From an uncultured Vicinamibacterales bacterium (GTDB taxonomy: Bacteria > Acidobacteriota > Vicinamibacteria > Vicinamibacterales > UBA8438): a stretch of DNA of 64,000 nt. Shown here piece after piece: positions 1 to 64,000 of this stretch. The notes below the pieces were generated by a model. The model was not told the DNA's origin, did no database searches, and saw only the letters and a program-made list of their open reading frames with translations. The translations under genes and the position numbers were made by a program. The stretch covers positions 868,001-932,000 of the forward strand of contig OY282382.1 in NCBI GenBank assembly GCA_958295905.1, written 5' to 3'. Within the stretch, counting starts at the first letter, position 1. The number at the start of each line of letters is the position of its first letter.

Positions 1-225
1 ATGCAGTCGCAGCGGACGAAGGACCTCATCTTCGGCCCCGAGTTCCTCGTGAGCTACGTCAGCCGCTACGTCACCCTGGAGCCGGGCGACATGATCTTCA
101 CCGGCACGCCGGGGTCCACGTCGGCGATGCAGCCGGGCGACGTGGTCGAGATCGAGCTCGAGCACGTCGGCGTGCTGCGCAACACGATCGGGCAGAAGGG
201 CGCGCGGACCACGAACGACCAGTGA
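1..225 (+). CDS. Fumarylacetoacetate hydrolase family protein, C-terminal part (5' truncated by window edge)
   Basis: The 74 visible residues match the C-terminal end of the FAH fold shared by fumarylacetoacetases, acylpyruvate hydrolases and 2-hydroxyhepta-diene-dioate isomerases. Typical signatures are visible: LEPGDMIFTGTPG, where the GTP loop precedes the last strands, and QPGDVVEIELEHVGVLRN, which closes the metal-dependent fold. Family members are usually 210-330 residues, so two thirds or more of the protein lies left of the window and the ATG at base 1 is probably internal. The substrate cannot be inferred from this end. The gene stops with TGA at 223-225, and a long stem-loop follows about 30 bases later. 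Confidence 0.85.
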   Translation: MQSQRTKDLIFGPEFLVSYVSRYVTLEPGDMIFTGTPGSTSAMQPGDVVEIELEHVGVLRNTIGQKGARTTNDQ

Positions 226-256
226 GGCGAGCCGGCGCCGGCGCGCGTTTCCGTCC

Positions 257-302
257 GCCGGATCCGCTTGGTGACACCGCCTTCGTCACCGGCGGATCCG
301 GC
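257..302. terminator. Long stem-loop after the FAH gene
   Basis: Arms of about 18 bases (257-275 and 285-302) read GCCGGATCCGC-GGTGAC against its complement, with a two-against-one mismatch and a 9-base loop. It lies about 30 bp after the FAH stop codon. No clean T-run follows, only TATTTCCT, so it may be a weak intrinsic terminator or a transcript-stabilising hairpin. Confidence 0.5.
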
Positions 303-619
303 TATTTCCTCTCGGAGCCCGCGGCAAGCCTTCGGATCTCTCGGCCCCATCCTGAACCGCACGCCGAAGCGGAGCCCCGATCTGTCGCGCACCGAGGGGC
401 TGATCCGCATCCCGCGCGCCATCCTCGAGAAAAACGGCGTCCGCGTGGGCCAACGTGCGGCGCGGACCGCGTCCGGGCGGCGCCGCCCGCGCGGTCAAGA
501 GCCGGGAAGTGAACCGAGAGATCCGACTGGAACCGCGTCCAAAACGGTCATGGCCGCGCTTTGCGCTTCCGAGGCCAGTGGTCGTTGTGTTTTGGTGGTG
601 GGTACCCATCCCCGAATCC

Positions 620-679
620 AAACCGTCATGATCGGGGACGCCGATCACCTCAACGCCACGAAACGTCGGGGACATGTTT
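620..679 (+). repeat. Dispersed intergenic repeat (about 60 bp), copy 1
   Basis: The segment starts AAACCGTCATGATCGGGG, has a small hairpin core around the ACGCCACGAAACGT motif, and ends GGGGACATGTTT. It recurs with few changes at 5454-5511. Its right end, GGGGACATGTTTCGCGG, recurs alone at 47133-47149. All copies are intergenic. Confidence 0.7.
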
Positions 680-748
680 CGCGGGGAACGGGCACGCAGT
701 TGCGCAAGTCCGCACGTCGGCGGGATCAGGCAGCCCGAAGCCGAGGCA

Positions 749-1576
749 TCAACCGAGCAGCTCGCCGGTCACCTGTATCAGCGAGAGGCCGAAGCCGACG
801 ACGGTGATCACGATCAGCGCCAGCGACGCCAGCAGCACCCAACTGCTGTCCTGGCGGTCGTCGTCGAGGCTCATCAGATGCGCGCCGATCCAGCCGGCCG
901 CGAACCCGCCGCCGTGCGCCCAGTTGTTGATGCCGGGCATGATGAACCCGAATACGCCGAGGATGATCGCCCACTGCCACAACTGCTGGGTGACGACCGA
1001 GCTCCCGCGGCGGCGGCCGTAGACGATCAGCGCGGCCAGCAGCCCGAAGATGCTGCCGGAGGCCCCGATGGTCGGCACCCCGCTCATGATGTTGGAGACG
1101 ACGAAGCCGCCCGCCCCCGCGAGGTTGAACAGGAGGAAGGCGCGGCCCGGGCCGTACACCTCGGCCACCGGCGGACCGAGATTCCGGATCCACATCATGT
1201 TGAACACGATGTGGAGCAGGCCGCCGTGGAGGTACATCGCGGTCAGGAGGGTCCACCACCACCCGCGCGCCATGGCGAAGTCGCCGGTCATGCCGAGCTG
1301 GAGGAGGGCCCGGTTGCCCGGCGACAGCAGCGACAGCAATCCGCGCGACTCCAGCAGCGCCTCGGGCTGCAGCAGGCACGCCAGCGCGTACAGCGTGACG
1401 CACGCGGTGACGATCAGGGAGAACAGATCGAGCCGGCCGCCCAGCGCCCGCCGCAGGACCGTGGCCCAGCCGAAGAGGCCGGGACGCCAAGCGCCGCAGA
1501 AGGGGCACTGCGGTTCGTTGACGCCCACCAGCCGGCCGCACTGGGGACAGACGACCGAGCCCTGAACCTGTCTCAC
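749..1576 (-). CDS. Rhomboid-family intramembrane serine protease with N-terminal zinc ribbon
   Basis: This 275-residue protein starts with two CxxC pairs (CPQC near residue 10 and CPFC near 24), a zinc-ribbon head often found on bacterial rhomboids. Hydrophobic segments follow from about residue 50. The rhomboid core is complete: HIVFNMMW in the second membrane helix, the catalytic serine in GASGSIFG, and the partner histidine in NNWAHGGGF. Rhomboids cleave transmembrane segments of membrane proteins within the lipid bilayer; the substrate here is unknown. The gene lies 47 bp downstream of serC on the same strand and could share its transcript. The start is ATG with the zinc ribbon directly after it. 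Confidence 0.93.
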   Translation of the reverse strand: MRQVQGSVVCPQCGRLVGVNEPQCPFCGAWRPGLFGWATVLRRALGGRLDLFSLIVTACVTLYALACLLQPEALLESRGLLSLLSPGNRALLQLGMTGDFAMARGWWWTLLTAMYLHGGLLHIVFNMMWIRNLGPPVAEVYGPGRAFLLFNLAGAGGFVVSNIMSGVPTIGASGSIFGLLAALIVYGRRRGSSVVTQQLWQWAIILGVFGFIMPGINNWAHGGGFAAGWIGAHLMSLDDDRQDSSWVLLASLALIVITVVGFGLSLIQVTGELLG

Positions 1577-1623
1577 CGGCTCCTCACCCGCGTCTCACCG
1601 CCCGCGGTCACTCCCCCCGCCGG

Positions 1624-2724
1624 TCAGCCGTGGACCCGCTCGAACTCCGCCATGAACTCGACGAGCGCGCGGACCCCGGCTTCCGGGAAGGCGTTGTAGA
1701 TGGACGCGCGGACCCCGCCGACCGATCGGTGCCCCTTGAGCCCGGCGAGGCCCGCGTCGGCCGCCTGCTCGATGAACCGCTGCTCGATCGCCGCGCTCGG
1801 CAAGCGGAACGTCACGTTCATGAGCGACCGGCTCCCCGGGTGGGCGGTGCCGCGATAGAACCCGCTGCCCTCGATCGCATCGTACAACAAACCGGCCTTG
1901 CGCCGGTTGCGCGCGTCGGCCGCATCCAGCCCCCCCTCGTCCCGCAACCACCGCAGGACGAGCCCCGCGAGGTAGATGGCGAACACCGGCGGCGTGTTGT
2001 GCCGCGAGCCGTGCCGGGCCGCGGTCGCGTACCGCAGGATCGCCGGGAGGGTGTCCGGCCCCCGGGCGGCGAGGTCCTTCCGGATGACGACGACGGTCAG
2101 TCCGGCCGGCCCCAGGTTCTTCTGTGCGCCGCCGTAGAGCAGACCGAGGCCGGAGAGCGGGATCGGGCGGCTGAGCAGATCGGACGACGCATCGACCACC
2201 AGGGGGGTGCCTTCCGCGGCGGGAAGAACCGGCCACTGCGTGCCGGCGATGGTGTTGTTGGAGGTCACGTGCAGGTAGGCGGCGCCCGGCGTCCGCCGCA
2301 GCTCGCCGGCCGCCGGCACCCGGGCGAACCCGTCGTCCTCGGTGGTCGCGCAGACGTTCACCTGCCCGAACTTCGCCGCCTCGGCCGCCGCCTTCTTCGC
2401 CCAGGCCCCGGTGAGCGCATAGTCTGCGACCCCGTCCGGCGGCAGCAGGTTCATCGGTACCATGGCGAACTGCAGGCTCGCCCCGCCCTGCAGGAACAGC
2501 ACGTGATGGTCGTCGGACAGACCCGCGAGGGCCCGCAGGTCGGTCTCGGCCTGCCCGAGGATCCGATCGAACACGGCCGATCGATGACTGATCTCGAGGA
2601 CCGACATCCCGATACCGGGCAGGGCCGGCAGGTCGCGCCGGGCCTCTTCGAGCACCACCTCCGGCAACACCGCAGGACCGGCGCCGAAGTTGTGCACGCG
2701 GTGCGTGGGCAACGGGGTCATCAT
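1624..2724 (-). CDS. serC: Phosphoserine aminotransferase
   Basis: SerC is a PLP-dependent transaminase converting 3-phosphohydroxypyruvate and glutamate to phosphoserine and 2-oxoglutarate, the second step of serine synthesis. The 366-residue length is typical. The opening HRVHNFGAGPAVLPEVVLEE, the phosphate-binding LFLQGGASLQF and the PLP lysine in YGGAQKNLGPAGL are characteristic, and the C-terminus carries the family's LKGHRSVGGVRASIYNA segment. Two adjacent ATG codons make the exact start ambiguous by one codon. The gene begins 7 bp after the DUF1015 gene stops, so the two are very probably one operon, a pairing known from other bacteria that suggests a shared role in serine or phosphate-ester metabolism. 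Confidence 0.95.
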   Translation of the reverse strand: MMTPLPTHRVHNFGAGPAVLPEVVLEEARRDLPALPGIGMSVLEISHRSAVFDRILGQAETDLRALAGLSDDHHVLFLQGGASLQFAMVPMNLLPPDGVADYALTGAWAKKAAAEAAKFGQVNVCATTEDDGFARVPAAGELRRTPGAAYLHVTSNNTIAGTQWPVLPAAEGTPLVVDASSDLLSRPIPLSGLGLLYGGAQKNLGPAGLTVVVIRKDLAARGPDTLPAILRYATAARHGSRHNTPPVFAIYLAGLVLRWLRDEGGLDAADARNRRKAGLLYDAIEGSGFYRGTAHPGSRSLMNVTFRLPSAAIEQRFIEQAADAGLAGLKGHRSVGGVRASIYNAFPEAGVRALVEFMAEFERVHG

Positions 2725-2731
2725 GGACGGC

Positions 2732-3964
2732 TCAAATCAGGTGCGTCAGCAGGCCGTCGCGCAGCTTCGGCTCGAACCAGGTCGACTTGGGCGGCATGAT
2801 TCCACCGGCGTCCGCGACCGCCAGCAGCTCGTCGATGGTCACCGCCGCGAGGGAGAACGCCACCGCCGCCTCCCCCGAATCGACCCGCCGCTCGAGCTCG
2901 CGCGGGCCGTGCACGCCGCCGACGAAGCGAACCCGCGGGTCGGTGCGGATGTCCTCCACCTGCAGCACCGGCTCGAGCAGCAGCTCCTGCAGCCGCGCGG
3001 CGTCGAGCGCGGCGGCCGCATCCGATGCCCCGCCGCCGGCCACCGGGCCGCCCAGGTCGACGCGGTGCCATCGCCGGCCGAGGTACATCGCCACCGCCCC
3101 CTTGCCGGGCGTGGTCTCGGCGGTCGGCTGGATCGGCAGGCGCGCCGCCACCGCGGCGAGAAACTGCTCGGCGGCGGCGCCCGCGAGGTCCGACACGGTG
3201 CGGTTGTAGGGCAGAATGCGCGTCTCCCGATCCGGAAACGCCGCCGCGAGAAAATGGTCGCGCCCCGCCGGCGCCGCCCCGCCGGCGTCCTCCGCGGCGA
3301 GGATGTGGCGGGCGCGCGCGGCGCCCGCCACCCGATGATGCCCGTCGGCGATGTAGAGCGCCGGCACCGCCGCGAAACCGTCGACGAGGTCCGCCGTCTG
3401 CCCCGCGGTGGCCCGCCAGATCGTATGCCGCACCCCGTCGGGGGCCTCGAAGTCGAACAGGGGCGCCCCCGCGCGGACCGCCGCGATCAGGTCGTCGATC
3501 TCCGCCCGCCCCCGGTATGCGAGGAAGACGATGCCGGTCTGCGCCGCGACCGCCGCCATGTGATGCGTGCGGTCGTCCTCCTTGTCGCGCCGCGTCCGTT
3601 CGTGCCGCTTGATCGCGTCCCGATCGTAGTCGTCGAGCGCAAAGCATCCGGCCAATCCGGCCTGTTCGTGGCCGCCGTCGCGCAGGCGATAGACGTAGAG
3701 CGCCGGTTCCGCCTCGACCACCAGCGGCGCCTCTTCCCGCAGCCGCGCGAGGTTGGCCCGGGCGGTCTGGTACACCACCGGATCGTGGGGATCGACGGTC
3801 GGCGCAAGATCGATCTCGGCCCGCGTCACGTGCAGAAAGCTGAGGGGGGCGTCGGCGGCCAGGTTCCGGGCCGCCTCGGTGCTCACGACGTCGTACGGCA
3901 CGCACGCGACCGCGGCGGCCGCCGCCGGCGTCGGGCGCAGGGCGCGAAACGGGCGAATACGCAT
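2732..3964 (-). CDS. DUF1015 family protein
   Basis: This 410-residue protein matches the DUF1015 family along its whole length. It starts with IRPFRALRP and the segment ACVPYDVVSTEAARNLA, then has the family hallmark ADGHHRVAGAARARH near the middle and a C-terminal GGIMPPKSTWFEPKLRDGL motif. The family has no settled biochemical role. Its frequent position next to serC or serA in other genomes hints at serine metabolism. Here it is the first gene of a serC operon. It has no signal peptide, so it is probably cytoplasmic. Confidence 0.9.
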   Translation of the reverse strand: MRIRPFRALRPTPAAAAAVACVPYDVVSTEAARNLAADAPLSFLHVTRAEIDLAPTVDPHDPVVYQTARANLARLREEAPLVVEAEPALYVYRLRDGGHEQAGLAGCFALDDYDRDAIKRHERTRRDKEDDRTHHMAAVAAQTGIVFLAYRGRAEIDDLIAAVRAGAPLFDFEAPDGVRHTIWRATAGQTADLVDGFAAVPALYIADGHHRVAGAARARHILAAEDAGGAAPAGRDHFLAAAFPDRETRILPYNRTVSDLAGAAAEQFLAAVAARLPIQPTAETTPGKGAVAMYLGRRWHRVDLGGPVAGGGASDAAAALDAARLQELLLEPVLQVEDIRTDPRVRFVGGVHGPRELERRVDSGEAAVAFSLAAVTIDELLAVADAGGIMPPKSTWFEPKLRDGLLTHLI

Positions 3965-4019
3965 ACGTGACGGGAAATGGGCCAGGGGTTTGAGATTCAG
4001 GTTCGTCGCGGCGCGCCGC

Positions 4020-5300
4020 CTACTGCGCGCTCACCCCGGGCGATTCGGGCGACTCGCGCAAACCCGGCGCCGAGCCGCCGGCCAGTTGCGCCTGCCACCG
4101 GTCGCGCAGGACCTGGAACGCCGGCATCTGGTCCGGCGGCACCGGATCTCCGGGCGGCGTGTTGCGAATCTCGACGAGCGGGTTCACGAACGTGCCGTTC
4201 TTCCGAATGCGGTAATCGAGGTGCGGACCGGTCGAAAGTCCGGTGGATCCGACGTACCCGATGGTCTGCCCCTGCATGACCCGCACGCCGGGGCGGATCC
4301 CCCTGGCGAACCGCGACAGGTGCAGGTAGTAGGTCTGGTAGCCGTTGGTGTGCCGCAATTGGACCATGTTGCCCGAATTGCCGCTGCGCGCGGCGAACTC
4401 GACCGTCCCCCGGGCCACCGCGATCACCCGCGTCCCCGTCGGCGCGCCGTAGTCGACCCCGAGGTGCGCCCGGCGGGTCCCGAGTATCGGGTGCAGCCGC
4501 CGATACGAGAACCGCGACGTGATGCGCGGCTCGAAGGGCAGCGGCGACTTCAGGAACTGGCGCTTCAGCGAGCGGCCGTCCGCATCGAAGTACCCCGGAT
4601 CCTCGCCGGGCACCTCGAATCGAAAGGCGGAGAGATCGCGCCCGTCGTTGTGAAAGGTGGCGGCCAGGACATCGCCGTAGGTCACGTGGATCTCGTCGCG
4701 CACGAACCGATCGTAGAGCAGATTGAAGTGGTCTCCGGGCTGCAGCTCGGTGTTGAAGTCGATCTCTCCGGCGAACACGTCGGCCATCGACATTGCGAGC
4801 TGGATGCTCCCGCCCCCGGCGTCCATCGCGGCCGTGAGCGAGTTGTTCCCGCGGTCAATCGCGCCCCGCATGGCGACCTCTTCGTGCTCCTTCTCGTAGT
4901 CGATGAGGGTCGCGTCGAATCGTGCCTCCGAATCGGGGCGGCTGACGACCTGCAGGTACTGGTCCTCGTCGACGTGGTACTCGAAGCGCCGGAACCGGTC
5001 GTCTCTCCCGTAGACGAGCTTGTACGGATGCTCGACCTGCAGCGTCCGCGGATCGAACACCGGGCGCACCGCCTCGACGAACGCATACGCCACGTCGCCC
5101 AGGTCATGCGCCGCCAGCATCGTCGCGAAGGTGGCGTTGCGCCCCACCTGGTCCTCGACGATTCGGACTTCCGGCTCGAGATGAATGTCGGGGCCGCCCG
5201 CGGTGTCCTCGGGCAACGGCGTCTCGACGTATCCGCCGCCGCACGCGACGAGACCGAGGGCGAGAACGAGCGATGGGACGGACCAAGAGCGTTCAGCCAT
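4020..5300 (-). CDS. M23/LytM-type peptidoglycan endopeptidase, probable lipoprotein
   Basis: The start was set at the ATG giving MAERSWSVPSLVLALGLVACGGG, a lipoprotein signal with lipobox LVAC; the longer frame upstream adds an arginine-rich stretch with no role. Of 426 residues, the N-terminal half (about 60-230) resembles the OapA/LysM-like spacer of envelope M23 proteins. The last 170 carry the LytM domain, with metal ligands in HLGVDYG and HLDYRI and the conserved GNSGNMVQLRHTNGYQT strand. Such enzymes cut peptide cross-links of peptidoglycan during growth or division. Every expected zinc-binding residue is seen, so it is likely active rather than a degenerate EnvC/NlpD-type activator. 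The protein should be anchored outside the inner membrane. Confidence 0.92.
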   Translation of the reverse strand: MAERSWSVPSLVLALGLVACGGGYVETPLPEDTAGGPDIHLEPEVRIVEDQVGRNATFATMLAAHDLGDVAYAFVEAVRPVFDPRTLQVEHPYKLVYGRDDRFRRFEYHVDEDQYLQVVSRPDSEARFDATLIDYEKEHEEVAMRGAIDRGNNSLTAAMDAGGGSIQLAMSMADVFAGEIDFNTELQPGDHFNLLYDRFVRDEIHVTYGDVLAATFHNDGRDLSAFRFEVPGEDPGYFDADGRSLKRQFLKSPLPFEPRITSRFSYRRLHPILGTRRAHLGVDYGAPTGTRVIAVARGTVEFAARSGNSGNMVQLRHTNGYQTYYLHLSRFARGIRPGVRVMQGQTIGYVGSTGLSTGPHLDYRIRKNGTFVNPLVEIRNTPPGDPVPPDQMPAFQVLRDRWQAQLAGGSAPGLRESPESPGVSAQ

Positions 5301-5453
5301 GCGCCAACCCAAGTGACGTGCGTACCGAACGCGGACTCCGCGCCGGCCCCTCAACCGCCCGTGGCGAAGTCCCGCCGCCTTCAAGCGGCGGTGCATCCCG
5401 CCTGACGGCCCTGTTCGTCGGACTGCTTTGCAGTCCGCGGTTGCAATATGCCC

Positions 5454-5511
5454 AAACCGTCATGATCGGGGCCGCCGATTCACCCCGACGCCACGAACGT
5501 CGGGACATGTT
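5454..5511 (+). repeat. Dispersed intergenic repeat (about 60 bp), copy 2
   Basis: This matches 620-679 with a few substitutions and single-base gaps, starting AAACCGTCATGATCGGGG and ending CGTCGGGACATGTT. It lies upstream of the M23 gene. Confidence 0.7.
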
Positions 5512-5543
5512 CACAGCACTAGGTGCCGTCCTCACGCCGAGGA

Positions 5544-5643
5544 GTCTGCGCCGTGGAACGATTTGGGCGCGGGTCGATCCTGTTATCGTAGCCGAAGCTC
5601 TTCAACTCCACTATATGGGGCCGATTTTTCCTACGGCGCAGAC
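5544..5643. repeat. MITE-like element, family C, copy 1
   Basis: A 100-bp segment bounded by perfect 11-bp inverted ends GTCTGCGCCGT and ACGGCGCAGAC. The copy at 49790-49893 shares both ends and the adjacent GAACG-TTTGGG and TTTCCT blocks but differs in the middle. Single ends occur near 49707 and 52768. Confidence 0.65.
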
Positions 5644-6029
5644 CCGCAGCCGGAATATCGTCGCCTGTGGCTCCGATTGCCGCCCAACCAACCCTCCAGG
5701 CACGGCGTTCTTGGCCCCCGGGCGCACTTCAGCGCCGGCGCCCCCGCCACTCCCGCGGGGCGGCGCAGGGTTCACCACGGGCGGTCACGCTTCGCGAACC
5801 CGGTGGCCAGCGGACGGCCTTACGCACGATACAGTACCGGCCCCGTTCGGCGACAGCTTTTTCTCTGAATTTTCCCACCTTTAACTCGTAGCTTCTACTC
5901 GTAGCTTCCGCCGGTCGGCCGCCGCGTCGGCACCGGGAGCCCGTGGCAAACCGGCCCCGCTGCGTTCGACCGGCATGCATCCGTGTCTGACGGCGTGCTC
6001 CCCCGCGCCTCGTCGCCCCGGGCGCCCCT

Positions 6030-8303
6030 TCAGCCGCCCCGCACGAGGCGCACGGGGGGGCCGTCGTCCCCGCGGGGCTCGACGGCGCCGATGATCACCG
6101 CCTGCGCGTATCCCCGGGCGAGGAGGTCGGCGAGACAGGCGTCGGCGCGATCCGCCGGCACTCCGGCGAGGAGACCGCCCGCCGTCTGCGGGTCGAACAG
6201 CAGGCGGTAGCGCGGATCGCCGGCGTGCTCCTCGGGGGCGTCCACCGCGCGCCGCAGCCGTACGTTGTGGGGATGGAGCGAACTCAGGAATCCGGCCCGG
6301 CTCGTCTCCAGCGCCCCGTCCAGCACCGGAATCGCGGGCAGATCGAGCCGGACGGCGACCTCCGACGCGCGCGTCATCTCCACGAGATGCCCCAGCAGCC
6401 CGAACCCCGTCACGTCGGTGCACGCCGTCGCCCCGTGTTGCCGCAGCGACGCCGCCGCGAGCCGGCTGGACTGGCGCATCGCCGCGATGGCGCCGTCGAT
6501 CCAGCGCCCCTTCGCCCGCATCCGCATCTCGGCCGCGAACAGGGTGCCGGTGCCGAGCCCCTTCGTGAGCACGAGCCGGTCGCCGGGACGCAGGCCGCCC
6601 TTGCGCAGAATCGCTCCGGCGTCGACCAGCCCCGTCAGCGACAGCCCCAGGCCGAGCTCGGCCCCTTCCGACGTGTGCCCGCCGACCAGCGCCGCCCCCG
6701 CCTCGTTGAGCACCCCGATCGCCCCGGCGAGGAGCTGCGCCAGGGTGTCCTCGACCTTCCGATCGAGCCCGAACGGCACCGTCGCCACCGCCAGCGCGGT
6801 CTGCGCCTCGGCGCCCATCGCGAAGATGTCGCCCAGGCAGTGGTTGGCGGTAATCTCGCCGAACACGAACGGGTCGTCCACGATGGCCCGGAAGGCGTCG
6901 ACGGTCCGCACGAGCACCTTGCCCGGCGGAACCCGCACCACCGCGGCGTCGTCCGGGGCGTCGAGGCCGATCAGCACGTCGTCCCGCCGCACCGGCGTCA
7001 ACCGGGCCAGCACGCGGTCCAGGGGCGTCGCCCCGACCTTCGACCCGCAGCCGCCGCAGCGCATCGCGGCCGTCGAGATCGCCTGGAGGTCCTCCGGCCC
7101 CGCCAGCCCCGCCGAGACCGCCGGGCCGGTCGGTCGGCGCATCTCCGGCAGGTCGGCGTACTTCGCCATGAACCGGCGGTCGATCCAGTCCTTCCAGCGC
7201 CACGCCAGGGCCCCTTCGAACGACCGGGTGCCGCGTCCCCCGACCGCATAGCGGTCGCCGGTGGACACCAGCGTGAGGAACCGGCGCTGGGGGTGGAACG
7301 GCCGGGGGCGGCGCCCGAGGAGGGCGCGGCGCAGGTTGCGCGCGAGGGGCGGGCCCTGGCGCACCGCGAACACGCCGGCCTTCTCGCGGGGATTACCGAC
7401 GACCGCGGCGGCGTCGCCGGCCGCGAACACGTCGGGGTGCGACGTCGAGCGCAGGGTGTCGTCGACCGCGATGAAGCCCTCGTCGTCGACCGCGAGACCG
7501 GCGTCGCGGGGCCAACGCGCGGCCCCCGCCTGCGTGACCCATAGAATCTCGTCGAGCCGCACCGCCGCGCCGTCGCCGCAGACCACCACGCCCCCGCGCA
7601 CCGCCGTCACCGGCTGTCCGAGGTGCAGGTGCGCGCCGCGCGCCCGCAGCACGCGCTCGAGCCGCTGCCGCACGCCGGCATTGTGGGTCGGCAGAATGGT
7701 CTCCTCCGCCCCGAACAGGTGCATCTCCGGGACCTGCCCGCCCCGGTCCGACCCCGCCAGCATCTGCCGCAGCGCGAACTGCATGGCGAGCAGCAGCTCG
7801 ACGCCCCCGGCGCCGGCCCCCACCACCCCGATCCGCATCGGAGCCTCGGCGGACAGGACGCGGGCGCGCAGCCGCGTCCACCGCTCGACGAAGCGGCCGA
7901 TGGGCTTGACGGGTATCACCGCCTCCGCCGCCCCCGGCACCCCGTGGAACGCGGGGGTGGAGCCGACGTTGATCGACACGATGTCGTAGGGGACCGGCGG
8001 GCGTCCCTCGCAGCGCACCTCGCGCCGGTCGAGGTCGAGCCCCACGGCCGGCTGATGATACAGCCGGGCGCCCGCGAACCGGGCCAGGCGGGCCAGGTCG
8101 ATGTGCACGTCGTCGAACGTGTAGTGCCCGGCCACGAGGCCCGGCAGCATCCCCGAGTACGGGGTGTGGACGTCGCGCGCGATCAGCGTGATGCGCACGC
8201 CGGGCTCGGGACGCATGCCGAACCGCCTGAGCACCGCGACATGGGTATGCCCGCCCCCGATCAGCACGAGGTCCTTGACGACGGGCACGGTGCGGTCGTT
8301 CAT
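6030..8303 (-). CDS. selD: NAD(P)/FAD-dependent oxidoreductase fused to selenide, water dikinase (SelD)
   Basis: This 757-residue fusion makes selenophosphate, the selenium donor for selenocysteine and selenouridine. Residues 1 to about 395 form a pyridine-nucleotide-disulfide/NDH-2-like flavoprotein: LVLIGGGHTHVAVL binds FAD, GVVGAGAGGVELLLAMQ is the second Rossmann motif, and HPDVFAAGDAA closes the flavin site. From about residue 414 comes a full SelD: MRCGGCGSKVG with the catalytic Cys (not Sec) before the lysine, GLDAPDDAAVV, NHCLGDIFAMGA, and the ATP/metal segment LVGGHTSEGAELGLGLSLTG. The fusion architecture is known in several phyla. The start ATG at 8301-8303 lies directly before the dinucleotide-binding motif; the longer frame adds low-complexity sequence. 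It supplies the pathway needed by the three candidate selenoprotein genes at 36.5, 50.0 and 62.4 kb. Confidence 0.95.
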   Translation of the reverse strand: MNDRTVPVVKDLVLIGGGHTHVAVLRRFGMRPEPGVRITLIARDVHTPYSGMLPGLVAGHYTFDDVHIDLARLARFAGARLYHQPAVGLDLDRREVRCEGRPPVPYDIVSINVGSTPAFHGVPGAAEAVIPVKPIGRFVERWTRLRARVLSAEAPMRIGVVGAGAGGVELLLAMQFALRQMLAGSDRGGQVPEMHLFGAEETILPTHNAGVRQRLERVLRARGAHLHLGQPVTAVRGGVVVCGDGAAVRLDEILWVTQAGAARWPRDAGLAVDDEGFIAVDDTLRSTSHPDVFAAGDAAAVVGNPREKAGVFAVRQGPPLARNLRRALLGRRPRPFHPQRRFLTLVSTGDRYAVGGRGTRSFEGALAWRWKDWIDRRFMAKYADLPEMRRPTGPAVSAGLAGPEDLQAISTAAMRCGGCGSKVGATPLDRVLARLTPVRRDDVLIGLDAPDDAAVVRVPPGKVLVRTVDAFRAIVDDPFVFGEITANHCLGDIFAMGAEAQTALAVATVPFGLDRKVEDTLAQLLAGAIGVLNEAGAALVGGHTSEGAELGLGLSLTGLVDAGAILRKGGLRPGDRLVLTKGLGTGTLFAAEMRMRAKGRWIDGAIAAMRQSSRLAAASLRQHGATACTDVTGFGLLGHLVEMTRASEVAVRLDLPAIPVLDGALETSRAGFLSSLHPHNVRLRRAVDAPEEHAGDPRYRLLFDPQTAGGLLAGVPADRADACLADLLARGYAQAVIIGAVEPRGDDGPPVRLVRGG

Positions 8304-8700
8304 CACAGGGTTCTCGACAATCCGGAATCGGCCGGCATCCGGGGGCCCCGGCCGGGGCCCCGCCGCCTTCGACGGCCGGCCTCGGTGTATAACGCGGTTT
8401 CGCCGTCGACTCCCGGCCGGGAATCGCCGCCCGCGGCTCCGCGGGCCGCCCGACCGACCCTCCCGGGGTCGGGGCGACGGCGGGCGTCGGCGCCGTTCTC
8501 CGCCGCGGCCGCCGGGCCCCGGAATCGGCCCCCGCGGCTCCATGGGCCGCCAACCAACCCCGCAGGGCCCTATCGGCGCGCCGCTCGTTTGCGCCGTCGC
8601 CAGCGCCCCCGCGGCTCCATTGCCGCCAACCAACCCTGCCGGGGCCGGCGCCTCCAGCCGGGGCCCGCGCCGTCCAGCGGCCCAGCCTCCCGGCGCGGGA
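8304..8700. other. GC-rich intergenic region, about 400 bp
   Basis: Between the SelD fusion and the aminotransferase, both on the minus strand. It holds several degenerate direct copies of a GGCTCC..TTGCCGCCAACCAACCC motif (near 8535-8570 and 8605-8645), related to the segments at 5647-5705 and 49731-49790. No gene is supported. Confidence 0.5.
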
Positions 8701-9876
8701 TCACGGCGGGCTCCGGGAGGCTCTGGCCAGGACCCGCGTCGCCGCGGCCGCGAACACGTCGGCCGGCGGCAGCAGGCTCAGCACCAGGAAAGCCTCGCGC
8801 GGGAAATCGAAGAAGTAGCCGGGATGCACGTAGACCCCGTCGTGCCGGAGCAGCTCGATGACCAGGGCCTCCTCGGAACGAGTCGACGGCACCTGCACCA
8901 CAGCGTACCATCCCCCCTCGCTGCGCAGAACCCGGCACGCGGGAAACCCGTCCGCCGACCGCAGCAGCGCCGCGTAGTTCTCCCGTACCCGCCGGAGAAT
9001 CGCATCGGCCACGGGACGGGACCTCTCCAGCAGGGCGCCGGCCGCGAGCTGCACCGGGGTCGCCACCGAAAGATAGGTGTCGCAGATCAGCTCGAGCCGA
9101 TCCCGGGCGCCGGCGACCAGCGCGTCCGCCCCGCCCAGCAGCATCCAACCCAGCTTGAGCTGCGGCAGCCCCGCCGATTTGGAGAGTCCGCCGAGGGTGA
9201 AGGTCAGCGCCTCGGTGTCGGCGACCAGGGCGCCGGACCGCCGGGGCGCCGCGGCCTCCATCGGGTAGCCGTCGAACACCTCGTCGCAGACGATCGCGAG
9301 CCCGTGCCGCGCCGCGACCGCGCGGACCGCGGCCAATTCGTCCGGCCGCACGAACGAGCCGGTGGGATTGTTGGGGTTGACGAGCAGCACGGCGCGGGTC
9401 CGGGCGTTGACCATCCGGGCCAAGTGGTCCAGGTCGATCTCCCAGCGACCGTGGTACTCCAGGCGGTAGGGCCGCGCCGCCACCCCGTCCAGACGGGTGA
9501 GATGCTCGAAGAGGGGATAGCTCGGCTGCGGGACGAGCACGACGTCGCCCGGGTCGCAGAACAGCTTGAACAGCACGCTGTACGCCTCGCTCGTGCTCGC
9601 CGCGAGGACGATCCGGTCGGGATGGACCCGGACTCCCGCCTCGGTCATGTGCGCGGCCACCGCTTCGCGCGCGTCGGCCGTCCCCAACGGGGCCGGGTCG
9701 TAGGCCAAGGCGTCGGGCGTGGCCAGGGGGGCGAGCAGGTCGCGTGGATACGGCAGGTCGAGCCGGGTCGGGTTCGACGCGGTGAGATCGTCGAGCCGAC
9801 GGCCTTCGGATCGCCGGCGGGCCAGCTCGCCCGCGACGCGATTGGTTCGGAGCGCGGACACGCGGGAGGAGAACAT
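8701..9876 (-). CDS. Class I/II pyridoxal-phosphate aminotransferase
   Basis: A 391-residue fold-type I aminotransferase. Visible hallmarks are ASNPTRLDLPYP at the N-terminus, VLVNPNNPTGS (substrate carboxylate region), CDEVFDGYP (Asp that contacts the PLP ring nitrogen), the PLP lysine in GLSKSAGLPQLKLGWM, and the late GYFFDFPREAFLVLSLL strand. The amino donor is not determined from sequence; relatives act on aspartate, alanine or aromatic amino acids. The start ATG at 9874-9876 fits the family N-terminus; the reading frame extends much further upstream, but that part covers a MITE-like repeat and is not coding. Confidence 0.9.
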   Translation of the reverse strand: MFSSRVSALRTNRVAGELARRRSEGRRLDDLTASNPTRLDLPYPRDLLAPLATPDALAYDPAPLGTADAREAVAAHMTEAGVRVHPDRIVLAASTSEAYSVLFKLFCDPGDVVLVPQPSYPLFEHLTRLDGVAARPYRLEYHGRWEIDLDHLARMVNARTRAVLLVNPNNPTGSFVRPDELAAVRAVAARHGLAIVCDEVFDGYPMEAAAPRRSGALVADTEALTFTLGGLSKSAGLPQLKLGWMLLGGADALVAGARDRLELICDTYLSVATPVQLAAGALLERSRPVADAILRRVRENYAALLRSADGFPACRVLRSEGGWYAVVQVPSTRSEEALVIELLRHDGVYVHPGYFFDFPREAFLVLSLLPPADVFAAAATRVLARASRSPP

Positions 9877-10324
9877 GCGGCAACCGTATCCCGAATCCCG
9901 CCGGAACTGCCCGCGCGCCCGACCGCTGCGCTGGTTTTTTCTCTTCAGGGGTCCTGGGGCGCGTGCAGGGCATCCCACGCTGACTGCGCGTGACGACGGC
10001 TCGCCCCCGAGTCGAGGGGGCGCCACCGTCTTGCCGACCGGCCGGCGCCGCGTGAGACCCGCGATTCCGCACGTCCGGAGCCCCAGAACCCGCCACGATT
10101 CCGCCCGCGCACGGCGGTGGCGGAGCGTGGGATCGTCCTGGGGCGCGTGGCCGACCGCTGGTTTCTCTTCGGGGTCTGGCGTACGATGGCCCGGCGGGCG
10201 GCGGCGCGGCGGCCGGCGCCGCGCGGCGTTCCCGGGCGGCTCCGGCGGCCCCCCCGCAGTATCGAGTGCGGTGGAGCGTTCGCCCGGGTTCCCCAACATC
10301 GCGCCAGCAACCTGGAAGGCAGCC
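9877..10324. other. Divergent intergenic region with repeat
   Basis: This 448-bp gap separates the aminotransferase (minus) and the S9 peptidase (plus), so promoters for both should lie here. It is dominated by the family A element at 9972-10133. Imperfect direct repeats flank that element: a CGACCGCTG..TTTCTCTTC..GGGGTC block near 9918-9951 and again near 10152-10178, and GTCCTGGGGCGCGTG at about 9950 and 10135. Confidence 0.5.
9972..10133 (-). repeat. MITE-like element, family A, copy 1
   Basis: A 162-bp element with perfect 10-bp inverted ends ATCCCACGCT and AGCGTGGGAT. It matches 50337-50493 and 52574-52732 over the full length in the opposite orientation, including the internal CTCCGGACGTGCGGAATCG and GTCGGCAAGACGGTGGCG blocks. 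It has no coding capacity. Confidence 0.8.
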
Positions 10325-12778
10325 ATGCATCGAATCTCAACGCCCGGACCCCCGCTCCGCGCCGGCCGCCGGCCGGCCGCTGTCGCCCTGTTCGCGGCGC
10401 TGGCCCTCGGGCCCGCCGCATCCGGCCTCGCGCAGGAGGCGGGCGGCTATCTGACCCCGCCGGCGGAGATCGTCGACATACTCGACGCCCCGCCGACTCC
10501 GCAGGTCCTGGTGAGCCCGAGCCGCGACACCGTGGCCCTGCTGGCGCGGCCGGCGATGCCGTCGATCGCCGAGGTGGCGCGCCCCATGCTGCGGCTGGCC
10601 GGCATCCGGCTGAACCCGCGGACCAACGGCCCCCACACCACCCGCGGCCTGAACCGCATCACCGTGAAGCGGATCGAGGACGGCGCGGAGCATGCGTTCG
10701 ACGCGCCGCGCGAGACCACCCTCGGCGACGTCGAGTACTCTCCCGACGGCTCCCACCTGCTGTTCACCCTCACCCGCTACAACGGCATCGAGGCGTGGGT
10801 CATGGAGACCGCGACCGGCCAGGTCCGGCCCCTCAGCGACACGTCGATCAACGCCGCGTGGGGCAACCCCTGCGATTGGCTCGACGAAGGGAAGACCGTC
10901 CTGTGCCGGTTCAAGGCCTCGGCGCGGGGAGCGCCCCCCGCTCCGCCCCAGGTGCCGTCCGGCCCGAACATCCAGGAACACCAAGGTGGCGCCGCCCCCA
11001 TCCGGACCTTTCAGGACCTCCTGCGGAACGCCCACGACGAGGCGCTGTTCGAGTACTACTTCACCAGCCAGATCGGCACCATCGATCTCGCCACCGGGCG
11101 TCGCACCGCCATCGGCCGGCCCGGTCTGTACGAACGGGTCAGCGCCTCGCCGAGCGGCGAGCACCTGTTGACCGTCGAGGTCGAGCGGCCGTTCTCGTGG
11201 CTGGTCCGCGCCGGCAGCTTTCCGAAGGACGTGACGGTCCGGAACCGCAGCGGCGAGATCGTGGCGTCGATCGCGCGGCTGCCCCTCGCCGACGCCGTCC
11301 CCATCGGCGGCGTCGCCACCGGCCCGCGCCGCTTCACGTGGAACCCGACCCAACCCGCCACCCTCGTGTGGGTCGAGGCCGAGGACGGCGGCGATCCCCG
11401 CGCCACGGCGCCCCAGCGCGACCGCGTGCTCGCGCACGCCGCGCCGTTCGACGGCGAGCCGGCCGAGATCGCGCGCACCGAGTTCCGCTTCAGCGGAATC
11501 GCGTGGACCGAGGACGGCACCGCGCTGCTGACCGAGAACGACCGGCGCACCCGGTGGACCCGGACCACGCTGCTCGACGCCGCCGGCGGGCGGCGCACGC
11601 TCTGGGACCGCAGCACCGAGGACCGCTATGCCGCCGCCGGCAACCCGTTCGGCGTCGCGCGGCCCGGGGGGCGGGTGATCCGGCAGACCGGCGGCGCCAT
11701 CTTCCTGACCGGCCCCGGCGCGTCACCCGACGGCGACCGCCCGTTCCTCGACCGGCTCGACCTCGCCACCCTCGAGAGCGAGCGCCGGTTCCGGAGCGCC
11801 GGCGACGCCTACGAGGTGGTTCTGGCCCCGCTGTCCGACGACGGCGGTCTGGTGCTCACCCGGCGCGAGACCCGGACCGAGCCGCCGAACTACCAGATCC
11901 GGGACCTCGAAGCGGGCACGATGCGCGCGCTCACCGCCTTCGAGAACCCGGCGCCGCAGCTTTCGGGCATCCGGAAGGCGCTGATCACCTACGAGCGCGA
12001 CGACGGCGTGCAGCTCTCGGGCACCCTCTATCTGCCGCCCGGATACCGCGACGGCGAGCGCGTCCCCATGCTGATGTGGGCCTACCCCCGCGAGTACGTC
12101 GACCCGCGGCTCGCAGGCCAGGTCACCGGCTCGGACCACCGGTTCACGGCGATTCGCGGCGCCTCGCACCTGCTCCTGCTGACCCAGGGGTACGCGGTGT
12201 TCGACGGCCCCACGATGCCCATCATCGGCGCCGGCGAGACCGCCAACGACACCTACGTCGAGCAGCTCGTGGCGAGCGCCCAGGCCGCCGTGGACACCGT
12301 CGTCGCGCTGGGCGTGACCGGCCGCGACACCATCGGCATCGGCGGGCACAGCTACGGCGCGTTCATGACCGCCAACCTGCTCGCCCACGCCGACCTCTTC
12401 CAGATGGGCATCGCCCGCAGCGGCGCCTACAACCGCTCGCTCACCCCCTTCGGGTTCCAGAACGAGCAGCGCACCTTCTGGGAGGCGACGGACATCTACG
12501 CGGCGATGTCGCCCTTCTTCCACGCCGACAAGGTCGACGAGCCGATTCTTCTGATCCACGGCGAGGTGGACAACAACTCGGGCACGTTCCCGATCCAGTC
12601 CGCCCGGATGTACATGGCCCTGAAGGGCCACGGCGGCACCGTGCGCTACGTGACCCTGCCGAACGAATCGCACGGCTACGCCGCGCGCGAGTCCGTGCTG
12701 CACACCGTGGCGGAGATGCTGAACTGGGCGAACCTGCATCTGCGGCGGGGGGCCGAGACGACCGTCGCCTCACAGTGA
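10325..12778 (+). CDS. Exported S9-family prolyl oligopeptidase-like peptidase
   Basis: This 817-residue protein has a Sec signal peptide (residues 1 to about 36, ending ASGLAQEA). A long beta-propeller-like region (about 60-560) of PD40-type segments such as VEYSPDGSHLLFTL and VSASPSGEHLLTVEV follows. The C-terminal alpha/beta-hydrolase has the catalytic triad in GIGGHSYGAFM (Ser), LLIHGEVDNN (Asp) and NESHGY (His). This architecture matches S9 peptidases that cut short peptides in the periplasm. The region AGETANDTYVEQL is typical of the glutamyl-endopeptidase-like S9D branch. The ATG at 10325 was chosen because the signal peptide starts there. Its long antisense and alternative-frame ORFs are shadows. 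Confidence 0.93.
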   Translation: MHRISTPGPPLRAGRRPAAVALFAALALGPAASGLAQEAGGYLTPPAEIVDILDAPPTPQVLVSPSRDTVALLARPAMPSIAEVARPMLRLAGIRLNPRTNGPHTTRGLNRITVKRIEDGAEHAFDAPRETTLGDVEYSPDGSHLLFTLTRYNGIEAWVMETATGQVRPLSDTSINAAWGNPCDWLDEGKTVLCRFKASARGAPPAPPQVPSGPNIQEHQGGAAPIRTFQDLLRNAHDEALFEYYFTSQIGTIDLATGRRTAIGRPGLYERVSASPSGEHLLTVEVERPFSWLVRAGSFPKDVTVRNRSGEIVASIARLPLADAVPIGGVATGPRRFTWNPTQPATLVWVEAEDGGDPRATAPQRDRVLAHAAPFDGEPAEIARTEFRFSGIAWTEDGTALLTENDRRTRWTRTTLLDAAGGRRTLWDRSTEDRYAAAGNPFGVARPGGRVIRQTGGAIFLTGPGASPDGDRPFLDRLDLATLESERRFRSAGDAYEVVLAPLSDDGGLVLTRRETRTEPPNYQIRDLEAGTMRALTAFENPAPQLSGIRKALITYERDDGVQLSGTLYLPPGYRDGERVPMLMWAYPREYVDPRLAGQVTGSDHRFTAIRGASHLLLLTQGYAVFDGPTMPIIGAGETANDTYVEQLVASAQAAVDTVVALGVTGRDTIGIGGHSYGAFMTANLLAHADLFQMGIARSGAYNRSLTPFGFQNEQRTFWEATDIYAAMSPFFHADKVDEPILLIHGEVDNNSGTFPIQSARMYMALKGHGGTVRYVTLPNESHGYAARESVLHTVAEMLNWANLHLRRGAETTVASQ

Positions 12779-12879
12779 TGGATGAAACTCCGGCCCGGAT
12801 CAGCGCGATTATCCGCAAGAGCCCGTCCGACGCCTGCGAGGCGTTGAACTGTGAAGATCCCCGTCACGCCACGCAGCCC

Positions 12880-14523
12880 CTACAGCCTCCAGACCATCAC
12901 TCCGCGCCCGTCCCGCCGGCGACCGCTTCCGTCCGCCCCGCCGCCGCCGTCCCGGCGGTCCTCACTACGGCGGTCGATCACCACCAGATGCCCTTCCTCC
13001 GCCCCGCACTTCGCCATGTAGCCCAACGTCTGCGCCACGCCCTGCTCGACCGTCCCCGCGAGGCTCTTGCGGTCCGCATCCCGCAGCACCTTGCACTCGA
13101 CCACGAACCGCTCCCACAGATCCGACGGCTGACCCGCCTCCCGCGGCCACAGCACCAGCAGGTCCGTCCGGCCGCGTCCCAGCCCGTACTCCCGCTCAAT
13201 GCGGCCGCCCCCGTTCACCACCCGCTGCAGGTACGACTGCAGGATGATCTGCGGGCCGGCCTCCCGGTAGTCGCCCAGATGGTCGAGCCAGTGCTCCGCG
13301 TGCTCCCCGAAGAACGTGCCGAACGCCGTCAGCAGCTTCGTCATGTTCAGACGGCCGTCGCCGTCCACGTACCACGCCACCTGCAGGTCCAGGCTGTCCT
13401 GCAGCACGTAGCCCAGCTCCCGCGGCACCACCTCGGCGTAGATCGGGTTCGCCATGCGCGGCGGCGAATCCGGCGCGAGCAGCCCCAGGTCGCGCGCATA
13501 CTCCAGGTCGCGGGCATGGTGCCGCACCTCGCCGCCGCTCAGGAGGGGCTCGACGACCCGCCGCACCCGCGCCTCCTCCAGCTTGTGCGCCAACTGGTCC
13601 AAGTGCGTGCGCCGCGACAGGACGAGCGCTTCCCGGGCCGCGTAGACGTCGTCCACTTCAATGGCCCGCGAGCGGTCCCTTCCCGCCTTGTTGTCGAAGC
13701 ACGCCTCCGCGCACAGCGCGTTCACCAGCCACGGCTGGCCCCGGGTCTGCGTCCACACCGCCTCCAGCGCCGCCGCCGAGAAGCGCTGGCCGGTCTCCTC
13801 CGTGTGCTGCGCCATCAGCGCCCGCGTCTCGGCCTCGGTGAAGTCACCCATGCGCAAGGACTTCGCGGCGACGTTGAACGGGCTGCCGCCGGCGATGACC
13901 TCCCCGGTGCTCGACCGGATACGGTAGTCGCGGATGTCGCGCACCCCGCACAGCACCACGCTCTGCGGGAAGCCCTCGGGGCGATGCTCGTAGCCGGCGC
14001 GGAGCTGGCGCAGCACCGAGAGCAGGGTGTCGCCGACCAGCGAGTCGATCTCGTCCACCAGCAGCACCAGCGGCGTCGGATTCGCTTCGCACCAGCGGGC
14101 GAGCAGTTCCTTGATGGCGTCTTCGGGCCCCGCCTTCGCCAGGACATCCGGCCAAACCTCGTCCGGGTAGCTGTCGCCCAGCCGCCGCGCGTTCATGGCC
14201 AAGCCGCTCAGGACGGCGCGGATGCCGCGCGCGGTGTCGTCGCGCGCCACCTGGGCGGGTTCGACGTTCACGTTCACGCACCGGAGGCTGCCGGCCTCCC
14301 CGCGGTTGAGCAGGTCGCGCAGGGCGATGAGCGCGGAGGTCTTGCCGGTCTGGCGCGGCGCGTGCAGCACGAAGTACTGCTTGGCCCGAATCAGGGCCAG
14401 AAGTTCATCGACGTCCATCCGGTCCAGCGGCGGGATGGCGTAGTGGTCGTCCGGGCGCACCGGCCCTGCGGTGTTGAAGAAGCGCACGGGCCGATTTATG
14501 ACACTTGCCGCGGCCACCATCAT
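12880..14523 (-). CDS. AAA+ ATPase with C-terminal PD-(D/E)XK-like nuclease domain, paralogue A
   Basis: A 547-residue protein. The N-terminus RFFNTAGPVRPDDHYAIPPL introduces a P-loop: Walker A in HAPRQTGKTS (about residues 54-63), Walker B in LVLLVDEIDSL (about 151-161), and a sensor-like LCGVRDIRDYRIR. The last 100 residues carry a PD-(D/E)XK-like core, GRTDLLVLWP followed by FVVECKVL, where D and ExK are the expected metal and catalytic residues. The tail is rich in Arg, Asp and Gly. The family is widespread but uncharacterised and often present in many copies per genome; a defence or mobile-element role is possible but unproven. Paralogue B at 27080-28702 is almost identical from about residue 180 onward but clearly divergent before that. 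A small coiled-coil gene lies 35 bp upstream. Confidence 0.82.
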   Translation of the reverse strand: MMVAAASVINRPVRFFNTAGPVRPDDHYAIPPLDRMDVDELLALIRAKQYFVLHAPRQTGKTSALIALRDLLNRGEAGSLRCVNVNVEPAQVARDDTARGIRAVLSGLAMNARRLGDSYPDEVWPDVLAKAGPEDAIKELLARWCEANPTPLVLLVDEIDSLVGDTLLSVLRQLRAGYEHRPEGFPQSVVLCGVRDIRDYRIRSSTGEVIAGGSPFNVAAKSLRMGDFTEAETRALMAQHTEETGQRFSAAALEAVWTQTRGQPWLVNALCAEACFDNKAGRDRSRAIEVDDVYAAREALVLSRRTHLDQLAHKLEEARVRRVVEPLLSGGEVRHHARDLEYARDLGLLAPDSPPRMANPIYAEVVPRELGYVLQDSLDLQVAWYVDGDGRLNMTKLLTAFGTFFGEHAEHWLDHLGDYREAGPQIILQSYLQRVVNGGGRIEREYGLGRGRTDLLVLWPREAGQPSDLWERFVVECKVLRDADRKSLAGTVEQGVAQTLGYMAKCGAEEGHLVVIDRRSEDRRDGGGGADGSGRRRDGRGVMVWRL

Positions 14524-14558
14524 GGGACTCCTCGCCGACGCCGGCGAGGGGTGGGGAA

Positions 14559-14807
14559 CTACTCCGGTGGTTCTTCCGCCGGCACGGCGCGCACCCGATC
14601 GAGAGTGGCGAGCCGCTGATCCACCTTGGCGAAGGCGATCTCAACGCCCCGCAGCCGGGCGTCCATCCCCTCCACGCGGTCCTCCAGCCGGCCCACACGG
14701 TCGCGCAGATCGTCGACGCGGGTGCGGATGCCGCTGTTCTGACTGAAGAGGATTGCGCCGACGGCCAGCAGGGTACCGCTGATCCACCGAGTGTCGGTGT
14801 TCGGCAT
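14559..14807 (-). CDS. Small membrane-anchored coiled-coil protein
   Basis: An 82-residue protein with a hydrophobic N-terminal segment (about residues 9-22, WISGTLLAVGAILF). A heptad-rich region follows (about 27-70: RTRVDDLRDRVGRLEDRVEG and RLRGVEIAFAKVDQRL) that should form a coiled coil. I do not recognise a named family. It sits 35 bp upstream of the AAA+ ATPase on the same strand, so the two may be co-transcribed. The first 12 codons and about 140 bp of upstream sequence recur near 26702-26880 close to ATPase paralogue B, which suggests both belong to one duplicated module. Confidence 0.65.
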   Translation of the reverse strand: MPNTDTRWISGTLLAVGAILFSQNSGIRTRVDDLRDRVGRLEDRVEGMDARLRGVEIAFAKVDQRLATLDRVRAVPAEEPPE

Positions 14808-15111
14808 GAGGTCTTTCCAGGTCCGTCAGGCCAAAGACGGCCCGGCCCACGGGTCTGCGCCCGGTCGGATCATGGCAGTCTACCACGGTGCCCGGCGGTC
14901 TGGCACCAGACAGGGCTCGCACGGGTGCACGTCAGATTTCCTCCGAAAGCCCCGCGAGGCATAGACGCACTTCACCTTTCCCGCCCCGACGGCTCTTTCG
15001 TCAGGCCGGCGGTGTCCGAGTGGAAGCTGAGAGGACGGCGCCCGGCGCGCCCGGTACGCGTGCTTCCCCTTCGCCCGCGTTTCTTCCGTGCAGGCGCCGG
15101 CCGTCGCCGAG
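14808..15111. other. Intergenic region between the coiled-coil gene and IS110 element 1
   Basis: The first 140 bp, upstream of the coiled-coil gene, match 26744-26880 and include ACGGCCCGGCCCACGG and ACGGTGCCCGGCGGTCT. The segment GGGTGCACGTCAGATTT (about 14929-14945) also occurs inverted directly outside the group II intron end near 24620-24640. The rest, to 15111, is probably the 3' end of IS110 element 1. Confidence 0.5.
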
Positions 15112-16503
15112 TCAAGCAGTGACCGGTGCGGGTGCGCCGCCCAGCGTTGCCGGCGGCCCGGTGCCGGTCACGCCGGTCACTGCCGGCGCGCGGCGCAACT
15201 GCTCGGCGGCCGCCTTCGCCACCTCCTGCAGCAGGTTCGCCTTGCGCAGCATCCTCAACCAGCGTGCCTTGTTCTTGTTCGCGGTCTGCGCCTCGTAGTC
15301 GATCTGCGGATCGCGGTACGGCTTGCCGTCGCGGAGCATCGCGAACACGATGCGCAGGATCTTGTGCCCCGTCGCCACGACCGCCCGTCCCGAGCCGCGC
15401 CCTTTCGCGAGCCGCTGCTTGTACGGCCCGAACTGCGTGTTGCGGGTGCGAGCCGCCGCGTGCGCGATCTCACACAGGATGCGCCGCAGGTACACATTGC
15501 CCTTGCGCCGCCTCCCGCCCTTGCTCTTGCCGGCCGATTCGTGGTTGCCCGGGCACATGCCCGCCCAACTCGCCAGCCGCCGGGCCGTGCCGAAGGCGTC
15601 CATGTCGTCGCCGACTTCCGCCAGCAGGGCGGCCGCCGCCAGCGGTCCCGTCCCCGGCAGCGTCTGCAGCAGCGTCCAGGGCAGTTCGTAATCCCGCCGG
15701 ACCGCGTCGAAAATGCGCCGCTCCATGTCCTCCAACGAGCGCTCGACCGTGCCCAGCATGTTGCGCAACAAGACCACCAGCGGCTTGACGCCGTCGTCCA
15801 TCCCCCGCCCGAGAGCATCCAGCAGCGCAGGGATCTTCTTGCGGGCGTTGCCCTTGACGTTCTGCACCATCTCTTCCGGGTCCCGGCCCTCGACCAGGCC
15901 GTCCAGCAGATGGCGGCCCGAGAGGCCGAACAGGTCCGTCAGAATGCCGCCGATGCGCAGGCCGCCCTCGTCCGGCACGCGGTGCATCATGTTGCGCAGC
16001 GTCGACGCCACCCGCCGCGTGCGCGCGTGCAGGCGCGTCATACGCCGCAGCTCCTCCAACTGCGGCGGCGCCACGAAACTCGGGCTGACCAGTCCGTAGC
16101 GGGCCAGCGTCGCCAGCCATTGGCTGTCGGAGACGTCCGTCTTGCGGCCGGGCACGCGCTTGACGTGCCGTGCGTTGACAACCCACACGTCCACACCGGC
16201 CTCGGCCAGCGCCCGCTGCACCGACTTCCAGAACACACCCGTGCTCTCCATCACCACCTGTGTCAAGTCCAGGCCGGCCAGCCAGCCGACCAGCAGGTCC
16301 AGCTCCGCGCCGTAGGTGCGGTACTGCCGCGTCTCCAAAGACACGCGCCCGCCGCCGTCCTCGACCAGCGTCGTGGCGGTCAGGCTCATCTTGTGCACGT
16401 CGATGCCCGCCACCCGCGGCGCCGTGTCGAGCACCGCCTCGGGATGGCGCGGGTCCGGTGTCGGTGGCGGCAGGCTCCGCCCGTCCTTCTGCTTCTGTTC
16501 CAT
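15112..16503 (-). CDS. IS110-family DEDD transposase/recombinase (element 1)
   Basis: A 463-residue recombinase. The N-terminal RuvC-like domain has the acidic set in AGIDVHKMSLTA, VVMESTGVFWK and GRKTDVSDSQWLA. The C-terminal Transposase_20 part includes LLQTLPGTGPLAAAALLAEV and ASWAGMCPGNHESAGKSKGG with its conserved serine. The start ATG at 16501-16503 was chosen because AGGAGGGGACC lies directly before it; the frame runs further upstream without homology. IS110-type enzymes are guided by a bridge RNA made from the element's own non-coding end. The protein is clearly different from the IS110 copy next door at 17012-18292, so this is a separate element. Its exact ends were not resolved. Confidence 0.95.
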   Translation of the reverse strand: MEQKQKDGRSLPPPTPDPRHPEAVLDTAPRVAGIDVHKMSLTATTLVEDGGGRVSLETRQYRTYGAELDLLVGWLAGLDLTQVVMESTGVFWKSVQRALAEAGVDVWVVNARHVKRVPGRKTDVSDSQWLATLARYGLVSPSFVAPPQLEELRRMTRLHARTRRVASTLRNMMHRVPDEGGLRIGGILTDLFGLSGRHLLDGLVEGRDPEEMVQNVKGNARKKIPALLDALGRGMDDGVKPLVVLLRNMLGTVERSLEDMERRIFDAVRRDYELPWTLLQTLPGTGPLAAAALLAEVGDDMDAFGTARRLASWAGMCPGNHESAGKSKGGRRRKGNVYLRRILCEIAHAAARTRNTQFGPYKQRLAKGRGSGRAVVATGHKILRIVFAMLRDGKPYRDPQIDYEAQTANKNKARWLRMLRKANLLQEVAKAAAEQLRRAPAVTGVTGTGPPATLGGAPAPVTA

Positions 16504-16847
16504 GGTCCCCTCCTGCGTTGCCGGTTCCTCCGGGCCGCGGCGCCTCTGCCGGAGACGCGGCCACGACAACGGGAGCGGCGGGGAACCGCCGGGAGACTCC
16601 TCGGGCCGCCGGGGACCCGGGACGTTTTCCTCCTCGGCCTCGGCAGCGGCAGGCTGCCGGACACACTGCGGGGTGCGCACCGACGGTTCCGGCCACGTTG
16701 CTGTGCGGGATACCCCAAAGGGACCGCCGAAATAGCTGCGGCCTACACCGCCGCGCCCTTCCTCCAGCATGGCACACGGCAACCGCCCCGGGCCATGCTA
16801 CGCTTTCATCTCGCGGGGTGGGGCGGCCAAGCGCCCGCAGGGACGTT
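16504..16847 (-). ncRNA. Candidate bridge-RNA region of IS110 element 1
   Basis: A 344-bp non-coding stretch directly upstream of the recombinase start and ending where the next IS110 element begins. In the IS110 subgroup the guide (bridge) RNA is made from the non-coding end upstream of the recombinase. The position and length fit; the RNA fold and the donor and target loops were not determined. Confidence 0.35.
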
Positions 16848-17011
16848 GCTGTGAAACGCTCCCATGGCCCGGGCACACGACGGGCGTGACCGCGGATCGG
16901 TGATCGAGCGGCCTTCAGACCGGAGACGTGAGGTTCCCGGATTTCGTGGGCGGTGCGGGGCAGCCCCGATCTATGGCCCGACACGGCGCCCTGGGTCCGG
17001 GGGCGCCGTGT

Positions 17012-18292
17012 TCAGGGGCGGGCGGCTGCCTGCACCTCGTTGATGAAGCCGTACTGCCCGAGCATGCGGAGCCAACGCGGTGCGTTGCGCTCGACGAGGA
17101 GCCGTCGGTAGTCGATGCCGGGGTCGGTGTAGGGCCGGTCATCGCGCAGGACGGCGTGTAAGACGCGCAACAGCTTGTGGGCGGTGGCGAGGACGGCCCG
17201 CTTGTAGCCGAGGCGGCCGGCGAGTGTCCGGTGATACTCGTAGAACTGCGAGCTCTTGGTCCGGACGGCGCCGTGGGCGCATTCGGCAAGCGTGGCCCGC
17301 AGCGTCCGGTTCCCCTTGCGCGCCCGCCCGGCGCGGCGCTTGCCGGCGCTGGTGTTGTTGCCCGGCGCAACGCCGGCCCAGGCGCCGAGGTGGCGCGCCT
17401 CCTGGAAGGCCCCCAGGTCCGGTCCGATTTCGGCGAGGATGGTGCATGCACTGCCGAAATCGATGCCCGGAATCGTCTGCAGCAGCCGCAGGGGGCGCTG
17501 ATAGTCGGCCATCTCGGCGTGAATGCGCGAGTCGAGCGCGGCGAGAGCGGCGTCGACCCGGTCGACATCGGCCACCTGCATTTGCAGCAGGACCAGCGCG
17601 AGGGGATCGAGGACGGCGGCCAGGGCCCGGGACAGCGGCTCCAGCTTGGCCTGCACATGATTCGTCAGGCCGGCCAGGATGGCGTCCGGCGGGCGCCCGG
17701 CGACCAGCCCGTCGAGGATGCGCCGTCCGTTGGCGCCGAAGATGTCGGACAAGATGCCGCCGAGCCGCAGGCCGTCGTGGTCGAGGGTCTTGTGGACCCG
17801 GTTGCGGTTCCGGCTGCGCTCGGCGACGAGCTTGCGGCGGTAGCGGGTCAACTGCCGCAACTGCCGAAACAGCCGCGGCGGGACGTAGCTCGGCAGGGCG
17901 GGGCCGAACTGACAGATGCGGGCCAGCCACAGGCTGTCGTTGGTGTCGGTCTTCTTGCCGCGGATCTGCTTGACGTGTTGGGCATGCAGCAGGTCGGCGT
18001 GGATGCCGGCATCCTCCAACGCCTCGAACGGCGCTTTCCAGTAGACCCCGGTACCTTCCATCGCGGCGGCGGTGACGCCGTGCGCCCGCAGCCAGTCGGT
18101 CATCGCCCGCAGACCGTCCGGCAGCGCGCTGAACTCCCGCACGGCGGTACGGGCCGGCCCGCCGCCGGCCTCGCAGAGGCGCACCGCGGCGGTGACGTGC
18201 ATCTTGTGCACGTCGAGTCCGGCCGCCCGCGGGTGCGCCACGTGCATGTCGTCGATGCGCAACGTGTCGGCATCAACCGTGTCGCTGTTCAT
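17012..18292 (-). CDS. IS110-family DEDD transposase/recombinase (element 2)
   Basis: 426 residues from the ATG at 18290-18292, preceded by AAGGAGGATACCTG, an excellent ribosome binding site. The RuvC-like domain shows AGLDVHKMHVTAAV, AAMEGTGVYWK and GKKTDTNDSLWLA. The C-terminal domain shows LLQTIPGIDFGSACTILAEI and GAWAGVAPGNNTSAGKRRAG. The enzyme should excise and insert its element under bridge-RNA guidance. It appears intact. Two shorter derivatives of the same gene, each missing 322 codons in frame, follow directly to the right. Confidence 0.95.
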   Translation of the reverse strand: MNSDTVDADTLRIDDMHVAHPRAAGLDVHKMHVTAAVRLCEAGGGPARTAVREFSALPDGLRAMTDWLRAHGVTAAAMEGTGVYWKAPFEALEDAGIHADLLHAQHVKQIRGKKTDTNDSLWLARICQFGPALPSYVPPRLFRQLRQLTRYRRKLVAERSRNRNRVHKTLDHDGLRLGGILSDIFGANGRRILDGLVAGRPPDAILAGLTNHVQAKLEPLSRALAAVLDPLALVLLQMQVADVDRVDAALAALDSRIHAEMADYQRPLRLLQTIPGIDFGSACTILAEIGPDLGAFQEARHLGAWAGVAPGNNTSAGKRRAGRARKGNRTLRATLAECAHGAVRTKSSQFYEYHRTLAGRLGYKRAVLATAHKLLRVLHAVLRDDRPYTDPGIDYRRLLVERNAPRWLRMLGQYGFINEVQAAARP

Positions 18293-18619
18293 CAGGTATC
18301 CTCCTTGGAGGCGGAAGCGGGAGGGCGCGCCCGGTGCAGGAAACACCCGCCTCAGCGGCGGGGTTCGATTTGCTGCTCGTCCACGGCCCGCCGGGCCGGG
18401 TACGATTCGGGGCTCGATGCCGGGCGCGCGGCGTCAGTTTGTTAACGGGGACGGGATGATTCCCTCCACCGAAAAAAGCTGCGACGACTGTTCCGCTTCC
18501 GCCCCTTGAGGAGGATGGCACGATCCGCCGCCGCCGGCTGGAGGTCCAACGGCTCCGCGGACAGAAACCGCCCGCGTTTCATGTGGTCGGGGTGAGGGGC
18601 ACGCCCCTCATGAGGGTTT
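18293..18619 (-). ncRNA. Candidate bridge-RNA region of IS110 element 2
   Basis: A 327-bp non-coding 5' end, longer than the 164-bp 3' end, which places this element in the IS110 rather than IS1111 layout. The region is kept almost unchanged in both deleted copies (19099-19422 and 19974-20297), with a 3-bp difference and a few substitutions. Conservation of this part while most of the CDS is lost agrees with a functional guide RNA. Confidence 0.45.
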
Positions 18620-19422
18620 GCTGTGAAACGCTCCCATGGCCCGGGCACACGACGGGCGTGACCGCGGATCGGTGATCGAGCGGCCTTCAGACCGGAGACG
18701 TGAGGTTCCCGGATTTCGTGGGCGGTGCGGGGCAGCCCCGATCTATGGCCCGACACGGCGCCCCGGGTCCGGGGGCGCCGTGTTCAGGGGCGGGCGGCTG
18801 CCTGCACCTCGTTGATGAAGCCGTACTGCCCGAGCATGCGGAGCCAACGCGGTGCGTTGCGCTCGACGAGGAGCCGTCGGTAGTCGATGCCGGGGTCGGT
18901 GTAGGGCCGGGTCCGCAGACCGTCCGGCAGCGCGCTGAACTCCCGCACGGCGGTACGGGCCGGCCCGCCGCCGGCCTCGCAGAGGCGCACCGCGGCGGTG
19001 ACGTGCATCTTGTGCACATCGAGTCCGGCCGCCCGCGGGTGCGCCACGTGCATGTCGTCGATGCGCAACGTGTCGGCATCGACCGTGTCGCTGTTCATCA
19101 GGTATCCTCCTGGGAGGCGGAAGCGGGAGGGCGCGCCCGGTGCAGGAAACACCCGCCTCAGCGGCGGGGTTCGATTTGCTGCTCGTCCACGGCCCGCCGG
19201 GCCGGGTACGATTCGGGGCTCGATGCCGGGCGCGCGGCGTCAGTTTGTTAACGGGGACGGGATGATTCCCTCCACCGAAAAAAGCTGCGACGACTGTTCC
19301 GCTTCCGCCCCTTGAGGATGGCACGATCCGCCGCCGCCGGCTGGAGGTCCAACGGCTCCGCGGACAGAAACCGCCCGCGTTTCATGCGGTCGGGGTGAGG
19401 GGCACGCCCCTCATGAGGGTTT
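18620..19422 (-). mobile_element. Internally deleted IS110 derivative, copy 1
   Basis: An 803-bp derivative of element 2 that keeps both ends and the whole 5' non-coding region but lacks 966 bp of the recombinase gene. In the full element the deletion endpoints lie at two direct copies of CGGTCATCGC (17136 and 18097), which suggests loss by short-repeat recombination or slippage. It might be mobilised in trans by element 2. Confidence 0.8.
18784..19098 (-). pseudogene. In-frame deleted IS110 recombinase (104 residues), copy 1
   Basis: The reading frame stays open across the deletion. About 60 N-terminal residues including AGLDVHKMHVTAAV are joined to the last 40 residues (YTDPGIDYRRLLVERNAPR). 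The E and D-D catalytic positions and the C-terminal serine domain are gone, so it cannot be an active recombinase. The start codon and ribosome binding site (AGGAGGATACCTG) remain, so a small protein could still be made; a dominant-negative or RNA-chaperone role is speculative. Confidence 0.75.
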
Positions 19423-19494
19423 GTTAGGGAATGTCGTTGAGGGGGTGTAGAGCAAGGCGTGATCGACCGATGCTATCAGTATGGAGGCTGTTTT

Positions 19495-20297
19495 GCTGTG
19501 AAACGCTCCCATGGCCCGGGCACACGACGGGCGTGACCGCGGATCGGTGATCGAGCGGCCTTCAGACCGGAGACGTGAGGTTCCCGGATTTCGTGGGCGG
19601 TGCGGGGCAGCCCCGATCTATGGCCCGACACGGCGCCCCGGGTCCGGGGGCGCCGTGTTCAGGGGCGGGCGGCTGCCTGCACCTCGTTGATGAAGCCGTA
19701 CTGCCCGAGCATGCGGAGCCAACGCGGTGCGTTGCGCTCGACGAGGAGCCGTCGGTAGTCGATGCCGGGGTCGGTGTAGGGCCGGGTCCGCAGACCGTCC
19801 GGCAGCGCGCTGAACTCCCGCACGGCGGTACGGGCCGGCCCGCCGCCGGCCTCGCAGAGGCGCACCGCGGCGGTGACGTGCATCTTGTGCACATCGAGTC
19901 CGGCCGCCCGCGGGTGCGCCACGTGCATGTCGTCGATGCGCAACGTGTCGGCATCGACCGTGTCGCTGTTCATCAGGTATCCTCCTGGGAGGCGGAAGCG
20001 GGAGGGCGCGCCCGGTGCAGGAAACACCCGCCTCAGCGGCGGGGTTCGATTTGCTGCTCGTCCACGGCCCGCCGGGCCGGGTACGATTCGGGGCTCGATG
20101 CCGGGCGCGCGGCGTCAGTTTGTTAACGGGGACGGGATGATTCCCTCCACCGAAAAAAGCTGCGACGACTGTTCCGCTTCCGCCCCTTGAGGATGGCACG
20201 ATCCGCCGCCGCCGGCTGGAGGTCCAACGGCTCCGCGGACAGAAACCGCCCGCGTTTCATGCGGTCGGGGTGAGGGGCACGCCCCTCATGAGGGTTT
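19495..20297 (-). mobile_element. Internally deleted IS110 derivative, copy 2
   Basis: This appears identical to 18620-19422. With the 72 bp to its right it forms the second unit of an 875-bp tandem duplication. Confidence 0.8.
19659..19973 (-). pseudogene. In-frame deleted IS110 recombinase (104 residues), copy 2
   Basis: Identical in translation to 18784-19098, with the same deletion junction between SALPDGLR and TRPYTDPG. Confidence 0.75.
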
Positions 20298-20389
20298 GTT
20301 AGGGAATGTCGTTGAGGGGGTGTAGAGCAAGGCGTGATCGACCGATGCTATCAGTATGGAGGCTGTTTTGAGCCTGGAGGAGCCCGATC

Positions 20390-22108
20390 ATGTCCGATGC
20401 GCAGATTGCCGCCCTGGAGCGGCGCCACGCCCACCTTCGGAGTCAGTTGGCCGCGGTCGGCGAGATGCGTTCAGGGACGCTGACGGAGCGGTGCCGCCGC
20501 TGCGGCAAGGCATCCTGTGGTTGCGCCGACCGGGGGGCCTCGGGACGCGGCCCGGTCCTGTCGCTGACGCGCAAGCAGGACGGCAAGACGGTGACGCGGC
20601 TGATTCCGGCGGACGCGGGTGCGGAAGTCCAGGCGCAGAACGCGGAGTACCGGCGCTTCCGGGAGTTGTCGAAAGCGTTGGTCGAGGTCAGCGATGCGCT
20701 GAGTGAAGCCCGGCTGGCGGCCGGGCGCCCGCGCCCCGCCGCTCCGCCCCGCCGCGGCGGAAAAAAAGGGGGCCCGGCGGAAGCGTTCGCGGCCGGGATC
20801 AACCTCAAGATTGCAACCGGGATCGCCGAACTCGTCGGGCCGGGGGCGTCCGGGCAGGACTTCGAGGCCTTCGAACAAGCCGTCCGCCGCGGGGTGCTCG
20901 ACGCCGCCGCGGGGGAGGTAGAGCACCAACTGAACGCGGACCGCACCGACTCCTGCGGCCCGACGGTGGTGTGCGCCTGCGGACAGACGGCGCGCTACGC
21001 CGGCCGCCGCCCGAAGACGTTCGGCACCGTACTTGGGCCGGTGACGCTGGAACGCGCCTACTACTACTGCGCCGCCTGCCGCGCGGGCGTGTGCCCGCGG
21101 GACCAAGCGTTGGGCCTGCACGGCACCGCGCTGTCCCCCGCCCTCACGCGGATGGTGGGACTGGTGGCGGCGGATGGGAGCTTCGCCGACGCGAGCGGGT
21201 TGTTGAGCGATTTGACCGGGATGCGCATCGGGGCCAAGCAGGTCGAGCGTACCGCCGAAGCGCTGGGATGCGCGGTCGCGGCCGACGAACGCGGGGTGGT
21301 CGAACCCGCCCCCGCCGCGGCGCCGACGATGTACCTCGGGTTGGACGGCACCGGGGTGCCGGTGCGCAAGTCCGAGACGGCCGGGCGGCGCGGCAAGCAG
21401 CCCGACGGTTCTGCCAAGACCCGCGAGGTCAAGCTGGTCACGGTGTGGACGGCGGAAACGCGCGACGGGAACGGCCTGCCCGTCCGGGACCGCGGTTCGG
21501 TCAGCTACAGCGCTGCGGTCGAGAGCGCGGCCGGCCGCGCTCTCGACCCGCGGCCGTCCCCGTTCGCGCAACGGGCGTACCGCGAAGCGCGGCGGCGCGG
21601 CTTCGACACCGCGCCGCGTCGCGTCGTCATCGGCGACGGGGCCGAGTGGATCTGGAATCTGTCCGCCGAACAGTTCCCCGGCGCCATCGAAATCGTCGAC
21701 CTCTACCACGCCAAGGGGCATCTGTGCGACGTGGCCAAGGCCGTCTACGGCGCCGGCACGGACCTCGCCGCCCGGTGGGGCAAGGACCGGCGGGACGAGT
21801 TGGACGCGGGGCGGATTGATGCGGTCCTGACCGCCCTGCGCCCCCACCGCCAGACCTGCGATGAAGCCCGCAAGTGTATCGACTACCTGACCCGCAACCG
21901 CCACCGGATGCGCTATGCGGAGTTCCGCGCGTGGGGTCTTTGCGTGTCGTCGGGCGTCGTCGAGGCCGGATGCAAGCACGCCATCGGCGCCCGGCTCAAG
22001 CGTGCCGGCATGCACTGGACGGTGGCCGGTGCCAACGCCATCATCGCCCTGCGGTTGAGCGGCCGCTTCGAGGATTTCTGGGAACGACGAGCCGCAAAGG
22101 CCGCTTGA
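20390..22108 (+). CDS. ISKra4-family transposase with fused N-terminal zinc-finger-like domain
   Basis: A 572-residue protein from an ATG preceded by GGAGGAGCCCGATC. Residues 1 to about 120 resemble the DUF6788-type segment: a coiled-coil opening (LERRHAHLRSQLAAV), then CRRCGKASCGCAD, a likely zinc knuckle, in many elements encoded separately. The rest matches ISKra4 transposases: GVCPRDQALGLHG, an acidic catalytic segment in YLGLDGTGVPVRKSETAGRR, IGDGAEWIWNL and VDLYHAKGHL, and the late CVSSGVVEAGCKHAIGARLK with a conserved glutamate. The element's termini were not resolved; its leader contains the 72 bp found twice in the tandem units on its left. Confidence 0.9.
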   Translation: MSDAQIAALERRHAHLRSQLAAVGEMRSGTLTERCRRCGKASCGCADRGASGRGPVLSLTRKQDGKTVTRLIPADAGAEVQAQNAEYRRFRELSKALVEVSDALSEARLAAGRPRPAAPPRRGGKKGGPAEAFAAGINLKIATGIAELVGPGASGQDFEAFEQAVRRGVLDAAAGEVEHQLNADRTDSCGPTVVCACGQTARYAGRRPKTFGTVLGPVTLERAYYYCAACRAGVCPRDQALGLHGTALSPALTRMVGLVAADGSFADASGLLSDLTGMRIGAKQVERTAEALGCAVAADERGVVEPAPAAAPTMYLGLDGTGVPVRKSETAGRRGKQPDGSAKTREVKLVTVWTAETRDGNGLPVRDRGSVSYSAAVESAAGRALDPRPSPFAQRAYREARRRGFDTAPRRVVIGDGAEWIWNLSAEQFPGAIEIVDLYHAKGHLCDVAKAVYGAGTDLAARWGKDRRDELDAGRIDAVLTALRPHRQTCDEARKCIDYLTRNRHRMRYAEFRAWGLCVSSGVVEAGCKHAIGARLKRAGMHWTVAGANAIIALRLSGRFEDFWERRAAKAA

Positions 22109-22235
22109 GGGGCATCTGTAGAGTCGACGACTGGCGCGGTGGCGGTAGGCGGATGGGGGTAGCTGTTTCCGGCCGCTTTCGCCCGGTGCCGGTGCCTCAC
22201 TCCCCGCCGTGACTCCGTTTCCAGTCGCCGCTCAT

Positions 22236-22269
22236 CGAACCGGACATGCGGATTTCCCGCATCCGGCTC
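22236..22269 (-). ncRNA. Group II intron domain V
   Basis: On the minus strand the sequence is GAGCCGGATGCGG, then a GAAA tetraloop, then TCCGCATGTCCGGTTC. This is a canonical domain V: the AGC catalytic triad near the 5' side, a GNRA loop, and the two-helix layout with a bulge. A domain VI-like stem follows. Confidence 0.88.
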
Positions 22270-22279
22270 TCGGACGAGA

Positions 22280-22827
22280 TCATGCCTTCGCCCACGGAAA
22301 GCTCGCCGTGCGCTGTGCAAGGCACGTGAGCCCGTACTCCTGCCGGAGTCGCTCGTTCGGGAAGCGCACACTCTTCCCGGACCGCACCTTGTGCTTACGA
22401 CAGAGCCACTGGCGCAGCCGTCGCGTAGCATGCTGGTCAACGGCGCGATACGCCGGACTGACCTGCCCAAGGGTGAAGTAGTTCGCCCAACCGGTCAACG
22501 CCCGGTTGAGGCGCGCCACCACTACCCCCGGCGACAGGAGCCCGCTGCGTCGTGTCGTCAGCTCGCTCACGCAGCGGCAGACGCCAGTGCCCCCAGCCAC
22601 CGGTCAACCCCGAACGACTCGACGCCCGCGACCGTTTCGCCGTCCATCCCGGCCGACCCGCCGTTGCGGCGGACCGTCTGCCAGGCGACCGCGAACACGT
22701 CATCGCGCCACACCTTGTCGCTCAGCGAGTAGAACCGGAAGCCCGGAGCTTCCTTCGCTTTCGCATGTAGCGCCGTCTGGAGTCGCTGAACTCGTTCTGA
22801 GGCGGTTAGGCTCTCACCAGTCCCCAC
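22280..22827 (-). pseudogene. Group II intron reverse transcriptase/maturase, internally deleted
   Basis: Two fragments in different frames. Codons from 22827 give the start of an intron-encoded protein (RVQRLQTALHAKAKE, GFRFYSLSDKVWR, GGSAGMDGETV), which is the RT-0 region. From about 22560 the other frame gives the maturase/D-like end (ARLNRALTGWANYFTLG, AYRAVDQHATRRLRQW, WLCRKHKVRSG). All central palm and finger motifs, including the YADD box, are missing. It cannot encode an active enzyme; splicing would need help in trans. Confidence 0.88.
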
Positions 22828-23249
22828 GTCCCTTCCTCCTTCATGCGCTGCTCTCGAACCGAGGCCCCTTCCCTCCGCCGGCGTTACCCGGTTTCCCCGG
22901 TACTACGGGCCTCTCCGCCACCCCCGCCGGCCCGACCTGACCCTCACGGGCTGTCAGTTGGCGCGTGCCACGCCACCGGCGGGGCTTCCCGTGTTGCGTC
23001 CATCCCCCTCTTCCATGCGTGCCGCCGCCAATACCCCGGCGGAACCGGCCGGTGCTCCCGTCGCTCGCTTCCCGGCCCGTGGCAGCCTTCCCCGTATTGT
23101 GAGCGGGTCGGCTTCCGCATTCGTCGTTTCGAGGCCTGCTCGGCGTTCACTCACGTTGCGGTCCGCATGGTCGCTGAGCCGCCCAATGGCGACCCGTTGT
23201 CGTCGAAGTGCTTCAGGCGATGTCGTTGCCTCCATCGTCCGCTCCGACT

Positions 23250-24539
23250 CACTTCTGTCCCACACACCTTCAGGTGAAGGCGGCTTGAACCTTCCATGTC
23301 TGATAGAATGATTGGTAGCATAAGTCATTCAAAAGACAGGAGATCCAAGCCGTGGCTCATCATAACACAGTCTTCGCGCAGCTTCTCAAGTTCCTTCCGA
23401 GACATGAATTCGAGGCCGAAGCTCGCCGGCACCAGCACGGCCAGGGGTTGCGCGTCATGAGCCGCTGGGCGCAGTTCGCGGCCCTTGGCTTGGCGCAGTT
23501 GACGGGCCGACAGAGCCTGCGGGATATCGTGAGCAACCTGGCCGCCCAAGGACGCAAACTCTATCACCTCGGCGTGGGGACGGTCAGCCGCTCGTCGTTG
23601 GCCCGGGTCAATACCGAACAGCCGTACACCCTCTACGAAGCGCTGTTCGAACGCCTGTTGGGCCGCTGCCGGGAGCACGCGCCGAGGCACGGCTTTCGAT
23701 TCAAGAACAAGTTGTACGCCGTCGATGCGTCCACCATCGATTTGTGTCTGGCGGTCTTCCCGTGGGCGACGTTTCGACGCACGAAGGCGGCCGTCAAGCT
23801 GCACGTCGGTCTGGATGAGGCGGGCCATCTACCGAGCTTCGTCAGTGTGACCGAAGGCAAGACCGCCGATGTCACGGTCGTCCGCACCTGGATATTTCCG
23901 GCGGGCAGCGTGGTCGTGGCGGACCGGGCGTATATGGACTTCAAGTGGTTCCATCAGTTGCAGGCGCAGGGCGTGACCTTCGTGACCCGCCTGAAGCGGG
24001 GCGTGCGGTATCGGGTCACGGACACGCACGGCGTCCGCCGCGGGACCGGCGTCATCAGCGACGAGACGATCGAGCTGACGAGCGCTCGCGGCCGGAAGGC
24101 GTATGCCGCGCCGCTGCGGCGGGTGGTCTACAAGGACCCGGTGACGAAGAACCGGTACGTGTTCGTGACCAACAACACGACGTGGGTGGCCAAGACGATT
24201 GCGGACATCTACAAATCCCGGTGGCAGATCGAGCTGTTTTTCAAGTGGATCAAGCAGCATCTGAAGGTGAAGCGGTTCGTGGGCCGGTCGAAGAACGCGG
24301 TCATGACGCAGCTATGGGTGGCGATGTGCATGTACTTGCTGTTGGCGTATCTTAAGTTCGTCATGCGAGTGAGTTGGAGCCTTCACCGGATGCTGCAGGT
24401 GCTCCAGCTCAACGTGTTCGAACGTCGCCTACTCCAGGAGCTCTTCACGACACCGTCGCCACCCGGTCCTTCCAGCCCTCCCGGCCCCCAACTGCCGCTG
24501 ATGTGGGCCTAGAATCGCCAAAATTGTGGGACACTAGTG
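23250..24539 (+). mobile_element. Complete IS4-family insertion sequence with 9-bp target duplication
   Basis: A 1290-bp element. Terminal inverted repeats are CACTTCTGTCCCACA on the left and, as the complement, CACTAGTGTCCCACA on the right (13 of 15 identical). It is flanked by perfect 9-bp direct repeats GCTCCGACT at 23241-23249 and 24540-24548. Removing the element plus one repeat restores a continuous group II intron 5' region, so the insertion is later than the intron. Confidence 0.92.
23352..24512 (+). CDS. IS4-family DDE transposase (DUF4372 type)
   Basis: A 386-residue transposase with GTG start. The N-terminal DUF4372 helix bundle (NTVFAQLLKFLPRHEFEAEA) is followed by an RNase-H-like DDE core: YAVDASTIDLCL (first D), VVVADRAYMDFKWF (second D), and the Y-(2)-R-(3)-E-(6)-K-like segment YKSRWQIELFFKWIKQHLK with the catalytic E. 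All catalytic residues are seen and the frame is intact, so the element is probably active. It lies inside a fully bounded IS with terminal repeats and target duplication. Confidence 0.95.
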   Translation: MAHHNTVFAQLLKFLPRHEFEAEARRHQHGQGLRVMSRWAQFAALGLAQLTGRQSLRDIVSNLAAQGRKLYHLGVGTVSRSSLARVNTEQPYTLYEALFERLLGRCREHAPRHGFRFKNKLYAVDASTIDLCLAVFPWATFRRTKAAVKLHVGLDEAGHLPSFVSVTEGKTADVTVVRTWIFPAGSVVVADRAYMDFKWFHQLQAQGVTFVTRLKRGVRYRVTDTHGVRRGTGVISDETIELTSARGRKAYAAPLRRVVYKDPVTKNRYVFVTNNTTWVAKTIADIYKSRWQIELFFKWIKQHLKVKRFVGRSKNAVMTQLWVAMCMYLLLAYLKFVMRVSWSLHRMLQVLQLNVFERRLLQELFTTPSPPGPSSPPGPQLPLMWA

Positions 24540-24769
24540 GCTCCGACTACTACCGGCTGGAGCGACAGTTGCCGGGCGGGATTCGCACCCGCTGAGGGAT
24601 GGCGCCTTCGCACGGCGCACCACAAATCTGACGTGCACCCGTCCAGGCTAGTGCTCTTGACCGCCTGCTATCCATTATGGTACCTTGAGTGGCGACTTGG
24701 GGCGGGGCGATCGAGGCCGCCTAGAGCCGAGGGACGATGGATCCGGAGACGAGCACCGGTGTCAGAGTC

Positions 24770-24806
24770 GCGGTGGGGGGGGGGCTGCGCGCCCCCCCCC
24801 CACCGC
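24770..24806. terminator. Perfect 16-bp hairpin with ten-G and ten-C arms
   Basis: GCGGT followed by ten G and a C pairs exactly with GC..CACCGC containing ten C, around a 5-base loop TGCGC. No T-run follows. It lies 10 bp before an RND-pump gene start. It would be very stable and could act as a terminator or block ribosome access. Confidence 0.6.
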
Positions 24807-24816
24807 ATAGCCCGCC

Positions 24817-24954
24817 ATGTTCTCCGGATTCTTCATCGGCCGATCGAAGTTCGCCTTCGTCATCTCTATCGTGATCGTCTCGGCTGGGCTGATCGCGATC
24901 CGCGCGATCCCGGTCGCGGAGTTCCCCCGAGAGCGAGTTGACCGCCATTGCTAG
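24817..24954 (+). pseudogene. Stub of an RND-family (AcrB/HAE1-like) efflux pump
   Basis: The frame begins MFSGFFIGRSKFAFVISIVI and continues VSAGLIAIRAIPVAEFP, the highly conserved first transmembrane helix and start of the periplasmic loop of HAE1-type pumps. After about 37 residues the homology ends and a stop follows at 24952-24954. Such proteins are normally over 1000 residues. The break coincides with the start of the AT-rich gene at 24964, so the pump gene was probably interrupted or replaced by that segment. No downstream part of the pump is recognised. Confidence 0.75.
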
Positions 24955-24963
24955 TTGGAGAAC

Positions 24964-25920
24964 ATGCCTACTATGAAAAAATCACCTGAGGAAAAATCCA
25001 AGGAGCTTTCTTCTAAGCTGGATCCGTTAAGGTCTTTTGTGGAAAGGACTGCTGTCGTTCAATTCCCTATGGAAGAGCTGTTTTCGACATGCTTGAAAGC
25101 TTCGTTTGTCAGCACGTTTAAATTAGTTGATTTCGTGTCGAAACAAAATTCTGATATTGCTTTTTTTCTTCCGCCTGCACTAAGGCGGCCCATAGAGGAT
25201 ATTATATATTTTCGGTTTATATCAAAATTAGATTGCGAAGAAGAAGAACGTGAAAAAATCATGGGAGATATGATGGCTCTCGAAACTGCAAAAAATTTGG
25301 GAACGCAAGAACGTTTTTTTGGAAAATTCCGCCCATTTCAACCCATTCTTTCAAAAGCAGATATTAACATTAAAAAAGCTCAAGTTAAAGACTCTGTTCG
25401 TTCTTTCTGGAAAAGGAATGGTTGGCCAAATTTGCCAAAAAAGAGGGTATCTCCAGAGATCATAGAAATTGCTAAAAAATCCGATCCGGGGTTGTTGGAT
25501 GTAATATATGGATATATATATCGTCTTATGTCAAGCACAGTTCACTTTAATCCCCAAATACTCCTCCGATCAGGTTGGGGTAGTAGTGTATTAGAAGAAA
25601 CAGTAGTCAGTCCTGCCAACATGGGTCCTTATTATCTCGCAGTTAGCCAGATATATGGGAGCTATATTTTGTGTTTGTATTTTGAATTTTTCGATCAATT
25701 CTTGCAACCAAATCAAGAGGAGAAGGAGGCAATAAAAGAACTTAGAAAACACCTGCTAAGCATATTCCGGTGGCCAGAAATAGTCACATACGAAGAAATG
25801 AACAAGCCAATACCAAACCCTGAATTATTGTCAACGGCTGTTATTTATAGACGTTATTCCACCATTGAGGAGAAGGATTTCATTATAGAGAAAGGTTTCA
25901 TGCTAAAGAAGGATTCGTAA
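24964..25920 (+). CDS. AT-rich gene for a DUF5677-like protein of unknown function
   Basis: A protein of about 318 residues. Family-like features are an ALRRPIEDIIYFRFISKL segment (about 70-90) and YGYIYRLMSSTVHFNP (about 180-195), matching the RPLIE-like helix and the YxxLSxxxH motif of DUF5677-type proteins. The biochemical role is unknown. Base composition contrasts sharply with all neighbours: many AAA, GAA, ATA and TTT codons, which marks recent transfer. The upstream TTG at 24955 is in frame, but the ATG at 24964 has GGAG just before it and was preferred; a third option is the ATG at 24973. It sits alone between the RND stub and IS debris, as a cargo gene of a mobile segment would. Confidence 0.75.
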   Translation: MPTMKKSPEEKSKELSSKLDPLRSFVERTAVVQFPMEELFSTCLKASFVSTFKLVDFVSKQNSDIAFFLPPALRRPIEDIIYFRFISKLDCEEEEREKIMGDMMALETAKNLGTQERFFGKFRPFQPILSKADINIKKAQVKDSVRSFWKRNGWPNLPKKRVSPEIIEIAKKSDPGLLDVIYGYIYRLMSSTVHFNPQILLRSGWGSSVLEETVVSPANMGPYYLAVSQIYGSYILCLYFEFFDQFLQPNQEEKEAIKELRKHLLSIFRWPEIVTYEEMNKPIPNPELLSTAVIYRRYSTIEEKDFIIEKGFMLKKDS

Positions 25921-26410
25921 TTGTCAATTCTTGATGCTGATAGTTCCATATTAGCGCCATCCCGGTCATCCTGCCCCTGTTCTTCAACCCTGCCGGGCCC
26001 GGGAAACCCGGTTTACCTCACGTCCCGCCCCAACCCGAAGGCACCCTCACGCGGATTGGCCTCATCCTGTCCACGCGAGCGGCGATTGTCAAGGTCGAGC
26101 GCGCGCCACCGCCCGGGCCCCGCAGGCAGGTTGACCGCGCGCAGGGCGCACTTCGAGCGGAGTGACTCGGATGGACGAGACCGGCAGGGACGAGACCGGC
26201 AGGGACGAGACCGGCAGGGACGAGACCGGCAGGTCGGGGTGTGGCGACCGGTCGCGGCGCGGGCGAGCAGCCGTTCACGACGCCGGCAACAGCGGAGACG
26301 AACGCGCGGGACAGGGCTCGGGGATCGTTGCCGGCAACCCGAGGTGGCCCAGGATCCGCGCGATCACCGTAAGGCGACCGTGCTATCGTCTGCCCGCCGA
26401 AAAGCAGATC
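25921..26410. other. Intergenic debris with a short tandem repeat
   Basis: GC-rich again after the AT-rich gene. It contains four tandem 15-bp units at 26174-26233 but no gene. The frame that reads through the tandem array into the IS630 remnant has no homology before about 26400. Confidence 0.5.
26174..26233 (+). repeat. Four tandem copies of a 15-bp unit
   Basis: GACGAGACCGGCAGG repeated four times exactly. The unit length is a multiple of three and would encode (DETGR)n in the plus frame, but no gene around it is supported. Confidence 0.9.
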
Positions 26411-26575
26411 CGCCGGGGAACGCACCGCAGCACGGCGGCGCTGGAACAGGCGATCACCGACTACCTCGCCATCTACAACGAGAACCCGAAGCCGTTCGTG
26501 TGGACCAAAACGGCCGACCAGATCCTGGAATCGCTGCAACATTACTGTAAACGAATTAACGATTCACTACACTAG
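26411..26575 (+). pseudogene. C-terminal remnant of an IS630-family transposase
   Basis: The last 54 residues (RRGTHRSTAALEQAITDYLA and IYNENPKPFVWTKTADQILE) match the conserved end of IS630/Tc1-type transposases, in which the final catalytic acidic residue lies just before this point. Nothing of the N-terminal 250-300 residues remains upstream. The stop codon TAG at 26573-26575 overlaps the CTAG that begins a family B repeat. Confidence 0.85.
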
Positions 26576-26710
26576 TGGTCCGTCACTCCATAAATTTCTG
26601 ACAGACAAACTTGAGTCGAACGATGTATTTTCTTCTGCATAGGACTCTTGCGGTTCGCGGTGAGTGCCCCGGAGACCCTGTTTTTAGTCGTGTCGATGCA
26701 CTGGCAGGGT
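26572..26710 (+). repeat. Dispersed intergenic repeat, family B, copy 1
   Basis: Starts CTAGTGGTCCGTCAC, then TCTGACAGAC, TATTTTCTTCTGCATAGGAC, and a GTTTTTAGTCGTG block near the end. It matches 49904-50040 (opposite strand, nearly full length) and part of 37098-37197. Confidence 0.75.
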
Positions 26711-26743
26711 ACCGATGATCCACCGAGTGTCGGTGCTCGGCAT
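26702..26743 (-). pseudogene. Truncated start of the coiled-coil protein gene
   Basis: Twelve codons (MPSTDTRWIIGTL) match the start of the coiled-coil gene at 14559-14807 with two changes, then homology ends at a family B repeat. The upstream 137 bp (26744-26880) also match. Here the fragment lies on the 3' side of ATPase B, whereas the intact gene lies on the 5' side of ATPase A, so the module was rearranged. Confidence 0.7.
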
Positions 26744-27079
26744 GAGGTCTCCAGGTCCTTCGGGCCAAGAGACGGCCCGGCCCACGGATCTGCGCCCGGT
26801 CGGGTCCGGGCATGGTCGCTCTTATCGTCAATCTATCACGGTGCCCGGCGGTCTAGTAGGACCAGACCGGGCTCGCACCTCGTGGACAGGCGGCCGCTGG
26901 GGAGCGAACCGCCTGCACCGCATGGAATCGGCATTGTGTACAGTCCCCGCCCACGATTGGGCTTGACCCTTCGCCGGTGACGGCGTCCCACCCTTTGCGA
27001 CTGATGACAATCTTGCGCCCGCAGGGGCCGCCAACACGGCCCAACCTGCCTCGAACCAGATCCGTCACGCCACGCAGCC
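26744..27079. other. Duplicated and unexplained intergenic sequence
   Basis: 26744-26880 matches the region upstream of the intact coiled-coil gene (14808-14925). From 26881 to about 27060 nothing is recognised. The last 20 bp before ATPase B's stop match the equivalent position after ATPase A (CGTCACGCCACGCAGCC). Confidence 0.5.
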
Positions 27080-28702
27080 CTACAGCCTCCAGACCATCAC
27101 CCCGCGCCCGTCCCGCCGGCGACCGCTTCCATCCGCCCCGCCGCCGCCGTCCCGGCGGTCCTCACTACGGCGGTCGATCACCACCAGATGCCCTTCCTCC
27201 GCCCCGCACTTCGCCATGTAGCCCAACGTCTGCTCCACGCCCTGCTCGACCGTCCCCGCGGGGCTCTTGCGGTCCGCATCCCGCAGCACCTTGCATTCGA
27301 CCACGAACCGCTCCCACAGATCCGACGGCTGACCCGCCTCCCGCGGCCACAGCACCAGCAGGTCCGTCCGACCGCGTCCCAGCCCGTACTCCCGCTCGAT
27401 GCGGCCGCCCCCGTTCACCACCCGCTGCAGGTACGACTGCAGGATGAGCTGCGGACCGGCCTCCCGGTAGTCGCCCAGATGGTCGAGCCAGTGCTCCGCG
27501 TGCTCCCCGAAGAACGTGCCGAACGCCGTCAGCAGCTTCGTCATGTTCAGACGGCCCTCGCCGTCCACGTACCACGCCACCTGCAGGTCCAGGCTGTCCT
27601 GCAGCACGTAGCCCAGCTCCCGCGGCACCACCTCGGCGTAGATCGGGTTCGCCATGCGCGGCGGCGAATCCGGCGCGAGCAGCCCCAGGTCGCGCGCATA
27701 CTCCAGGTCGCGGGCATGGTGCCGCACCTCGCCGCCGCTCAGGAGGGGCTCGACGACGCGCCGCACCCGCGCCTCCTCCAGCTTGTGCGCCAACTGGTCC
27801 ATGTGCGTGCGCCGCGACAGGACGAGCGCTTCCCGGGCCGCGTAGACGTCGTCCACTTCAATGGCCCGCGAGCGGTCCCTTCCCGCCTTGTTGTCGAAGC
27901 ACGCCTCCGCGCACAGCGCGTTCACCAGCCACGGCTGGCCCCGGGTCTGCGTCCACACCGCCTCCAGCGCCGCCGCCGAGAAGCGCTGGCCGGTCTCCTC
28001 GGTGTGCTGCGCCATCAGCGCCCGCGTCTCGGCCTCGGTGAAGTCGCCCATGCGCAAGGACTTCGCGGCGACGTTGAACGGGCTGCCGCCGGCGATGACC
28101 TCCCCGGCGCTCGACCGGATGCGGTAGTCGCGGATGTCGCGCACCCCGCACAGCACCACGCTCTGCGGAAAGCCCTCGGGACGCCTCTGGTAGCCGGCGC
28201 GGAGCTGGCGCAGCACCGAGAGCAGGGTGTCGCCGACCAGCGAGTCGATCTCGTCCACCAGCAGCACCAGCGGCGTCGGGTCGGCCCGGCACCAGCGGGC
28301 GAGCAGCACGTTGAGAGCGCTTTCCGGCCCCATCGACGCCAGGACGTCCTGCCACACGCTGCCGGGGTAGTCGTCGCCCAGCTCCTGCGCATTCTCGGCC
28401 AAGCTGCCCAGAATGGCGCGAATGCCGCGCGCCACATCGTCGCGCGCCACCTGGGCGGGTTCGACGTTCACGTCCACGCAGCGGAAGTTGCCGGCCTCGC
28501 CGCGGTTGAGCAGGTCGCGCAGGGCGATCAGCGCAGAGGTCTTGCCGGTCTGGCGCGGCGCGTGCAATACAAAATAGTGTTCCGCCCGAATCAGGGCCAG
28601 GAGCTCGTCGACGTCCACGCGGTTCAATGGCTGGATGGCGTAGTGCTTGTCCGGGCGTACCGGTCCTGCGGTGTTGAAGAAGCGCATGGGCCGATTAACC
28701 AA
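27080..28702 (-). CDS. AAA+ ATPase with C-terminal PD-(D/E)XK-like nuclease domain, paralogue B
   Basis: A 540-residue paralogue of 12880-14523 with the same motifs: HAPRQTGKTS, LVLLVDEIDSL, GRTDLLVLWP and FVVECKVL. From RRPEGFPQSVV to the C-terminus only about six residue changes separate the two proteins. The first 170 residues differ at about one position in five, concentrated between the two Walker motifs (RGIRAILGSLAENAQELGDD here, RGIRAVLSGLAMNARRLGDS in A). This mosaic pattern suggests gene conversion of the 3' part. The start is an ATG; the upstream region differs from that of paralogue A and contains a nucleotidyltransferase remnant. Confidence 0.82.
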   Translation of the reverse strand: MVNRPMRFFNTAGPVRPDKHYAIQPLNRVDVDELLALIRAEHYFVLHAPRQTGKTSALIALRDLLNRGEAGNFRCVDVNVEPAQVARDDVARGIRAILGSLAENAQELGDDYPGSVWQDVLASMGPESALNVLLARWCRADPTPLVLLVDEIDSLVGDTLLSVLRQLRAGYQRRPEGFPQSVVLCGVRDIRDYRIRSSAGEVIAGGSPFNVAAKSLRMGDFTEAETRALMAQHTEETGQRFSAAALEAVWTQTRGQPWLVNALCAEACFDNKAGRDRSRAIEVDDVYAAREALVLSRRTHMDQLAHKLEEARVRRVVEPLLSGGEVRHHARDLEYARDLGLLAPDSPPRMANPIYAEVVPRELGYVLQDSLDLQVAWYVDGEGRLNMTKLLTAFGTFFGEHAEHWLDHLGDYREAGPQLILQSYLQRVVNGGGRIEREYGLGRGRTDLLVLWPREAGQPSDLWERFVVECKVLRDADRKSPAGTVEQGVEQTLGYMAKCGAEEGHLVVIDRRSEDRRDGGGGADGSGRRRDGRGVMVWRL

Positions 28703-28734
28703 CTTCGCGTTGACTGCCCGCGTTCCACCACGCG

Positions 28735-28929
28735 GTACTGGATGGGCGGCTTGCGGTAGATCCGGACCGCCGCTTTCTCTGGTGACACTTGTCCTTCACG
28801 ACATGAGATCCAGATCGCGGTGGGCATTCATCTCTCCCGGAGCGGCGGAGCCGAACAGCATGATCTTCTCCGGTGCCACGGCGTCGACGATGCCCGCTAA
28901 ACGATGCTGTCGAGCATTTCTCGATCCAT
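28735..28929 (-). pseudogene. Remnant of an MNT-type nucleotidyltransferase (antitoxin-like)
   Basis: From the ATG at 28927-28929 the minus strand reads MDREMLDSIV, then a stop and frame change into AGIVDAVAPEKIMLFGSAAP and HRDLDLM, then another frame change into AAVRIYRK. Together these rebuild the minimal nucleotidyltransferase GS-x(8-10)-DxD motif region of MntA-like proteins, which commonly pair with HEPN toxins. At least two frameshifts and no partner make it non-functional. Confidence 0.7.
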
Positions 28930-29213
28930 CCTCGTGATTATGCGGCACCGGTCGGCGCGACGGCAATCGCGGCGGGGCGCCCGCCGGTGTCGCGTGGCGC
29001 GCCGGCCGGGCCGGCCCCGTCCCGACCGGCCCCTCGGGCGGCTCCCCGGCTCGGATGGATTCGCGGTGGGCTCCCAGGCGCCGCGCTTGCGGAGCCGCGG
29101 GGGCTTGTGGCGCAACGTGGGGAGCCGCGGGACGCTCTCGTCCTCCACCGGACGGGCCACCCGTTTCGCGGACGTCGAAGCCGGGACGCCCCGCGTACCG
29201 CCCCGGAAGACCT
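28930..29213. other. Intergenic region without recognised features
   Basis: About 280 bp of GC-rich sequence between the nucleotidyltransferase remnant and the 3' end of the HTH-TOBE gene. Nothing was identified. Confidence 0.4.
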
Positions 29214-29654
29214 TCAAGGCCGGCGCTCGTTCCCCGGCGCCTCCTTCGCAATCATCACCTCGGTCGCCTTGATCAGCGCCGTCGCCTCGTCCCCGCGTTT
29301 CAATCCCAGCTCGTCGACGGCGTCGCGGGTGATGACCGCGGTCAGCCACTGGTCGCCGATGCGGAGGCGCACCTGGGCGACGAGGCCCTCGCGCCGCACC
29401 TCGTCGACGATGCCCTGGAGGCGGTTGCGGCCGCTGATGCGCACGAGCACGCCGCCGCCCCGGATGCCGCCCCTGGTGCGGGTGGGCGGCCGGTCGGTGC
29501 GGGCGAGCAGGCGCTCGATTTCGGCTTCGGCGATGCGGTGGTGTCCGCCGGCGGTGCGGGTGGTGCGGACGCCGCCGCGGTAGATCCAGTGCTTGAGCGT
29601 CGAGTAGCCGATGCCGAGACGTTCTGCCGCTTGCCGCACCGTCAGCGTGGCCAT
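29214..29654 (-). CDS. HTH-TOBE molybdate-responsive regulator
   Basis: A 146-residue protein. Residues 1 to about 55 are an excisionase/MerR-like winged helix (LTVRQAAERLGIGYSTLKHW, TAGGHHRIAEAEIERLL). Residues about 70-135 form a Mop/TOBE domain (ISGRNRLQGIVDEVRREGLV, LTAVITRDAVDELGLKRGDEATALIKATEVMI). TOBE domains bind molybdate or tungstate, so this is a one-component regulator, probably of the divergent modABC operon. The 106-bp gap between them holds an inverted repeat. The neighbouring ModC lacks a TOBE domain, so sensing may rest in this protein alone. Confidence 0.9.
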   Translation of the reverse strand: MATLTVRQAAERLGIGYSTLKHWIYRGGVRTTRTAGGHHRIAEAEIERLLARTDRPPTRTRGGIRGGGVLVRISGRNRLQGIVDEVRREGLVAQVRLRIGDQWLTAVITRDAVDELGLKRGDEATALIKATEVMIAKEAPGNERRP

Positions 29655-29711
29655 TCCGCTGCCGCCTCTGCCCGTCCGGATCGCAGGTTGTCCGGCGTGG
29701 GCCGTTGAAAT

Positions 29712-29735
29712 CGATTTGAATCGTTTGTCAAATCG
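29712..29735. promoter_or_regulatory. Inverted-repeat operator candidate in the mod divergent promoter
   Basis: CGATTTGA (29712-29719) and TCAAATCG (29728-29735) form a perfect 8-bp inverted repeat with an 8-bp spacer. Overlapping direct repeats ATTTGAATC and AATTGAATC extend it to 29743. It lies in the only AT-rich patch of the gap, between the regulator and modA. Confidence 0.6.
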
Positions 29736-29760
29736 AATTGAATCATACTATATTGCGCAG

Positions 29761-30663
29761 ATGATTGGCTGGCGGATGGTCTCGGGCGGTGCGGATGGTG
29801 CGCGCTCGCGGCATGGGGCCGAAGAACGGGAAGCGACTGCGGGGGACGGCCGGCGGGCGGCCGCGCGGGTGACGGGGGTTCCGGGGTTCATCGCCGCCGC
29901 GGTGCTCTCGGCCTGCGGGGGTTCGGGAACATCGCCGCCCGACGGGGTGCGGGTGTCGGCGGCGGTCAGCCTGACGGAGCCGCTGGATCAGGTGGCGCGC
30001 GACTTCGAACGCGGGACCGGCGCCGCGGTCGAGTTGAACTTGGCCGGCTCCAGCACCCTGGCCACGCAGATCCTGGCCGGGGCGCCGGTCGATCTCTTCA
30101 TCAGCGCCGACGAGCGGCAGATGGACCGCGTGGCGGCGGAATCGCTGGTCGACGCGGGCACGCGGGTGGTGCTGCTGTCGAACCGGCTCGCGGTGGTGGT
30201 GTCGGCGGGCGGGGCCCCCGTGCCGAGCAGCCCCGCCGAGCTGCGGGCCGAGGCGTTCCGGCGCATCGCCATCGGCGATCCGGCCGGCGTGCCCGCCGGG
30301 GTCTATGCCCGCAGGTACCTGACGGCGCTCGACCTGTGGGACCCGTTGGCCCCCCGCATCGTGCCGACCCGCAGCGTCCGGGCCGCGCTGGCCGTGGTCG
30401 AGGCGGGCGACGCCGACGCCGGCATCGTCTACCGGACCGACGCGCTCTCGTCGGACGGCGTCGCCGTCGCGTTCGAGGTGCCGGACGACGAGGGGCCGGC
30501 CATCGGCTATCCGGCCGCGATTCTCGCGGATGCCCCGAACCGGGCGGGGGCGGCGCGGTTCCTCGCCCATCTCCAGCGCCCGGCCGCCCGCGGGGCGTTC
30601 CGGCAGGCCGGTTTCATCGTGCCGGCGCCGTCGCCCGCCGCCGACCGGCCCGCCGCGCCATGA
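29761..30663 (+). CDS. modA: Molybdate ABC transporter substrate-binding lipoprotein
   Basis: Periplasmic binding protein for molybdate or tungstate. After the signal (lipobox VLSAC) the mature part shows VSAAVSLTEPLDQVARDFER, the LAGSSTLATQILAGAPVDLF oxyanion-binding loop and FISADERQMDRV, then AIGDPAGVPAGVYARRYL and DADAGIVYRTDAL, all typical of ModA. The ATG at 29761 is used, but it makes a 40-residue arginine-rich leader before the hydrophobic signal; a GTG at 29869, just before the signal segment, is the likelier real start. The stop overlaps modB by 4 bp. Confidence 0.93.
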   Translation: MIGWRMVSGGADGARSRHGAEEREATAGDGRRAAARVTGVPGFIAAAVLSACGGSGTSPPDGVRVSAAVSLTEPLDQVARDFERGTGAAVELNLAGSSTLATQILAGAPVDLFISADERQMDRVAAESLVDAGTRVVLLSNRLAVVVSAGGAPVPSSPAELRAEAFRRIAIGDPAGVPAGVYARRYLTALDLWDPLAPRIVPTRSVRAALAVVEAGDADAGIVYRTDALSSDGVAVAFEVPDDEGPAIGYPAAILADAPNRAGAARFLAHLQRPAARGAFRQAGFIVPAPSPAADRPAAP

Positions 30664-31310
30664 ACGAGGTACTCTCCGTCGCCGGGTTCACGGCGGGCAT
30701 GGCCGCCCTCGCCACCGCCGTCATGCTGCCTCCCGGCCTCGCCGTCGCGTGGGTGCTGGCCCGCCGCCGTTTCCCGGGGCACGCGGCGCTCGATACCCTG
30801 GTGTCGCTGCCCCTGGTGCTTCCGCCGGTGGCGACCGGGCTGATCCTCGTCACCGTTCTGGGGCGTCGGGGCGTGCTCGGGGGGCTGCTCGAACGGATGG
30901 GCCTCGAGGTGATGTTCACCTGGCGGGCGGTGGTGGTGGCGATGGCGGTGATGGGCCTGCCGCTGCTCGTGCGTTCGGCGCGGGCGGGGTTCGAGCAGGT
31001 GGACCGGCGCTACGAGCAGATCGCGGCGACGCTGGGGGCGCGGCCGTCGCGGGTCTTCTTCACGGTGAGCCTGCCCCTGGCCCGTCGCGGGGTGCTCGCG
31101 GGGGCGCTGCTGGGGTTCTCGCGGGCGTTGGGCGAATTCGGGGCGACGATCATGGTGGCCGGCGCCCTGCCGGGCACGCGGACCATCGCGGTGGCCATCT
31201 ACACCTACACCGAGACCGGCCAGGACGCCGCCGCCGCGGTGATGCTGGCGGTGTCGGCGGCCATCGCGTTCGGCGCCCTCCTGGCGTCGAACCGGCTGAC
31301 GGCGGCATGA
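30660..31310 (+). CDS. modB: Molybdate ABC transporter permease
   Basis: A 216-residue inner-membrane permease with five to six hydrophobic segments. The ABC-interaction (EAA) loop is visible in YEQIAATLGARPSRVFFTVS, and the family segment LGFSRALGEFGATIMVAGA follows. It overlaps modA (ATGA) and modC (ATGA), so all three are translationally coupled. Confidence 0.95.
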   Translation: MNEVLSVAGFTAGMAALATAVMLPPGLAVAWVLARRRFPGHAALDTLVSLPLVLPPVATGLILVTVLGRRGVLGGLLERMGLEVMFTWRAVVVAMAVMGLPLLVRSARAGFEQVDRRYEQIAATLGARPSRVFFTVSLPLARRGVLAGALLGFSRALGEFGATIMVAGALPGTRTIAVAIYTYTETGQDAAAAVMLAVSAAIAFGALLASNRLTAA

Positions 31311-31975
31311 CCGGCGAGGCGCCGGCCCCCGGCCCCATCACCCTCGACTTCGCCCTGCGCCAGGGCGGCTTCGCGCTCGAGATGCGCGAGCGCATCAAGG
31401 CCCGGGTCGTCGCCCTGTTCGGCCCGTCGGGGGCCGGCAAGACGACGGCGCTCGAGTCGATCGCCGGCCTGCGCCGGCCGCGGCGCGGCGTCATCCGCAT
31501 CGGCGAGCGCACCCTCTTCGACGCCGGGGCCGGGGTGGACGTGCCCTGCCACCTCCGGCGCGTCGGTTACGTGCCCCAGGACCTCGCCCTCTTCCCCCAC
31601 ATGAACGTGCGGCGCAACATCCTCTACGGCGCGGCGGCGGGACCGGGGGGCGGCTTCGACCACGTCATCGCCCTGCTCGAGCTCGGCCCCCTGCTCGATC
31701 GCGGCGTCGCCGGCCTCTCCGGCGGAGAGCGCCAGCGGGTCGCCCTCGCCCGCGCGCTGGCCGCGTCGCCGGCGCTCCTGCTGCTCGACGAGCCCCTCGC
31801 CGCCCTCGACGCCGCTCTGCGCTCGCGCATCCTGCCGTATCTGGAGCGCATCCGCGACGAGCTGGCGACGCCCATGATCTACGTGTCCCACGCCGAGGCC
31901 GAGGTGCGCGCCCTCGCCGACCGGGTGGTGGTGCTCGACGGCGGCCGCGTCCTGCGATCCGGGGCCGGCCTGTGA
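31307..31975 (+). CDS. modC: Molybdate ABC transporter ATP-binding protein, short form
   Basis: A 222-residue ATPase with Walker A GPSGAGKTT, Q-loop VGYVPQDLALFP, signature LSGGERQRVALARAL, Walker B LLLLDEPLAALD and H-loop YVSHAEAEV. Typical ModC proteins are about 350 residues with a C-terminal TOBE regulatory domain; here the protein ends right after the ATPase domain at VLRSGAGL. The upstream HTH-TOBE regulator provides a separate TOBE domain. Confidence 0.94.
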   Translation: MTGEAPAPGPITLDFALRQGGFALEMRERIKARVVALFGPSGAGKTTALESIAGLRRPRRGVIRIGERTLFDAGAGVDVPCHLRRVGYVPQDLALFPHMNVRRNILYGAAAGPGGGFDHVIALLELGPLLDRGVAGLSGGERQRVALARALAASPALLLLDEPLAALDAALRSRILPYLERIRDELATPMIYVSHAEAEVRALADRVVVLDGGRVLRSGAGL

Positions 31976-32037
31976 CCCGCCCGGCGCGGCCCCTCCAGCC
32001 GACCCCTCGGTTGCCGCGCGGTAGTAGGATCTCGATC

Positions 32038-32568
32038 ATGCCGCCCGGGATTGTGAGAGGCGGTGCCGGGCGCGGCCTGCTGATCGTGCTCGGCGGTCTT
32101 CCCGGTGCGGGAAAGTCCACCGTGGCCGCCGCCCTGGCGCAACGGATCGGCGCCCTGCATCTGCGCATCGACACCATTGAGCAGGCGATGCGCAACTTCG
32201 GTGTCGAGGTCCGCGGTCCCGAGGGGTATCTGGTGGCGTGCGACGTGGCCGAGGACAACCTGCGGCTCGGACGCACGGTCATCGCCGACTCGGTCAATCC
32301 ACTGGCAGTCACCCGCGAGCTCTGGCGTTCCGCCGGTACCCGCGCCGGGGCGGCGCTGGCGGAGATCGAGCTGGTTTGCAGCGATGCCGCCGAGCATCGC
32401 CGGCGCGTCGAGTCGCGCACGGTGACGATCTCCGGCCTCGTGCCGCCCACTTGGCAGCAGGTGCTGGAGCGCGAGTACCACGCCTGGGCGACGGCCACGA
32501 TCGTCGACACGGCGGATCGGGAGGTCGATGAGACCGTGGAGCAGGTAGCGCGGCAGCTCCCGCGTTGA
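32038..32568 (+). CDS. P-loop kinase-like protein (zeta/chloramphenicol-phosphotransferase-like)
   Basis: A 176-residue protein with Walker A LGGLPGAGKSTVA near the N-terminus, an RIDTIEQAM segment matching the substrate/metal Asp of small kinases, and a VIADSVNPLAVTREL motif equivalent to the Walker B region. Relatives include zeta toxin-like and gluconate/shikimate-kinase-like AAA_33 proteins. The substrate is not known. The ATG at 32038 has AGGATC before it; an in-frame GTG overlaps the modC stop and could extend the protein by 22 residues. No epsilon-type antitoxin gene is adjacent, so a toxin role is not supported. Confidence 0.8.
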   Translation: MPPGIVRGGAGRGLLIVLGGLPGAGKSTVAAALAQRIGALHLRIDTIEQAMRNFGVEVRGPEGYLVACDVAEDNLRLGRTVIADSVNPLAVTRELWRSAGTRAGAALAEIELVCSDAAEHRRRVESRTVTISGLVPPTWQQVLEREYHAWATATIVDTADREVDETVEQVARQLPR

Positions 32569-32748
32569 TCCGCCGCAGTGGCGCTACTGGTGCCGCGCGC
32601 ATGCCCGACTCCGCGCAGCCCGCCGGATGTGCTATCCGAGTTCGCGGCACGTCTGTCAGTCCGAGCGAATGCAAGGCCGGGGCGGCCCGGATTCTGCTCC
32701 GGGACGCGGCGCGGCCGGTTCTGAACCGGCGCGACCGGAGGCCGCCGC

Positions 32749-34050
32749 CTACACCCCGATGCCGAGCACGCTGAACAGCAGCCAGGACACCAGGCCGCCG
32801 ACCACGGTCATCGACAACCCCCACGCCATCAGCTTGTTGAACAGGTCGCGGGTGTCCACGCTGGGGTGGGCGGCGGCCATGCACAGGGCGCCGAGGGTCG
32901 ACAGCGGCGACACGTCGACGAGGTGCCCGCCGACGTTCATCGCCGAGGCGAGGGCGATCGGCTCCACCGACAGCCGCTGCCCGAGCTCGGCTACGGTGGG
33001 CAGGAACGCGGGCAGCACCACGCCCGAGGTGCTGCTGTAGATCGAGATGAACCCGGTCGACGCGGCCATGATGAACGTGGGGGCGATGGCGGCGGGGCGC
33101 TCGATGAGGTCGGTGAACAGGTCGAGCCCGCCGGTTGCGCCGAGCACCTCGATGAGCACGGTGACCCCGCACACCATCATGATCACCCGCCACGGCATGA
33201 TCTTCACCGCCTCGAGCTCGTCGCCGGCCTTCAGCAGGCTCAGCAGCACCGCGCCCGCGAACGCCCCGAGGCCGACGTCGACGTCGAAGAAGATGACGCT
33301 CACGATCAGCGTCGCGATCACCGTCAGGGTCACGAGATGCGTCCGCGAGAACGTGACGCCGCCGGCGCCGCCGCCCTCGGTCCCGTCGCTCGACGGCACG
33401 TCCACCGCCCCCGCGTGGTAGCGGCCGAGCAGCTTCAGGCCGCCGAACGCGAAGTAGGCGGTGAACACCACGACGGTGTGCGCCATCATGTTGTTCAGGT
33501 AGTTGTACAGCTCGTACCCGCCCATGCCGAACTGTTCCATCACGCCGTTGACGATGACCCCGGTCGGGGCGATGGGAGAGAGCGACCCCGCGTTGGCGCC
33601 CATGCCGACCATGATCGCCATGAGGAACGCCGGCACCCCCACCTGTCCCGCCACCGCCATCGCCATCGGGGCGATGATCGCGGTCGACGCGATGTTGCCC
33701 GGCCCGATCGACGCCAGCAGGAACGCGAGCAGGAAGAACATCATCGGCATGACGCCGACGTTGCCGCGGGCGTAGCTGACGGCCCGCTGGGCCACCCGGT
33801 CGAGGGTGCCGTTGAGCTGGGCCAGCGAGAACAGCAGGGTGACGCCGGCCAGGGTCAGGAAGAGCCGGGCGGGGAATCCCGCCATCACCTCGCGCGCGCT
33901 CATGCCGGCGGCGTAGACGCCCACGAGCCACGCGAGCGAAATGGCCAGGAAGCCGACGTGCAGCCGGATCGTGCAGCTGACGACGATGGCCGCCGCGAGG
34001 GCGCCGAGGGAGACGGCCGCGACCGGGTCTACCGAGCTGAACAGGTCCAT
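32749..34050 (-). CDS. SLC13/MatC-like anion or dicarboxylate transporter
   Basis: A 433-residue protein with about eleven hydrophobic segments. It is similar to MatC (malonate/dicarboxylate carrier) and the DASS/ion-transporter superfamily: LNGTLDRVAQRAVSYARGN, LASIGPGNIASTAIIAPMAM, GMGANAGSLSPIAPTGVIVN, and a repeated second half with FISIYSSTSGVVLPAFLPTV. The paired GANAGSLSPIAPTG and ISIYSSTSG loops resemble the SNT-type substrate-binding tips. The substrate is probably a di- or tricarboxylate; it is not determined. It stands alone between convergent and divergent neighbours. Confidence 0.82.
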   Translation of the reverse strand: MDLFSSVDPVAAVSLGALAAAIVVSCTIRLHVGFLAISLAWLVGVYAAGMSAREVMAGFPARLFLTLAGVTLLFSLAQLNGTLDRVAQRAVSYARGNVGVMPMMFFLLAFLLASIGPGNIASTAIIAPMAMAVAGQVGVPAFLMAIMVGMGANAGSLSPIAPTGVIVNGVMEQFGMGGYELYNYLNNMMAHTVVVFTAYFAFGGLKLLGRYHAGAVDVPSSDGTEGGGAGGVTFSRTHLVTLTVIATLIVSVIFFDVDVGLGAFAGAVLLSLLKAGDELEAVKIMPWRVIMMVCGVTVLIEVLGATGGLDLFTDLIERPAAIAPTFIMAASTGFISIYSSTSGVVLPAFLPTVAELGQRLSVEPIALASAMNVGGHLVDVSPLSTLGALCMAAAHPSVDTRDLFNKLMAWGLSMTVVGGLVSWLLFSVLGIGV

Positions 34051-34295
34051 GGCGGGCGATCATATCGCGGATGCCGGCGCGCGCCCGGCGGGCCGGGCGT
34101 CCGGGAGCCCGTGGTCCGTACCGCGCGCGCATCGAGATGGGCGGGGGCGCCGGCGGCCCGTATTCCACTTCCACGCGCGTGATGCGCGTTGGTCGAATGC
34201 CGGCGGGGCCCGCGACTCGAGCTTCCGGTACGCCCCCGGCGCCCCCCGGGGTTGACCGCGCGCCGCGGCCGGGCCATCCTCATGACGGCCGGCCG

Positions 34296-34745
34296 ATGTT
34301 CCTTTATCTCGCCCACCACGGAGACGCGCTCGGACCGGGGCAGGACCCCCGGCGGCCCCTGTCGCCCCGCGGGCGCGCGCAGGCCGACGCCCTCTCGGCA
34401 CAGGCGGCGGCGCGGGGGGTGCGCCCCGCCGCCGTCTGGCACAGCGGCAAGCTGCGGGCCCGCCAGACGGCCGAGGCGTACTGGCGCGCCTGCAACCCGC
34501 TGGCGGAGTACGCGGCCACGCGCTGGGCGCAACCCGACGATCCGCCGCGGCTCGCCGACCTGCTCGAGGTCGAGACGCGCGACGTGATGCTGGTGGGCCA
34601 CCTGCCGCATCTCGACCGGCTGCTGCGTCAACTGGTGTCCGGCGACGAGAGCCTGCCGACGTTTCCCGTGAACGGGCTGGTGGCGGTCGAGCGCGGCGGG
34701 GCGGGGTGGGTCGAGCGCTGGCGTCTCGCGGCGCCGCCGGCATGA
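34296..34745 (+). CDS. SixA-like phosphohistidine phosphatase (histidine phosphatase superfamily)
   Basis: A 149-residue single-domain protein. The family's N-terminal catalytic motif is LAHHGDA rather than the usual RHG: the nucleophilic His is kept, but the preceding Arg is His. RARQTAEAYW and VMLVGHLPHLDRLL, with the second catalytic His, are intact. SixA proteins remove phosphate from phosphohistidine in HPt domains; some relatives also carry Gln or other residues before HG, so activity is still plausible. The ATG at 34296 starts the first beta strand. Confidence 0.85.
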   Translation: MFLYLAHHGDALGPGQDPRRPLSPRGRAQADALSAQAAARGVRPAAVWHSGKLRARQTAEAYWRACNPLAEYAATRWAQPDDPPRLADLLEVETRDVMLVGHLPHLDRLLRQLVSGDESLPTFPVNGLVAVERGGAGWVERWRLAAPPA

Positions 34746-34905
34746 GCCGGTCTCTTCGGCGGCGTATCCGAAACGTCGGCGTCGTTGCCGGCGCCTGCCG
34801 GGCCGCTGCGGGACTCGGGCGCCGAGGGCGCCGCCATGAGGCTTCGGTGTCGGGCGCGCGCCCGCGCCGGGCCGCGCCGCCGGCGTGAGGGGGGTCGGCC
34901 GGCGG

Positions 34906-36399
34906 TCAGCCCCGCGGTTCGGCTTGCATGAGCCGGTCGAGCTGCTCCTGCAGAAGCGCCCAGGCCCGCCGGACGTGGCGTTCCTCGGTGCGGATGTGTC
35001 CGACGGCGAGCCGCAGGGCGAAGCGGCCGTCGAGGCGGGTGTGCGACAGGAACACCTCGCCGGTGGCGTTGACGCCGTCGAGCAGCCGCGCGTTCAGGTC
35101 GTCGAGGTCGCCGGCCGGCGCCGCGGGGTTGGCGCGGAAGCAGACGACCGAGAACGGCGCCGGGGCGAGACGCTCGAAGCGGTCGCTGGCGTCGACCCAG
35201 TCGGCGAAGCGCCGGGCCAGCCGCATGTGCTCGGCGAGGCGGCGGCGGATGCCGTCGGCGCCGAAGTAGCGCAGGATCATCCACAGCTTGAGGGCGCGGA
35301 ACCGGCGCCCGAGCTGCACGCCGGTGTCCATGAGGTTGCGCACCGCCCCCGGCTCGCGGCTCTGCAGATAGTCGGGGGTCAGGGCGAACGCCTCCTCCAG
35401 CCGGTCCATGCGGCGGCAGTAGAGGGCGCTGAGGTCGAACGGCGTGAACAGCCACTTGTGCGGGTTGACGACCAGCGAGTCGGCCCGGTCGCAGCCGGCC
35501 AGGGTCTCCCCGCGCCCCGGCACGATGGCCGCCGCCCCCGCATAGGCCGCGTCGACGTGCAGCCACAGCCCCTCGCGCGCGCAGACGTCGGCGATGGCCG
35601 GGACGGGGTCGACGCTGGTGACCGCGGTGGTGCCCACGGTGGCCACCACCGCCAACGGCATGACGCCGTTCCTCCGGTCCTCGTCGACCGCGGCCGCGAG
35701 GGCGTCGGGACGCAGCCGGAACCGTTCGTCGGCGTCGATGCGCCGGAGCCCGCTCTGCCCCAGCCCCAGGGTCATCACCGCCTTGTCGACCGAGGAGTGG
35801 GCGTGCTCGGAGCAGTAGACCCGCAGCGGCGCGAGGTCGGGGCGTCCCGCGAGGCCGCGCTCGCGCACCTCGGGCGCCGCCTGCCGGGCCGCGGCCAGCG
35901 CGTGCAGGGTCGAGATGGAGGCGGTGTCGTAGATGACTCCCTCGAAGGCCTCCGGCAGCCCGAGCAGGCGCCGCAGCCAGCCCAGGGCCACCTCTTCGAG
36001 CTCGGTCACCGCCGGGGAGGTGCGCCACAGCATGCCCTGGGCATTGAACGCCGCGCTCAGGAACTCGGCGAGCACGCCGGGGCCGCTGGCGCTGATCGCG
36101 AAGTATGCGAAGAACCCGGGATGGTTCCAGTGGGTCAGGCCGGGGACGATGAGCCGTTCCACATCGTCCCGGATGGCGCTCCACGGCTCGCCGGCGGCCG
36201 GCGCCTCCGGCGGCAGGGCCTCGCGAATCCCGCCCGGCTTCACCCGCGACAGCACCGGGTACCGCTCGGCCTCTTCCAGGTACCGGCCGATCCAGTCGAC
36301 CAGCTCGTGGCCGGCCTGCCGGAACGCGGCCGCGTCCATGTCGCCGAGCGGGGGCGGAGACGGGGGGGAAGGCGGACCGCCGGGAGGGTGTCGGGACAT
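34906..36399 (-). CDS. Aromatic-L-amino-acid decarboxylase-like PLP enzyme
   Basis: A 497-residue group II decarboxylase: FRQAGHELVDWIGRYLEE at the N-terminus, HWNHPGFFAYFAISASGPGV (substrate entry), HSSVDKAVMTLGLG (His stacking on PLP), LWLHVDAAYAGAA (Asp to ring nitrogen), the PLP lysine in VNPHKWLFTPFD, and TGEVFLSHTRLDGRFALR near the end. It decarboxylates aromatic amino acids such as Trp, Tyr or Dopa; the exact substrate is unknown. The frame continues 12 codons upstream. The ATG at 36397-36399 with an AAGGGC site was chosen; a later ATG (36339) just before AAAFRQAG is possible. It is transcribed away from the OsmC-like gene. Confidence 0.9.
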   Translation of the reverse strand: MSRHPPGGPPSPPSPPPLGDMDAAAFRQAGHELVDWIGRYLEEAERYPVLSRVKPGGIREALPPEAPAAGEPWSAIRDDVERLIVPGLTHWNHPGFFAYFAISASGPGVLAEFLSAAFNAQGMLWRTSPAVTELEEVALGWLRRLLGLPEAFEGVIYDTASISTLHALAAARQAAPEVRERGLAGRPDLAPLRVYCSEHAHSSVDKAVMTLGLGQSGLRRIDADERFRLRPDALAAAVDEDRRNGVMPLAVVATVGTTAVTSVDPVPAIADVCAREGLWLHVDAAYAGAAAIVPGRGETLAGCDRADSLVVNPHKWLFTPFDLSALYCRRMDRLEEAFALTPDYLQSREPGAVRNLMDTGVQLGRRFRALKLWMILRYFGADGIRRRLAEHMRLARRFADWVDASDRFERLAPAPFSVVCFRANPAAPAGDLDDLNARLLDGVNATGEVFLSHTRLDGRFALRLAVGHIRTEERHVRRAWALLQEQLDRLMQAEPRG

Positions 36400-36535
36400 C
36401 GGCCCTTGGTGTGCGCGGACCGAAAATTGTAGCATCAGTTCCCGGAGGTGTCGGGCCGGTGCCGGGGGCGAACAGATCGTCCCCGGGGGGCCCGTCCCGG
36501 TTCAGCGCCCGGGAATCGGGCGCACGGAGGTTCGG

Positions 36536-37006
36536 GTGGCAGAAGCAGCAGTAGTGCATACGAGCCGGCTGCGCATCGAGCGCATCGGCGGTCCCTTGCG
36601 GCACGCGTATCTGGAGGGTTTCGACGAGCCGATCCGGTTCGGCGTCCACGGGGGCATCAAGGCGTTCTACGGCGTCGAGCCGCCGGAAGACGTGCCGGCC
36701 ACCCTGGACTACATGGTCGGCGCGGTCGGCGGTTGACTGCTCGGCACCCTTGCACGCGCACTGGAGGTGCGCGACATCCCGGCGCCGACGGAGAAGCTGC
36801 AGGCCAGCGTCGAGGGCGACGTCCAGGCCATCGACAGCGTGCTGCGAATCACGAAGATCCGCGTGCGGTACCGTATCCGGATCCCGTCCGGGACCCGGGA
36901 ACGGGCCCAGCGGGCCGTCGACACGCATGCGACCAAGTGCCCCGCCGCCAACAGCGTGCGAGGGTGCATCGATCTCGACATCTCCGCCGACATCACCGAG
37001 GAGTGA
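36536..37006 (+). CDS. OsmC-family selenoprotein (Sec67, read through UGA)
   Basis: Read with UGA 36734-36736 as selenocysteine, this is a 156-residue OsmC-like protein. GTG start with GGAGG five bases upstream. Residues 1-66 (PIRFGVHGGIKAFYGVEP, then PATLDYMVGAVGG) match the first half of OsmC. The UGA falls exactly where the family has its peroxidatic Cys before LLGTLARALEVRDIP. The frame then continues 89 codons through RVRYRIRIPSGT to the second redox Cys in HATKCPAANSV, stopping at TGA 37004-37006. OsmC/Ohr proteins reduce organic hydroperoxides through the two thiols. A hairpin at 36755-36773 fits a bacterial SECIS. OsmC-like selenoproteins are known. The alternative, a nonsense mutation, is disfavoured by both halves being intact. 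Ordinary gene calling would split it. Confidence 0.88.
36755..36773 (+). promoter_or_regulatory. Bacterial SECIS candidate for the OsmC-like gene
   Basis: Perfect 7-bp stem CGCGCAC/GTGCGCG with 5-base loop TGGAG. The loop starts 26 bases after the last base of the UGA codon, and its second base is G. These match the known bacterial SECIS pattern of an apical loop about 16-37 nt from the UGA with G in the first two loop positions. Confidence 0.7.
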
Positions 37007-37097
37007 CCGCGTCTCCGGCCTCGACCTGAACGTACCACCGGGGAGGCGCCGGTTTCGCGTGGTGCGGTGTCACGAGCCAATATCAGGGACATCGGAG

Positions 37098-37197
37098 AAC
37101 TCGCCTCGAACCCATGAGAGTCTCCCATGCAGGAGAATCGCATCACTCGACTCAAATCCGCCTGTCTGAAAATTATGACGTGACGGACCAACGGCCA
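37098..37197 (-). repeat. Dispersed intergenic repeat, family B, copy 2 (partial)
   Basis: On the minus strand it begins GGTCCGTCACGTCATAA and continues through CAGACAGGCGGATTTGAGTC and CTCCTGCATGGGA. It aligns with the first two thirds of the copies at 26572 and 49904, ending 5 bp before the start codon of the YyaL-like gene. Confidence 0.7.
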
Positions 37198-37202
37198 GCG
37201 TG

Positions 37203-38780
37203 ATGCCTGCGGCGGAATCGATCGTCTGGCTCGCATGGGGAGCCGATGCCTTCGCCCGCGCGGTGGCGGAGCAGAAACCGATCCTGCTGTTCATCGGTAC
37301 CGCGTGGTGCCGGTGGACGGCGGAGATGGATCGGTTCAGCTACCGCGATGCGCGCGTCGTGCGTCTCGTGGCCGACCGGTTCCTGCCGGTGCGGGTCGAC
37401 GCCGAGCGGCGCCCGGACGTCAGCGCGCGGTACACCCTCGACGGTTGGCCGACCACCGCGTTCCTCACCCCGGACGGCGACCTGCTCGGGGGCGGGACGT
37501 ATCTCGACGCCGACGCCCTGACCGCGGTCCTGACCGATGTGGCCGAGGCGTTCACGGGCCGGCGCGCCGTCATCGACGCGCGCGCGACGGCCGTCCGGAC
37601 CGCGGCGGCGCCCGCCGGGAAGCCGGGGCGCACCGCCGGCGTCCTCCGGACCCCCGGGGATGCGGACGACCCCGCCGGGTGGGATGACGCCGCGGGACCG
37701 GGCGACGATGCCGGTCTGGACGCCGGCGCCGGGCGGTGGCTGCACGACCTGCTGCTGGCGCGTTTCGACGCGACCTGGGCCGGCTTCGGCGACGGCGCCA
37801 AGCGGGTCGCGGCCGACGCCCTCGCCGCCGCCCTTCCGCGGTGCCGCGGGACCGGCGGCCCCGACCTGACCCGTATCGTCACCCGCACCCTCGACGCGAT
37901 GGTCGGCGGGGGGTTGTGGGACCCCGTCGACGGCGGGTTCTTCCGCTACTGCGCCGGACGCGACTGGTCCGGGCCGGCCGCCGAGAAGCTGGCCGCGCCG
38001 AACGCGCGCCTCATCGATCTCTATCTGGCCGCGTCGGCCCTCTTCGATCGGATCGACTACGCCGAGCGGGCGCGCGCCATCATCCGTTTCGCGCACGGCG
38101 CGCTGTCCGATTCCGAGGGCGGGTTCTTCGCCAGCCAGGGGGGCGCGCCCGATCCGGACCGGCCCGACCGCTCCCCCGCGCCGGGGCAGGGGGCCATCGA
38201 CCGGACCGTCTACACGGACGCCACCGCCATCATGGCCTCCGCCTACGTGCGCGCCGCGTCGATGCTCGACGACCCCTCGCTGCTCGAGTTCGCGGCCCGG
38301 TCCGTCGACCGGGTGGTGATGGAGAGCTACGAGCGCGGCGCCGGCGTCGGACATACCGCGGCCGGGAATCCGGTCCCGCGCGGACTGCTCGGCGACCAGG
38401 TGATGGCGAGCACGGCGCTGCTCGATCTGTACGAGGCGACGGGCCAGCCCGTCTATCTCGACATGCCGCGCGAGTTGACGGCCTATTGCCACCGGAACCT
38501 GTGGAACGAGACCGGGGGCTTCGCGGATCGGGATCCAACCCTCCGGGGAGCGGATGCGGCGGTCGGGCTCTTGCGCGATCCGATCTACCCGCTGGATCTC
38601 AACTGCCGCGCCGTGATGGTGCTGGCGCGCTTGGCCGGCCTGGCCGGGGAGCCGGCCTATCTGGACCTCGCGCGCCGGACCCTGGCGCTGCAGACACCCG
38701 TGTATCGGGAGCTCGGACTCGCGGGCGCCGCCTACGTGCTGGCCCTGGACGCGGTGTCCGGCGCGTCGTCGCGGCCCTGA
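37203..38780 (+). CDS. YyaL/SSP411-like protein: thioredoxin-like domain plus six-hairpin glycosidase-like domain
   Basis: A 525-residue protein similar to DUF255/YyaL proteins. Residues 20-115 form a thioredoxin-like fold (PILLFIGTAWCRWTAEMDRF, FLPVRVDAERRPDVSARY, GWPTTAFLTPDGDLL). The usual CHWCH motif is reduced to AWCRW with a single Cys, so disulfide exchange is doubtful. The C-terminal part resembles six-hairpin glycosidases (MVGGGLWDPVDGGFFRYC, YTDATAIMASAY). Function in bacteria is unsettled. The family is usually about 600-680 residues; this one is shorter in the linker. A family B repeat ends just before the start. The last 220 bp are duplicated downstream. Confidence 0.85.
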   Translation: MPAAESIVWLAWGADAFARAVAEQKPILLFIGTAWCRWTAEMDRFSYRDARVVRLVADRFLPVRVDAERRPDVSARYTLDGWPTTAFLTPDGDLLGGGTYLDADALTAVLTDVAEAFTGRRAVIDARATAVRTAAAPAGKPGRTAGVLRTPGDADDPAGWDDAAGPGDDAGLDAGAGRWLHDLLLARFDATWAGFGDGAKRVAADALAAALPRCRGTGGPDLTRIVTRTLDAMVGGGLWDPVDGGFFRYCAGRDWSGPAAEKLAAPNARLIDLYLAASALFDRIDYAERARAIIRFAHGALSDSEGGFFASQGGAPDPDRPDRSPAPGQGAIDRTVYTDATAIMASAYVRAASMLDDPSLLEFAARSVDRVVMESYERGAGVGHTAAGNPVPRGLLGDQVMASTALLDLYEATGQPVYLDMPRELTAYCHRNLWNETGGFADRDPTLRGADAAVGLLRDPIYPLDLNCRAVMVLARLAGLAGEPAYLDLARRTLALQTPVYRELGLAGAAYVLALDAVSGASSRP

Positions 38781-38805
38781 CGCCGGCCGGCGGGCCTTCC
38801 GCGCG

Positions 38806-39010
38806 TCTACCCGCTGGATCTCAACTGCCGCGCCGTGATGATGCCGGCGCGCCTGGCCGGCTTGGCCGGGGAGCCGGCCTATCTGGACCTCGTGCGCCGA
38901 CACCCGGTATCGGGAGCTCGGACTCGCGGGCGCCGCCTACGTGCTGGCCCTGGACGCGGTGTCCGGCGCGTCGTCGCGGCCCTGGCGCCGGCCGGCGGGC
39001 CTTCCGCGCG
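38806..39010 (+). repeat. Degenerate tandem duplicate of the YyaL-like gene's 3' end
   Basis: Matches 38584-38805 (starting TCTACCCGCTGGATCTCAAC) at an offset of 222 bp, with substitutions and a loss of about 17 bp near 38905 that breaks the frame. It is a non-coding relic of a tandem duplication of the last 65 codons plus 25 bp of downstream sequence. Confidence 0.85.
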
Positions 39011-39188
39011 CATGTCGAATCCCGGGCGCCGGGACCTGCCGATTTCCGCGGATTCCCCGCGGCGCGCGATGCCCGGGCCCCTGGGAGCCGGTGGCGAAAC
39101 CGAGCCGTTTTCGCGTGGGCCCCCCGGCCGGGGGCGCACCCCCGAGCCGAAGCGTCACCGTGGTACACTCCATCGCTCTGGAGGTGCC
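39011..39188. other. Leader of the transketolase gene
   Basis: Unique GC-rich sequence between the relic duplicate and the transketolase start. TGGTACACT near 39160 could be part of a -10 element, but no matching -35 was assigned. Confidence 0.3.
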
Positions 39189-41063
39189 GTGTCCATCGAT
39201 CGCTCTACGTTTCCCGCGTTGCGCAATGTCGCGACCCGGCTTCGGATCGAGTCGGTCCGGGCCACGAGCCGGGCGGGAAGCGGTCATCCCACGAGTTGCT
39301 GCTCGGCCGCCGAGATCATGGCGGCGCTGTTCTTCGGGCAGATGCGGTTCGACCCGCGGGACCCCGGCCACGAGGACAACGATCGTTTCGTGCTCTCGAA
39401 AGGGCATGCGGCGCCGGTGCTGTACGCGGCGTGGGTCGAGGCGGGGGTGATCGGGCGCGGGGAGCTCGCTACCCTGCGAGAGATCGGTTCCGATCTGGAG
39501 GGGCACCCGACGCCGCGGCTGCCGTTCGTGGACGTCGCGACGGGTTCGCTCGGGCAAGGGATCTGCGCGGCGGTGGGGATTGCCCTCAACGCGCGCCGCA
39601 TCGGGTCCGCCTATCGTACCTACGTGCTGCTCGGTGACGGCGAGTCGGCGGAAGGCTCGGTGTGGGAGGCGGCGCAGGCCGCGGTCGCCTTCCGGCTCGA
39701 CAACCTGTGCGCGATCACCGACGTCAACGCCCTGGGCCAGAGCCGGGCCACTCAGTGGGCGCACGACCTCGCGGCCTACGAGCGGCGGTGGCGGGCGTTC
39801 GGATGGCACGTCGTGGTGATCGACGGGCACGACCTCGGCGCCGTCCTCGATGCGCTGGACGAGGCGGCGGGCACCGCGGGCCGGCCGACGATGATTCTCG
39901 CCCGCACCGTCAAGGGCAAGGGCGTGTCATTCGCCGAGGGGCTCGACGGCTGGCACGGCAAGCCGTTCAAGGGGGCCGATCTCGATCGCGCCCTGCAGGA
40001 GCTCGATGGGCAGCTCGGCGGGCCGGCCGGGAACCCGCCGATACCGGGGCCGCCGGCGCGGGCGGGTCGACCGGCCGCCGCGCCGGCGCTTCGCCTGCCC
40101 GCGTACGAATTGGGCGACAGGGTCGCGACGCGCGAGGCCTACGGCGCGGCGCTGGCCGCGCTGGGGGCGTCCGACCCGCGGGTGGTCGCCCTCGACGCCG
40201 ACGTCAAGAACTCGACCTTCAGCGACCGCTTCGAGCAGCAGCATCCCGACCGCTTCTATCAGACCGGCATCGCCGAGCAGGTCATGGTGGGGGCGGCGCT
40301 CGGCCTCGCGAGCCGCGGCGCGATTCCTTTCCCGTCGACGTTCGCGGCCTTTCTCACCCGGGCCGCCGACTTTATCCGCATGGGGGGTATCGGCAACGTC
40401 AACGTCAAGCTCGCGGGCTCGCACGCGGGGGTGTCGATCGGCGAGGACGGGCCGTCGCAGATGGCCCTCGAAGACCTCGCGATGATGCGGGCGGTTCCGG
40501 GGTGCGTGGTGCTCTATCCGTGCGACGCGGTCAGCACGTCGGCCCTCGTCGCGGCGGCGGCCGCGCACGACGGCATGACCTATCTCCGGACCTCGCGGCC
40601 GAAGACCCCGGTGGTCTACGCGGCGGACGAGGGCTTCCCCATCGGCGGGTCCAAGACCCTGCGCCAGAGCGCGTCGGACGCCGCCACGGTGGTCGCGGCC
40701 GGGGTCACCGTCTTCGAGGCGCTGGCCGCCTGCGAGACGCTGGCCGAGACCGGGGTGCGCATTCGGGTCATCGACGCCTATTCCCTGCAGCCGATCGACG
40801 CCGATGCGCTCGTCTCCGCCGCGCGCGCGACCGGCGATCGCCTGATCACCGTCGAGGACCACTACGCGGCGGGCGGACTGGGAGATGCGGTGAGCGACGC
40901 CGTTTCCCCCCACGGCATCGCCGTGCATCGCCTCGCGGTGCGCGACGTGCCCCGGAGCGGCAAGCCGGCCGAGCTGCTCGACCGGTTCGGCATCTCGTCC
41001 CGCCGCATCGTGGCCGCGGTCACCGCCCTCGTCGATGCCGGACCCCAGCCGGCCACCACCTGA
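39189..41063 (+). CDS. tkt: Transketolase (animal-type, about 625 residues)
   Basis: A TPP enzyme of the pentose phosphate pathway moving two-carbon units between sugar phosphates. It is 624 residues, as in the shorter animal/archaeal-like branch, not the 660-residue E. coli type. Seen in order: RAGSGHPTSCCSAAEIMAAL, SKGHAAPVLYAAW, DVATGSLGQGICAAVGIAL, the TPP motif LLGDGESAEGSVWEA to DVNALGQS, the middle-domain GIAEQVMVGAALGLA with the catalytic Glu, GIGNVNVKLAGSHAGVSIGE, and a C-terminal transketolase_C domain. The start GTG at 39189 has GGAGG 4 bases before it. 1-Deoxyxylulose-5-phosphate synthase was considered and excluded by motif and domain order. Confidence 0.92.
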   Translation: MSIDRSTFPALRNVATRLRIESVRATSRAGSGHPTSCCSAAEIMAALFFGQMRFDPRDPGHEDNDRFVLSKGHAAPVLYAAWVEAGVIGRGELATLREIGSDLEGHPTPRLPFVDVATGSLGQGICAAVGIALNARRIGSAYRTYVLLGDGESAEGSVWEAAQAAVAFRLDNLCAITDVNALGQSRATQWAHDLAAYERRWRAFGWHVVVIDGHDLGAVLDALDEAAGTAGRPTMILARTVKGKGVSFAEGLDGWHGKPFKGADLDRALQELDGQLGGPAGNPPIPGPPARAGRPAAAPALRLPAYELGDRVATREAYGAALAALGASDPRVVALDADVKNSTFSDRFEQQHPDRFYQTGIAEQVMVGAALGLASRGAIPFPSTFAAFLTRAADFIRMGGIGNVNVKLAGSHAGVSIGEDGPSQMALEDLAMMRAVPGCVVLYPCDAVSTSALVAAAAAHDGMTYLRTSRPKTPVVYAADEGFPIGGSKTLRQSASDAATVVAAGVTVFEALAACETLAETGVRIRVIDAYSLQPIDADALVSAARATGDRLITVEDHYAAGGLGDAVSDAVSPHGIAVHRLAVRDVPRSGKPAELLDRFGISSRRIVAAVTALVDAGPQPATT

Positions 41064-41186
41064 CCATCACGCGCCATCGACGGTCCCCTCCGCCCGCACG
41101 AGCGGCACCCGCATCACCCGGGGGGTTCCGGCAGCGCCGGACGTGGCGCGCGGCAGGGTGGACCCCATCGGGGGCCGGGCGGCGGT

Positions 41187-42056
41187 TCAGGGCCGCCGCA
41201 CCGCGCGCCACTCGGTGACCCCGGCCGGCGTCCGGGCGGTGCCGCTCATGGTCGAGTCGCCGGCCACTTGGCCGGTGTACGAGACGCCGCCGGCTTCGAA
41301 GCCGATGCGTTCGCCGCGCAGCCGTCCCTCGGTGATCGCGAACGTGCCGTCCGCGGTGCGGATCCGGCCGGTTACCGTCTGAAACACTTGTTCGAGCACC
41401 AGCTCGCCGGCGTCCATCCGCCAGGCACCGGCCACCTTGGCGGGCACGATCCACAGCAGCGACGTGCACCAAGTGGGGCAGGGGTCGAGCACGACGGTGT
41501 CGTCGGCGACCCATCCGGGGGCGTCGGGGTCGGTCTCGGACCCGCTCAGGTCCCAGGTGTTGGAGACGATGCGGGTGCCCGGCCGCAGGTCGAAGAGCGT
41601 GGGCCGCAGCCGGTAGTTGACGTCCGGCAGCAGGAACATCGTGACGACCGTGGCCGGCGAGAGATCGAACTCGAACAGGTCGGTCGCTACGAACTCGGTG
41701 CGGTCGGATACTCCCGCCTCGGCCGCGCGGCGCTCCGACAGCGCCACGAGGTTCGGCTCGAGCTCGACGCCGATGGCCCGCGCGCCGAGACGGGCCGCCG
41801 CGATCACGGTGCGGCCGTCGCCCGACCCGAGGTCGATGACGACGTCCTCCGGCGCCGCCGACGCCATCTCGAGCATCTTGTCGACGAGCGCCTCGGGCGT
41901 CGGCACCCAGGGCACATCCTTGCCCTCCTGGCCGATCTCGGGCTCCGGCTCCGGCTGTCCGGTCGCCTCGGGCGGTGACCACAGGCCGCCCGCCGTCAAC
42001 AGGGCAATCGTGACCGCGGCGAGCGGGGGTAGCGGACGGGGCTGCCGGTTCGACAT
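41187..42056 (-). CDS. Exported SAM-dependent methyltransferase-like protein
   Basis: A 289-residue protein. Residues 1-30 form a signal peptide (LAAVTIALLTAGG, cleavage near ATGQP). A class I methyltransferase core follows, with motif I VVIDLGSGDGRTVIAAA, an acidic strand end IGVELEPNLVALS, and a DLFEFDLSPATVVTMFLL segment. The last 80 residues, with VTGRIRTADGTFAITEG and GTARTPAGVTEWRAVR, form a beta-rich tail. An exported methyltransferase is unusual because SAM is cytoplasmic; the fold may have another use. The start was placed at the second of two in-frame copies of MSNRQPRPLP, created by a 75-bp duplication. Confidence 0.8.
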   Translation of the reverse strand: MSNRQPRPLPPLAAVTIALLTAGGLWSPPEATGQPEPEPEIGQEGKDVPWVPTPEALVDKMLEMASAAPEDVVIDLGSGDGRTVIAAARLGARAIGVELEPNLVALSERRAAEAGVSDRTEFVATDLFEFDLSPATVVTMFLLPDVNYRLRPTLFDLRPGTRIVSNTWDLSGSETDPDAPGWVADDTVVLDPCPTWCTSLLWIVPAKVAGAWRMDAGELVLEQVFQTVTGRIRTADGTFAITEGRLRGERIGFEAGGVSYTGQVAGDSTMSGTARTPAGVTEWRAVRRP

Positions 42057-42138
42057 CGCGGCGCGACCTCGGACACCGAAAGCCCGGCCATCGCGAGGAA
42101 AGGGTAGCGGACGGGGCTGCCGGTTCGACATCGCGGCG
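42027..42138. repeat. 75-bp duplication of the methyltransferase start region
   Basis: GGGTAGCGGACGGGGCTGCC followed by GGTTCGACATCGCGGCG occurs at 42027 and again at 42102, exactly 75 bp apart. This creates two in-frame start codons (42131 and 42056) each followed by MSNRQPRPLP. Confidence 0.9.
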
Positions 42139-42334
42139 GCGGGCCTCGACGGGTTCAGCGTACCGGGCCACGGTTGCGCAAGTCACAACCGCTCAATCGT
42201 TTGCGCCGTGGTCTTCGGATCTGTCCTACCGATTGTCCCACAGTTGCTCCTTCGTGTCGCCGTGTCGTGCACCGTGATCGTTTCGGTGTCTCCCCCCGGT
42301 CGGCGGCAGGTGCCGCCCTTGATGACCCCCACCC
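42139..42334. other. Intergenic region after the helicase remnant
   Basis: About 200 bp between the helicase remnant and the methyltransferase duplication. Nothing recognisable; the frames covering it are unconvincing. Confidence 0.35.
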
Positions 42335-42906
42335 GCGGGTGAGCGCTCTGCGTCTGACGTCGTCGTCGAGCACGCGGGTGCATGATTCCCAGTCCACGTG
42401 CTCGACCTCGTGGTGTCGGAGGGCGAACGGGTGTTGATCCGGCACGGCGTTGATGGTCCGTTCCGCGTCCTCGATACGGCCGAGGGCCACCTTTAACCAG
42501 ACGTCTTCGAGAGTATCAACTGGCCGAAGAGTCGGGAAATGCTCCGGCCGGTCCAGACCGCCGACGGCGGTCCAAGCAGCGTATCGAGCTCGTCCTGCCA
42601 CTGCTGGACCAGCGTCCGGGGCGCGAGGACAAGCACCGGGCTGTCGCCGACGAGCGCCATGATCTGCGCCGCCATCGCAAGCTGCAGGGTCTTGCCGAGC
42701 CCCACCTGATCGGCCAAGACGAACCGCGCGCCATGCGGCCCGCGATGCGCGTCGAAGGCGAGCTTGACGAAATGCTTCTGGTGCTCCCACAGACCGGCTT
42801 CGCGGCGGTACACCGGGGCTTCCACGACGGCGGAGGCCGGGTCCGGCGCCTCCCGCCAACGCGTGCCGTCCCCGATCAGCTCGCGTTCGCCCGCGCCTCT
42901 TTCCAC
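42335..42906 (-). pseudogene. SNF2-family helicase, internally deleted remnant
   Basis: From GTG at 42904-42906 the protein reads GTRWREAPDPASAVVEAPVY, GLWEHQKHFVKLAFDAHRGP, RFVLADQVGLGKTLQLAMAA and PVLVLAPRTLVQQWQDELDT, giving SNF2 motifs I and Ia with a proper Walker A. After LLGPPSAVWTG homology stops. A different frame then gives VDTLEDVWLKVALGRIEDAE and HPFALRHHEVEHVDWESCTR, which look like a distal part of the same protein. About 700 codons would be missing, so it is inactive. The reading frame overlaps the Schlafen-like gene by 31 bp, showing it was the third gene of that operon. The identity of the distal piece is inferred. Confidence 0.75.
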
Positions 42907-44261
42907 AACCGGACCGTGAACCGTTCGCCATCCTCGACGAGCTCCGGCTCGGTGCCGTTGTGTTCCCGCATGCCGCGTACGATCTTGCGCGGCACGCCCA
43001 TGCCCGTGTGCTCCAGGTAGCCGTAATCCCGCATCACGTCCTTCAGGAGCTCGTTGCGGGCGCTCCGGCAACCGGCGCGCATGCGATCGGGCGTGATGCC
43101 GTTGGCCAGACGGCCGGGGCTGACAACCTCCAGGCGGTCGGAGTAGACGCTGAGCTCGATGTCGGTCCCGGACAGCAGGTAGTCGCGGTGTACGATGGCG
43201 TTGACGATCGCCTCGCGCACCGCCTCTCGGGGATATTCCCAACGGTCCTCTCGGCGCACGCCGTCCTTCAGCGTGACGGTCTCGATGTTCCGCCGCACGA
43301 ACTCCACCGCCTGCTCCACGAGACCGGGCTCCAGCAGGCCGCCGCCGGCCGCTTGCAGAGGCACGATCGGCCCGCGCAACGTGCGCCGTTCCCGGGCGGC
43401 ATAGTCTTTTTCCGATCCGAAATAGGCCGCCGCATCCACCTTCGCCTGCGGCAGAAACCGACTGGGGTCGGAACCGAACAGCAGCAGTCCGGCCATGGTC
43501 ACCGGATGCGGGTCGTCCTCGTGCAGCATCTCCGTATTGACGAGAAGCGTCTCCCAGGCCGTGTCCCGGGCGTCGCGCCAGTCCCGTTCCCGGTCTTCGA
43601 CGAGGACTCGCCACCGTTCCCCGTCTTCGCCCCTGGCCCACTCCTCCGTCCGTTTGCGCCATTCGTCGGGCGGGCTCGCCGGCGGCGCTTCCTGCTCCCG
43701 GACGCGCTCGAAATAGTCCGCGAGCCGGCGGCGGTCCAGGGTCGCGATCGACGTGCCTGACACCGGCCGGAGTTCCGGACGTATGGCGCCGCGCTGCTGA
43801 AAGAGCCGGGCCAGCTCTTCCGGGCTCGCCTCGCGGTTCACGCTGCCGACGCGGACGTAGTACGTGCGATGCTGATCGTGCCAGACGTGGTGCACCGTCC
43901 ACCCGCGGTCAATCTGAACGACGGCCACGTCCCGGCCGGGCATGACGTCGGGAAAGATCTCGAAATACGGGATGATCTCGGGGCGTATCTTGTCGCGACA
44001 GGTTTGGGCAACCCACTCTTCGAGTCGCCGGTACGTGCGCCTCCCCGCGCCGTCGCCGTCATCAGGGGTCGGCGGATCGCACCTCGACAGCCCGTGAATG
44101 CTTCCGTCGTCGCCCACCCCGAGCAGAACCCGGCCGCCGTGTAGGTTGGCGAGCGCGACGAGTTCCTTTGCCAGCGCGCGGTTGTCTACGTCGTCCCTCT
44201 TGAACTCGACGCTGGAGTTTTCGCCTCTGGCGATCAGCTCGTAAAGATCGGTCTTCGTCAC
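42876..44261 (-). CDS. Schlafen AlbA_2 domain protein with GHKL-type ATPase domain
   Basis: A 461-residue protein. Residues 1-130 form the AlbA_2/Schlafen domain (ENSSVEFKRDDVDNRALAKE, LANLHGGRVLLGVGDDG), which binds or cleaves nucleic acid in related proteins. From about 250 the ATPase-like part resembles the RecG-like HATPase_c_4 group: YPREAVREAIVNAIVHRDYL, SVYSDRLEVVSPGRLANGIT, EHTGMGVPRKIVRGM. An ARGEDGERWRVLVEDRERDW insert lies between. It starts 8 bp after the TrlF-like gene and overlaps the helicase remnant, so it is the middle gene of one operon. A role in phage or plasmid defence is an inference from that context. Confidence 0.88.
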   Translation of the reverse strand: MTKTDLYELIARGENSSVEFKRDDVDNRALAKELVALANLHGGRVLLGVGDDGSIHGLSRCDPPTPDDGDGAGRRTYRRLEEWVAQTCRDKIRPEIIPYFEIFPDVMPGRDVAVVQIDRGWTVHHVWHDQHRTYYVRVGSVNREASPEELARLFQQRGAIRPELRPVSGTSIATLDRRRLADYFERVREQEAPPASPPDEWRKRTEEWARGEDGERWRVLVEDRERDWRDARDTAWETLLVNTEMLHEDDPHPVTMAGLLLFGSDPSRFLPQAKVDAAAYFGSEKDYAARERRTLRGPIVPLQAAGGGLLEPGLVEQAVEFVRRNIETVTLKDGVRREDRWEYPREAVREAIVNAIVHRDYLLSGTDIELSVYSDRLEVVSPGRLANGITPDRMRAGCRSARNELLKDVMRDYGYLEHTGMGVPRKIVRGMREHNGTEPELVEDGERFTVRLWKEARANAS

Positions 44262-44269
44262 CGTTTGCC

Positions 44270-46975
44270 TCAGAAGCCGTACTTGCGGCGTCGCCGCTCG
44301 AACGCGTCTTCTCCGCCTTCAAGCAGTTCCTCCACGAGAGCACGGACGGGATCGGCGTCGATCGACCCCATGTGCCGGCGTGAGATCGTCGCGTGTCCTT
44401 CGCCCGCTTCTCCCGACGCGCTCAGGCCCAGAATCAATTCCGCGTCGCCGAGCACCGGAATGTTGGCATTGTGGGTGGAGAACAGTAACTGACGCCGTCG
44501 CTTCCCGTCGCGCATGCGCGGCACTATCTCTTCGGTGATGAACCGGTTGTCCAGATCGTCTTCCGGCTGATCGACCACGAGCGGCGCATCGGATTCCAGC
44601 AGCGCTAGGAGAAGGACGGCGGTCGCCTTCTGCCCGGTGGACAGCCTGTCAAGCGCCTGCCAGTTCTCCGCCTCGCCCGAAGCGGCGATGTTGAGTTCGA
44701 TCTCGGTCGTGGACGGGAGGTCCAGTTCCTCGATGCGCATGAGTGTTGCGCCGGACGCCTGCGCCAACCGGTCTGCCTGAGCGCCGGAAATGTCGAAGTG
44801 AGCCTCCAGCGCCGTCGCGCCCTTGCGGCACGCTTGGGCCAATGCGCCTGGTGACAACGCATCCTTCCGCCGCAGCGCGTCGGTGGCTTCGAACAATCTG
44901 CCGCGAATATTGTCACGAAGGAGCTGGAACAACGGCTCGCGGTTTCCTCCGAATTCGATTCGTACACGGACGCGTCCCTGGAGTTGCCTCGTGACGAGCT
45001 TGCCGGCGCGGTCGAGCGCGCGAAACTCTGCGGCGTTGACGTTCTCCCATTCGGCCAGCAGGTTTCGCCGGCGTTCCTGGCGGTCCGTCTCCGCGCGTTC
45101 CAGGACCAGCCGCCTTTCGTTCAGAGGTCGCAATGCCTCGATTTGGCGTCGGAGATCGATGAACGCTTCGCCGTCCACCCCGGATTTCTGAAGATCCCGG
45201 AGCTTCTGTTCGTAGGCGGACTGTACGGAAGCGCTACGCGCCTCGAATCGTTCGCGGACCTCCTGGAGTCCCTGGTCTGCCTTGTCGAGCGCTGCTTCGA
45301 GTGTCTGCCGTACGTTCTCAAGGTCCGTGCTCAATTGATCGAGCACGCGGTCGGCGCCACCGAGGACATCCCGGCCGGGCAAGTCGTTCAAGGCTTTCGG
45401 CGATACAAAGGCCCGATCGATCGGGAGCTGCTGGCCCAGGTTTTCCAGGAGTGAACGAAACGGCTCCACGCGCTCGCGCACGGTATCGAGCACGCGCTTC
45501 TCCCGCACCAGCAAGCTGCTTTCCTTGAGATCCTCCTCGATCCCTGCTTCCTGGTACCGCTTCAGAATCTCTTCGAGTCCCGGCAGCGCAGCCAGCCGTT
45601 CTTCGATCTGGCCGAGTTCCTCGCGAGCCTGGAGCACCCCTTCGCGCGAGCGCTTCAATTCCTGGCGCAATTCGCGTTTCCGGGCGGCGAGCGACTCGTC
45701 GTGCTGCACGAACCGTTCCAGCAACCGGGTCAGCTTCTCCGGGCTTCTTGTCAACTCGGAGATCTCATGCTGCCCGTAGATTTCGACGCCGGGGAAGACG
45801 GCCGCCGCCGTGACGTTCAGCACTTCATTCGTCGCGGCGTCTCGCACGACAGGAGGGTTGGGAATGGTGCGCTCAATGCGATAGTTGCGCGCGCTGGGCC
45901 GATGGCAACGAACGACGAGTGACACTTTGGTGCCGCTTCTCAGGACGTTCTTCCGGATTCCGGCATGGCTCTCGCGGGCTTCCGCGCCTAGCGCTTCCAG
46001 ATCGAGCACGCACCGCAAGCTCTCCACCACCGTTGACTTGCCCGCCCCGCGTCCCCCCACCAGCACGTTGAGATTCGGGTTGAAGTGGATGGCGGCGCCA
46101 TCGAGAAAACCGCCTTGCCAAGCCATCTCGACGAGCTCGGAGTGTTCGTCCGGCTCGGGGTCGCTGTGCAGTCGAATCCGGGACCCGGGGTCCAGGAACG
46201 CCTGCCGCAGGCCTTCGATGCCGATCTCCGACATCTTGACCCAGCACGTCGCTGACGGTTCGGCGAGGTCGTCCGGCGAGGCGACGTCGCTGGCGTTGAC
46301 GACGGCAATGGCGAGGTCTTTTTCGGGCGCGTACTGCCGGACGTAGTCCGGGTTGCGGTTCTGGACGATTTGCCGCACGTCGTCGGGCAAGTCCTGCACG
46401 GAGCCGGGGATCTGCACGGCGCAGAGATTCCGGTCCCGCCAGGCCCTGATCCGCGGCTGCCCGGCGAGCACCTGAAACAACCCGCTGGTGTTGGTGACGT
46501 GCGCGGCGATTGCGACGCCGCCCTGATTGCGCGCGCGTTCCAGGATTACCGCGAAGGCGCTGTCGCAGGGGGCGCTCGTCCTGGTGGTGGCGCGGACGCC
46601 GAACTCGCCCAGAAAACGCCCGAGTTGCTCGGCGGATGCGCGCGGCGGATAGAGGCAGAGCACGTGAATGCCCTCGGTCGAGGTCAGCTCGAAACCCGGA
46701 AACACGTGGATGCCGCGCCGCTCGGCTTCCGTGCGGATGAACTCCACGCCGCCGGCGTGATTGTGGTCCGTCACCGCCAGCACGGTGACGCCCAGCTCCT
46801 TCGCCTTGTCGGTCAACGCCGCCGCGTAGTCCGCTTCATCGAGCGGCGACGCCGCGCCGCGGTACGTGCCGGCGTAATGGTGCGGGTTGACCTGGAAGGC
46901 GCACTTGTGGAACCGAGCGCCCGCCGGCAGACGCGACGCGGCCCCGACGGGGTCGTCCGTACTCATGCTCTTCAT
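44270..46975 (-). CDS. TrlF-family PHP-SMC-like ATPase
   Basis: A 901-residue protein with an N-terminal PHP phosphoesterase domain (HKCAFQVNPHHYAGTY, LAVTDHNHAGG, GIHVFPGFELTS, IAAHVTNTSG; the His/Asp metal set is present). A RecN/SMC-like ATPase follows: Walker A NVLVGGRGAGKST near residue 310, two long coiled-coil arms (about 430-680), a signature-like DRLSTGQKATAVLLL and Walker B PLVVDQPEDDLDN near the end. The layout matches proteins annotated as TrlF, some found in defence islands. The metal-dependent PHP domain is probably a nuclease gated by ATP and DNA loading. It is the first gene of the operon with the Schlafen-type ATPase. Two in-frame ATGs (46975, 46966) are possible starts. Confidence 0.9.
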   Translation of the reverse strand: MKSMSTDDPVGAASRLPAGARFHKCAFQVNPHHYAGTYRGAASPLDEADYAAALTDKAKELGVTVLAVTDHNHAGGVEFIRTEAERRGIHVFPGFELTSTEGIHVLCLYPPRASAEQLGRFLGEFGVRATTRTSAPCDSAFAVILERARNQGGVAIAAHVTNTSGLFQVLAGQPRIRAWRDRNLCAVQIPGSVQDLPDDVRQIVQNRNPDYVRQYAPEKDLAIAVVNASDVASPDDLAEPSATCWVKMSEIGIEGLRQAFLDPGSRIRLHSDPEPDEHSELVEMAWQGGFLDGAAIHFNPNLNVLVGGRGAGKSTVVESLRCVLDLEALGAEARESHAGIRKNVLRSGTKVSLVVRCHRPSARNYRIERTIPNPPVVRDAATNEVLNVTAAAVFPGVEIYGQHEISELTRSPEKLTRLLERFVQHDESLAARKRELRQELKRSREGVLQAREELGQIEERLAALPGLEEILKRYQEAGIEEDLKESSLLVREKRVLDTVRERVEPFRSLLENLGQQLPIDRAFVSPKALNDLPGRDVLGGADRVLDQLSTDLENVRQTLEAALDKADQGLQEVRERFEARSASVQSAYEQKLRDLQKSGVDGEAFIDLRRQIEALRPLNERRLVLERAETDRQERRRNLLAEWENVNAAEFRALDRAGKLVTRQLQGRVRVRIEFGGNREPLFQLLRDNIRGRLFEATDALRRKDALSPGALAQACRKGATALEAHFDISGAQADRLAQASGATLMRIEELDLPSTTEIELNIAASGEAENWQALDRLSTGQKATAVLLLALLESDAPLVVDQPEDDLDNRFITEEIVPRMRDGKRRRQLLFSTHNANIPVLGDAELILGLSASGEAGEGHATISRRHMGSIDADPVRALVEELLEGGEDAFERRRRKYGF

Positions 46976-47153
46976 CCCCGGTTTCGACCAGGCGCGGCGG
47001 TAGTCTCACACATGACGTTCTCCACGGCACCCGCGACGACACGTGCGGCACGGGCCGATGTCCCCCGGCCGGTAGAAGCCGCCCATGACCTCGTCCCGAT
47101 GCTCCTACTGTGGACGTGATCGTGTCGTTGGAGGGGACATGTTTCGCGGTAGG

Positions 47154-47185
47154 GCTTCTTGCAGACGGTTGCGGCTGCAAGAAGC
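47154..47185. terminator. Perfect 11-bp hairpin
   Basis: GCTTCTTGCAG (47154-47164) pairs with CTGCAAGAAGC (47175-47185) around a 10-base loop. No T-run on either side. It lies downstream of the sulfite dehydrogenase-cytochrome operon and upstream of the TrlF operon. Confidence 0.45.
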
Positions 47186-47447
47186 GTGTAATTGCACCCG
47201 TTTCCGGGGTTACTGGTGGTCGATCCCGCTCGCGGTGGCGGCGTCCGCGCCGTCCAGCCCCTTGATCAGGCGGTGGCGGCGACTGCGCGTGGCGATGTCT
47301 TCGGCCGCCGTCTGATGCAGCGGTGAGCTGATGACCTCGTCCCGGGCGGGTTTGTCCTGACGCCGGGGGGGCTTCGCAGCGTGGGTGTCGCCGCCAGTGC
47401 GCTTGGGGCGGGTCCGTCTTCGGGCGTGGTTGCCGGCGTGCTTGCCC

Positions 47448-47503
47448 CGTCCAACGGACGGTCCCCACGGAATCGGGTCGGTCTCCGTCCAACGGACGGT
47501 CCC
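47448..47503. repeat. Two copies of a 19-bp palindromic repeat
   Basis: CCGTCCAACGGACGGTCCC at 47448-47466 and 47485-47503. Each contains the palindrome CCGTCC-AAC-GGACGG. A possible protein-binding pair. Confidence 0.7.
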
Positions 47504-47630
47504 ACGAACTTCTATCGCTGGAGGTATCCTGCGGCTCCTGCTGGTGGTCTGAACCTCTCGTTTTACGGGCTTTCCGTGCGCGCCGCTCGCGTGAACCGGC
47601 TCGTGCGTCATTTCGCGAGTTGGTGATGGT

Positions 47631-48233
47631 TCAGCGTACCGCATCGCTCTCCAGGCGGTCGTCCGGATCGAACCGGTGGCGCGCCGGCATGACGACGTCG
47701 GGCAGGGTGGCCGCATTCATCACCGCTTCGTCGTCGATGATGCCGTTCTTGGCCAGGATCCAGGCGACGAGCCCGTACACCTCGTCCGGGCTCAACGTTC
47801 CCGGGGCATTACGGGGCATCGCGCGATAGATGTAGTCGTAGAGGGTCGTGGCGTACGGCCAGTAGTTTCCGACGGTCGGCGGTCGCGCCGCCGCATCGCG
47901 GCCGACGAGCGGGGCGGCGATGCCGCCTTCGCCCTCCCGGCCATGGCAGGAGCGGCAGGCGCCCCCCCAGACGCGCGCGCCCTCCGCGGCGCTGCCGCCG
48001 CCGAGCGGCAGTCCGGCGCCGTCCGGCATGACGTCGATGTCGAGGGCCGCGATCTCGTTCGCGGTCGCCGGGCGTCCCAGCCCCAGCGGGCCTGCCGCCT
48101 GGTCCGCCGGCTGCGCGGCCGCCGCCCAGGGGACGCCCGCCAGCAGGAGAGCCAGCCCGAAGCCGCGCGCCGGCGCGCCCGCTCCCGGACGCAGCGGCCG
48201 GGCGGGTCCGCGCGGGGGGGCGGTGCGGGTCAT
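47631..48233 (-). CDS. Monohaem cytochrome c, partner of sulfite dehydrogenase
   Basis: A 200-residue protein with signal peptide (cleavage near AAAAQPADQ), one haem site CRSCHGREGEGG and a distal Met ligand region in IYRAMPRNAPGTLSPDEVYG, followed by LVAWILAKNGIIDDEAV. This is typical of the SorB/SoxD-like electron acceptor of periplasmic sulfite dehydrogenases. Its start overlaps the stop of the SoxC-like gene (ATGA), so translation is coupled. It would carry electrons from sulfite oxidation to the respiratory chain. Confidence 0.9.
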   Translation of the reverse strand: MTRTAPPRGPARPLRPGAGAPARGFGLALLLAGVPWAAAAQPADQAAGPLGLGRPATANEIAALDIDVMPDGAGLPLGGGSAAEGARVWGGACRSCHGREGEGGIAAPLVGRDAAARPPTVGNYWPYATTLYDYIYRAMPRNAPGTLSPDEVYGLVAWILAKNGIIDDEAVMNAATLPDVVMPARHRFDPDDRLESDAVR

Positions 48234-49462
48234 GACTGCAGCCTTTCCGTCCCGAACAGGACCCGTCCGTCGGCGCCGATGGTCCACGAGGTGATCGGGT
48301 TCTGGTGATACCGGGTCCGGGGCCCGCGGGCGGCGACGAGCGCCTCCCAGGTCGGCTGCACGTAACCGGTCTCGTCGGTCGCGCGGCTCATGATCTCGGC
48401 CGCGCCGCCGTCCCAACGCCAGGGGGCCCGGAACCGCACGTGGGCCTTCGCCAGCACCGGCTCCTGCAGCTCCGCTTCCTGCCAGGTCGCGCCGCCGTCG
48501 GCGCTGACGTCGACCCGTGCGATCCGGCCCCGGCCGCTCCAGGCGAGCCCGCGGATCTCGTGCCAGCCCGGCTCGATCACGCGGGGCCAGGCGGGATCGG
48601 TGATGATGGAGCGCGCGTCCATGACGAAGCTGAACTGGCGCGAGCGGCTCCCGTCCCCGAGGGGATCGGTGTACTTCGACGTTTCTTCCCGGGTCATGAA
48701 CGGGCGGTCGGCGAGCTCGATGCGGCGGAGCCACTTGACGCTCGAGTTGCCTTCCCACCCCGGCAGCAGCAGCCGGGCGGGGTACCCGTTGCCGGGCATC
48801 AGGGCGTCGCCGTTCTGCGCGTAGACGATCATCGCGTCGTCGAACGCCTTCTCCATCGGGATGCTGCGGCTCATCACCGCGGCGTCCTGTCCCTCGGCGA
48901 GGAACCACGTGGCGTCGGCGTGCGCGCCGACCTCCCGGAGCACCGTCGACAGCAGGACCCCGGTCCACTCGGTCTGGCTCGTGAGCCCGCACACCATCTG
49001 CGGCAGGGTCTCCGGCCCGCCCCGCCGGAGGTTGCCCGAGCACTCGAGGAAGCAGATCCGCGACGTGGCCGGGAAACGCTTCAGATCGGCCAGCGTGAAG
49101 AAGGTCGGGCGGTCGACCAGCCCGTGGACGAGGAGCTCGTAGCGGTCCGGGTCGATCGCGGGCACCCCGCCGTGGTGCCGCTCGAAGTGCAGATCCGCGG
49201 GCGTGATGGTGCCCCGCAGATGCTGCAAGGGCGTGCGCGACGACGTCGAGCTGGGGTCGCGCCGCGGGGTCACGAACGGGGAGCGCTGCCCGACCTCGTT
49301 CGGACCGGGCCCGGGGCGCCGGGTGGTGTCGATGGCCTGCTGCGCGGCCGCCGGCACCGCCGCCGCGCCCACCGCGCCGGCCGTTCCCGCGAGCATTTCC
49401 CGGCGGGTCAGGCCGACCCGCCGCGGTCGAGAGGAGTCTACCGATCGTTCCCGGTGCGCCAT
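48230..49462 (-). CDS. soxC: SoxC/sulfite-oxidase-type molybdopterin oxidoreductase
   Basis: A 410-residue protein with a twin-arginine signal (GLTRREMLAGTAGAVGAAAV). The molybdopterin-binding domain shows HHGGVPAIDPDRYELLVHGL, the Mo-ligating Cys in RICFLECSGNLRRGG, and YPARLLLPGWEGNSSVKWLR. The C-terminal Mo-co dimerisation domain includes RIARVDVSADGGATWQEAEL. It should oxidise sulfite to sulfate in the periplasm with molybdopterin cofactor, passing electrons to the cytochrome c encoded next. The molybdate uptake genes at 29.8-32 kb would support it. Confidence 0.92.
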   Translation of the reverse strand: MAHRERSVDSSRPRRVGLTRREMLAGTAGAVGAAAVPAAAQQAIDTTRRPGPGPNEVGQRSPFVTPRRDPSSTSSRTPLQHLRGTITPADLHFERHHGGVPAIDPDRYELLVHGLVDRPTFFTLADLKRFPATSRICFLECSGNLRRGGPETLPQMVCGLTSQTEWTGVLLSTVLREVGAHADATWFLAEGQDAAVMSRSIPMEKAFDDAMIVYAQNGDALMPGNGYPARLLLPGWEGNSSVKWLRRIELADRPFMTREETSKYTDPLGDGSRSRQFSFVMDARSIITDPAWPRVIEPGWHEIRGLAWSGRGRIARVDVSADGGATWQEAELQEPVLAKAHVRFRAPWRWDGGAAEIMSRATDETGYVQPTWEALVAARGPRTRYHQNPITSWTIGADGRVLFGTERLQS

Positions 49463-49903
49463 GGCTCAGCTACCCCCTTTGTCCGCCGTCGATTCGAAGC
49501 GGGCCTCCGGCGAACCGGTCACAAGCCCGGCACCGTCTTCCGATATTATGACGCACTCCGACGGCAACCGGCCGGGTGGCGCGGGGAAGCTTGGAAGCCC
49601 GTGGCGATGCCGCGGGCTCCCAGGCCGGCGAACGCCGCTTGCGGCCGGCTCCGATTGCCGCCCGGACAAAGTGCGGGAGCCCTGCGGCGCAGGCTCCCGG
49701 CCAAGAGTCTGCGCCGTAGAACTTCGCGGATTCCTGGAGAGTTGGTTGGGCGGCAATCGGAGCCGCAAGCGACGATTTCCGGGCTGGGAGTCTGCGCCCC
49801 AGAACGGTTTGGGTCCGATCCGGCACAATATGCAGCGGTCAATCGCCGGCGCTTGCGCAACATAGGGTGGTCATAATTTCCTGCGGCGCAGACTTCTAGA
49901 CGG
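49463..49903. other. Repeat-rich upstream region of soxC
   Basis: 441 bp that should contain the soxC promoter. Repeats present are a GGCTCCGATTGCCGCCC segment (about 49655) and its inverted partner (about 49735-49790), a single GAGTCTGCGCCGTAGAAC end near 49705, and the family C element at 49790-49893. Confidence 0.5.
49790..49893. repeat. MITE-like element, family C, copy 2
   Basis: Ends GTCTGCGCC and the complementary GGCGCAGAC. Shares terminal blocks with 5544-5643 while the middle differs. 104 bp long. Confidence 0.6.
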
Positions 49904-50040
49904 CTAGTGCATCGCCACGACTAAAAACAGGGTCGCCGGGGCACTCACCTAGAACCGCAAGAGTCCTATACAGAAGAAAATACGTCATTCGGCCCAAGTC
50001 CGTCTGTCAGAAACTTATGACGTGACGGACCACTGGCTAG
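49904..50040 (-). repeat. Dispersed intergenic repeat, family B, copy 3
   Basis: Bounded on both sides by CTAG (49904-49907 and 50037-50040). On the minus strand it reads CCAGTGGTCCGTCACGTC, then TTTCTGACAGACGGACTTGG, and ends CGTGGCGATGCA. It matches 26572-26710 over its length. Its right CTAG contains the stop codon of the SelW-like gene. Confidence 0.75.
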
Positions 50041-50273
50041 GCGGATGGGACCGAGAGCGAGCGCAACGCCCCGATGACCTCCTCGGGCTCGGGAAACCGC
50101 TGCTCCTTCTGCTTCGAGAAGATCAGCTCACCGTCGGCCACCACGTCGAACTGTCCGCGGCCACCGGCCGTCACGTCGGCTTCGACACCGATCGCGTCCT
50201 TGATTGCGGCCGCCAGACTGGCGGCTCTGGGCAGGTAGTTTCAAACCTTGCAGTAACTGATTGACAGCTTCAT
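50037..50273 (-). CDS. Rdx/SelW-like selenoprotein (Sec11, CxxU, read through UGA)
   Basis: Read with UGA (minus strand, 50243-50241) as selenocysteine this is a 78-residue Rdx-family protein: MKLSISYCKV-Sec-NYLPRA, then ASLAAAIKDAIGVEADVTAG, GRGQFDVVADGELIFSKQKE and RFPEPEEVIGAL. All are signatures of the SelW/Rdx thioredoxin-like fold, in which the redox motif is CxxC or CxxU. The UGA sits exactly at the fourth position of that motif. SelW-like proteins are small cytoplasmic redox proteins of uncertain substrate. A hairpin 22 bases after the UGA fits a bacterial SECIS. The UGA so near the start makes the gene invisible to standard ORF calling. The TAG stop lies inside the CTAG end of a family B repeat. 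There is no obvious strong ribosome binding site. Confidence 0.88.
50209..50225 (-). promoter_or_regulatory. Bacterial SECIS candidate for the SelW-like gene
   Basis: On the minus strand GCCGCCA, loop GTC, TGGCGGC: a perfect 7-bp stem with a 3-base loop whose first base is G, the loop starting 23 bases after the last base of the UGA. Fits the known spacing and loop rule for bacterial SECIS elements. Confidence 0.68.
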
Positions 50274-50948
50274 GATGTCCGATCGTACTGCAACGACTTC
50301 ATTCGCGCAACGCCCGTCGTGGGGTGCACCAAGACCATCCCACGCTCCGCCACTGCCGTGCGCAGGCAGCATCGCGGCGGGTCTTGGGGCTCCGGACGTG
50401 CGGCATCGTGGGTCTCACGCGGTGCCGGCCGGTCGGCAAGACGGTGTCGACCCGTCGAATCGGGGGGGCCGTCACGCGCCGTCAGCGTGGGATGCCCCTG
50501 TGGCGTGCACGTCAAGAAAGTGAGGCACCGCCGCGGGCACCGGTCCCCCGATGAATCCCAGGCGCAAAGCCCCAAGAAAGCCCGTTCGGGAGGGCCTCGG
50601 TGCCGAGAACGGTACGGAAATCGCCAACCTGACGGCGCCGGGGGCAGTCATTTCACGAATTTGACGTGCACCCCCCGTCGTGCGATTCCTTGACACGGAC
50701 CGTCGTCGTCGAGCGCCTCCTGAATCCGGGCGGCGACCGGCGTCCCACGGTACGTCGAATGCTAAGCGAAAACGTTCCGCGCTTCCACGGTTTCCGTGCG
50801 TCTGCGGGTGGCGTTGCATCGCCTGTCGCGCCGTGTCGGACGGTTACGCGCCCCAGCGGCTGACGGGGTGACGCGGGCACGATTCGGCGCCGCTTCGTAG
50901 ACGTCGTCATCGTCGAGCGTCACCGTCGTTCGCATCGTGGTATCAGGG
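50274..50948. other. Intergenic region upstream of the SelW-like gene, 675 bp
   Basis: Contains the family A element at 50337-50493 and a GACGTGCACCCCCC segment near 50650-50675 related to the repeated GGTGCACGTCA motif at 14929 and 24620. The remainder, 50680-50948, has no recognised gene. Confidence 0.45.
50337..50493 (+). repeat. MITE-like element, family A, copy 2
   Basis: 157 bp with inverted ends ATCCCACGCT and AGCGTGGGAT. About 85-90% identical by eye to 52574-52732 and to the complement of 9972-10133. The flanking GACC on the left and GCCCCTG on the right are shared with copy 3, so the mobile or conserved unit may be slightly longer. Confidence 0.8.
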
Positions 50949-51971
50949 TCAGGGCATCAGGCCCGCGACCCGGGTGCGAATCCGGTAGAGGCCGGTCTGC
51001 GCCGTGATGTAGAGAGTCATGCCGTCGTTGCCGAACGCGGCGTTGGCGGGCTGCTCCCCGGGCCGCACGGTGCCGAGGTGATCCCCCTCGGGGCTGATGA
51101 CCACGATGCCGCCGGGACCGCTCGCCCACAGGTTGCCGGAGGCATCGACCGCGAAGCCGTCGGGCACGCCGCCGTCGGCGCTGTCCGTCAGGTCGAGGAG
51201 CACGCGGCCCTCGCCGAGGCCGAGGTCGCCGTCGACGGGATAGGCGATCCACTGCCGGGCGGCGCCGTCCGAGTTGGCCACGTAGAGGGTGCGCTCGTCG
51301 GGTGAGAGCCCGATGCCGTTGGGCCGGGTCTGGCCGTCGGCGAGGAGGTGGACGGAGCCGTCGGGGTCGAGGCGGTAGACGCCGTTCCAGTCGAGCTCCG
51401 CCGCGTCCGGAGACGCGAGGCCGTACGGCGGGTCGGTGAAAAAGGCCGCGCCGCTCGAGTGGTAGACGATATCGTTCGGGCTGTTCAGGCGCCGGCCCCC
51501 GTAGCGGTCCGCCAGTGTGACCCGGGAGCCGTCGGCCTCGATCCGCGCCAGGCGCCGATTGCCGTGCTCGCACAGGACGACGCGGCCGTCAAGGTCGAGC
51601 GTCAGCCCGTTCGAGCCCCCCTGCCCGCCGGTTTCGAGCTCGGGGAGGAACACCGGGTTGAGGAACACGCTGGTTCCGTCCGCTTCCGACCACCGGTAGA
51701 CCGTATCTCCGGGGATGTCGCTGAAGAGCAGGTGGCCGTCGTTCGCGTCCCCGACCCACACCGGCCCTTCGATGAACTGGAACCCGTCGGCGACGCGCTC
51801 GACCGCCGCATCCGCGGCCAGCAGATCGTCGAGACGCGGATCGAGCCGATCTATCGTTTCTCCTTCGCCGGCCGGCGTCTGCGCCGGTTGAGCGGCCGGC
51901 ACCGGCGCCGCCGCCAGGGCGGCGGCCACCACGGCAATCAGACCGGGACCAATGACCGTTCCTCGCCTCAT
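50949..51971 (-). CDS. Exported SMP-30/gluconolactonase-family protein
   Basis: A 340-residue protein with signal peptide (GLIAVVAAALAAAPVPAAQ). It has a six-bladed SMP-30/gluconolactonase propeller: FIEGPVWVGDANDGHLLFSD, SNGLTLDLDGRVVLCEHGNR, RLNSPNDIVYHSSGAAFFTD, TRPNGIGLSPDERTLYVANS and DGFAVDASGNLWASGPGGI. The metal ligands (Glu after FIE, Asn in SPND, Asp in DGFAVD) are present. Such enzymes hydrolyse lactones of sugars or related compounds. The start ATG at 51969-51971 was chosen because it begins the signal peptide. Confidence 0.9.
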   Translation of the reverse strand: MRRGTVIGPGLIAVVAAALAAAPVPAAQPAQTPAGEGETIDRLDPRLDDLLAADAAVERVADGFQFIEGPVWVGDANDGHLLFSDIPGDTVYRWSEADGTSVFLNPVFLPELETGGQGGSNGLTLDLDGRVVLCEHGNRRLARIEADGSRVTLADRYGGRRLNSPNDIVYHSSGAAFFTDPPYGLASPDAAELDWNGVYRLDPDGSVHLLADGQTRPNGIGLSPDERTLYVANSDGAARQWIAYPVDGDLGLGEGRVLLDLTDSADGGVPDGFAVDASGNLWASGPGGIVVISPEGDHLGTVRPGEQPANAAFGNDGMTLYITAQTGLYRIRTRVAGLMP

Positions 51972-52404
51972 GTCCAGTTCTCCCCCAGCAGCCCATGGCG
52001 AACCCGCGCCGCACCGAGTGCGGCGAAGGTGCCGGCGCCCTCGCCTGACAAGGCGTGAAGAGGACGCCCCCGCCCCGCCCACCCGGCGGCGGCGCCGCTC
52101 GAATGCAGCGGGGATTTTCGCCACGGGCTGCCGGTAGCGTCTCAGTTTGATTAACGCCCCCCTACCGGCGGTGCAGGGTGGCGTCCCACGTCATCGTACC
52201 GCACCGACTGGTGTTCAAGCTCGTAGCGCATCGCCGAGTCCTTGAACGGAATCCGGCTGTATGTGGGCTCCAGCCATCCGCAGTCAGGGCCGTGCCCTCC
52301 GTTATTCGGCGGCGGCCCGGTGTCGGGCCGACACAGCGAACGAGTAGCAGTCGCACGCTATCACAACTTGACCGGTCAAGTCGTGGCGCGATACGCTGTT
52401 TCAC
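51972..52404. other. Intergenic region with palindrome
   Basis: 433 bp between the SMP-30 start and a possible small gene. Only the palindrome at 52367-52380 stands out. Confidence 0.4.
52367..52380. promoter_or_regulatory. 14-bp perfect palindrome (operator candidate)
   Basis: CTTGACCGGTCAAG is fully self-complementary and lies 24 bp before a possible small ORF. Its TTGACC half could overlap a -35 box. Confidence 0.4.
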
Positions 52405-52566
52405 ATGTTGGACGCGAGCATCGTCGAACTGCTCACACTCGCGGTCGCGCTGTACGGTGCGGCTGGCGTTCACCGCTTGCAGCGTCGATTCGACGAGTTG
52501 GCCGGCAAGGTGAACACCCTCGAGCAGGGCCACCACGCGCACGTCAACGCACCCGGGCTGCACTGA
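52405..52566 (+). CDS. Possible small membrane/coiled-coil protein
   Basis: A 53-codon frame: MLDASIVELLTLAVALYGAA forms a hydrophobic helix, then HRLQRRFDELAGKVNTLEQG looks like a short coiled coil. The layout resembles the 82-residue protein at 14559-14807, though without clear sequence identity. There is no ribosome binding site. The stop falls 7 bp before a family A repeat. Confidence 0.35.
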   Translation: MLDASIVELLTLAVALYGAAGVHRLQRRFDELAGKVNTLEQGHHAHVNAPGLH

Positions 52567-52573
52567 CAGGACC

Positions 52574-52732
52574 ATTCCACGCTCCGCCACAGCCGTGCGC
52601 AGGCAGAATCGCGGCGGGTCCTGGGGTTCCGGACGTGCGGAATCGTGGGTCTCACGCGGTGCCGACCGGTCGGCAAGACGGTGGCGACCCCTCGAATCGG
52701 GGGCGAGCCGTCACGCGCAGTCAGCGAGGGAT
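52574..52732 (+). repeat. MITE-like element, family A, copy 3
   Basis: 159 bp with ends ATTCCACGCT and AGCGAGGGAT (one change each from the other copies). Internal blocks match copy 2 and the complement of copy 1. Confidence 0.8.
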
Positions 52733-52868
52733 GCCCCTGGCTGCACTGATGCCGAAGAACGCGGTCGCGCTAGGAGTCTGCGCCACAGGAAGGTCGCGGA
52801 ACCCGGCGGTCTGCGTCGTGACGCTCGTCGTCAAGGCGTATGCCGCCGGCCGACGAGCGGGTGATTCC
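52733..52868. other. Gap before the octahaem cytochrome 3' end
   Basis: 136 bp containing a family C-type end GAGTCTGCGCCACAGG near 52768. No gene. Confidence 0.35.
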
Positions 52869-55319
52869 TCACCGCCGGCTCCGGCGTGCCCCGATCTGGA
52901 TCTCGTTCAGCAGGCGTTGCGGCCCCGGGGCGGTGGGAACCAGCCGCACGAGGGCCGAGGCGAACTCGCCCGCTTCGTCCCACCGCTGTTGATCCATCAA
53001 CAGTCGGGCGAGGGCGAGCACGACGTCGGGGTCGCGGTCATCGCGCCGACGGGCGGCGCGCAGCGCCGCCTCGGCCTGGTCGAGGCGCCCCGCCTGCTGG
53101 AGGGCGAGTCCGTAGTTGTAGTGCACGCGGGCGCGGGCGGTGGGGACGGCGGCGCGGGCGAGGCTCTCGACCGCCTCTGCGAGACGTCCCTCCTCGGCGA
53201 GGAGCAGACCGAGGGAGTAGTGAAGCTCGGTCTCGTCGGGGGCGTAGTCGATCCCCTGCCGCAGCACGGTCTCCGCCTCGGGGTTGCGCTCCAGCGCGTT
53301 GAGGAGGTTGGCGAGATTGAACCGGGCCGGCGTGAACCGGGGGTCGAGGGCGAGCGCCGCGCGGTACTCGGCCTCCGCCTCGTGCCGCGCGCCCTGACGC
53401 TGGCGCACGACCCCGCGGCCGAGGCGGGCCGGCGCCATGTCCGCGACCCCGGTCTGGACGTCCAGGAACTCGGCGGCGGCGGCGGCGAGCGCCCCGCCGG
53501 CCGCGGCGCCATCGCCGCTCCACGCTTCGGCCAGGACCCGCGCGGCTTCCACGCGCACCGCCCGGAGGGGGTCGGCCAGCAGCGGATCGAGGACCGCGCG
53601 CCGGGTCGGGAGGGGCAAGGGCTCGAGGCCGCCCACCGCGGTCGCGCGCACCAGGGGGTCCGGGTCGTTCAGCGCGTCGCGGGCCGCGTTGATGCCGGTC
53701 TGGCCGAGCGGCCGCAGCAGGTCGAGGGCGGTGGCGCGCACGATGGCGGGCTGGTCCGGGTCGGCGGCGAGCGCGGCGAGGTCCGGCGCGGCGGCCCTGT
53801 CGCCGGTGCGCCCGGCGGCCAGGGTCCGGGCGAAGTGGGTCGGCGGCGGGGCGCCGGACCAGCCGGCGACCGCCGCCGCCGCCCACGCGTCGCCGCGGTC
53901 CTCGTGGCAACCGGTGCAGGGGTTGGGGGAGCCCAGGGCCTCCGACAGATCGGGCCGCGGCACGCGGAAGCTGTGGTCGCGGCGCGGGTCGACCTGCATG
54001 TAGGTCCGATCCGGCATGTGGCAGTTGACGCACTGCGCGCCCGGCGAGCCCGTCTCGTGGTGGTGATGCGCGGGCGTGTCGTAGCGGCCCGGCGCGGGCA
54101 TCGGGAACCGTTCGACCGGGCGCTCCCGATGGCACTGCGTGCACACCGCGTTGCCGCCCGCCCGAAGGCGCAGGCGGTGCGGGTCGTGACAGTTCGTGCA
54201 GCGCACCCCGGCCGCATGCATCCGGCTCTGGACGAAGGAGCCGTAGACGTAGACCTCGTCCAGAATCTGACCGTCGGGGTGGTAGAGGCCCTCTACCAGC
54301 CGCGCCGGCAGGAAGTCGTCGAGCAGCGGCCCCCCGTGCGCGGCCACCGGCGTCAGCGCTTCGCGGCGCGCGTGGCAGGGGGCGCACGCCTCGAGCTCCG
54401 GCGAGGGGTCGTCGATCGAGAACGGCGCGACGAGGCCCCACCCGCCGGATGGGGCGGCTCCTCCGTCCGCGGCGGCGCCGGCCAGCGCCACATGCCGCTC
54501 TCCGGGGCCGTGACAGGCCTGGCAGCCGACGTCGATCTCGGCCCAGGTCGTCTCGTAGGTGTCCGATTCGGCGTCGTAGCGTTTCCGCAGATCGGTCGAG
54601 TGGCAGGCGGCGCACTGCAGGTTCCACGTCTGGTGGCGGCCGGTCCAGTGCAGCGGGTCGTCCGGCTCGATCCGCTCGTCGGGGTAGAGATGGAACCAGC
54701 CGTTCCGCGCCGTATCCCACGCAATCGGCAGGCTCTGCAGGCGCCCGCCGGGGAACGGGGCCAGATACTGCTGCAGCGGCTCGACGCCCAGGGTGTGGGT
54801 CAGCTCGAAATCGGCCGGCGCGCCGTCCGGGCCTTCGGTGTTCACGAAGAAGCGGTCGCCGCGTCGAAAGAACCGGGAGGTGACGCCGTGATGCGTGAAG
54901 GCGGCGTCGTCGAAATCGCCCAGGACCGTATCGGGCGTCGCCTCCTGCATGGCGAGATCGTGATGCGAGCCGGTCCAGGCGTCGAACTGCGGCCGGTGAC
55001 AGCCGGAGCAGTCGGCGTCCGCCACGTACGCCACGCCGGAGGCATCGACGCCGCGCGACAGCCTCGGCCCGTCGCCGGCCGGTGGGGCGCAGGCGGTGGC
55101 GAGGGCTGCCGCCACCGCCGCCGGGGCCAGGAGCTGGCGCCGTAGCAGTCTCGCGCCGGCGAAACTCCCTGCGCGGCCGCAAGGTCGCGCAGGCACCCCT
55201 TGTCGGCAAGAGGCCCTGCCGCGTTTCCCGGTGCTGCGCGGGTTTCCACGAACGTCTGCCGACGCCCGGCCAACCCGCGCCATGCGGCGGGGGACGCCCC
55301 CGGCACGAAGACTCCCCAT
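52869..55319 (-). CDS. Octahaem c-type cytochrome fused to HEAT and TPR repeats
   Basis: Eight haem sites in order: CSGCH, CAACH, CQACH, CAPCH, CTNCH, CTQCH, CVNCH, CTGCH (about residues 105-480). HEAT-like segments follow (LLRPLGQTGINAARDALNDP, DPLLADPLRAVRVEAARVLA), then at least four TPR units ending at the C-terminus (AEAEYRAALALDPRFTPARF, AETVLRQGIDYAPDETELHY). The hydrophobic segment LLAPAAVAAALATAC gives a lipoprotein signal, so the real start may be the GTG at 55196, not the far upstream ATG (55319). The layout resembles cytochrome c554/nitrite-reductase-like multihaem proteins with TPR tails found in Acidobacteria and Planctomycetes. A role in extracellular or periplasmic electron transfer is likely; the substrate is unknown. 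Confidence 0.85.
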   Translation of the reverse strand: MGSLRAGGVPRRMARVGRASADVRGNPRSTGKRGRASCRQGVPARPCGRAGSFAGARLLRRQLLAPAAVAAALATACAPPAGDGPRLSRGVDASGVAYVADADCSGCHRPQFDAWTGSHHDLAMQEATPDTVLGDFDDAAFTHHGVTSRFFRRGDRFFVNTEGPDGAPADFELTHTLGVEPLQQYLAPFPGGRLQSLPIAWDTARNGWFHLYPDERIEPDDPLHWTGRHQTWNLQCAACHSTDLRKRYDAESDTYETTWAEIDVGCQACHGPGERHVALAGAAADGGAAPSGGWGLVAPFSIDDPSPELEACAPCHARREALTPVAAHGGPLLDDFLPARLVEGLYHPDGQILDEVYVYGSFVQSRMHAAGVRCTNCHDPHRLRLRAGGNAVCTQCHRERPVERFPMPAPGRYDTPAHHHHETGSPGAQCVNCHMPDRTYMQVDPRRDHSFRVPRPDLSEALGSPNPCTGCHEDRGDAWAAAAVAGWSGAPPPTHFARTLAAGRTGDRAAAPDLAALAADPDQPAIVRATALDLLRPLGQTGINAARDALNDPDPLVRATAVGGLEPLPLPTRRAVLDPLLADPLRAVRVEAARVLAEAWSGDGAAAGGALAAAAAEFLDVQTGVADMAPARLGRGVVRQRQGARHEAEAEYRAALALDPRFTPARFNLANLLNALERNPEAETVLRQGIDYAPDETELHYSLGLLLAEEGRLAEAVESLARAAVPTARARVHYNYGLALQQAGRLDQAEAALRAARRRDDRDPDVVLALARLLMDQQRWDEAGEFASALVRLVPTAPGPQRLLNEIQIGARRSRR

Positions 55320-55352
55320 CGGGACGGCCCTGCAGGTTGCGATGCAACCGTG

Positions 55353-56093
55353 TCAGTTGATCGTCTGCAGCTGGTTGAAGACGCGCAGCACGCCGTTCGT
55401 CTGGCGGACGATGCGTTCGAGTTCCCGGCGCTCGATCTCGCCTTGCACGTACCCGACGAGGGTGACGACCCCGCGTTCGACGATGAGGTGAAACGGCGGG
55501 TTCGGCTGCGACGCGAACCGCTGGAAGTGCGAGCTGCTGAACACCTGTCGTGCGATGCTGGTTCGCAGGCGGTTGTCCCCGGTCGACGGGGTCATCAGCA
55601 CAATCTGATTCTGTACTTCCTGGACCCCTCTGATCTTGGCCACCCGCTCGAAGATCTCGGCTGCCTTGTCACGGTCGCCGGTCACCCGACCCATCAGGGT
55701 CACCACCCCGTTGTCGATGCGCCCGTCGAGATAGTCGAACACGGTGTAGTACGGATAGCGCATCACCGCCCGGGAGACATCCTCCACCAAGTTCTCGTCG
55801 CTCTCCGCCGTCGGCAGCCTGATCTCGCTGACCACCGTCTCGACCCCGTCGACGTCCAGCGCCCGCCGTATCGCTTCGCTCTTCAGCCAGAACGTGTCGA
55901 GTCGCCCGGCCAGCGTGACCTCGCCCCCCGCGGCCGTGACCTCGAGCCGCCGGAGTCCGCGGTCGCGGCGAAGCGCGTCCCGTACCTCCTGCTCGAGCCG
56001 GCTCGACGTTTGCGCCGCGGCCGGTGCGGCCTCGGTCAGGAGCCCGCCCAGGACCAGCAGGGCGCATACCGTGACAGGCAGATGACGGCGCAT
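55353..56093 (-). CDS. Exported protein with three BON domains
   Basis: A 246-residue protein with signal peptide (VCALLVLGGLLTEAAPAAAQ), then three BON domains (about 32-95, 100-170, 175-246). Each has the characteristic glycine-centred strand (GGEVTLAGRLDTFW, NGVVTLMGRVTGD, RGVVTLVGYVQGE) and a closing VxxVxNxI/L motif (VQEVQNQIVLM, VLRVFNQLQTIN). BON domains bind phospholipid or other envelope ligands, as in OsmY. A GGAGA site 6 bases before the ATG supports the start. Confidence 0.88.
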   Translation of the reverse strand: MRRHLPVTVCALLVLGGLLTEAAPAAAQTSSRLEQEVRDALRRDRGLRRLEVTAAGGEVTLAGRLDTFWLKSEAIRRALDVDGVETVVSEIRLPTAESDENLVEDVSRAVMRYPYYTVFDYLDGRIDNGVVTLMGRVTGDRDKAAEIFERVAKIRGVQEVQNQIVLMTPSTGDNRLRTSIARQVFSSSHFQRFASQPNPPFHLIVERGVVTLVGYVQGEIERRELERIVRQTNGVLRVFNQLQTIN

Positions 56094-56186
56094 GCAGGTC
56101 TCCTTCCGGGCCGGAGAGCCCGGTGCGGCGACGGCGACCCCGCTGCGGGGCGGCCCGCCGCCGCGCCGGATCGTGTTCCGGCGTTC

Positions 56187-57491
56187 CTACACCCCCGGAA
56201 CCGCGTTGCCCGCGATGTACACCGACTCGAGGGTGTGCGTGTTGCCGATGTCGTCCAGCGGGTTGGCGCCGAGCACGAGAAAGTCGCCCCACTTGCCGGC
56301 CTCGATCGACCCGAGGTCGGCGTCGACCTCCATGCAGCGCGCGGCATCGGACGTGGATGCGACAATCGCCTGCATCGGCGACAACCCCGCTTCGACCATG
56401 AGCGCCAGCTCGCCGTGCTCGAAATAGCCCTGGAACCGGGCCGCGGGGCCGGTGTCGGTCCCCATGGCGATGGGGATGCCGGCGTCCGACAGCGCCTTCA
56501 GGTTCTGCTTGGCCACTTCGAGCTGCGCCTTGTAGGTCTGGGCGCTGCTGCGGTTCTGGATGCTCTCCTGATAGTCCGGATCCTCGAGCGCGGCCACGAC
56601 CTCCGGGTCCGCCTCTTTCAGGAAGAACGGATCGTCGAACCACTCGGGCCGCGACTCGTAGACGTAGGTCGAGACCTCGCGCATGAGGGTCGGGCAGTAG
56701 CAGACCCCGCTCCCGCGGAGCTGGGCGATCAGCTCGTCGTCGACGGCGGCGTCGCGCACGCTGTGCGCGAGCAGGTCGGCACCGGCCTCGAGCAGCCCCT
56801 TGGCGTCTTCCAGGTAGTAGAGATGCGCGGCCAGCCGCAGGCCCCGCTCGTGCGCGGTGTCGATGACCGCCTGGTAGGCCTCCGGCGTCATCTTGGCGCT
56901 CGCGCCGAGGTTGTCGTCGACCCGGATCTTGAGGATGTCCGCGCCGAGCTCGATCGCCGCGTTGGCCTGCTCCACCGCCTCTTCCGGCGTCGGCCCGGTG
57001 GGGATGTTCCCGGAGACGTAGAGGCGGGCCTGGTTCAGGTCGGGATTGTCCCGTTGCCGGTCGCGCACCGCGACGCCCGCGGGCCCGTCGCCGCCGAGGC
57101 TGAAGACGGTGGTGACGCCATAGCGCGCGTAGAGACCCAGCTGGCTCTCGACGTGCTCCTCGGTGTAGAAGGAGGGATCGGCCTCCAAGCCCCGCACGTT
57201 GTTGACGTGTCCGTGGGCGTTGACGAGACCGGGCATGAGGGTCCGGCCGCTCAAGTCGATCTGCTCGGCATCCGGCGGCACCTCGACGGCGTCGCCGGCC
57301 CCGACCGCTTCGATGCGGCCGTCACGAACCACCAGCACGCCGCTCTCGATGGCCGGGGACCCCGTGCCGTCGATGATCCGGGCTCCCACGAACGCCCGCA
57401 GCCCCGGCGTCATCTCGACCGGCGCTTCGCCGCATCCGGCGGCGGCCACGACTCCCAACCCCAACAGGACGGCAAGACTTCTGGCGTGCAT
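56187..57491 (-). CDS. Lipoprotein amidohydrolase
   Basis: A 434-residue metal-dependent hydrolase. Lipoprotein signal VAAAGCGEA. Amidohydrolase hallmarks: VGARIIDGTG, DLSGRTLMPGLVNAHGHVNN (first metal His pair), LAAHLYYLEDAKGLLEAGAD and LLAHSVRDAAVDDEL (later metal His), IAMGTDTGPAARFQG (metal Asp), and GKWGDFLVLGANPLDDI at the end. Related enzymes include imidazolonepropionase-like and prolidase-like peptidases; the substrate is unknown. The start has AGAGGGA just upstream. Confidence 0.9.
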   Translation of the reverse strand: MHARSLAVLLGLGVVAAAGCGEAPVEMTPGLRAFVGARIIDGTGSPAIESGVLVVRDGRIEAVGAGDAVEVPPDAEQIDLSGRTLMPGLVNAHGHVNNVRGLEADPSFYTEEHVESQLGLYARYGVTTVFSLGGDGPAGVAVRDRQRDNPDLNQARLYVSGNIPTGPTPEEAVEQANAAIELGADILKIRVDDNLGASAKMTPEAYQAVIDTAHERGLRLAAHLYYLEDAKGLLEAGADLLAHSVRDAAVDDELIAQLRGSGVCYCPTLMREVSTYVYESRPEWFDDPFFLKEADPEVVAALEDPDYQESIQNRSSAQTYKAQLEVAKQNLKALSDAGIPIAMGTDTGPAARFQGYFEHGELALMVEAGLSPMQAIVASTSDAARCMEVDADLGSIEAGKWGDFLVLGANPLDDIGNTHTLESVYIAGNAVPGV

Positions 57492-57554
57492 TCCCTCTTC
57501 TCCTCCGCAAGCATCCGTTCGGGCGTCCCGGTCTGCCGGGCGCCGGGCGCAAGG

Positions 57555-60281
57555 TCAGTCGAGGACCGGTTCCGAGCCCATCTGCTCGAGGACGGTCCCC
57601 AATTGCTCGATTTCCTCGCCGTACTGGGCCCAGTCGCCGTCGCGCTGCGCCTGCAGGGCGCGACGGTAGTGGTCGGCCGCCTGCGAGACGAGCGGGCCGG
57701 TCGGTGCGGTCTGCGCATCCGGCGCCCGTTGCGGCGACGCGGCGTCGGCGATCTGCGCCCCGGCGGCGATCGTCCTCGACGGCGACCCGGCTCCGGACCC
57801 CGAACCCGATCCGAAGAGGCGGTTCAGGGCGCGGTCGAGCGTCTCTTCCATCACGATCTCGTTCTGGTAGGCGACGATGACCTGCTTCAGTTCGGGGATC
57901 CGCCCGCCGGACGCCCGCAGATACAGGGGGCGTACGTACAGCAGGGCCTCTTCGATGGGAATGACCAGCAGCGTGCCCTGTATGACCTCCGACCCCTGCT
58001 GGTTCCAGAGGGTCAACTGCGGCGAGATGTCCTGATCCTGGTTGATCCGCGCCACGATTTGGCTCGGCCCGAAAACCACCTTCTGCTTCGGGAACTGGAA
58101 CACCAGAATCTTGCCGTACTGCTCGCCGTCGCTGCGCGCCACCATCCAGGCCGCCAAGTTGTTCTTGCCGCGCGGCGTGAACGGCAGCATCTGGATGAAC
58201 TCCGCGCGCGGCTCGCCCGGGAGGCGCATCATCGCGTAGTAGGGCTGCATCTGCTCGTTGTCGATGACCGGCACCTCCCACTGGTCTTCCCGGTTGTAGA
58301 AGACCGCGGGGTTGGTCATGTGAAACGTCGAGTAGATGGACGTCTGCAGCGAGAACAGCCCTTCCGGATAGCGGATGTGCCGCCGCAGATCCTCCGGCAT
58401 CGCATCGAGGGGCTGGAGAAAGGCGGGGAAGATGGCCTCGAGCGTCCGCGCGATCGGGTCGTCGGGTTCGGCCAGGTAGAACGTCGTCGTGCCGTCGTAC
58501 GCGTCGATCACGATCTTGACGGCGTTGCGGATGTAGTTGATCCGGTTGGAAGCCGGCGAGGCATAGGGATACCGGCCGCTGGTGGTGTAGGCATCCACCA
58601 TCCACACCAGCCGGCCCTCCGAGATCACCAGGTACGGGTCGGTGTCGTAGCGGAGGAACGGCGCGATGGTGGTGACCCGTTCGAGAATGTTGCGGTGGTA
58701 GAGGATTCGGCTGTCGTCCGTCAACTGGCTGCTCACCAGGATTTCGTAGGCGCGGAACCGCACCGCGAACAACAGCCGGCGCAGCAGCGACGGCATCGCC
58801 ACCCCGCCGGACCCGTCGTAGCGGGTCGACACGTTGTCGTCGCCTTCCGGGTAGTGGAACTCGTCGGTGCCGGTGTTCACGATGACGTAATCGTTCGACA
58901 GCTCGCCGAAGTAGATGCTCGGCTGCTCCACCTCGAGGTCCACCGAGGAGGTCGGCGGCAGATCCTGAATGAACAGGACCGGCAGCCCTTCCTGCGTGAC
59001 CTGGTTGACCGGACCCAACGCCACGCCGAACCCGTGGGTGTACTGCAGCCGTTCGTTGATCCAGGACCGGTTGGGCAGGTTGTCCGAGTTCAGCTCCCGG
59101 CTCGACAGCATGATCTGCCGGTACTCGCCGTCGATGAAGTAGCGGTCGTTGTCGACCGACGCGAAGTCGTAGTACGTGCGGATTTCCTGGATCTGTCCGA
59201 ACGTGTCGAGCAGAGGCTCGTGGTCCCAGAGCCGCACGTTGTTGATGGTGTCGGTATTGTTCTCGATGTCCGCCAGGGTCAGGGTGGCGTCGCCGGAGAC
59301 CTCCCGTTCCTCGACGCTGTCGAGCCCGAACGCCTGTCGGGTGGCCGCGATGTTGTGGGTCAGATACGGGGCCTCCCGCTGCTGCTCGTCCGGCGTCACC
59401 ACGAGACGCTGCAGGGCGAACGCCCCGACGTTCCCTCCCACCGAGATCAGGGCGTAGAGGCCGATGGCGGCCATCAACGGCCGGTTCCGCGGCGTCAGCG
59501 CCGAGATGGCGCTGAGGCCGGCGGCCACGAGCGCGGCGATCAGCAGCGCCTTGAAGACCGGTACCCGCAAGGCGACATCGACGTACGAGGCGCCGTGGAC
59601 GGTGCCGGACGGGGTGGTGAGAACCCGCGGAACATCCAGGTACGCGCCCCAGGCGAGCAGTACGAACAGGCCCGCGATCATCAGGCCGAGGTGGCGCCGC
59701 GCGCCGTCGCCCACGATCGGCCCGCGCGCCGGGTCGATGGCCAACTCGTTCGAAATGACGTACAGGACCGCCGACCCGATGAGCGAGAGCATGACCACGG
59801 CCAGCGCGAGATACCGGACGAGGTCCATGAACGGGAGGGCGAAGATGTAGAAGCTGATGTCGCGGCCGAACAGCGGATCCGTCTGCTCGAACGGTACGGC
59901 GTTCTGGAACTGCAGCCACGTGAGCCATTCGTTCGAGGCGAAGGCGCCCAGGAACAGAGCCATCAGCGCCGCGACCCCGGTGCCCAGCCGCAGCAACTGC
60001 TGCGGTGTCAGCACCACCGGTTGAATGTCGCCGTTTCCGGGAAACAGGGTGTAGGGCTGCTGGAACCGCCGGAGGGCCAGGCGGAAGTTGAGGGCCAGAC
60101 CGGCGAACGCCAGCAGGAACACCACCGCGCCCAACGCCACCTTGGTGCTCAGGGTGAGCAGGAAGATGCCGGTGTACTCCACTTCATTGAACCAGAACCA
60201 CTCGGTGAGCAGATCCAGCGCAGACGGCACCACCATGAACGCGGACAGGAGAACGAGCAAGAAGACGAGTCTCGCTGGCAT
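57555..60281 (-). CDS. UPF0182 family large membrane protein
   Basis: A 908-residue protein with seven predicted transmembrane segments in the first 330 residues (for example LVFLLVLLSAFMVVPSALDL and VALGAVVFLLAFAGLALNF). A large extracytoplasmic domain follows, with family-typical segments RQAFGLDSVEER, NVRLWDHEPLLDTFGQIQEI, NDYVIVNTGTDEFHYP, RFRAYEILVSSQLTDDSRIL and MWMVDAYTTSGRYPYA-like sequence. The family occurs in actinobacteria, cyanobacteria, Acidobacteria and others, and has no assigned function. Confidence 0.92.
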   Translation of the reverse strand: MPARLVFLLVLLSAFMVVPSALDLLTEWFWFNEVEYTGIFLLTLSTKVALGAVVFLLAFAGLALNFRLALRRFQQPYTLFPGNGDIQPVVLTPQQLLRLGTGVAALMALFLGAFASNEWLTWLQFQNAVPFEQTDPLFGRDISFYIFALPFMDLVRYLALAVVMLSLIGSAVLYVISNELAIDPARGPIVGDGARRHLGLMIAGLFVLLAWGAYLDVPRVLTTPSGTVHGASYVDVALRVPVFKALLIAALVAAGLSAISALTPRNRPLMAAIGLYALISVGGNVGAFALQRLVVTPDEQQREAPYLTHNIAATRQAFGLDSVEEREVSGDATLTLADIENNTDTINNVRLWDHEPLLDTFGQIQEIRTYYDFASVDNDRYFIDGEYRQIMLSSRELNSDNLPNRSWINERLQYTHGFGVALGPVNQVTQEGLPVLFIQDLPPTSSVDLEVEQPSIYFGELSNDYVIVNTGTDEFHYPEGDDNVSTRYDGSGGVAMPSLLRRLLFAVRFRAYEILVSSQLTDDSRILYHRNILERVTTIAPFLRYDTDPYLVISEGRLVWMVDAYTTSGRYPYASPASNRINYIRNAVKIVIDAYDGTTTFYLAEPDDPIARTLEAIFPAFLQPLDAMPEDLRRHIRYPEGLFSLQTSIYSTFHMTNPAVFYNREDQWEVPVIDNEQMQPYYAMMRLPGEPRAEFIQMLPFTPRGKNNLAAWMVARSDGEQYGKILVFQFPKQKVVFGPSQIVARINQDQDISPQLTLWNQQGSEVIQGTLLVIPIEEALLYVRPLYLRASGGRIPELKQVIVAYQNEIVMEETLDRALNRLFGSGSGSGAGSPSRTIAAGAQIADAASPQRAPDAQTAPTGPLVSQAADHYRRALQAQRDGDWAQYGEEIEQLGTVLEQMGSEPVLD

Positions 60282-60434
60282 TCTGAAAGCCTTTTGCAGC
60301 AGGTTGCGGTCGCCGACTACCGCAACATTAACATGAACTCTACGGAAACAGGACGGTCGGGCGGCATTCGGGTGCGGCGGGGTTGCGGCCGGCGCGGGGC
60401 CGGGGCGGAAGCCCTCTGTCGGGGCGGACCGCGG

Positions 60435-61652
60435 CTATTCCAGCACCGTGACCCGATCGCCGTCGGCCAAATCCGCAGCGCCTTCGACGACGATGCGCTC
60501 TCCGGCGGTCAGACCGGCGACGACGTCGACCTGATTGCCGACCGCGGTCCCGAGCCTCACCGCCCGGCGCTCCACCTGATCGCCGCGCACCACGTACAGG
60601 ATGTCCTGGCCGTCCTGGCGGTAGACCGCCCCGGCCGGGATCAACAGCCGCGTCCCGCCGGCCCGAGGCTCGGGAGGCGCGTCCTCCAGAAACGCGACGC
60701 TGACGCCCATGTCCGGCAGGATGCGCGGATCGAGCTCGTCGAACGCGATGCGCACCAGCACCGTCGCCCGCTGCCGATCCGCGGCCGGCACGGTGGTGAT
60801 GACCGCGCCCGGAATGTCCCAGTCGGGGTAGGCGTCGAGGTTGGCCACCACCCGCTGGCCGTCGCGGACCCGATTGATGTAGCTCTCGTTGACGTCGACC
60901 TCGATCTCGAGCGAGGCCATGTCGACGAGTGTGCTCACCCCGGTCCGGGTGAATCCACCCCCCGCCGACACCGGAGAGATCATCTCGCCCTCCTCGGCGT
61001 CCTTCGAGATCGCCACCCCGTCGAACGGGGCGCGGATCACCATGTCGTCGAGCTGGGTCCGATAGACGTCGATCTCCCGCTCGGCCACCACGACCTGTTC
61101 CTGCGACAGCGCGATTCGCGCCGCGAGCGAGTCGACCTCGGCGGTGTCGGTGTCGAGGTCGGCGGCGCCGACCACCCCTTCCTCCACCAGCCGCCGGGTT
61201 CGGGCCAGCGCGAGCTGCGCCTCGCGCAGCCGGACCTCCTGCTCTGCGATCGCCCGCCGCGCCGCGCCCAGCCGCGCCTCGGCCAGGGCCAGTTGCGAGC
61301 GCACCGTGGAGTCGTCCAGGCGCGCGAGAACCTGTCCCCGGCGCACCGCCATGCCTTCCTCGACGCGAACCGCGATGAGCTTCCCGGTCACCTTGGACGA
61401 CACGGTCGCCCGGCGGCGCGCGGTGACGTAGCCGGAGGCGTTGAGGACGGCGGTGTCGGCGGGGGCGGCCGCCGTCTCGCGCGCCACCGCCGTGCGCACC
61501 GCCGCCATCCCGGACGGTCCGGCCCACCACCACCATCCGCCGCCGGCCGCGAGCAGCAGGACGGGCACGACCAGCCAGCGCCACGGCCGGCGGCCGGTGT
61601 CGGCCGGGCGTTCGATCCTCAGGCCGTCGAGGGAAGGGGATGCGGCAGCCAC
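60435..61652 (-). CDS. HlyD/MacA-type periplasmic adaptor of an efflux transporter
   Basis: A 405-residue membrane fusion protein: one transmembrane helix (WRWLVVPVLLLAAGG), a lipoyl half (NASGYVTARRRATVSSKVTG, VEEGMAVRRGQVLARLDDS), a coiled-coil hairpin (about 130-210), the second lipoyl half (MVIRAPFDGVAISKDAEEGE), and beta-barrel and proximal domains ending LTAGERIVVEGAADLADGDR. The GTG at 61650-61652 was chosen because it gives VAAASPSLDGLRIERP directly before the helix; the longer frame upstream runs into non-coding sequence. No pump or outer-membrane gene is adjacent, so partners lie elsewhere. Confidence 0.87.
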   Translation of the reverse strand: MAAASPSLDGLRIERPADTGRRPWRWLVVPVLLLAAGGGWWWWAGPSGMAAVRTAVARETAAAPADTAVLNASGYVTARRRATVSSKVTGKLIAVRVEEGMAVRRGQVLARLDDSTVRSQLALAEARLGAARRAIAEQEVRLREAQLALARTRRLVEEGVVGAADLDTDTAEVDSLAARIALSQEQVVVAEREIDVYRTQLDDMVIRAPFDGVAISKDAEEGEMISPVSAGGGFTRTGVSTLVDMASLEIEVDVNESYINRVRDGQRVVANLDAYPDWDIPGAVITTVPAADRQRATVLVRIAFDELDPRILPDMGVSVAFLEDAPPEPRAGGTRLLIPAGAVYRQDGQDILYVVRGDQVERRAVRLGTAVGNQVDVVAGLTAGERIVVEGAADLADGDRVTVLE

Positions 61653-61825
61653 TTTTTGAGACTCTTGTCGAATATCGAACACGGTAACTGTACCATGCCG
61701 GGCGGAGGGCGTGGCGACGGTCGAGGTATTCGACGATCCGCGGGGCCGGCGGTTCCCGCCCCCACCATTACTCTGCCGGGGCATCCCGTCCCGCAGACCG
61801 CCGGACGGCATCACGGGACGAGAGC

Positions 61826-62266
61826 ATGAACGACCGAAAATACCGCCAGCGGGGCTATCAGGACGACGGCGGCGGCCGCGAACCGGCTGACCGGCCGGGT
61901 CAGCCCCGCGGGGACGGCGCGCCGCGCAGCGTCATCAACCGGCAGCACCGGCCGCCGAACCTGCCCGGCTTCCACGACGTCATGCGGTGCGCCCGTTGCC
62001 GCCGGACCCTGCGGTCGGCGATCGGCCCGGAAACGACCTGTCCCGCGTGCGGGTCGGCCCTCCACACCTGCGCGCAGTGCGCGTCCTTCGACAGCGGCAG
62101 CCGTTTCGAGTGCCTCCAGCCGGTGAAGGTCCGCGTATTCCCCAAGGACGCCCGCAACGAGTGCGCCCACTTCGCCCCGCGGGTGACCGTCGAGCGCCGG
62201 ACGCGCTCGGAGGCCGCCGCCGGTCCCCGCAGCGCCAAGCAGGCTTTCGAGGATCTCTTCAAGTAG
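61826..62266 (+). CDS. Zinc-ribbon protein of unknown function
   Basis: A 146-residue protein. A charged N-terminus is followed by paired zinc-binding cysteines MRCARCRRTL and TCPACGSALHTCAQCASF, then C in RFECLQPV and C-H in NECAHFAPRV, enough for two zinc sites. The C-terminus (SAKQAFEDLFK) is conserved-looking. I do not recognise a named family. It is transcribed in the direction of the redoxin gene 109 bp downstream. Confidence 0.75.
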   Translation: MNDRKYRQRGYQDDGGGREPADRPGQPRGDGAPRSVINRQHRPPNLPGFHDVMRCARCRRTLRSAIGPETTCPACGSALHTCAQCASFDSGSRFECLQPVKVRVFPKDARNECAHFAPRVTVERRTRSEAAAGPRSAKQAFEDLFK

Positions 62267-62375
62267 GCGTCTGCGCGGTGGAACGGCGCGGAGTCCGGTA
62301 GGATGGTTGGGCGGCCGGCGGCGCCGCGGGGCGTCGATGTCCGGGCCCGGTGAGAGAAGCTGCCATAATTGAGGC

Positions 62376-63008
62376 ATGGACGCCCGTACCCCGGCCGATC
62401 TCGAAGCGGCGCTCGCCGATCTCGCGGCGCCGGTGAAACTCCTGTTCTTCACCCGGACGTTCGGTTGCGACACCTGCGGGTCCGCGCGGCGGATCGTGGA
62501 CTCGATCGCGTCGCTGTCCGACCGCGTGACCGTCGAGGAGTTCAACCTGGTGCTCGACAAGGACGAGGTCCGGGACTACGGCATCCGGCGCGCGCCGGCG
62601 ATTGCGGTGGTCGGCGAGGCCGATACCGGAATCCGGTTCTACGGCGCGCCCGACGGCCACGAGCTCGTCTCCCTGATCGACGCCATCGCCCTCGTCGCCT
62701 CCCGCGACTCCGGTCTGAGCGGCGAGAGCCGCGCCCGGCTGGCGGAAGTGGAGCAGCCGATCGACATCCAGGTCTTCGTCACCCCCACCTGACCCCACTG
62801 TCCCCAGGCGGTCAGCTTGGCCCATCGCATGGCTCTCGCCAGTCCCCACGTCACCGCCGCCGCGGTCGCGGCGGTCGAGTATCCGGACCTCGTGCGGCAG
62901 TACCGGGTGACCGGGGTGCCGAAGACGGTGATCAACGGCCGCGTCGAGATTCTCGGCGCGGTGCCCGAGGCCGCGTTCGTCAGCCAGGTCGTGGAGTCGG
63001 TGGCATGA
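62376..63008 (+). CDS. Two-site thioredoxin-fold selenoprotein (CxxC plus UxxC), read through UGA
   Basis: Read with UGA 62790-62792 as selenocysteine this is a 210-residue protein built like protein disulfide oxidoreductase (tandem glutaredoxin-like domains). The first site is TFGCDTCGSARR (about residues 29-40). The second is VFVTPT-Sec-PHCPQAV with Sec139, where homologues have CPHC. After the UGA the frame stays open for 71 codons: LAHRMALASPHV, EYPDLVRQYRVTGVPKTVIN with the cis-Pro of the fold, then INGRVEILGAVPEAAFV. The stop overlaps the M61 peptidase start (ATGA). PDO proteins reduce or shuffle disulfides, often with thioredoxin reductase. A hairpin 17 bases after the UGA fits a SECIS. 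A nonsense mutation is unlikely because both domains are intact and the UGA hits the catalytic position. Confidence 0.88.
62804..62820 (+). promoter_or_regulatory. Bacterial SECIS candidate for the redoxin gene
   Basis: CCAGGC (62804-62809), loop GGTCA, GCTTGG (62815-62820): a 6-bp stem with one G-U pair. The loop begins with GG and starts 18 bases after the UGA's last base, within the known range though near its short end. Confidence 0.6.
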
Positions 63009-64000
63009 CGGTGCGGGGCGGCGGGATCGCCGCGTTGCGGGTGGCCGGGCTGGTCGCTCTGGGACTTGCGGCGGCTTGGTTCATGCCGCGGGCCGGGGGG
63101 CAGACCGGCGTCGACGGCGGCGGGCCGTCCGTCGCCTACGAGCTGCGCTTTCCCGAGCCGGAGCATCGCTGGATGGAGGTCGCGGTGACGGCGGCCGGCC
63201 TCCCGCCCGCGCCGTTGAGCATGCGGATGAGCACCGCCTCGCCGGGGCGCTACGCGAGACATGATTTCGCGAAGAACGTGTTCGAGGTGCGGGCGTTCGA
63301 CGGCGCCGGCAACATCCTCGCCCCGGTCCGGTCCGCGATGGCGCGCTGGGACGTGGCCGGCCATGACGGGACGGTGCGGTTCGTCTACCGCGTGTACGGC
63401 GACCGGGTGGACGGCACGTATCTCGCGATCGACGATTCCCATGCGCACCTCAACATGCCCGCCGCCCTGATGTGGGGATCCGGGCTGGAGCAGCGGCCGG
63501 CCACCGTCCGGTTCGAGCCCCCGCCGGACAGCGGCTGGAGGGTGGCCACGCAGCTCTATCCGTCGGACGACCCGTTCGTCTACACCGCGCCGAACCTGCC
63601 GTATCTGCTCGACAGTCCGGCCGAGCTGAGCCGCTTCGCGGAGCGGTCGTTCACCGTCGCAGACCCCGCCGATGCCGGCCACCGGCCGGTGTTCCGGATT
63701 GCGATGCACCACGGCGGGGGCGATCGCGAGCTCGACCGGTACGCGCAGGACGTCGAACGGATAGTGCGCGAGATGGTGCGCGTGTTCGGCGAGTTCCCGC
63801 GGTTCGAGACCGGCCGCTACACGTTCATCGCCGACTATCTGCCGGCCGCCTCGGGCGACGCCATGGAGCACCGGAACAGCACCGTGCTGAGCGCGCCGGC
63901 GACGTTGCGGGCCCAGCGGCGGCGCCTGCTGGGTTCGGTGTCGCACGAGTTCTTCCACGTCTGGAACGTGGAACGGATTCGCCCCCGGTCGCTCGAGCCG
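63005..64000 (+). CDS. M61-family glycyl aminopeptidase-like protein (3' truncated by window edge)
   Basis: 332 codons are visible. Signal peptide (VAGLVALGLAAAWFMPRAGG), then the N-terminal beta domain of M61 peptidases (VAYELRFPEPEHRWMEVAVT, STASPGRYARHDFAKNVFEV), and the catalytic domain beginning TFIADYLPAASGDAMEHRNS and the zinc motif SVSHEFFHVWNVERIRP (HExxH). M61 enzymes usually also have a C-terminal PDZ domain and are about 600 residues, so nearly half is outside the window. The start overlaps the redoxin gene's stop by 4 bp. Confidence 0.92.
   Translation, partial: MTVRGGGIAALRVAGLVALGLAAAWFMPRAGGQTGVDGGGPSVAYELRFPEPEHRWMEVAVTAAGLPPAPLSMRMSTASPGRYARHDFAKNVFEVRAFDGAGNILAPVRSAMARWDVAGHDGTVRFVYRVYGDRVDGTYLAIDDSHAHLNMPAALMWGSGLEQRPATVRFEPPPDSGWRVATQLYPSDDPFVYTAPNLPYLLDSPAELSRFAERSFTVADPADAGHRPVFRIAMHHGGGDRELDRYAQDVERIVREMVRVFGEFPRFETGRYTFIADYLPAASGDAMEHRNSTVLSAPATLRAQRRRLLGSVSHEFFHVWNVERIRPRSLEP

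Follow-up and report, generated by a model that had tools for sequence, protein, structure and literature searches.

Does the frame at positions 36,536 to 37,006 represent a gene broken by a stop codon, or an intact gene whose in-frame UGA is read as selenocysteine (Sec)? The frame lies in the window, which here means the whole 64,000-nt stretch of DNA that was analysed, from an uncultured Vicinamibacterales bacterium. The features considered are the following:

6030..8633, minus strand: selD, an 867-aa ORF whose product supplies selenophosphate (TIGR00476, 289.8 bits at 6147-7073)
36526..36530, plus strand: Shine-Dalgarno-like GGAGG, read directly, 5 nt upstream of the GTG at 36536
36536..37006, plus strand: predicted gene for an OsmC-like selenoprotein of 156 aa (translated with TGA as U), running from a GTG start to a TGA terminator
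36599..36601, plus strand: codon for Arg22, invariant in 98 of 98 aligned homologues, putative counterpart of Ohr Arg19
36707..36709, plus strand: codon for Asp58, an acid nine positions ahead of Sec, invariant (99/99) and putatively equivalent to Ohr Glu51
36734..36736, plus strand: UGA for the predicted selenocysteine 67, at the peroxidatic position
36755..36773, plus strand: predicted SECIS hairpin with a UGGAG loop on a 7-bp stem (covariation, synonymous divergence, Ala codon bias, fold)
36938..36940, plus strand: codon for Cys135 in a CP motif, proposed resolving cysteine
37200..38780, plus strand: neighbouring DUF255/Thioredox_DsbH protein (PF03190, E=4e-26), syntenic in the family, possible partner

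The reading frame and its conserved UGA

When the frame was translated with TGA as U, U67 was its sole internal stop and the terminator was the TGA at 37004-37006. The single frame from the GTG to this terminator, broken only by the UGA at 36734, had been proposed in a sequence-only reading of the window, and was confirmed by the translation and by the GGAGG in front of the start codon. The product matched PF02566 (OsmC) with E=5e-13 and 49.7 bits, against a gathering cut-off of 27.5, which places it in the OsmC superfamily; a comparison with PHROGs gave no match. Downstream of U67, the motif HATKCPAAN contains C135, which the same reading had taken for the second redox cysteine and which was kept in 99 of 99 readable homologues (the proline after it in 100 of 100).

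The window's order contributed 48 genomes with a close homologue and the rest of its phylum 22 more; a further 36 came from the phylum to which a Desulfobacteraceae relative belongs and one from another deltaproteobacterium, giving about 107 genomes from independent assemblies. Every close homologue whose match spans the Sec site had exactly one TGA, and codon-by-codon reading placed TGA at the Sec column in 99 of 99 loci, although the homologues share phylogeny and these counts are not independent events. The dN/dS values were 0.05-0.23 in most pairs on both sides of the UGA, indicating protein-level constraint; downstream of it, pairs with usable dS gave 0.19 (L019), 0.17 (L021) and 0.09 (L022), and two more distant homologues (L033 and L037) gave 0.47-0.56. 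Since the TGA occupies the same column in all these loci and the downstream part is constrained at the protein level, its occurrence by chance was excluded. Relatives with a different sense codon at this site and decayed downstream sequence would have spoken against Sec, but the relatives carried only TGA and their downstream sequence was conserved.

The genes required for Sec insertion were all present in the source genome (6.3 Mb, 3 contigs), as the sequence-only reading had suggested looking for: selA scored 542 bits, selB was over its cut-off, and a tRNA-Sec was found with 63 bits and the anticodon UCA (ARAGORN), so the absence of selB or selC that would have argued against Sec was not seen. 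The selD gene noted earlier in the window was recovered by TIGR00476 on the minus strand. Its 867-aa ORF fuses SelD, at the N-terminus, to a domain that resembles a pyridine-nucleotide-disulfide oxidoreductase (domain named by eye). Within the order, selA was over cut-off in 121 of 162 genomes. The OsmC UGA gene was present in 48 of these genomes, and a comparison of the genome lists by hand showed selA over cut-off in 44 of the 48; of the remaining four, three had a strong tRNA-Sec and one was only 57% complete.

A constrained hairpin downstream of the UGA

The hairpin CGCGCAC-UGGAG-GUGCGCG begins 18 nt downstream of the UGA, and its loop, which contains G's, starts 25 nt after it. The earlier description of a perfect 7-bp hairpin with a TGGAG loop at SECIS distance held for sequence and position; the folding score of the single sequence was modest. 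Single-sequence folding gave z -2.6 for the 25-mer and z -1.9 for 54 nt, and in 83 homologues the folding energy did not differ significantly from that of codon-shuffled (synonymous) controls (mean z -0.44, with 3.6% of sequences at p<=0.05). Folding energy was therefore not used as evidence; since the stability of single sequences is unexceptional in GC-rich DNA, the evidence for the SECIS element is comparative, not energetic.

Across 43 homologues, the stem positions were paired in 95.3% of cells, compared with 7-63% when the partner was slid, and there were 28 double-sided stem changes, compared with 0-6 in the slid versions. Part of this covariation rides on amino-acid changes, so the synonymous part was tested separately. 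Synonymous divergence at codons +7 to +13 was the lowest of 138 windows (0.17 vs 0.44 elsewhere), and the seven-codon windows starting at +7 and +6, both over the hairpin, were the two lowest of all. The Ala at U+8 was encoded by GCA in 34 of 35 close homologues, while in the rest of these genes GCA accounted for 48 of 530 Ala codons (9%). In the whole family, the Ala(+8) codon and its partner codon occurred as GCA/GTG 36 times, GCG/GTG once, GCG/GCG 21 times and GCA/GCG never. A hairpin of another sequence and register, CUGGCC...GGCCGG, whose loop is shifted towards the UGA by about 6 nt relative to the main acidobacterial form, was found in most of the deltaproteobacterial members (L138-L157 and L060) and in L090 and L092 of the window's phylum. 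What is conserved is therefore the structure of the element, not its sequence. Judged by these comparisons, the hairpin at 36755-36773 is a real constrained element. An Rfam scan of the locus gave no match to a SECIS family even at E<=10; to our knowledge, Rfam holds no general bacterial SECIS model. Elsewhere in the window, at 22139-22271 on the minus strand, an Rfam group II intron domain scored 40.8 against a gathering score of 40.

By comparison among the homologues, the UGA is kept as a sense codon and is followed by a constrained stem-loop in genomes with Sec machinery. A true stop, with the gene truncated, a pseudogene or a product of sequencing error, would be the usual meaning of UGA, and program-called ORFs do end there; the same TGA in about 107 independently assembled genomes, the constraint on both of its sides and the invariant catalytic C135 beyond it leave this reading extremely improbable. 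Equally little probability was given to a different amino-acid reading of the UGA, with a variant tRNA inserting Trp or Cys, or to unspecific readthrough. The conserved contexts GGT/GGC-TGA-CTG/ATG could favour readthrough, but the Sec machinery is complete in the genome, the SECIS-like hairpin is constrained and at the correct distance, distant relatives carry Cys (TGC/TGT) and not Trp, and the same gene is also terminated by TGA. The pseudogene, sequencing-error and Trp candidates were all rejected on the ground of conservation. Sec insertion at UGA 36734, in a bacterial selenoprotein of the OsmC/Ohr fold, is thus predicted with high confidence, and the apparently broken gene at 36536-37006 is, from comparison of its relatives, almost certainly intact. 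The strong evidence for Sec insertion claimed by the sequence-only reading was backed by the Sec genes, the TGA-only relatives, the conserved downstream sequence and the hairpin. What that reading missed is that the family is Sec-only, widespread and outside the described OsmC selenoprotein model.

Fold, catalytic residues and proposed reaction

The structure modelled by AlphaFold2 with the family alignment had a pLDDT of 95.7, and its best PDB fold matches by Foldseek, each at probability 1.00, were OsmC/Ohr proteins: 2onf, 4mh4, 6mjn and the Ohr proteins of several bacteria. The best of them was the OsmC-like protein TA0195 of Thermoplasma acidophilum (2onf; TM 0.77/0.85, 12% identity). U67 was aligned with the redox cysteine (GGULLGTL vs SACFIGAM of 4mh4), and alignment against the OsmC families likewise put the UGA column at the redox Cys of Ohr/OsmC proteins, in agreement with the peroxidatic position first assigned to it.

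The residue set of OsmC peroxidases is present as U67, C135-P136, R22 and D58, with the Arg and acid made equivalent by position and not by geometry, and all of these are invariant where readable in the clade. An acid at C-9 also occurs in several Cys OsmC paralogues. His38 and Tyr45 are conserved and specific to the Sec clade, and a third cysteine, C144, is present in 64 clade members only.

By analogy with known bacterial pathways, SelB would bind the hairpin and bring Sec-tRNA-Sec to UGA 36734. Arg22 and Asp58, in the roles described for Arg19 and Glu51 in Xylella Ohr (PMC5962072), would then activate Sec67 for its part as peroxidatic residue. Sec67 would reduce an organic hydroperoxide and be converted to a selenenic acid, which would condense with Cys135 to a selenenylsulfide, and a dithiol reductant such as a lipoylated or thioredoxin-like protein may reset the enzyme. 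A thiol/selenol peroxidase role of the Ohr/OsmC type is likely on the fold and residues, and for the exact cycle through Sec67, Arg22, Asp58 and Cys135 the chances appear evenly balanced. The syntenic DUF255 gene was also considered as a functional partner, but the synteny is restricted to close relatives and proves nothing.

A Sec-only clade among OsmC proteins

OsmC-like selenoproteins were first reported in 2005 from the Sargasso Sea with three sequences (PMC1088965), five sequences with the motif UxxT were described from GOS (PMC2398784), and later reviews still give UxxT (PMC9312934, PMC13188914). These reports and the NCBIfam model NF041052 (OsmC_like_Se, 'OsmC-related (seleno)protein') bear out the earlier statement that such bacterial proteins are known. 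The published protein (COG1765/PF02566) and the clade share the superfamily fold, Sec at the redox-Cys position and a bacterial SECIS after the UGA. They differ in the motif, since U+3 is Gly and U+4 is Thr in 99 of 99 clade loci, giving UxxGT throughout and failing UxxT, and in that no Cys form was found inside the clade. The clade is set apart by this motif description and by its NF041052 score: the product reached 29.2 bits against a curated cut-off of 95, and 28 of 34 clade members gave merely weak matches. Ohr proteins share the fold (Foldseek probability 1.00, TM about 0.7) and the Arg, acid, redox residue and CP-Cys, whereas the clade has Sec for Cys, Asp for Glu, about 15% identity and only 18.6 bits with TIGR03561 against a cut-off of 88.85.

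No Cys version inside the clade was found in a search of the 162 genomes of the window's order, nor at E<=1e-12 in the 396 and 395 genomes of two phyla, where the exceptions were five remote multidomain Cys domains and one fragment that a contig end cuts off short of the site. In the nearest Cys relatives (L158-L162), the OsmC domain forms part of a larger protein and has GGCLLSS at the Sec column. Their sequence DYLLTAVGGCLLSS aligns with DYMVGAVGGULLGT of the Sec protein, and they differ from the clade in having Cys, SS instead of GT, no Pro after the second Cys and a longer open frame. Other OsmC paralogues of the phylum also have Cys (TGC/TGT) at this column. Further OsmC-family matches without internal stops were seen in the source genome at G000:C1:5378974-5380038 on the minus strand (L116/L133), two of them in one 558-aa frame. 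In a tree, 57 thinned Sec sequences formed one side of a branch with support 97/91, and the same branch had 95/92 when the nearest Cys relatives were added. The Cys families sit on long branches, with which a single gain of Sec is compatible, although the rooting and the date of that gain are unsure. In two genomes, a pair of Sec copies from separate branches of the clade occurs together (L097 and L135 in G236; L034 and L068 in G135). Outside the clade, a member of another OsmC subfamily from the same class (L129, G223:C46:22700-23068, minus strand) has TGA at the redox-Cys position (LLAALGTUTSITVALYARR); this single case is possibly a second, independent OsmC selenoprotein.

Two alternatives concern the identity and the activity of the protein. 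The clade may simply be the family published in 2005, given that fold, superfamily and kind of Sec site are alike (PMC1088965) and that the motif in the literature may have been given only approximately; UxxGT in 99 of 99 loci against the published UxxT (PMC2398784, PMC9312934, PMC13188914) and the NF041052 score of 29 bits against 95 make this unlikely. Also unlikely, though marginally less so, is that the selenoprotein is no peroxidase and that its Sec, on the OsmC fold, serves some other redox step or the binding of a ligand, possibly together with the thioredoxin-fold DUF255 neighbour. The identity of only about 10-20% to characterised Ohr/OsmC proteins, the clade-specific His38/Tyr45 and the DUF255 synteny would suit such a role, while the retention of the peroxidase-family positions (Arg, acid, Sec/Cys and CP-Cys), and the limitation of that synteny to near relatives, speak against it. 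An undescribed monophyletic UxxGT subfamily of OsmC selenoproteins without Cys members, its Sec kept across Acidobacteriota and deltaproteobacterial phyla and easily missed by Sec/Cys-pair searches that need a Cys majority, is the reading we consider reasonably probable. To be retained in the 2005 search, a UGA frame needed two or more Cys homologues and a majority of Cys/TGA pairs (PMC1088965), and a clade made up of Sec forms alone could have slipped through such a filter.

OsmC-like selenoproteins themselves are known; what the clade would add is a Sec-only variant that is widespread and in which no Cys member was found. Standard annotation cuts its gene short at the UGA. In most bacterial selenoprotein families, Cys members far outnumber Sec members and the Sec forms are scattered (PMC1088965). 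The OsmC Sec clade, spread over two to three bacterial phyla, reverses this ratio: its roughly 100 genomes all have the Sec form, which suggests that Cys is not good enough for the reaction. Uncultured Acidobacteriota and relatives of sulfate reducers thereby gain a probable Sec-dependent enzyme of peroxide defence.

What the first reader, a model, noticed from the sequence alone, without database searches (positions are those of the whole stretch)
50037..50273. SelW/Rdx-like selenoprotein on the minus strand with a CxxU motif
Seen: MKLSISYCKV-UGA-NYLPRA and the rest of a complete 78-residue Rdx protein, absent from ORF predictions because the UGA is codon 11. A perfect 7-bp stem with a G-starting triloop lies at the right distance. 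Known: SelW-like CxxU proteins are a recognised selenoprotein family. Its TAG stop is formed by the CTAG end of a MITE-like repeat.
Basis: partly seen in the sequence, partly recalled or inferred. Interest (0 to 1): 0.87.

Follow-up and report, generated by a model that had tools for sequence, protein, structure and literature searches.

The report
Bacterial selenoprotein W gene beside soxC
This is a real but ordinary bacterial gene for a small selenium-containing redox protein (a selenoprotein W relative), which gene finders miss because its selenocysteine codon looks like a stop codon; the one less expected point is that in this bacterial family it nearly always sits just upstream of a sulfite dehydrogenase gene.

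Summary
On the minus strand, 50273-50037, an ATG opens a 78-codon frame with one in-frame TGA at codon 11 (50243-50241) and a TAG stop. Read through, it is an Rdx/SelW protein with a CxxU motif (Pfam Rdx 60.9 bits; predicted fold closest to solved SelW-like proteins). The genome encodes SelA, SelB, SelD and tRNA-Sec; SelD lies in this same window. All 27 homologues found in other genomes carry TGA at that codon. The stem-loop after the UGA fits the bacterial SECIS model, but alone it is weak evidence (about 11% of all TGA triplets here have one as good). Across 28 distinct sequences it is strong: 90% of cells paired, 20 cells changed on both sides against 4.2 in shuffles. The six Cys relatives examined lack it. 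So this is a selenoprotein, a new member of a long-known, abundant family. Beyond the finding: selW precedes a soxC-type sulfite dehydrogenase gene on the same strand in 19 of 20 informative genomes of its family; I found no report of this link. Function remains inferred.

The parts
50037..50273 (-). selW: SelW/Rdx-like selenoprotein, 78 residues, ATG start, TGA codon 11 read as Sec, TAG stop
   Evidence: homologues
50241..50243 (-). in-frame UGA (Sec) codon, second half of the CxxU motif (Cys8-Lys-Val-Sec11)
   Evidence: TGA at this codon in all 27 loci
50209..50225 (-). bSECIS-like stem-loop in the coding sequence: 7-bp stem, loop GUC at 50218-50216, loop begins 22 nt after the UGA
   Evidence: fold; covariation
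6030..8303 (-). SelD (selenophosphate synthetase) fused to an N-terminal pyridine nucleotide-disulfide oxidoreductase domain; part of the Sec machinery, in the same window
48230..49462 (-). SoxC-type sulfite dehydrogenase (molybdopterin enzyme with a Tat-like N-terminus), conserved downstream neighbour of selW
   Evidence: TIGR04555 482 bits, cut-off 420; Pfam; synteny
47631..48233 (-). c-type cytochrome (SoxD-like position); its ATG overlaps the soxC stop by 4 nt
   Evidence: Pfam; sequence; conserved in relatives
49904..50036 (-). MITE-like repeat (consensus ends CTAGTGG...GCACTAG), at least 40 copies in the genome, lying directly after the selW stop

Best explanation
The element is a functional gene for a small cytosolic SelW/Rdx-family selenoprotein. 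SelA, SelD and SelB with tRNA-Sec make Sec-tRNA and deliver it at the UGA of codon 11; the stem-loop 15 nt downstream in the same mRNA recruits SelB, as in other bacterial selenoprotein mRNAs. The product adopts a thioredoxin-like fold with Cys8 and Sec11 at the end of the first strand. It most likely acts as a thiol/selenol redox protein, cycling a Cys-Sec selenosulfide against a small thiol or a partner protein. Shown here by sequence: the frame, family, fold prediction, machinery, conserved UGA and covarying stem. Inferred: Sec insertion in the cell, redox cycling, and any substrate.
For: Rdx 60.9 bits against a cut-off of 22.6 and TIGR02174 CXXU_selWTH 54.3 against 34.2. SelA 542 bits; SelB with its C-terminal part, 332 bits with neighbours in the frame; SelD 290 bits; tRNA-Sec with anticodon TCA. 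All 27 homologues in genome contigs have TGA at codon 11. In the phylum sample 93 of 297 genomes have an Rdx match and 85 of these have a match with an in-frame TGA; 78 of those 85 also have a strong SelA, against 114 of 212 others. Conservation runs past the UGA to the stop: window against L011, codon-position differences after the UGA are 6/3/15 over 67 codons. bSECIS: 52 TGA sequences average 6.19 of 7 pairs against 4.56 under synonymous randomisation, and loop base 1 is G in 52 of 52; covariation score 0.380 against 0.155 in shuffles. Published bSECIS limits (loop 3-9 nt, stem 4-16 bp, G in the first two loop positions, spacing 16-37 nt, MFE at most -7.5; PMC13188914) are met, with a fold of -13 kcal/mol. 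Model pLDDT 88; best PDB matches are SelW-related proteins 2fa8, 3dex, 2ojl and 2p0g.
Against: No expression, selenium labelling or mass spectrometry. Seven genomes with a UGA form lack a strong SelA; four of them are incomplete, but G046, G140 and G193 are at least 91% complete. Only about one third of sampled phylum genomes have any Rdx, and a relative (G318) keeps only a broken remnant, so the gene is dispensable. No clear Shine-Dalgarno sequence was seen upstream of the ATG.
Confidence: 0.95

Rival explanations
1. selW works together with the downstream SoxC-type sulfite dehydrogenase in this family, for example as a cytosolic redox or sulfur-handling factor for the enzyme before Tat export or for its pathway. 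This adds to the main explanation rather than replacing it.
For: In the family of the window, 22 of 28 genomes have SelW. Of the 20 with enough downstream sequence, 19 have the soxC orthologue next on the same strand. soxC is followed by a c-type cytochrome, whose start overlaps the soxC stop here.
Against: soxC orthologues occur without selW upstream in G309, G298 and G206, and with a broken selW in G318. G300 has selW without that soxC next to it. UGA-Rdx genes elsewhere in the phylum are not near soxC. SelW has no export signal while SoxC looks Tat-exported. In the window 574 nt with repeats lie between the two genes.
Confidence: 0.25
2. The UGA is an ordinary stop or nonsense mutation and the rest is a decaying pseudogene.
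For: An in-frame TGA with no ordinary ORF; one relative does carry a broken copy.
Against: The same TGA is found across several phyla, with purifying selection after it and a covarying SECIS stem.
Confidence: 0.02
3. UGA is read as Trp or another residue through a changed genetic code or general read-through.
For: The frame is open if TGA codes for any residue.
Against: Dedicated tRNA-Sec, SelA, SelB and SelD are present. The residue aligns with Cys in Cys-type Rdx proteins. Other genes of the window end at TGA, for example soxC at 48232-48230.
Confidence: 0.02

Closest known systems
Bacterial SelW-like selenoproteins (PF10262, CxxU; Sargasso Sea and GOS selenoproteomes, PMC1088965 and PMC2398784; listed in PMC13188914)
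   Same: Same family, same CxxU motif, same in-frame UGA with a bacterial SECIS directly downstream; predominance of Sec over Cys forms was already reported (427 Sec against 56 Cys in GOS)
   Different: Host is a lineage matched to Vicinamibacterales/Acidobacteriota records; I found no paper that describes selenoproteins there. The neighbouring soxC gene is not mentioned in the papers found
SelT/SelW/SelH family models TIGR02174 (CXXU_selWTH) and NF041051 (SelTWH_Campy)
   Same: TIGR02174 above its cut-off; NF041051 83.2 bits, just under its cut-off of 88
   Different: Not a member of the Campylobacterota-type equivalog by that cut-off
Cys-type Rdx proteins of bacteria (for example 2fa8, 3dex, 2p0g) and the Acidobacteriota Cys forms L038-L043
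   Same: Same fold and aligned CxxC motif
   Different: Cys instead of Sec; a separate subfamily (CTQCRWLLRAAW...) with only 3-4 of the 7 stem pairs
Mammalian SelW (2npb) and MIEN1 (2ljk)
   Same: Same fold and CxxU or CxxC position
   Different: Only 22-31% identity in the structural alignment; eukaryotic SelW genes use a SECIS in the 3' UTR (PMC1088965)

Membership tests
SelW-like / Rdx family (PF10262, TIGR02174) | Profile match above the curated cut-off | tested here: met
   60.9 against 22.6 bits; 54.3 against 34.2 bits
SelW-like / Rdx family (PF10262, TIGR02174) | CxxC/CxxU motif at the end of the first strand of a thioredoxin-like fold | tested here: met
   Cys8-K-V-Sec11; strand 3-8, helix 14-28; best PDB matches are SelW-related proteins
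Bacterial selenoprotein | In-frame UGA conserved in homologues, with conserved sequence on both sides | tested here: met
Bacterial selenoprotein | bSECIS directly downstream: G in the first two loop positions, 16-37 nt spacing, 3-9 nt loop, 4-16 bp stem, MFE at most -7.5 kcal/mol | tested here: met
   Loop GUC, 22 nt, 7 bp, -13 kcal/mol; limits in PMC13188914; covariation
Bacterial selenoprotein | Host encodes SelA, SelB, SelD and tRNA-Sec | tested here: met
Bacterial selenoprotein | Sec is actually inserted in the protein | not testable with these tools
   Needs mass spectrometry or selenium labelling
NF041051 SelTWH_Campy equivalog | Score of at least 88 bits | tested here: not met
   83.2 bits
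SelW-like / Rdx family (PF10262, TIGR02174) | Redox activity with glutathione or a partner protein | not testable with these tools
   Inferred from the family only

The most novel reading that the evidence does not exclude
In this family of Vicinamibacterales-like bacteria the selenoprotein SelW has become a dedicated partner of a SoxCD-type sulfite dehydrogenase, encoded just upstream in one transcript, so that a function of bacterial SelW could be tested through sulfur oxidation.
Probability: 0.2. Interest if true: 0.6.

Novelty: new member of a known kind. Interest (0 to 1): 0.33.

Why it matters
It confirms a gene that standard gene calling misses, and shows that in the sampled genomes of this phylum nearly every Rdx gene (85 of 93 genomes with one) is a UGA form. 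The function of bacterial SelW is still unknown; a conserved gene neighbour in one family gives a concrete, testable lead.

Tried and rejected
1. The stem-loop as evidence on its own: rejected, about 11% of TGA triplets in the window have a comparable one, and four of the seven pairs are largely forced by the AAxLAA protein sequence. 2. TAG stop created by a MITE: rejected, same-genus relatives without the repeat have the same stop. 3. Cys/Sec exchange among close relatives: looked for and not found; even soxC loci without an intact selW showed no Cys version upstream. 5. SoxY search in the own genome found nothing, but the control genomes were also empty, so it says nothing about a complete Sox system. 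6. A first family scan of SelD together with a SelB stretch was given in a wrong frame and failed; SelD was repeated.

Full report
What is there. The minus strand from 50273 to 50037 reads ATG, nine codons, TGA, 67 codons, TAG. No ordinary ORF covers it. With the TGA read as a residue it is a 78-residue protein that matches Pfam Rdx at 60.9 bits (cut-off 22.6) and NCBIfam TIGR02174 CXXU_selWTH at 54.3 bits (cut-off 34.2). Searching the whole genome with Rdx gives this one place, with one TGA inside.

Decoding machinery. The genome holds SelA (542 bits), SelB (303 bits, or 332 with its C-terminal part in the same frame), SelD (290 bits) and one tRNA-Sec above the Rfam cut-off (63 bits) with anticodon TCA. 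SelD lies in this window at 6030-8303 (-), fused to a pyridine nucleotide-disulfide oxidoreductase domain (TIGR03169 493 bits and TIGR00476 287 bits, both above cut-off).

Homologues. All 27 related loci in the public genome contigs have TGA at the same codon; their records are labelled Acidobacteria/Vicinamibacteria, Planctomycetota, Chloroflexi-type, Actinomycetota and others. In a sample of 297 genomes of the window's phylum, 93 have an Rdx match and 85 of those have an in-frame TGA. Six full-length forms without TGA have CxxC and form a clearly different subfamily. UGA-Rdx and a strong SelA go together: 78 of 85 UGA-Rdx genomes against 114 of 212 others, Fisher p = 4e-11 (handles were transcribed by hand, species are not independent). 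Seven exceptions remain; four are below 80% complete, three are not. The conservation continues to the end of the frame: against the same-genus homologue L011, differences after the UGA fall 6/3/15 on codon positions 1/2/3.

The stem-loop. The stem runs from 50225 to 50209 with loop GUC; the loop begins 22 nt after the UGA, and the 26-nt piece folds at -13 kcal/mol. This satisfies the published bacterial SECIS limits (PMC13188914). Alone it is weak: 135 of 1200 TGA triplets in the window are followed by such a stem. The comparison is decisive: 52 UGA sequences (some of them near-identical) average 6.19 pairs against 4.56 under synonymous codon randomisation, 20 have a full stem with a G-first loop against 2.1 expected, and the loop starts with G in all 52; the six Cys forms have 3-4 pairs. 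On 28 distinct sequences 90.3% of cells pair (shuffled 77.5%), with 20 cells changed on both sides (shuffled 4.2) and a covariation score of 0.380 (shuffled 0.155; slid versions at most 0.127). Some lineages use GCGGCGA-GUC-UCGCCGC where this one uses GCCGCCA-GUC-UGGCGGC, a double exchange at synonymous positions.

Fold. AlphaFold2 with 24 aligned sequences gives pLDDT 88 and pTM 0.72. The best solved structures are bacterial SelW-related proteins (2fa8, 3dex, 2ojl, 2p0g, 2obk, 2oka), then MIEN1 and mouse SelW. Sec was modelled as Cys.

The repeat behind the stop. A roughly 130-nt repeat begins right after the TAG; it has at least 40 copies in the genome and ends in CTAG-like termini. The same-genus homologues L011 and L012 have GCCTAG at the same place without the repeat, so the stop is older than the insertion; whether its CTAG served as the insertion target is a guess.

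Gene neighbourhood. Downstream on the same strand lies a SoxC-type sulfite dehydrogenase (48230-49462; TIGR04555 482 bits, cut-off 420), then a c-type cytochrome whose ATG overlaps the soxC stop. In the window's family, 22 of 28 genomes have SelW. Two of those contigs end too soon. Of the other 20, 19 have the soxC orthologue next on the same strand (18, one more); G300 does not. soxC occurs without selW in G309, G298 and G206, and G318 has a broken selW remnant before soxC. Outside the family the link is absent in the 18 or so phylum loci checked (L110 was cut short at its contig end). A text search found no paper with both SelW and soxC. Synteny is shown; a shared transcript and a shared function are inferred. 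SelW has no export signal and SoxC appears Tat-exported, so a direct contact in the periplasm is unlikely.

Place in what is known. SelW-like selenoproteins were the most abundant family in the Sargasso Sea and GOS data, a shortage of Cys homologues in Sec-using bacteria was noted in 2006 (PMC1794560), and the family is listed in the 2026 review with the same Pfam domain and motif. This gene is therefore a new member of a known kind, not a new kind.

What is shown and what is inferred. Shown by computation: frame, family, machinery, conserved UGA, covarying stem, synteny. Inferred: Sec insertion in the cell, redox function, any role in sulfur metabolism.

Noticed in passing
window 47631-50273 (-): selW, soxC and a c-type cytochrome form a conserved gene order in the family (19 of 20 informative genomes for selW-soxC).
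   Followed up: yes
window 6030-8303 (-): SelD is fused to an N-terminal oxidoreductase domain; it scores above the cut-off for SelD, while TIGR04369 fusion_not_SelD stays below its own cut-off (454.6 against 700).
   Followed up: partly
window 49904-50036 (-) and 26574-26705 (+): MITE-like repeat with at least 40 copies in the genome, two in this window.
   Followed up: partly
window 49600-49903: A second repeat family with GGCGCAGACT / AGTCTGCGCC arms lies next to the first; similar sequence also occurs near 5540-5720 and downstream of selW in L011 and L012.
   Followed up: no
window 22139-22271 (-): Rfam group II intron match at 40.8 bits, just above its gathering score of 40.
   Followed up: no
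L157 (genome G318), just upstream of soxC: Broken remnant of selW (C-terminal half in two frames), a loss event within the family.
   Followed up: partly
L109 (genome G237): In this genome of the same order the UGA-Rdx gene lies about 4 kb from selA on one contig.
   Followed up: no

Follow-up and report, generated by a model that had tools for sequence, protein, structure and literature searches.

A predicted selenocysteine-containing member of the protein disulfide oxidoreductase family in an Acidobacteriota genome

The gene at 62376 to 63008 of the window (the whole stretch of 64,000 nucleotides analysed, from an uncultured Vicinamibacterales bacterium) almost certainly encodes a genuine selenoprotein of the protein disulfide oxidoreductase (PDO, TIGR02187) family, in which an in-frame UGA specifies selenocysteine (Sec) at residue 139; the product is probably a cytoplasmic thiol-disulfide reductase. 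The assignment draws on the pattern of codons at position 139 in homologs, the TIGR02187 score, the distribution of the Sec machinery among genomes and a Sec-specific stability of the RNA hairpin. The reading frame extends from ATG 62376 to a terminal TGA at 63006-63008 and is interrupted solely by the in-frame TGA at 62790-62792, which is codon 139. The features of the gene are as follows.

62376..63008, + strand: selenoprotein coding sequence, a two-domain protein disulfide oxidoreductase of 210 residues with predicted Sec139 (from the sequence, TIGR02187 and the fold model)
62466..62477, + strand: N-terminal active site Cys31-Asp-Thr-Cys34 (GCDTCG), read from the sequence
62790..62801, + strand: predicted C-terminal active site Sec139(UGA)-Pro-His-Cys142 (from the sequence and 190 homologous loci)

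The arrangement given in a preliminary description of this DNA, a CxxC site (GCDTCG) followed by a UxxC site (U-PHC), is seen directly in the sequence, and the residue before Sec139 is T, so that the second site reads T-U-P-H-C.

The translation matches the NCBIfam profile TIGR02187 (PDO_seleno_TRX, "protein disulfide oxidoreductase") with 242.8 bits against a cut-off of 185, over residues 7-207 of the protein and 6-208 of the 209 profile positions. An AlphaFold2 model, built from an alignment of 55 locus sequences with Cys substituted for Sec, had a mean pLDDT of 95 and a pTM of 0.91. Together, the full-length profile match and the model bear out the earlier proposal of two thioredoxin folds in one frame across the UGA at 62790. 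The features of PDO membership found were thus the full-length match, the two thioredoxin folds, and the motifs CDTC (31-34) and UPHC (139-142). The PDO-like fold that had been suggested was recovered as well: the top structural matches were the PDOs of P. furiosus (1A8L) and A. aeolicus (2AYT/2YWM), with TM scores of 0.91-0.92, and ranks 1-7 in the PDB were all occupied by PDO or PDO-type glutaredoxin-like proteins, followed by AhpF N-terminal domains. By sequence also, the nearest solved structures came from Aquifex aeolicus and Pyrococcus and were PDO-type proteins (E about 5e-36). The window protein shares with 1A8L and 2AYT/2YWM two thioredoxin folds per chain and 33-36% identity along almost the entire sequence. 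Those PDOs, however, come from hyperthermophiles and have Cys in both CxxC sites, whereas the window protein has Sec as the predicted C-terminal nucleophile. Judged by its sequence, it is a variant of the archaeal/Aquifex-type protein disulfide oxidoreductase with Sec in the C-terminal site.

The N-terminal domain of AhpF (1ZYN, 5H29) also has a double thioredoxin-like fold and is akin to the window protein in sequence and structure, but it is part of a larger flavoprotein; the window protein is a stand-alone chain of 210 residues that lacks the flavoprotein part. Identity as AhpF was rejected, the scores being far below the cut-offs (67.8 vs 502.9 bits for TIGR03140; 100.3 vs 687.65 bits for TIGR03143). 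A plasmid search gave no close relative; among the matches listed, AhpF-like and other proteins all had less than 30% identity.

The preliminary description had considered a mixed Cys/Sec protein of this kind unusual and perhaps little described. This view is not supported, since NCBIfam already names the family PDO_seleno_TRX, reviews list it, and CxxC plus UxxC is the commonest layout of the Sec members (74 of 107 rows). PDO is listed as a known selenoprotein family and credited to Kryukov and Gladyshev 2004 (PMC9312934, PMC13188914, PMC1794560, PMC11227280); two bacterial Sec-PDO members were listed in 2006 (PMC1794560), and four members occur in Asgard archaea (PMC11227280). With the family on record since 2004, the window protein is therefore a further member of a known family. 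It can be likened to the known Sec-PDO ABB15282.1 through the profile and the motif listed in reviews (PMC9312934, PMC13188914): both are full-length matches to one NCBIfam family and have a UxxC site with one Sec, but the window protein is from Acidobacteriota and ABB15282.1 from another phylum. Among the open-licence papers searched, none dealing with selenoproteomes of Acidobacteriota from assembled genomes was found.

A plausible mechanism can be proposed by analogy with archaeal PDO. The PDO of S. solfataricus transfers thiols mainly at its C-terminal site, receives electrons from thioredoxin reductase and passes them to peroxiredoxins, and requires both sites for isomerase activity (PMC7465337). 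In the window gene, the ribosome would decode the UGA at 62790 as Sec with the help of SelB, tRNA-Sec and a hairpin that follows immediately, so that Sec would be the nucleophile of the UPHC site in the C-terminal thioredoxin fold, with CDTC retained in the N-terminal site. The protein would then most likely act as a cytoplasmic thiol-disulfide reductase, a reading that Sec in the C-terminal site fits because this is the main site in S. solfataricus PDO; Sec would presumably make that site more reactive. If electron donor and substrates can be carried over from the archaeal work, the PDO would be reduced by thioredoxin reductase or a similar flavoenzyme, thiol transfer, to peroxiredoxins or to disulfides in proteins, would take place mainly at the UxxC site, and the CxxC site may be a helper with a relay or isomerase function. 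A thioredoxin reductase is encoded in the source genome.

Some room must be left for a Sec protein that works chiefly as oxidase or isomerase, or that serves a single peroxidase as its dedicated donor, instead of being a general reductase. The window protein does have both of the sites that the S. solfataricus enzyme needs for isomerase activity. However, in two large related Sec clades the first site has disappeared and UxxC persists, so that the conserved function there does not need two sites, and we regard such specialised roles as rather unlikely. In both groups, f2 (GGSESG-like) and f17/f18 (ADPESE-like), Cys is absent from the first site and (U/C)xxC is retained; the Sec-PDO loci without the first CxxC in these families are L156, L161, L173-L180, L186-L190 and L201-L203. 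In all, both first-site cysteines are absent from 32 Sec rows and 4 Cys rows.

Homologs were collected from 198 relative genomes and from a second set of genomes that covers many phyla. Codon 139 was TGA in 115, TGT in 39 and TGC in 36 of 190 homologous loci, with no other codon found; these loci include some organisms twice, being drawn from two collections, and deduplication left 106 Sec and 73 Cys sequences. The occurrence of only TGA, TGT or TGC in 190 of 190 loci argues that the in-frame TGA did not arise by chance. The UGA aligns with the conserved redox Cys of the homologs. Cys at residue 139, for which the preliminary description had proposed to look, is thus frequent, and the Cys homologs, found in Bacillota, Bathyarchaeota, Thermoplasmatota, Chloroflexota and others, have a single frame through this codon. 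Downstream of the TGA the frame is open in relatives, and changes are mainly synonymous and in third positions, a pattern of purifying selection that by sequence comparison goes on past the TGA.

The source genome has a tRNA-Sec gene (selC) with anticodon tca, as well as selA, selB and selD. Together with the codon pattern, this upholds the earlier selenoprotein call, and we infer that Sec is inserted at residue 139. The selD domain lies in the window.

6147..7073, - strand: SelD domain (selenide, water dikinase), inside a longer ORF at 6030-8633

In this ORF (- strand) the N-terminal part is FAD/NADH-dehydrogenase-like; SelD appears as the C-terminal part and keeps the CGSK motif. Among the relative genomes, selB was present in 87 of 99 with the TGA form and in 4 of 14 with only the Cys form (Fisher p 7e-6). 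The remaining 12 TGA-form genomes all had a selA match, one of them partial and under the cut-off, and tRNA-Sec was present in 8 of the 12. Of the 10 Cys-only genomes without selB, 8 were tested for selA and tRNA-Sec, and both were absent from all 8. In one genome of the same genus (G001) selB was present and PDO was not found; PDO is thus seemingly not essential to Sec users.

These observations bear on two other ways of reading the TGA. One is that it is a true stop, in a pseudogene or through a sequencing error, with the second half being relic DNA or a separate gene. The first 138 residues do contain a complete first thioredoxin domain, and an ORF of 63 residues, started by TTG 62817, follows the TGA. 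But TGA has been kept at one codon in the 115 loci, from many independent genomes, and alternates only with Cys codons; purifying selection persists beyond it; and the truncated product would, according to the model, end inside the second fold, just before the active-site helix. The preliminary description had named two outcomes that would speak against a selenoprotein, homologs that end at residue 138 and a second half that is a gene of its own. The first is contradicted by the Cys homologs, which continue straight through codon 139, and the second by the TTG 62817 ORF, the sole later in-frame start listed, which lacks the first strand and the active site of the second domain. A true stop is therefore highly improbable. 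Readthrough of the UGA as Trp or a near-cognate residue, without selenium, would in principle not need SelB, but it is just as remote, given that the same gene uses TGA (63006-63008) as its stop, that Cys alone replaces the TGA residue in homologs, and that TGA members are found in genomes with Sec machinery and Cys-only genomes mostly lack it.

Accepting the Sec reading, a gene caller unaware of Sec would cut the protein off after residue 138, ahead of its main active site, and many Acidobacteriota would then seem to have a defective enzyme or none.

The RNA downstream of the UGA was examined for a bacterial SECIS element. A putative element was identified.

62804..62820, + strand: predicted bacterial SECIS-like apical hairpin, CCAGGC-GGUCA-GCUUGG (family-wide support, weak in the single sequence)

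In most Sec members the hairpin following the UGA has 6-8 pairs, and the loop is often GGUC, GGUCA or GUC; G22 and U23 do not vary in a set of 52 diverse Sec sequences. Compared with synonymous recodings, the folding of this region had a mean z of -1.57 in Sec sequences (n=106) and -0.09 in Cys sequences (n=73); 9 of 10 Cys proteins nested in the Sec clade showed no significant folding excess. This test was used in place of an RNAalifold consensus, which contained no pairs for the 52 Sec sequences, probably because the register of the stem shifts by one base between lineages. A count in fixed columns gave modest support, with 73.4% of cells paired against a maximum of 55.8% in slid versions. 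The signal is weak in the window sequence alone (hairpin z -1.37, with 18 of 200 shuffles equally good; synonymous-recoding p 0.26), so that the proposed SECIS assignment for the window gene rests on the family. Thus the SECIS fold anticipated earlier was found across the family but was not significant in the window sequence by itself. When this sequence is folded alone, a competing hairpin, UGACC/GGUCA, forms; the apical hairpin is preferred because the competitor overlaps the UGA and lacks the usual SECIS shape.

The history of the two active sites was followed in a maximum-likelihood tree that comprised 86 members of the clade, almost all of them Acidobacteriota relatives, and 10 outgroup rows. 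Within the clade the tree requires a minimum of 7 changes between Sec and Cys and of 6 in the first site, counts that give no direction. Several Cys forms (L046, L138, L139, L153, L163, L170, L197 and L058) are nested in the Acidobacteriota Sec clade, some of them on long branches; selB is missing from most of the genomes that carry them, and the eight tested have neither selA nor tRNA-Sec. Since Cys members are nested in Sec clades and most of their genomes have no Sec machinery, change from Sec to Cys is the likelier direction, and the nesting suggests repeated reversal. The history that we favour, with some reserve, is that in Acidobacteriota an ancestral Sec-PDO clade kept (U/C)xxC throughout, lost the first CxxC at least in f2 and f17/f18, and reverted from Sec to Cys several times, mostly where selA/selB/selC were lost. 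Prokaryotic Sec-to-Cys substitutions are rare and documented mainly for FdhA and SelD (PMC13188914; 2026 review). Repeated loss of the first CxxC with UxxC kept, along with the apparent Sec-to-Cys reversals, looks less described than the family itself. Near relatives with either Sec or Cys at the same site, some with and some without a second redox site, make the family a natural comparison that could be used to ask why selenium is retained or abandoned. In genome G120 there are two Sec-PDO genes (L182, L183) on different contigs; G029 (L172/L181) and G121 (L043/L191) have one Sec and one Cys copy each.

Two neighboring genes flank the PDO gene in the window.

61826..62266, + strand: Cys-rich zinc-ribbon-like protein of 146 residues, the upstream conserved neighbor (from the ORF and homologs)
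63005..64000, + strand: M61-type peptidase, downstream, truncated at the end of the window (start overlapping the selenoprotein stop in ATGA)

The coupling to the next gene by ATGA that had been noted is seen directly at 63005-63008, where the stop of the selenoprotein overlaps the peptidase start, ATG 63005; ending translation at the internal TGA would presumably abolish this tight coupling. The upstream protein has three CxxC pairs and two further Cys, and all 8 Cys are invariant in 74-76 homologs; it had no Pfam or NCBIfam family above its cut-off. Its gene usually adjoins the PDO gene. It was considered as an obligate partner of PDO and rejected because it is commoner, being present in 160 of 198 genomes as compared with 117 of 198 for PDO. 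Elsewhere in the window, an Rfam group II intron match at 22139-22271 (- strand) is barely above the gathering score (40.8 vs 40 bits).
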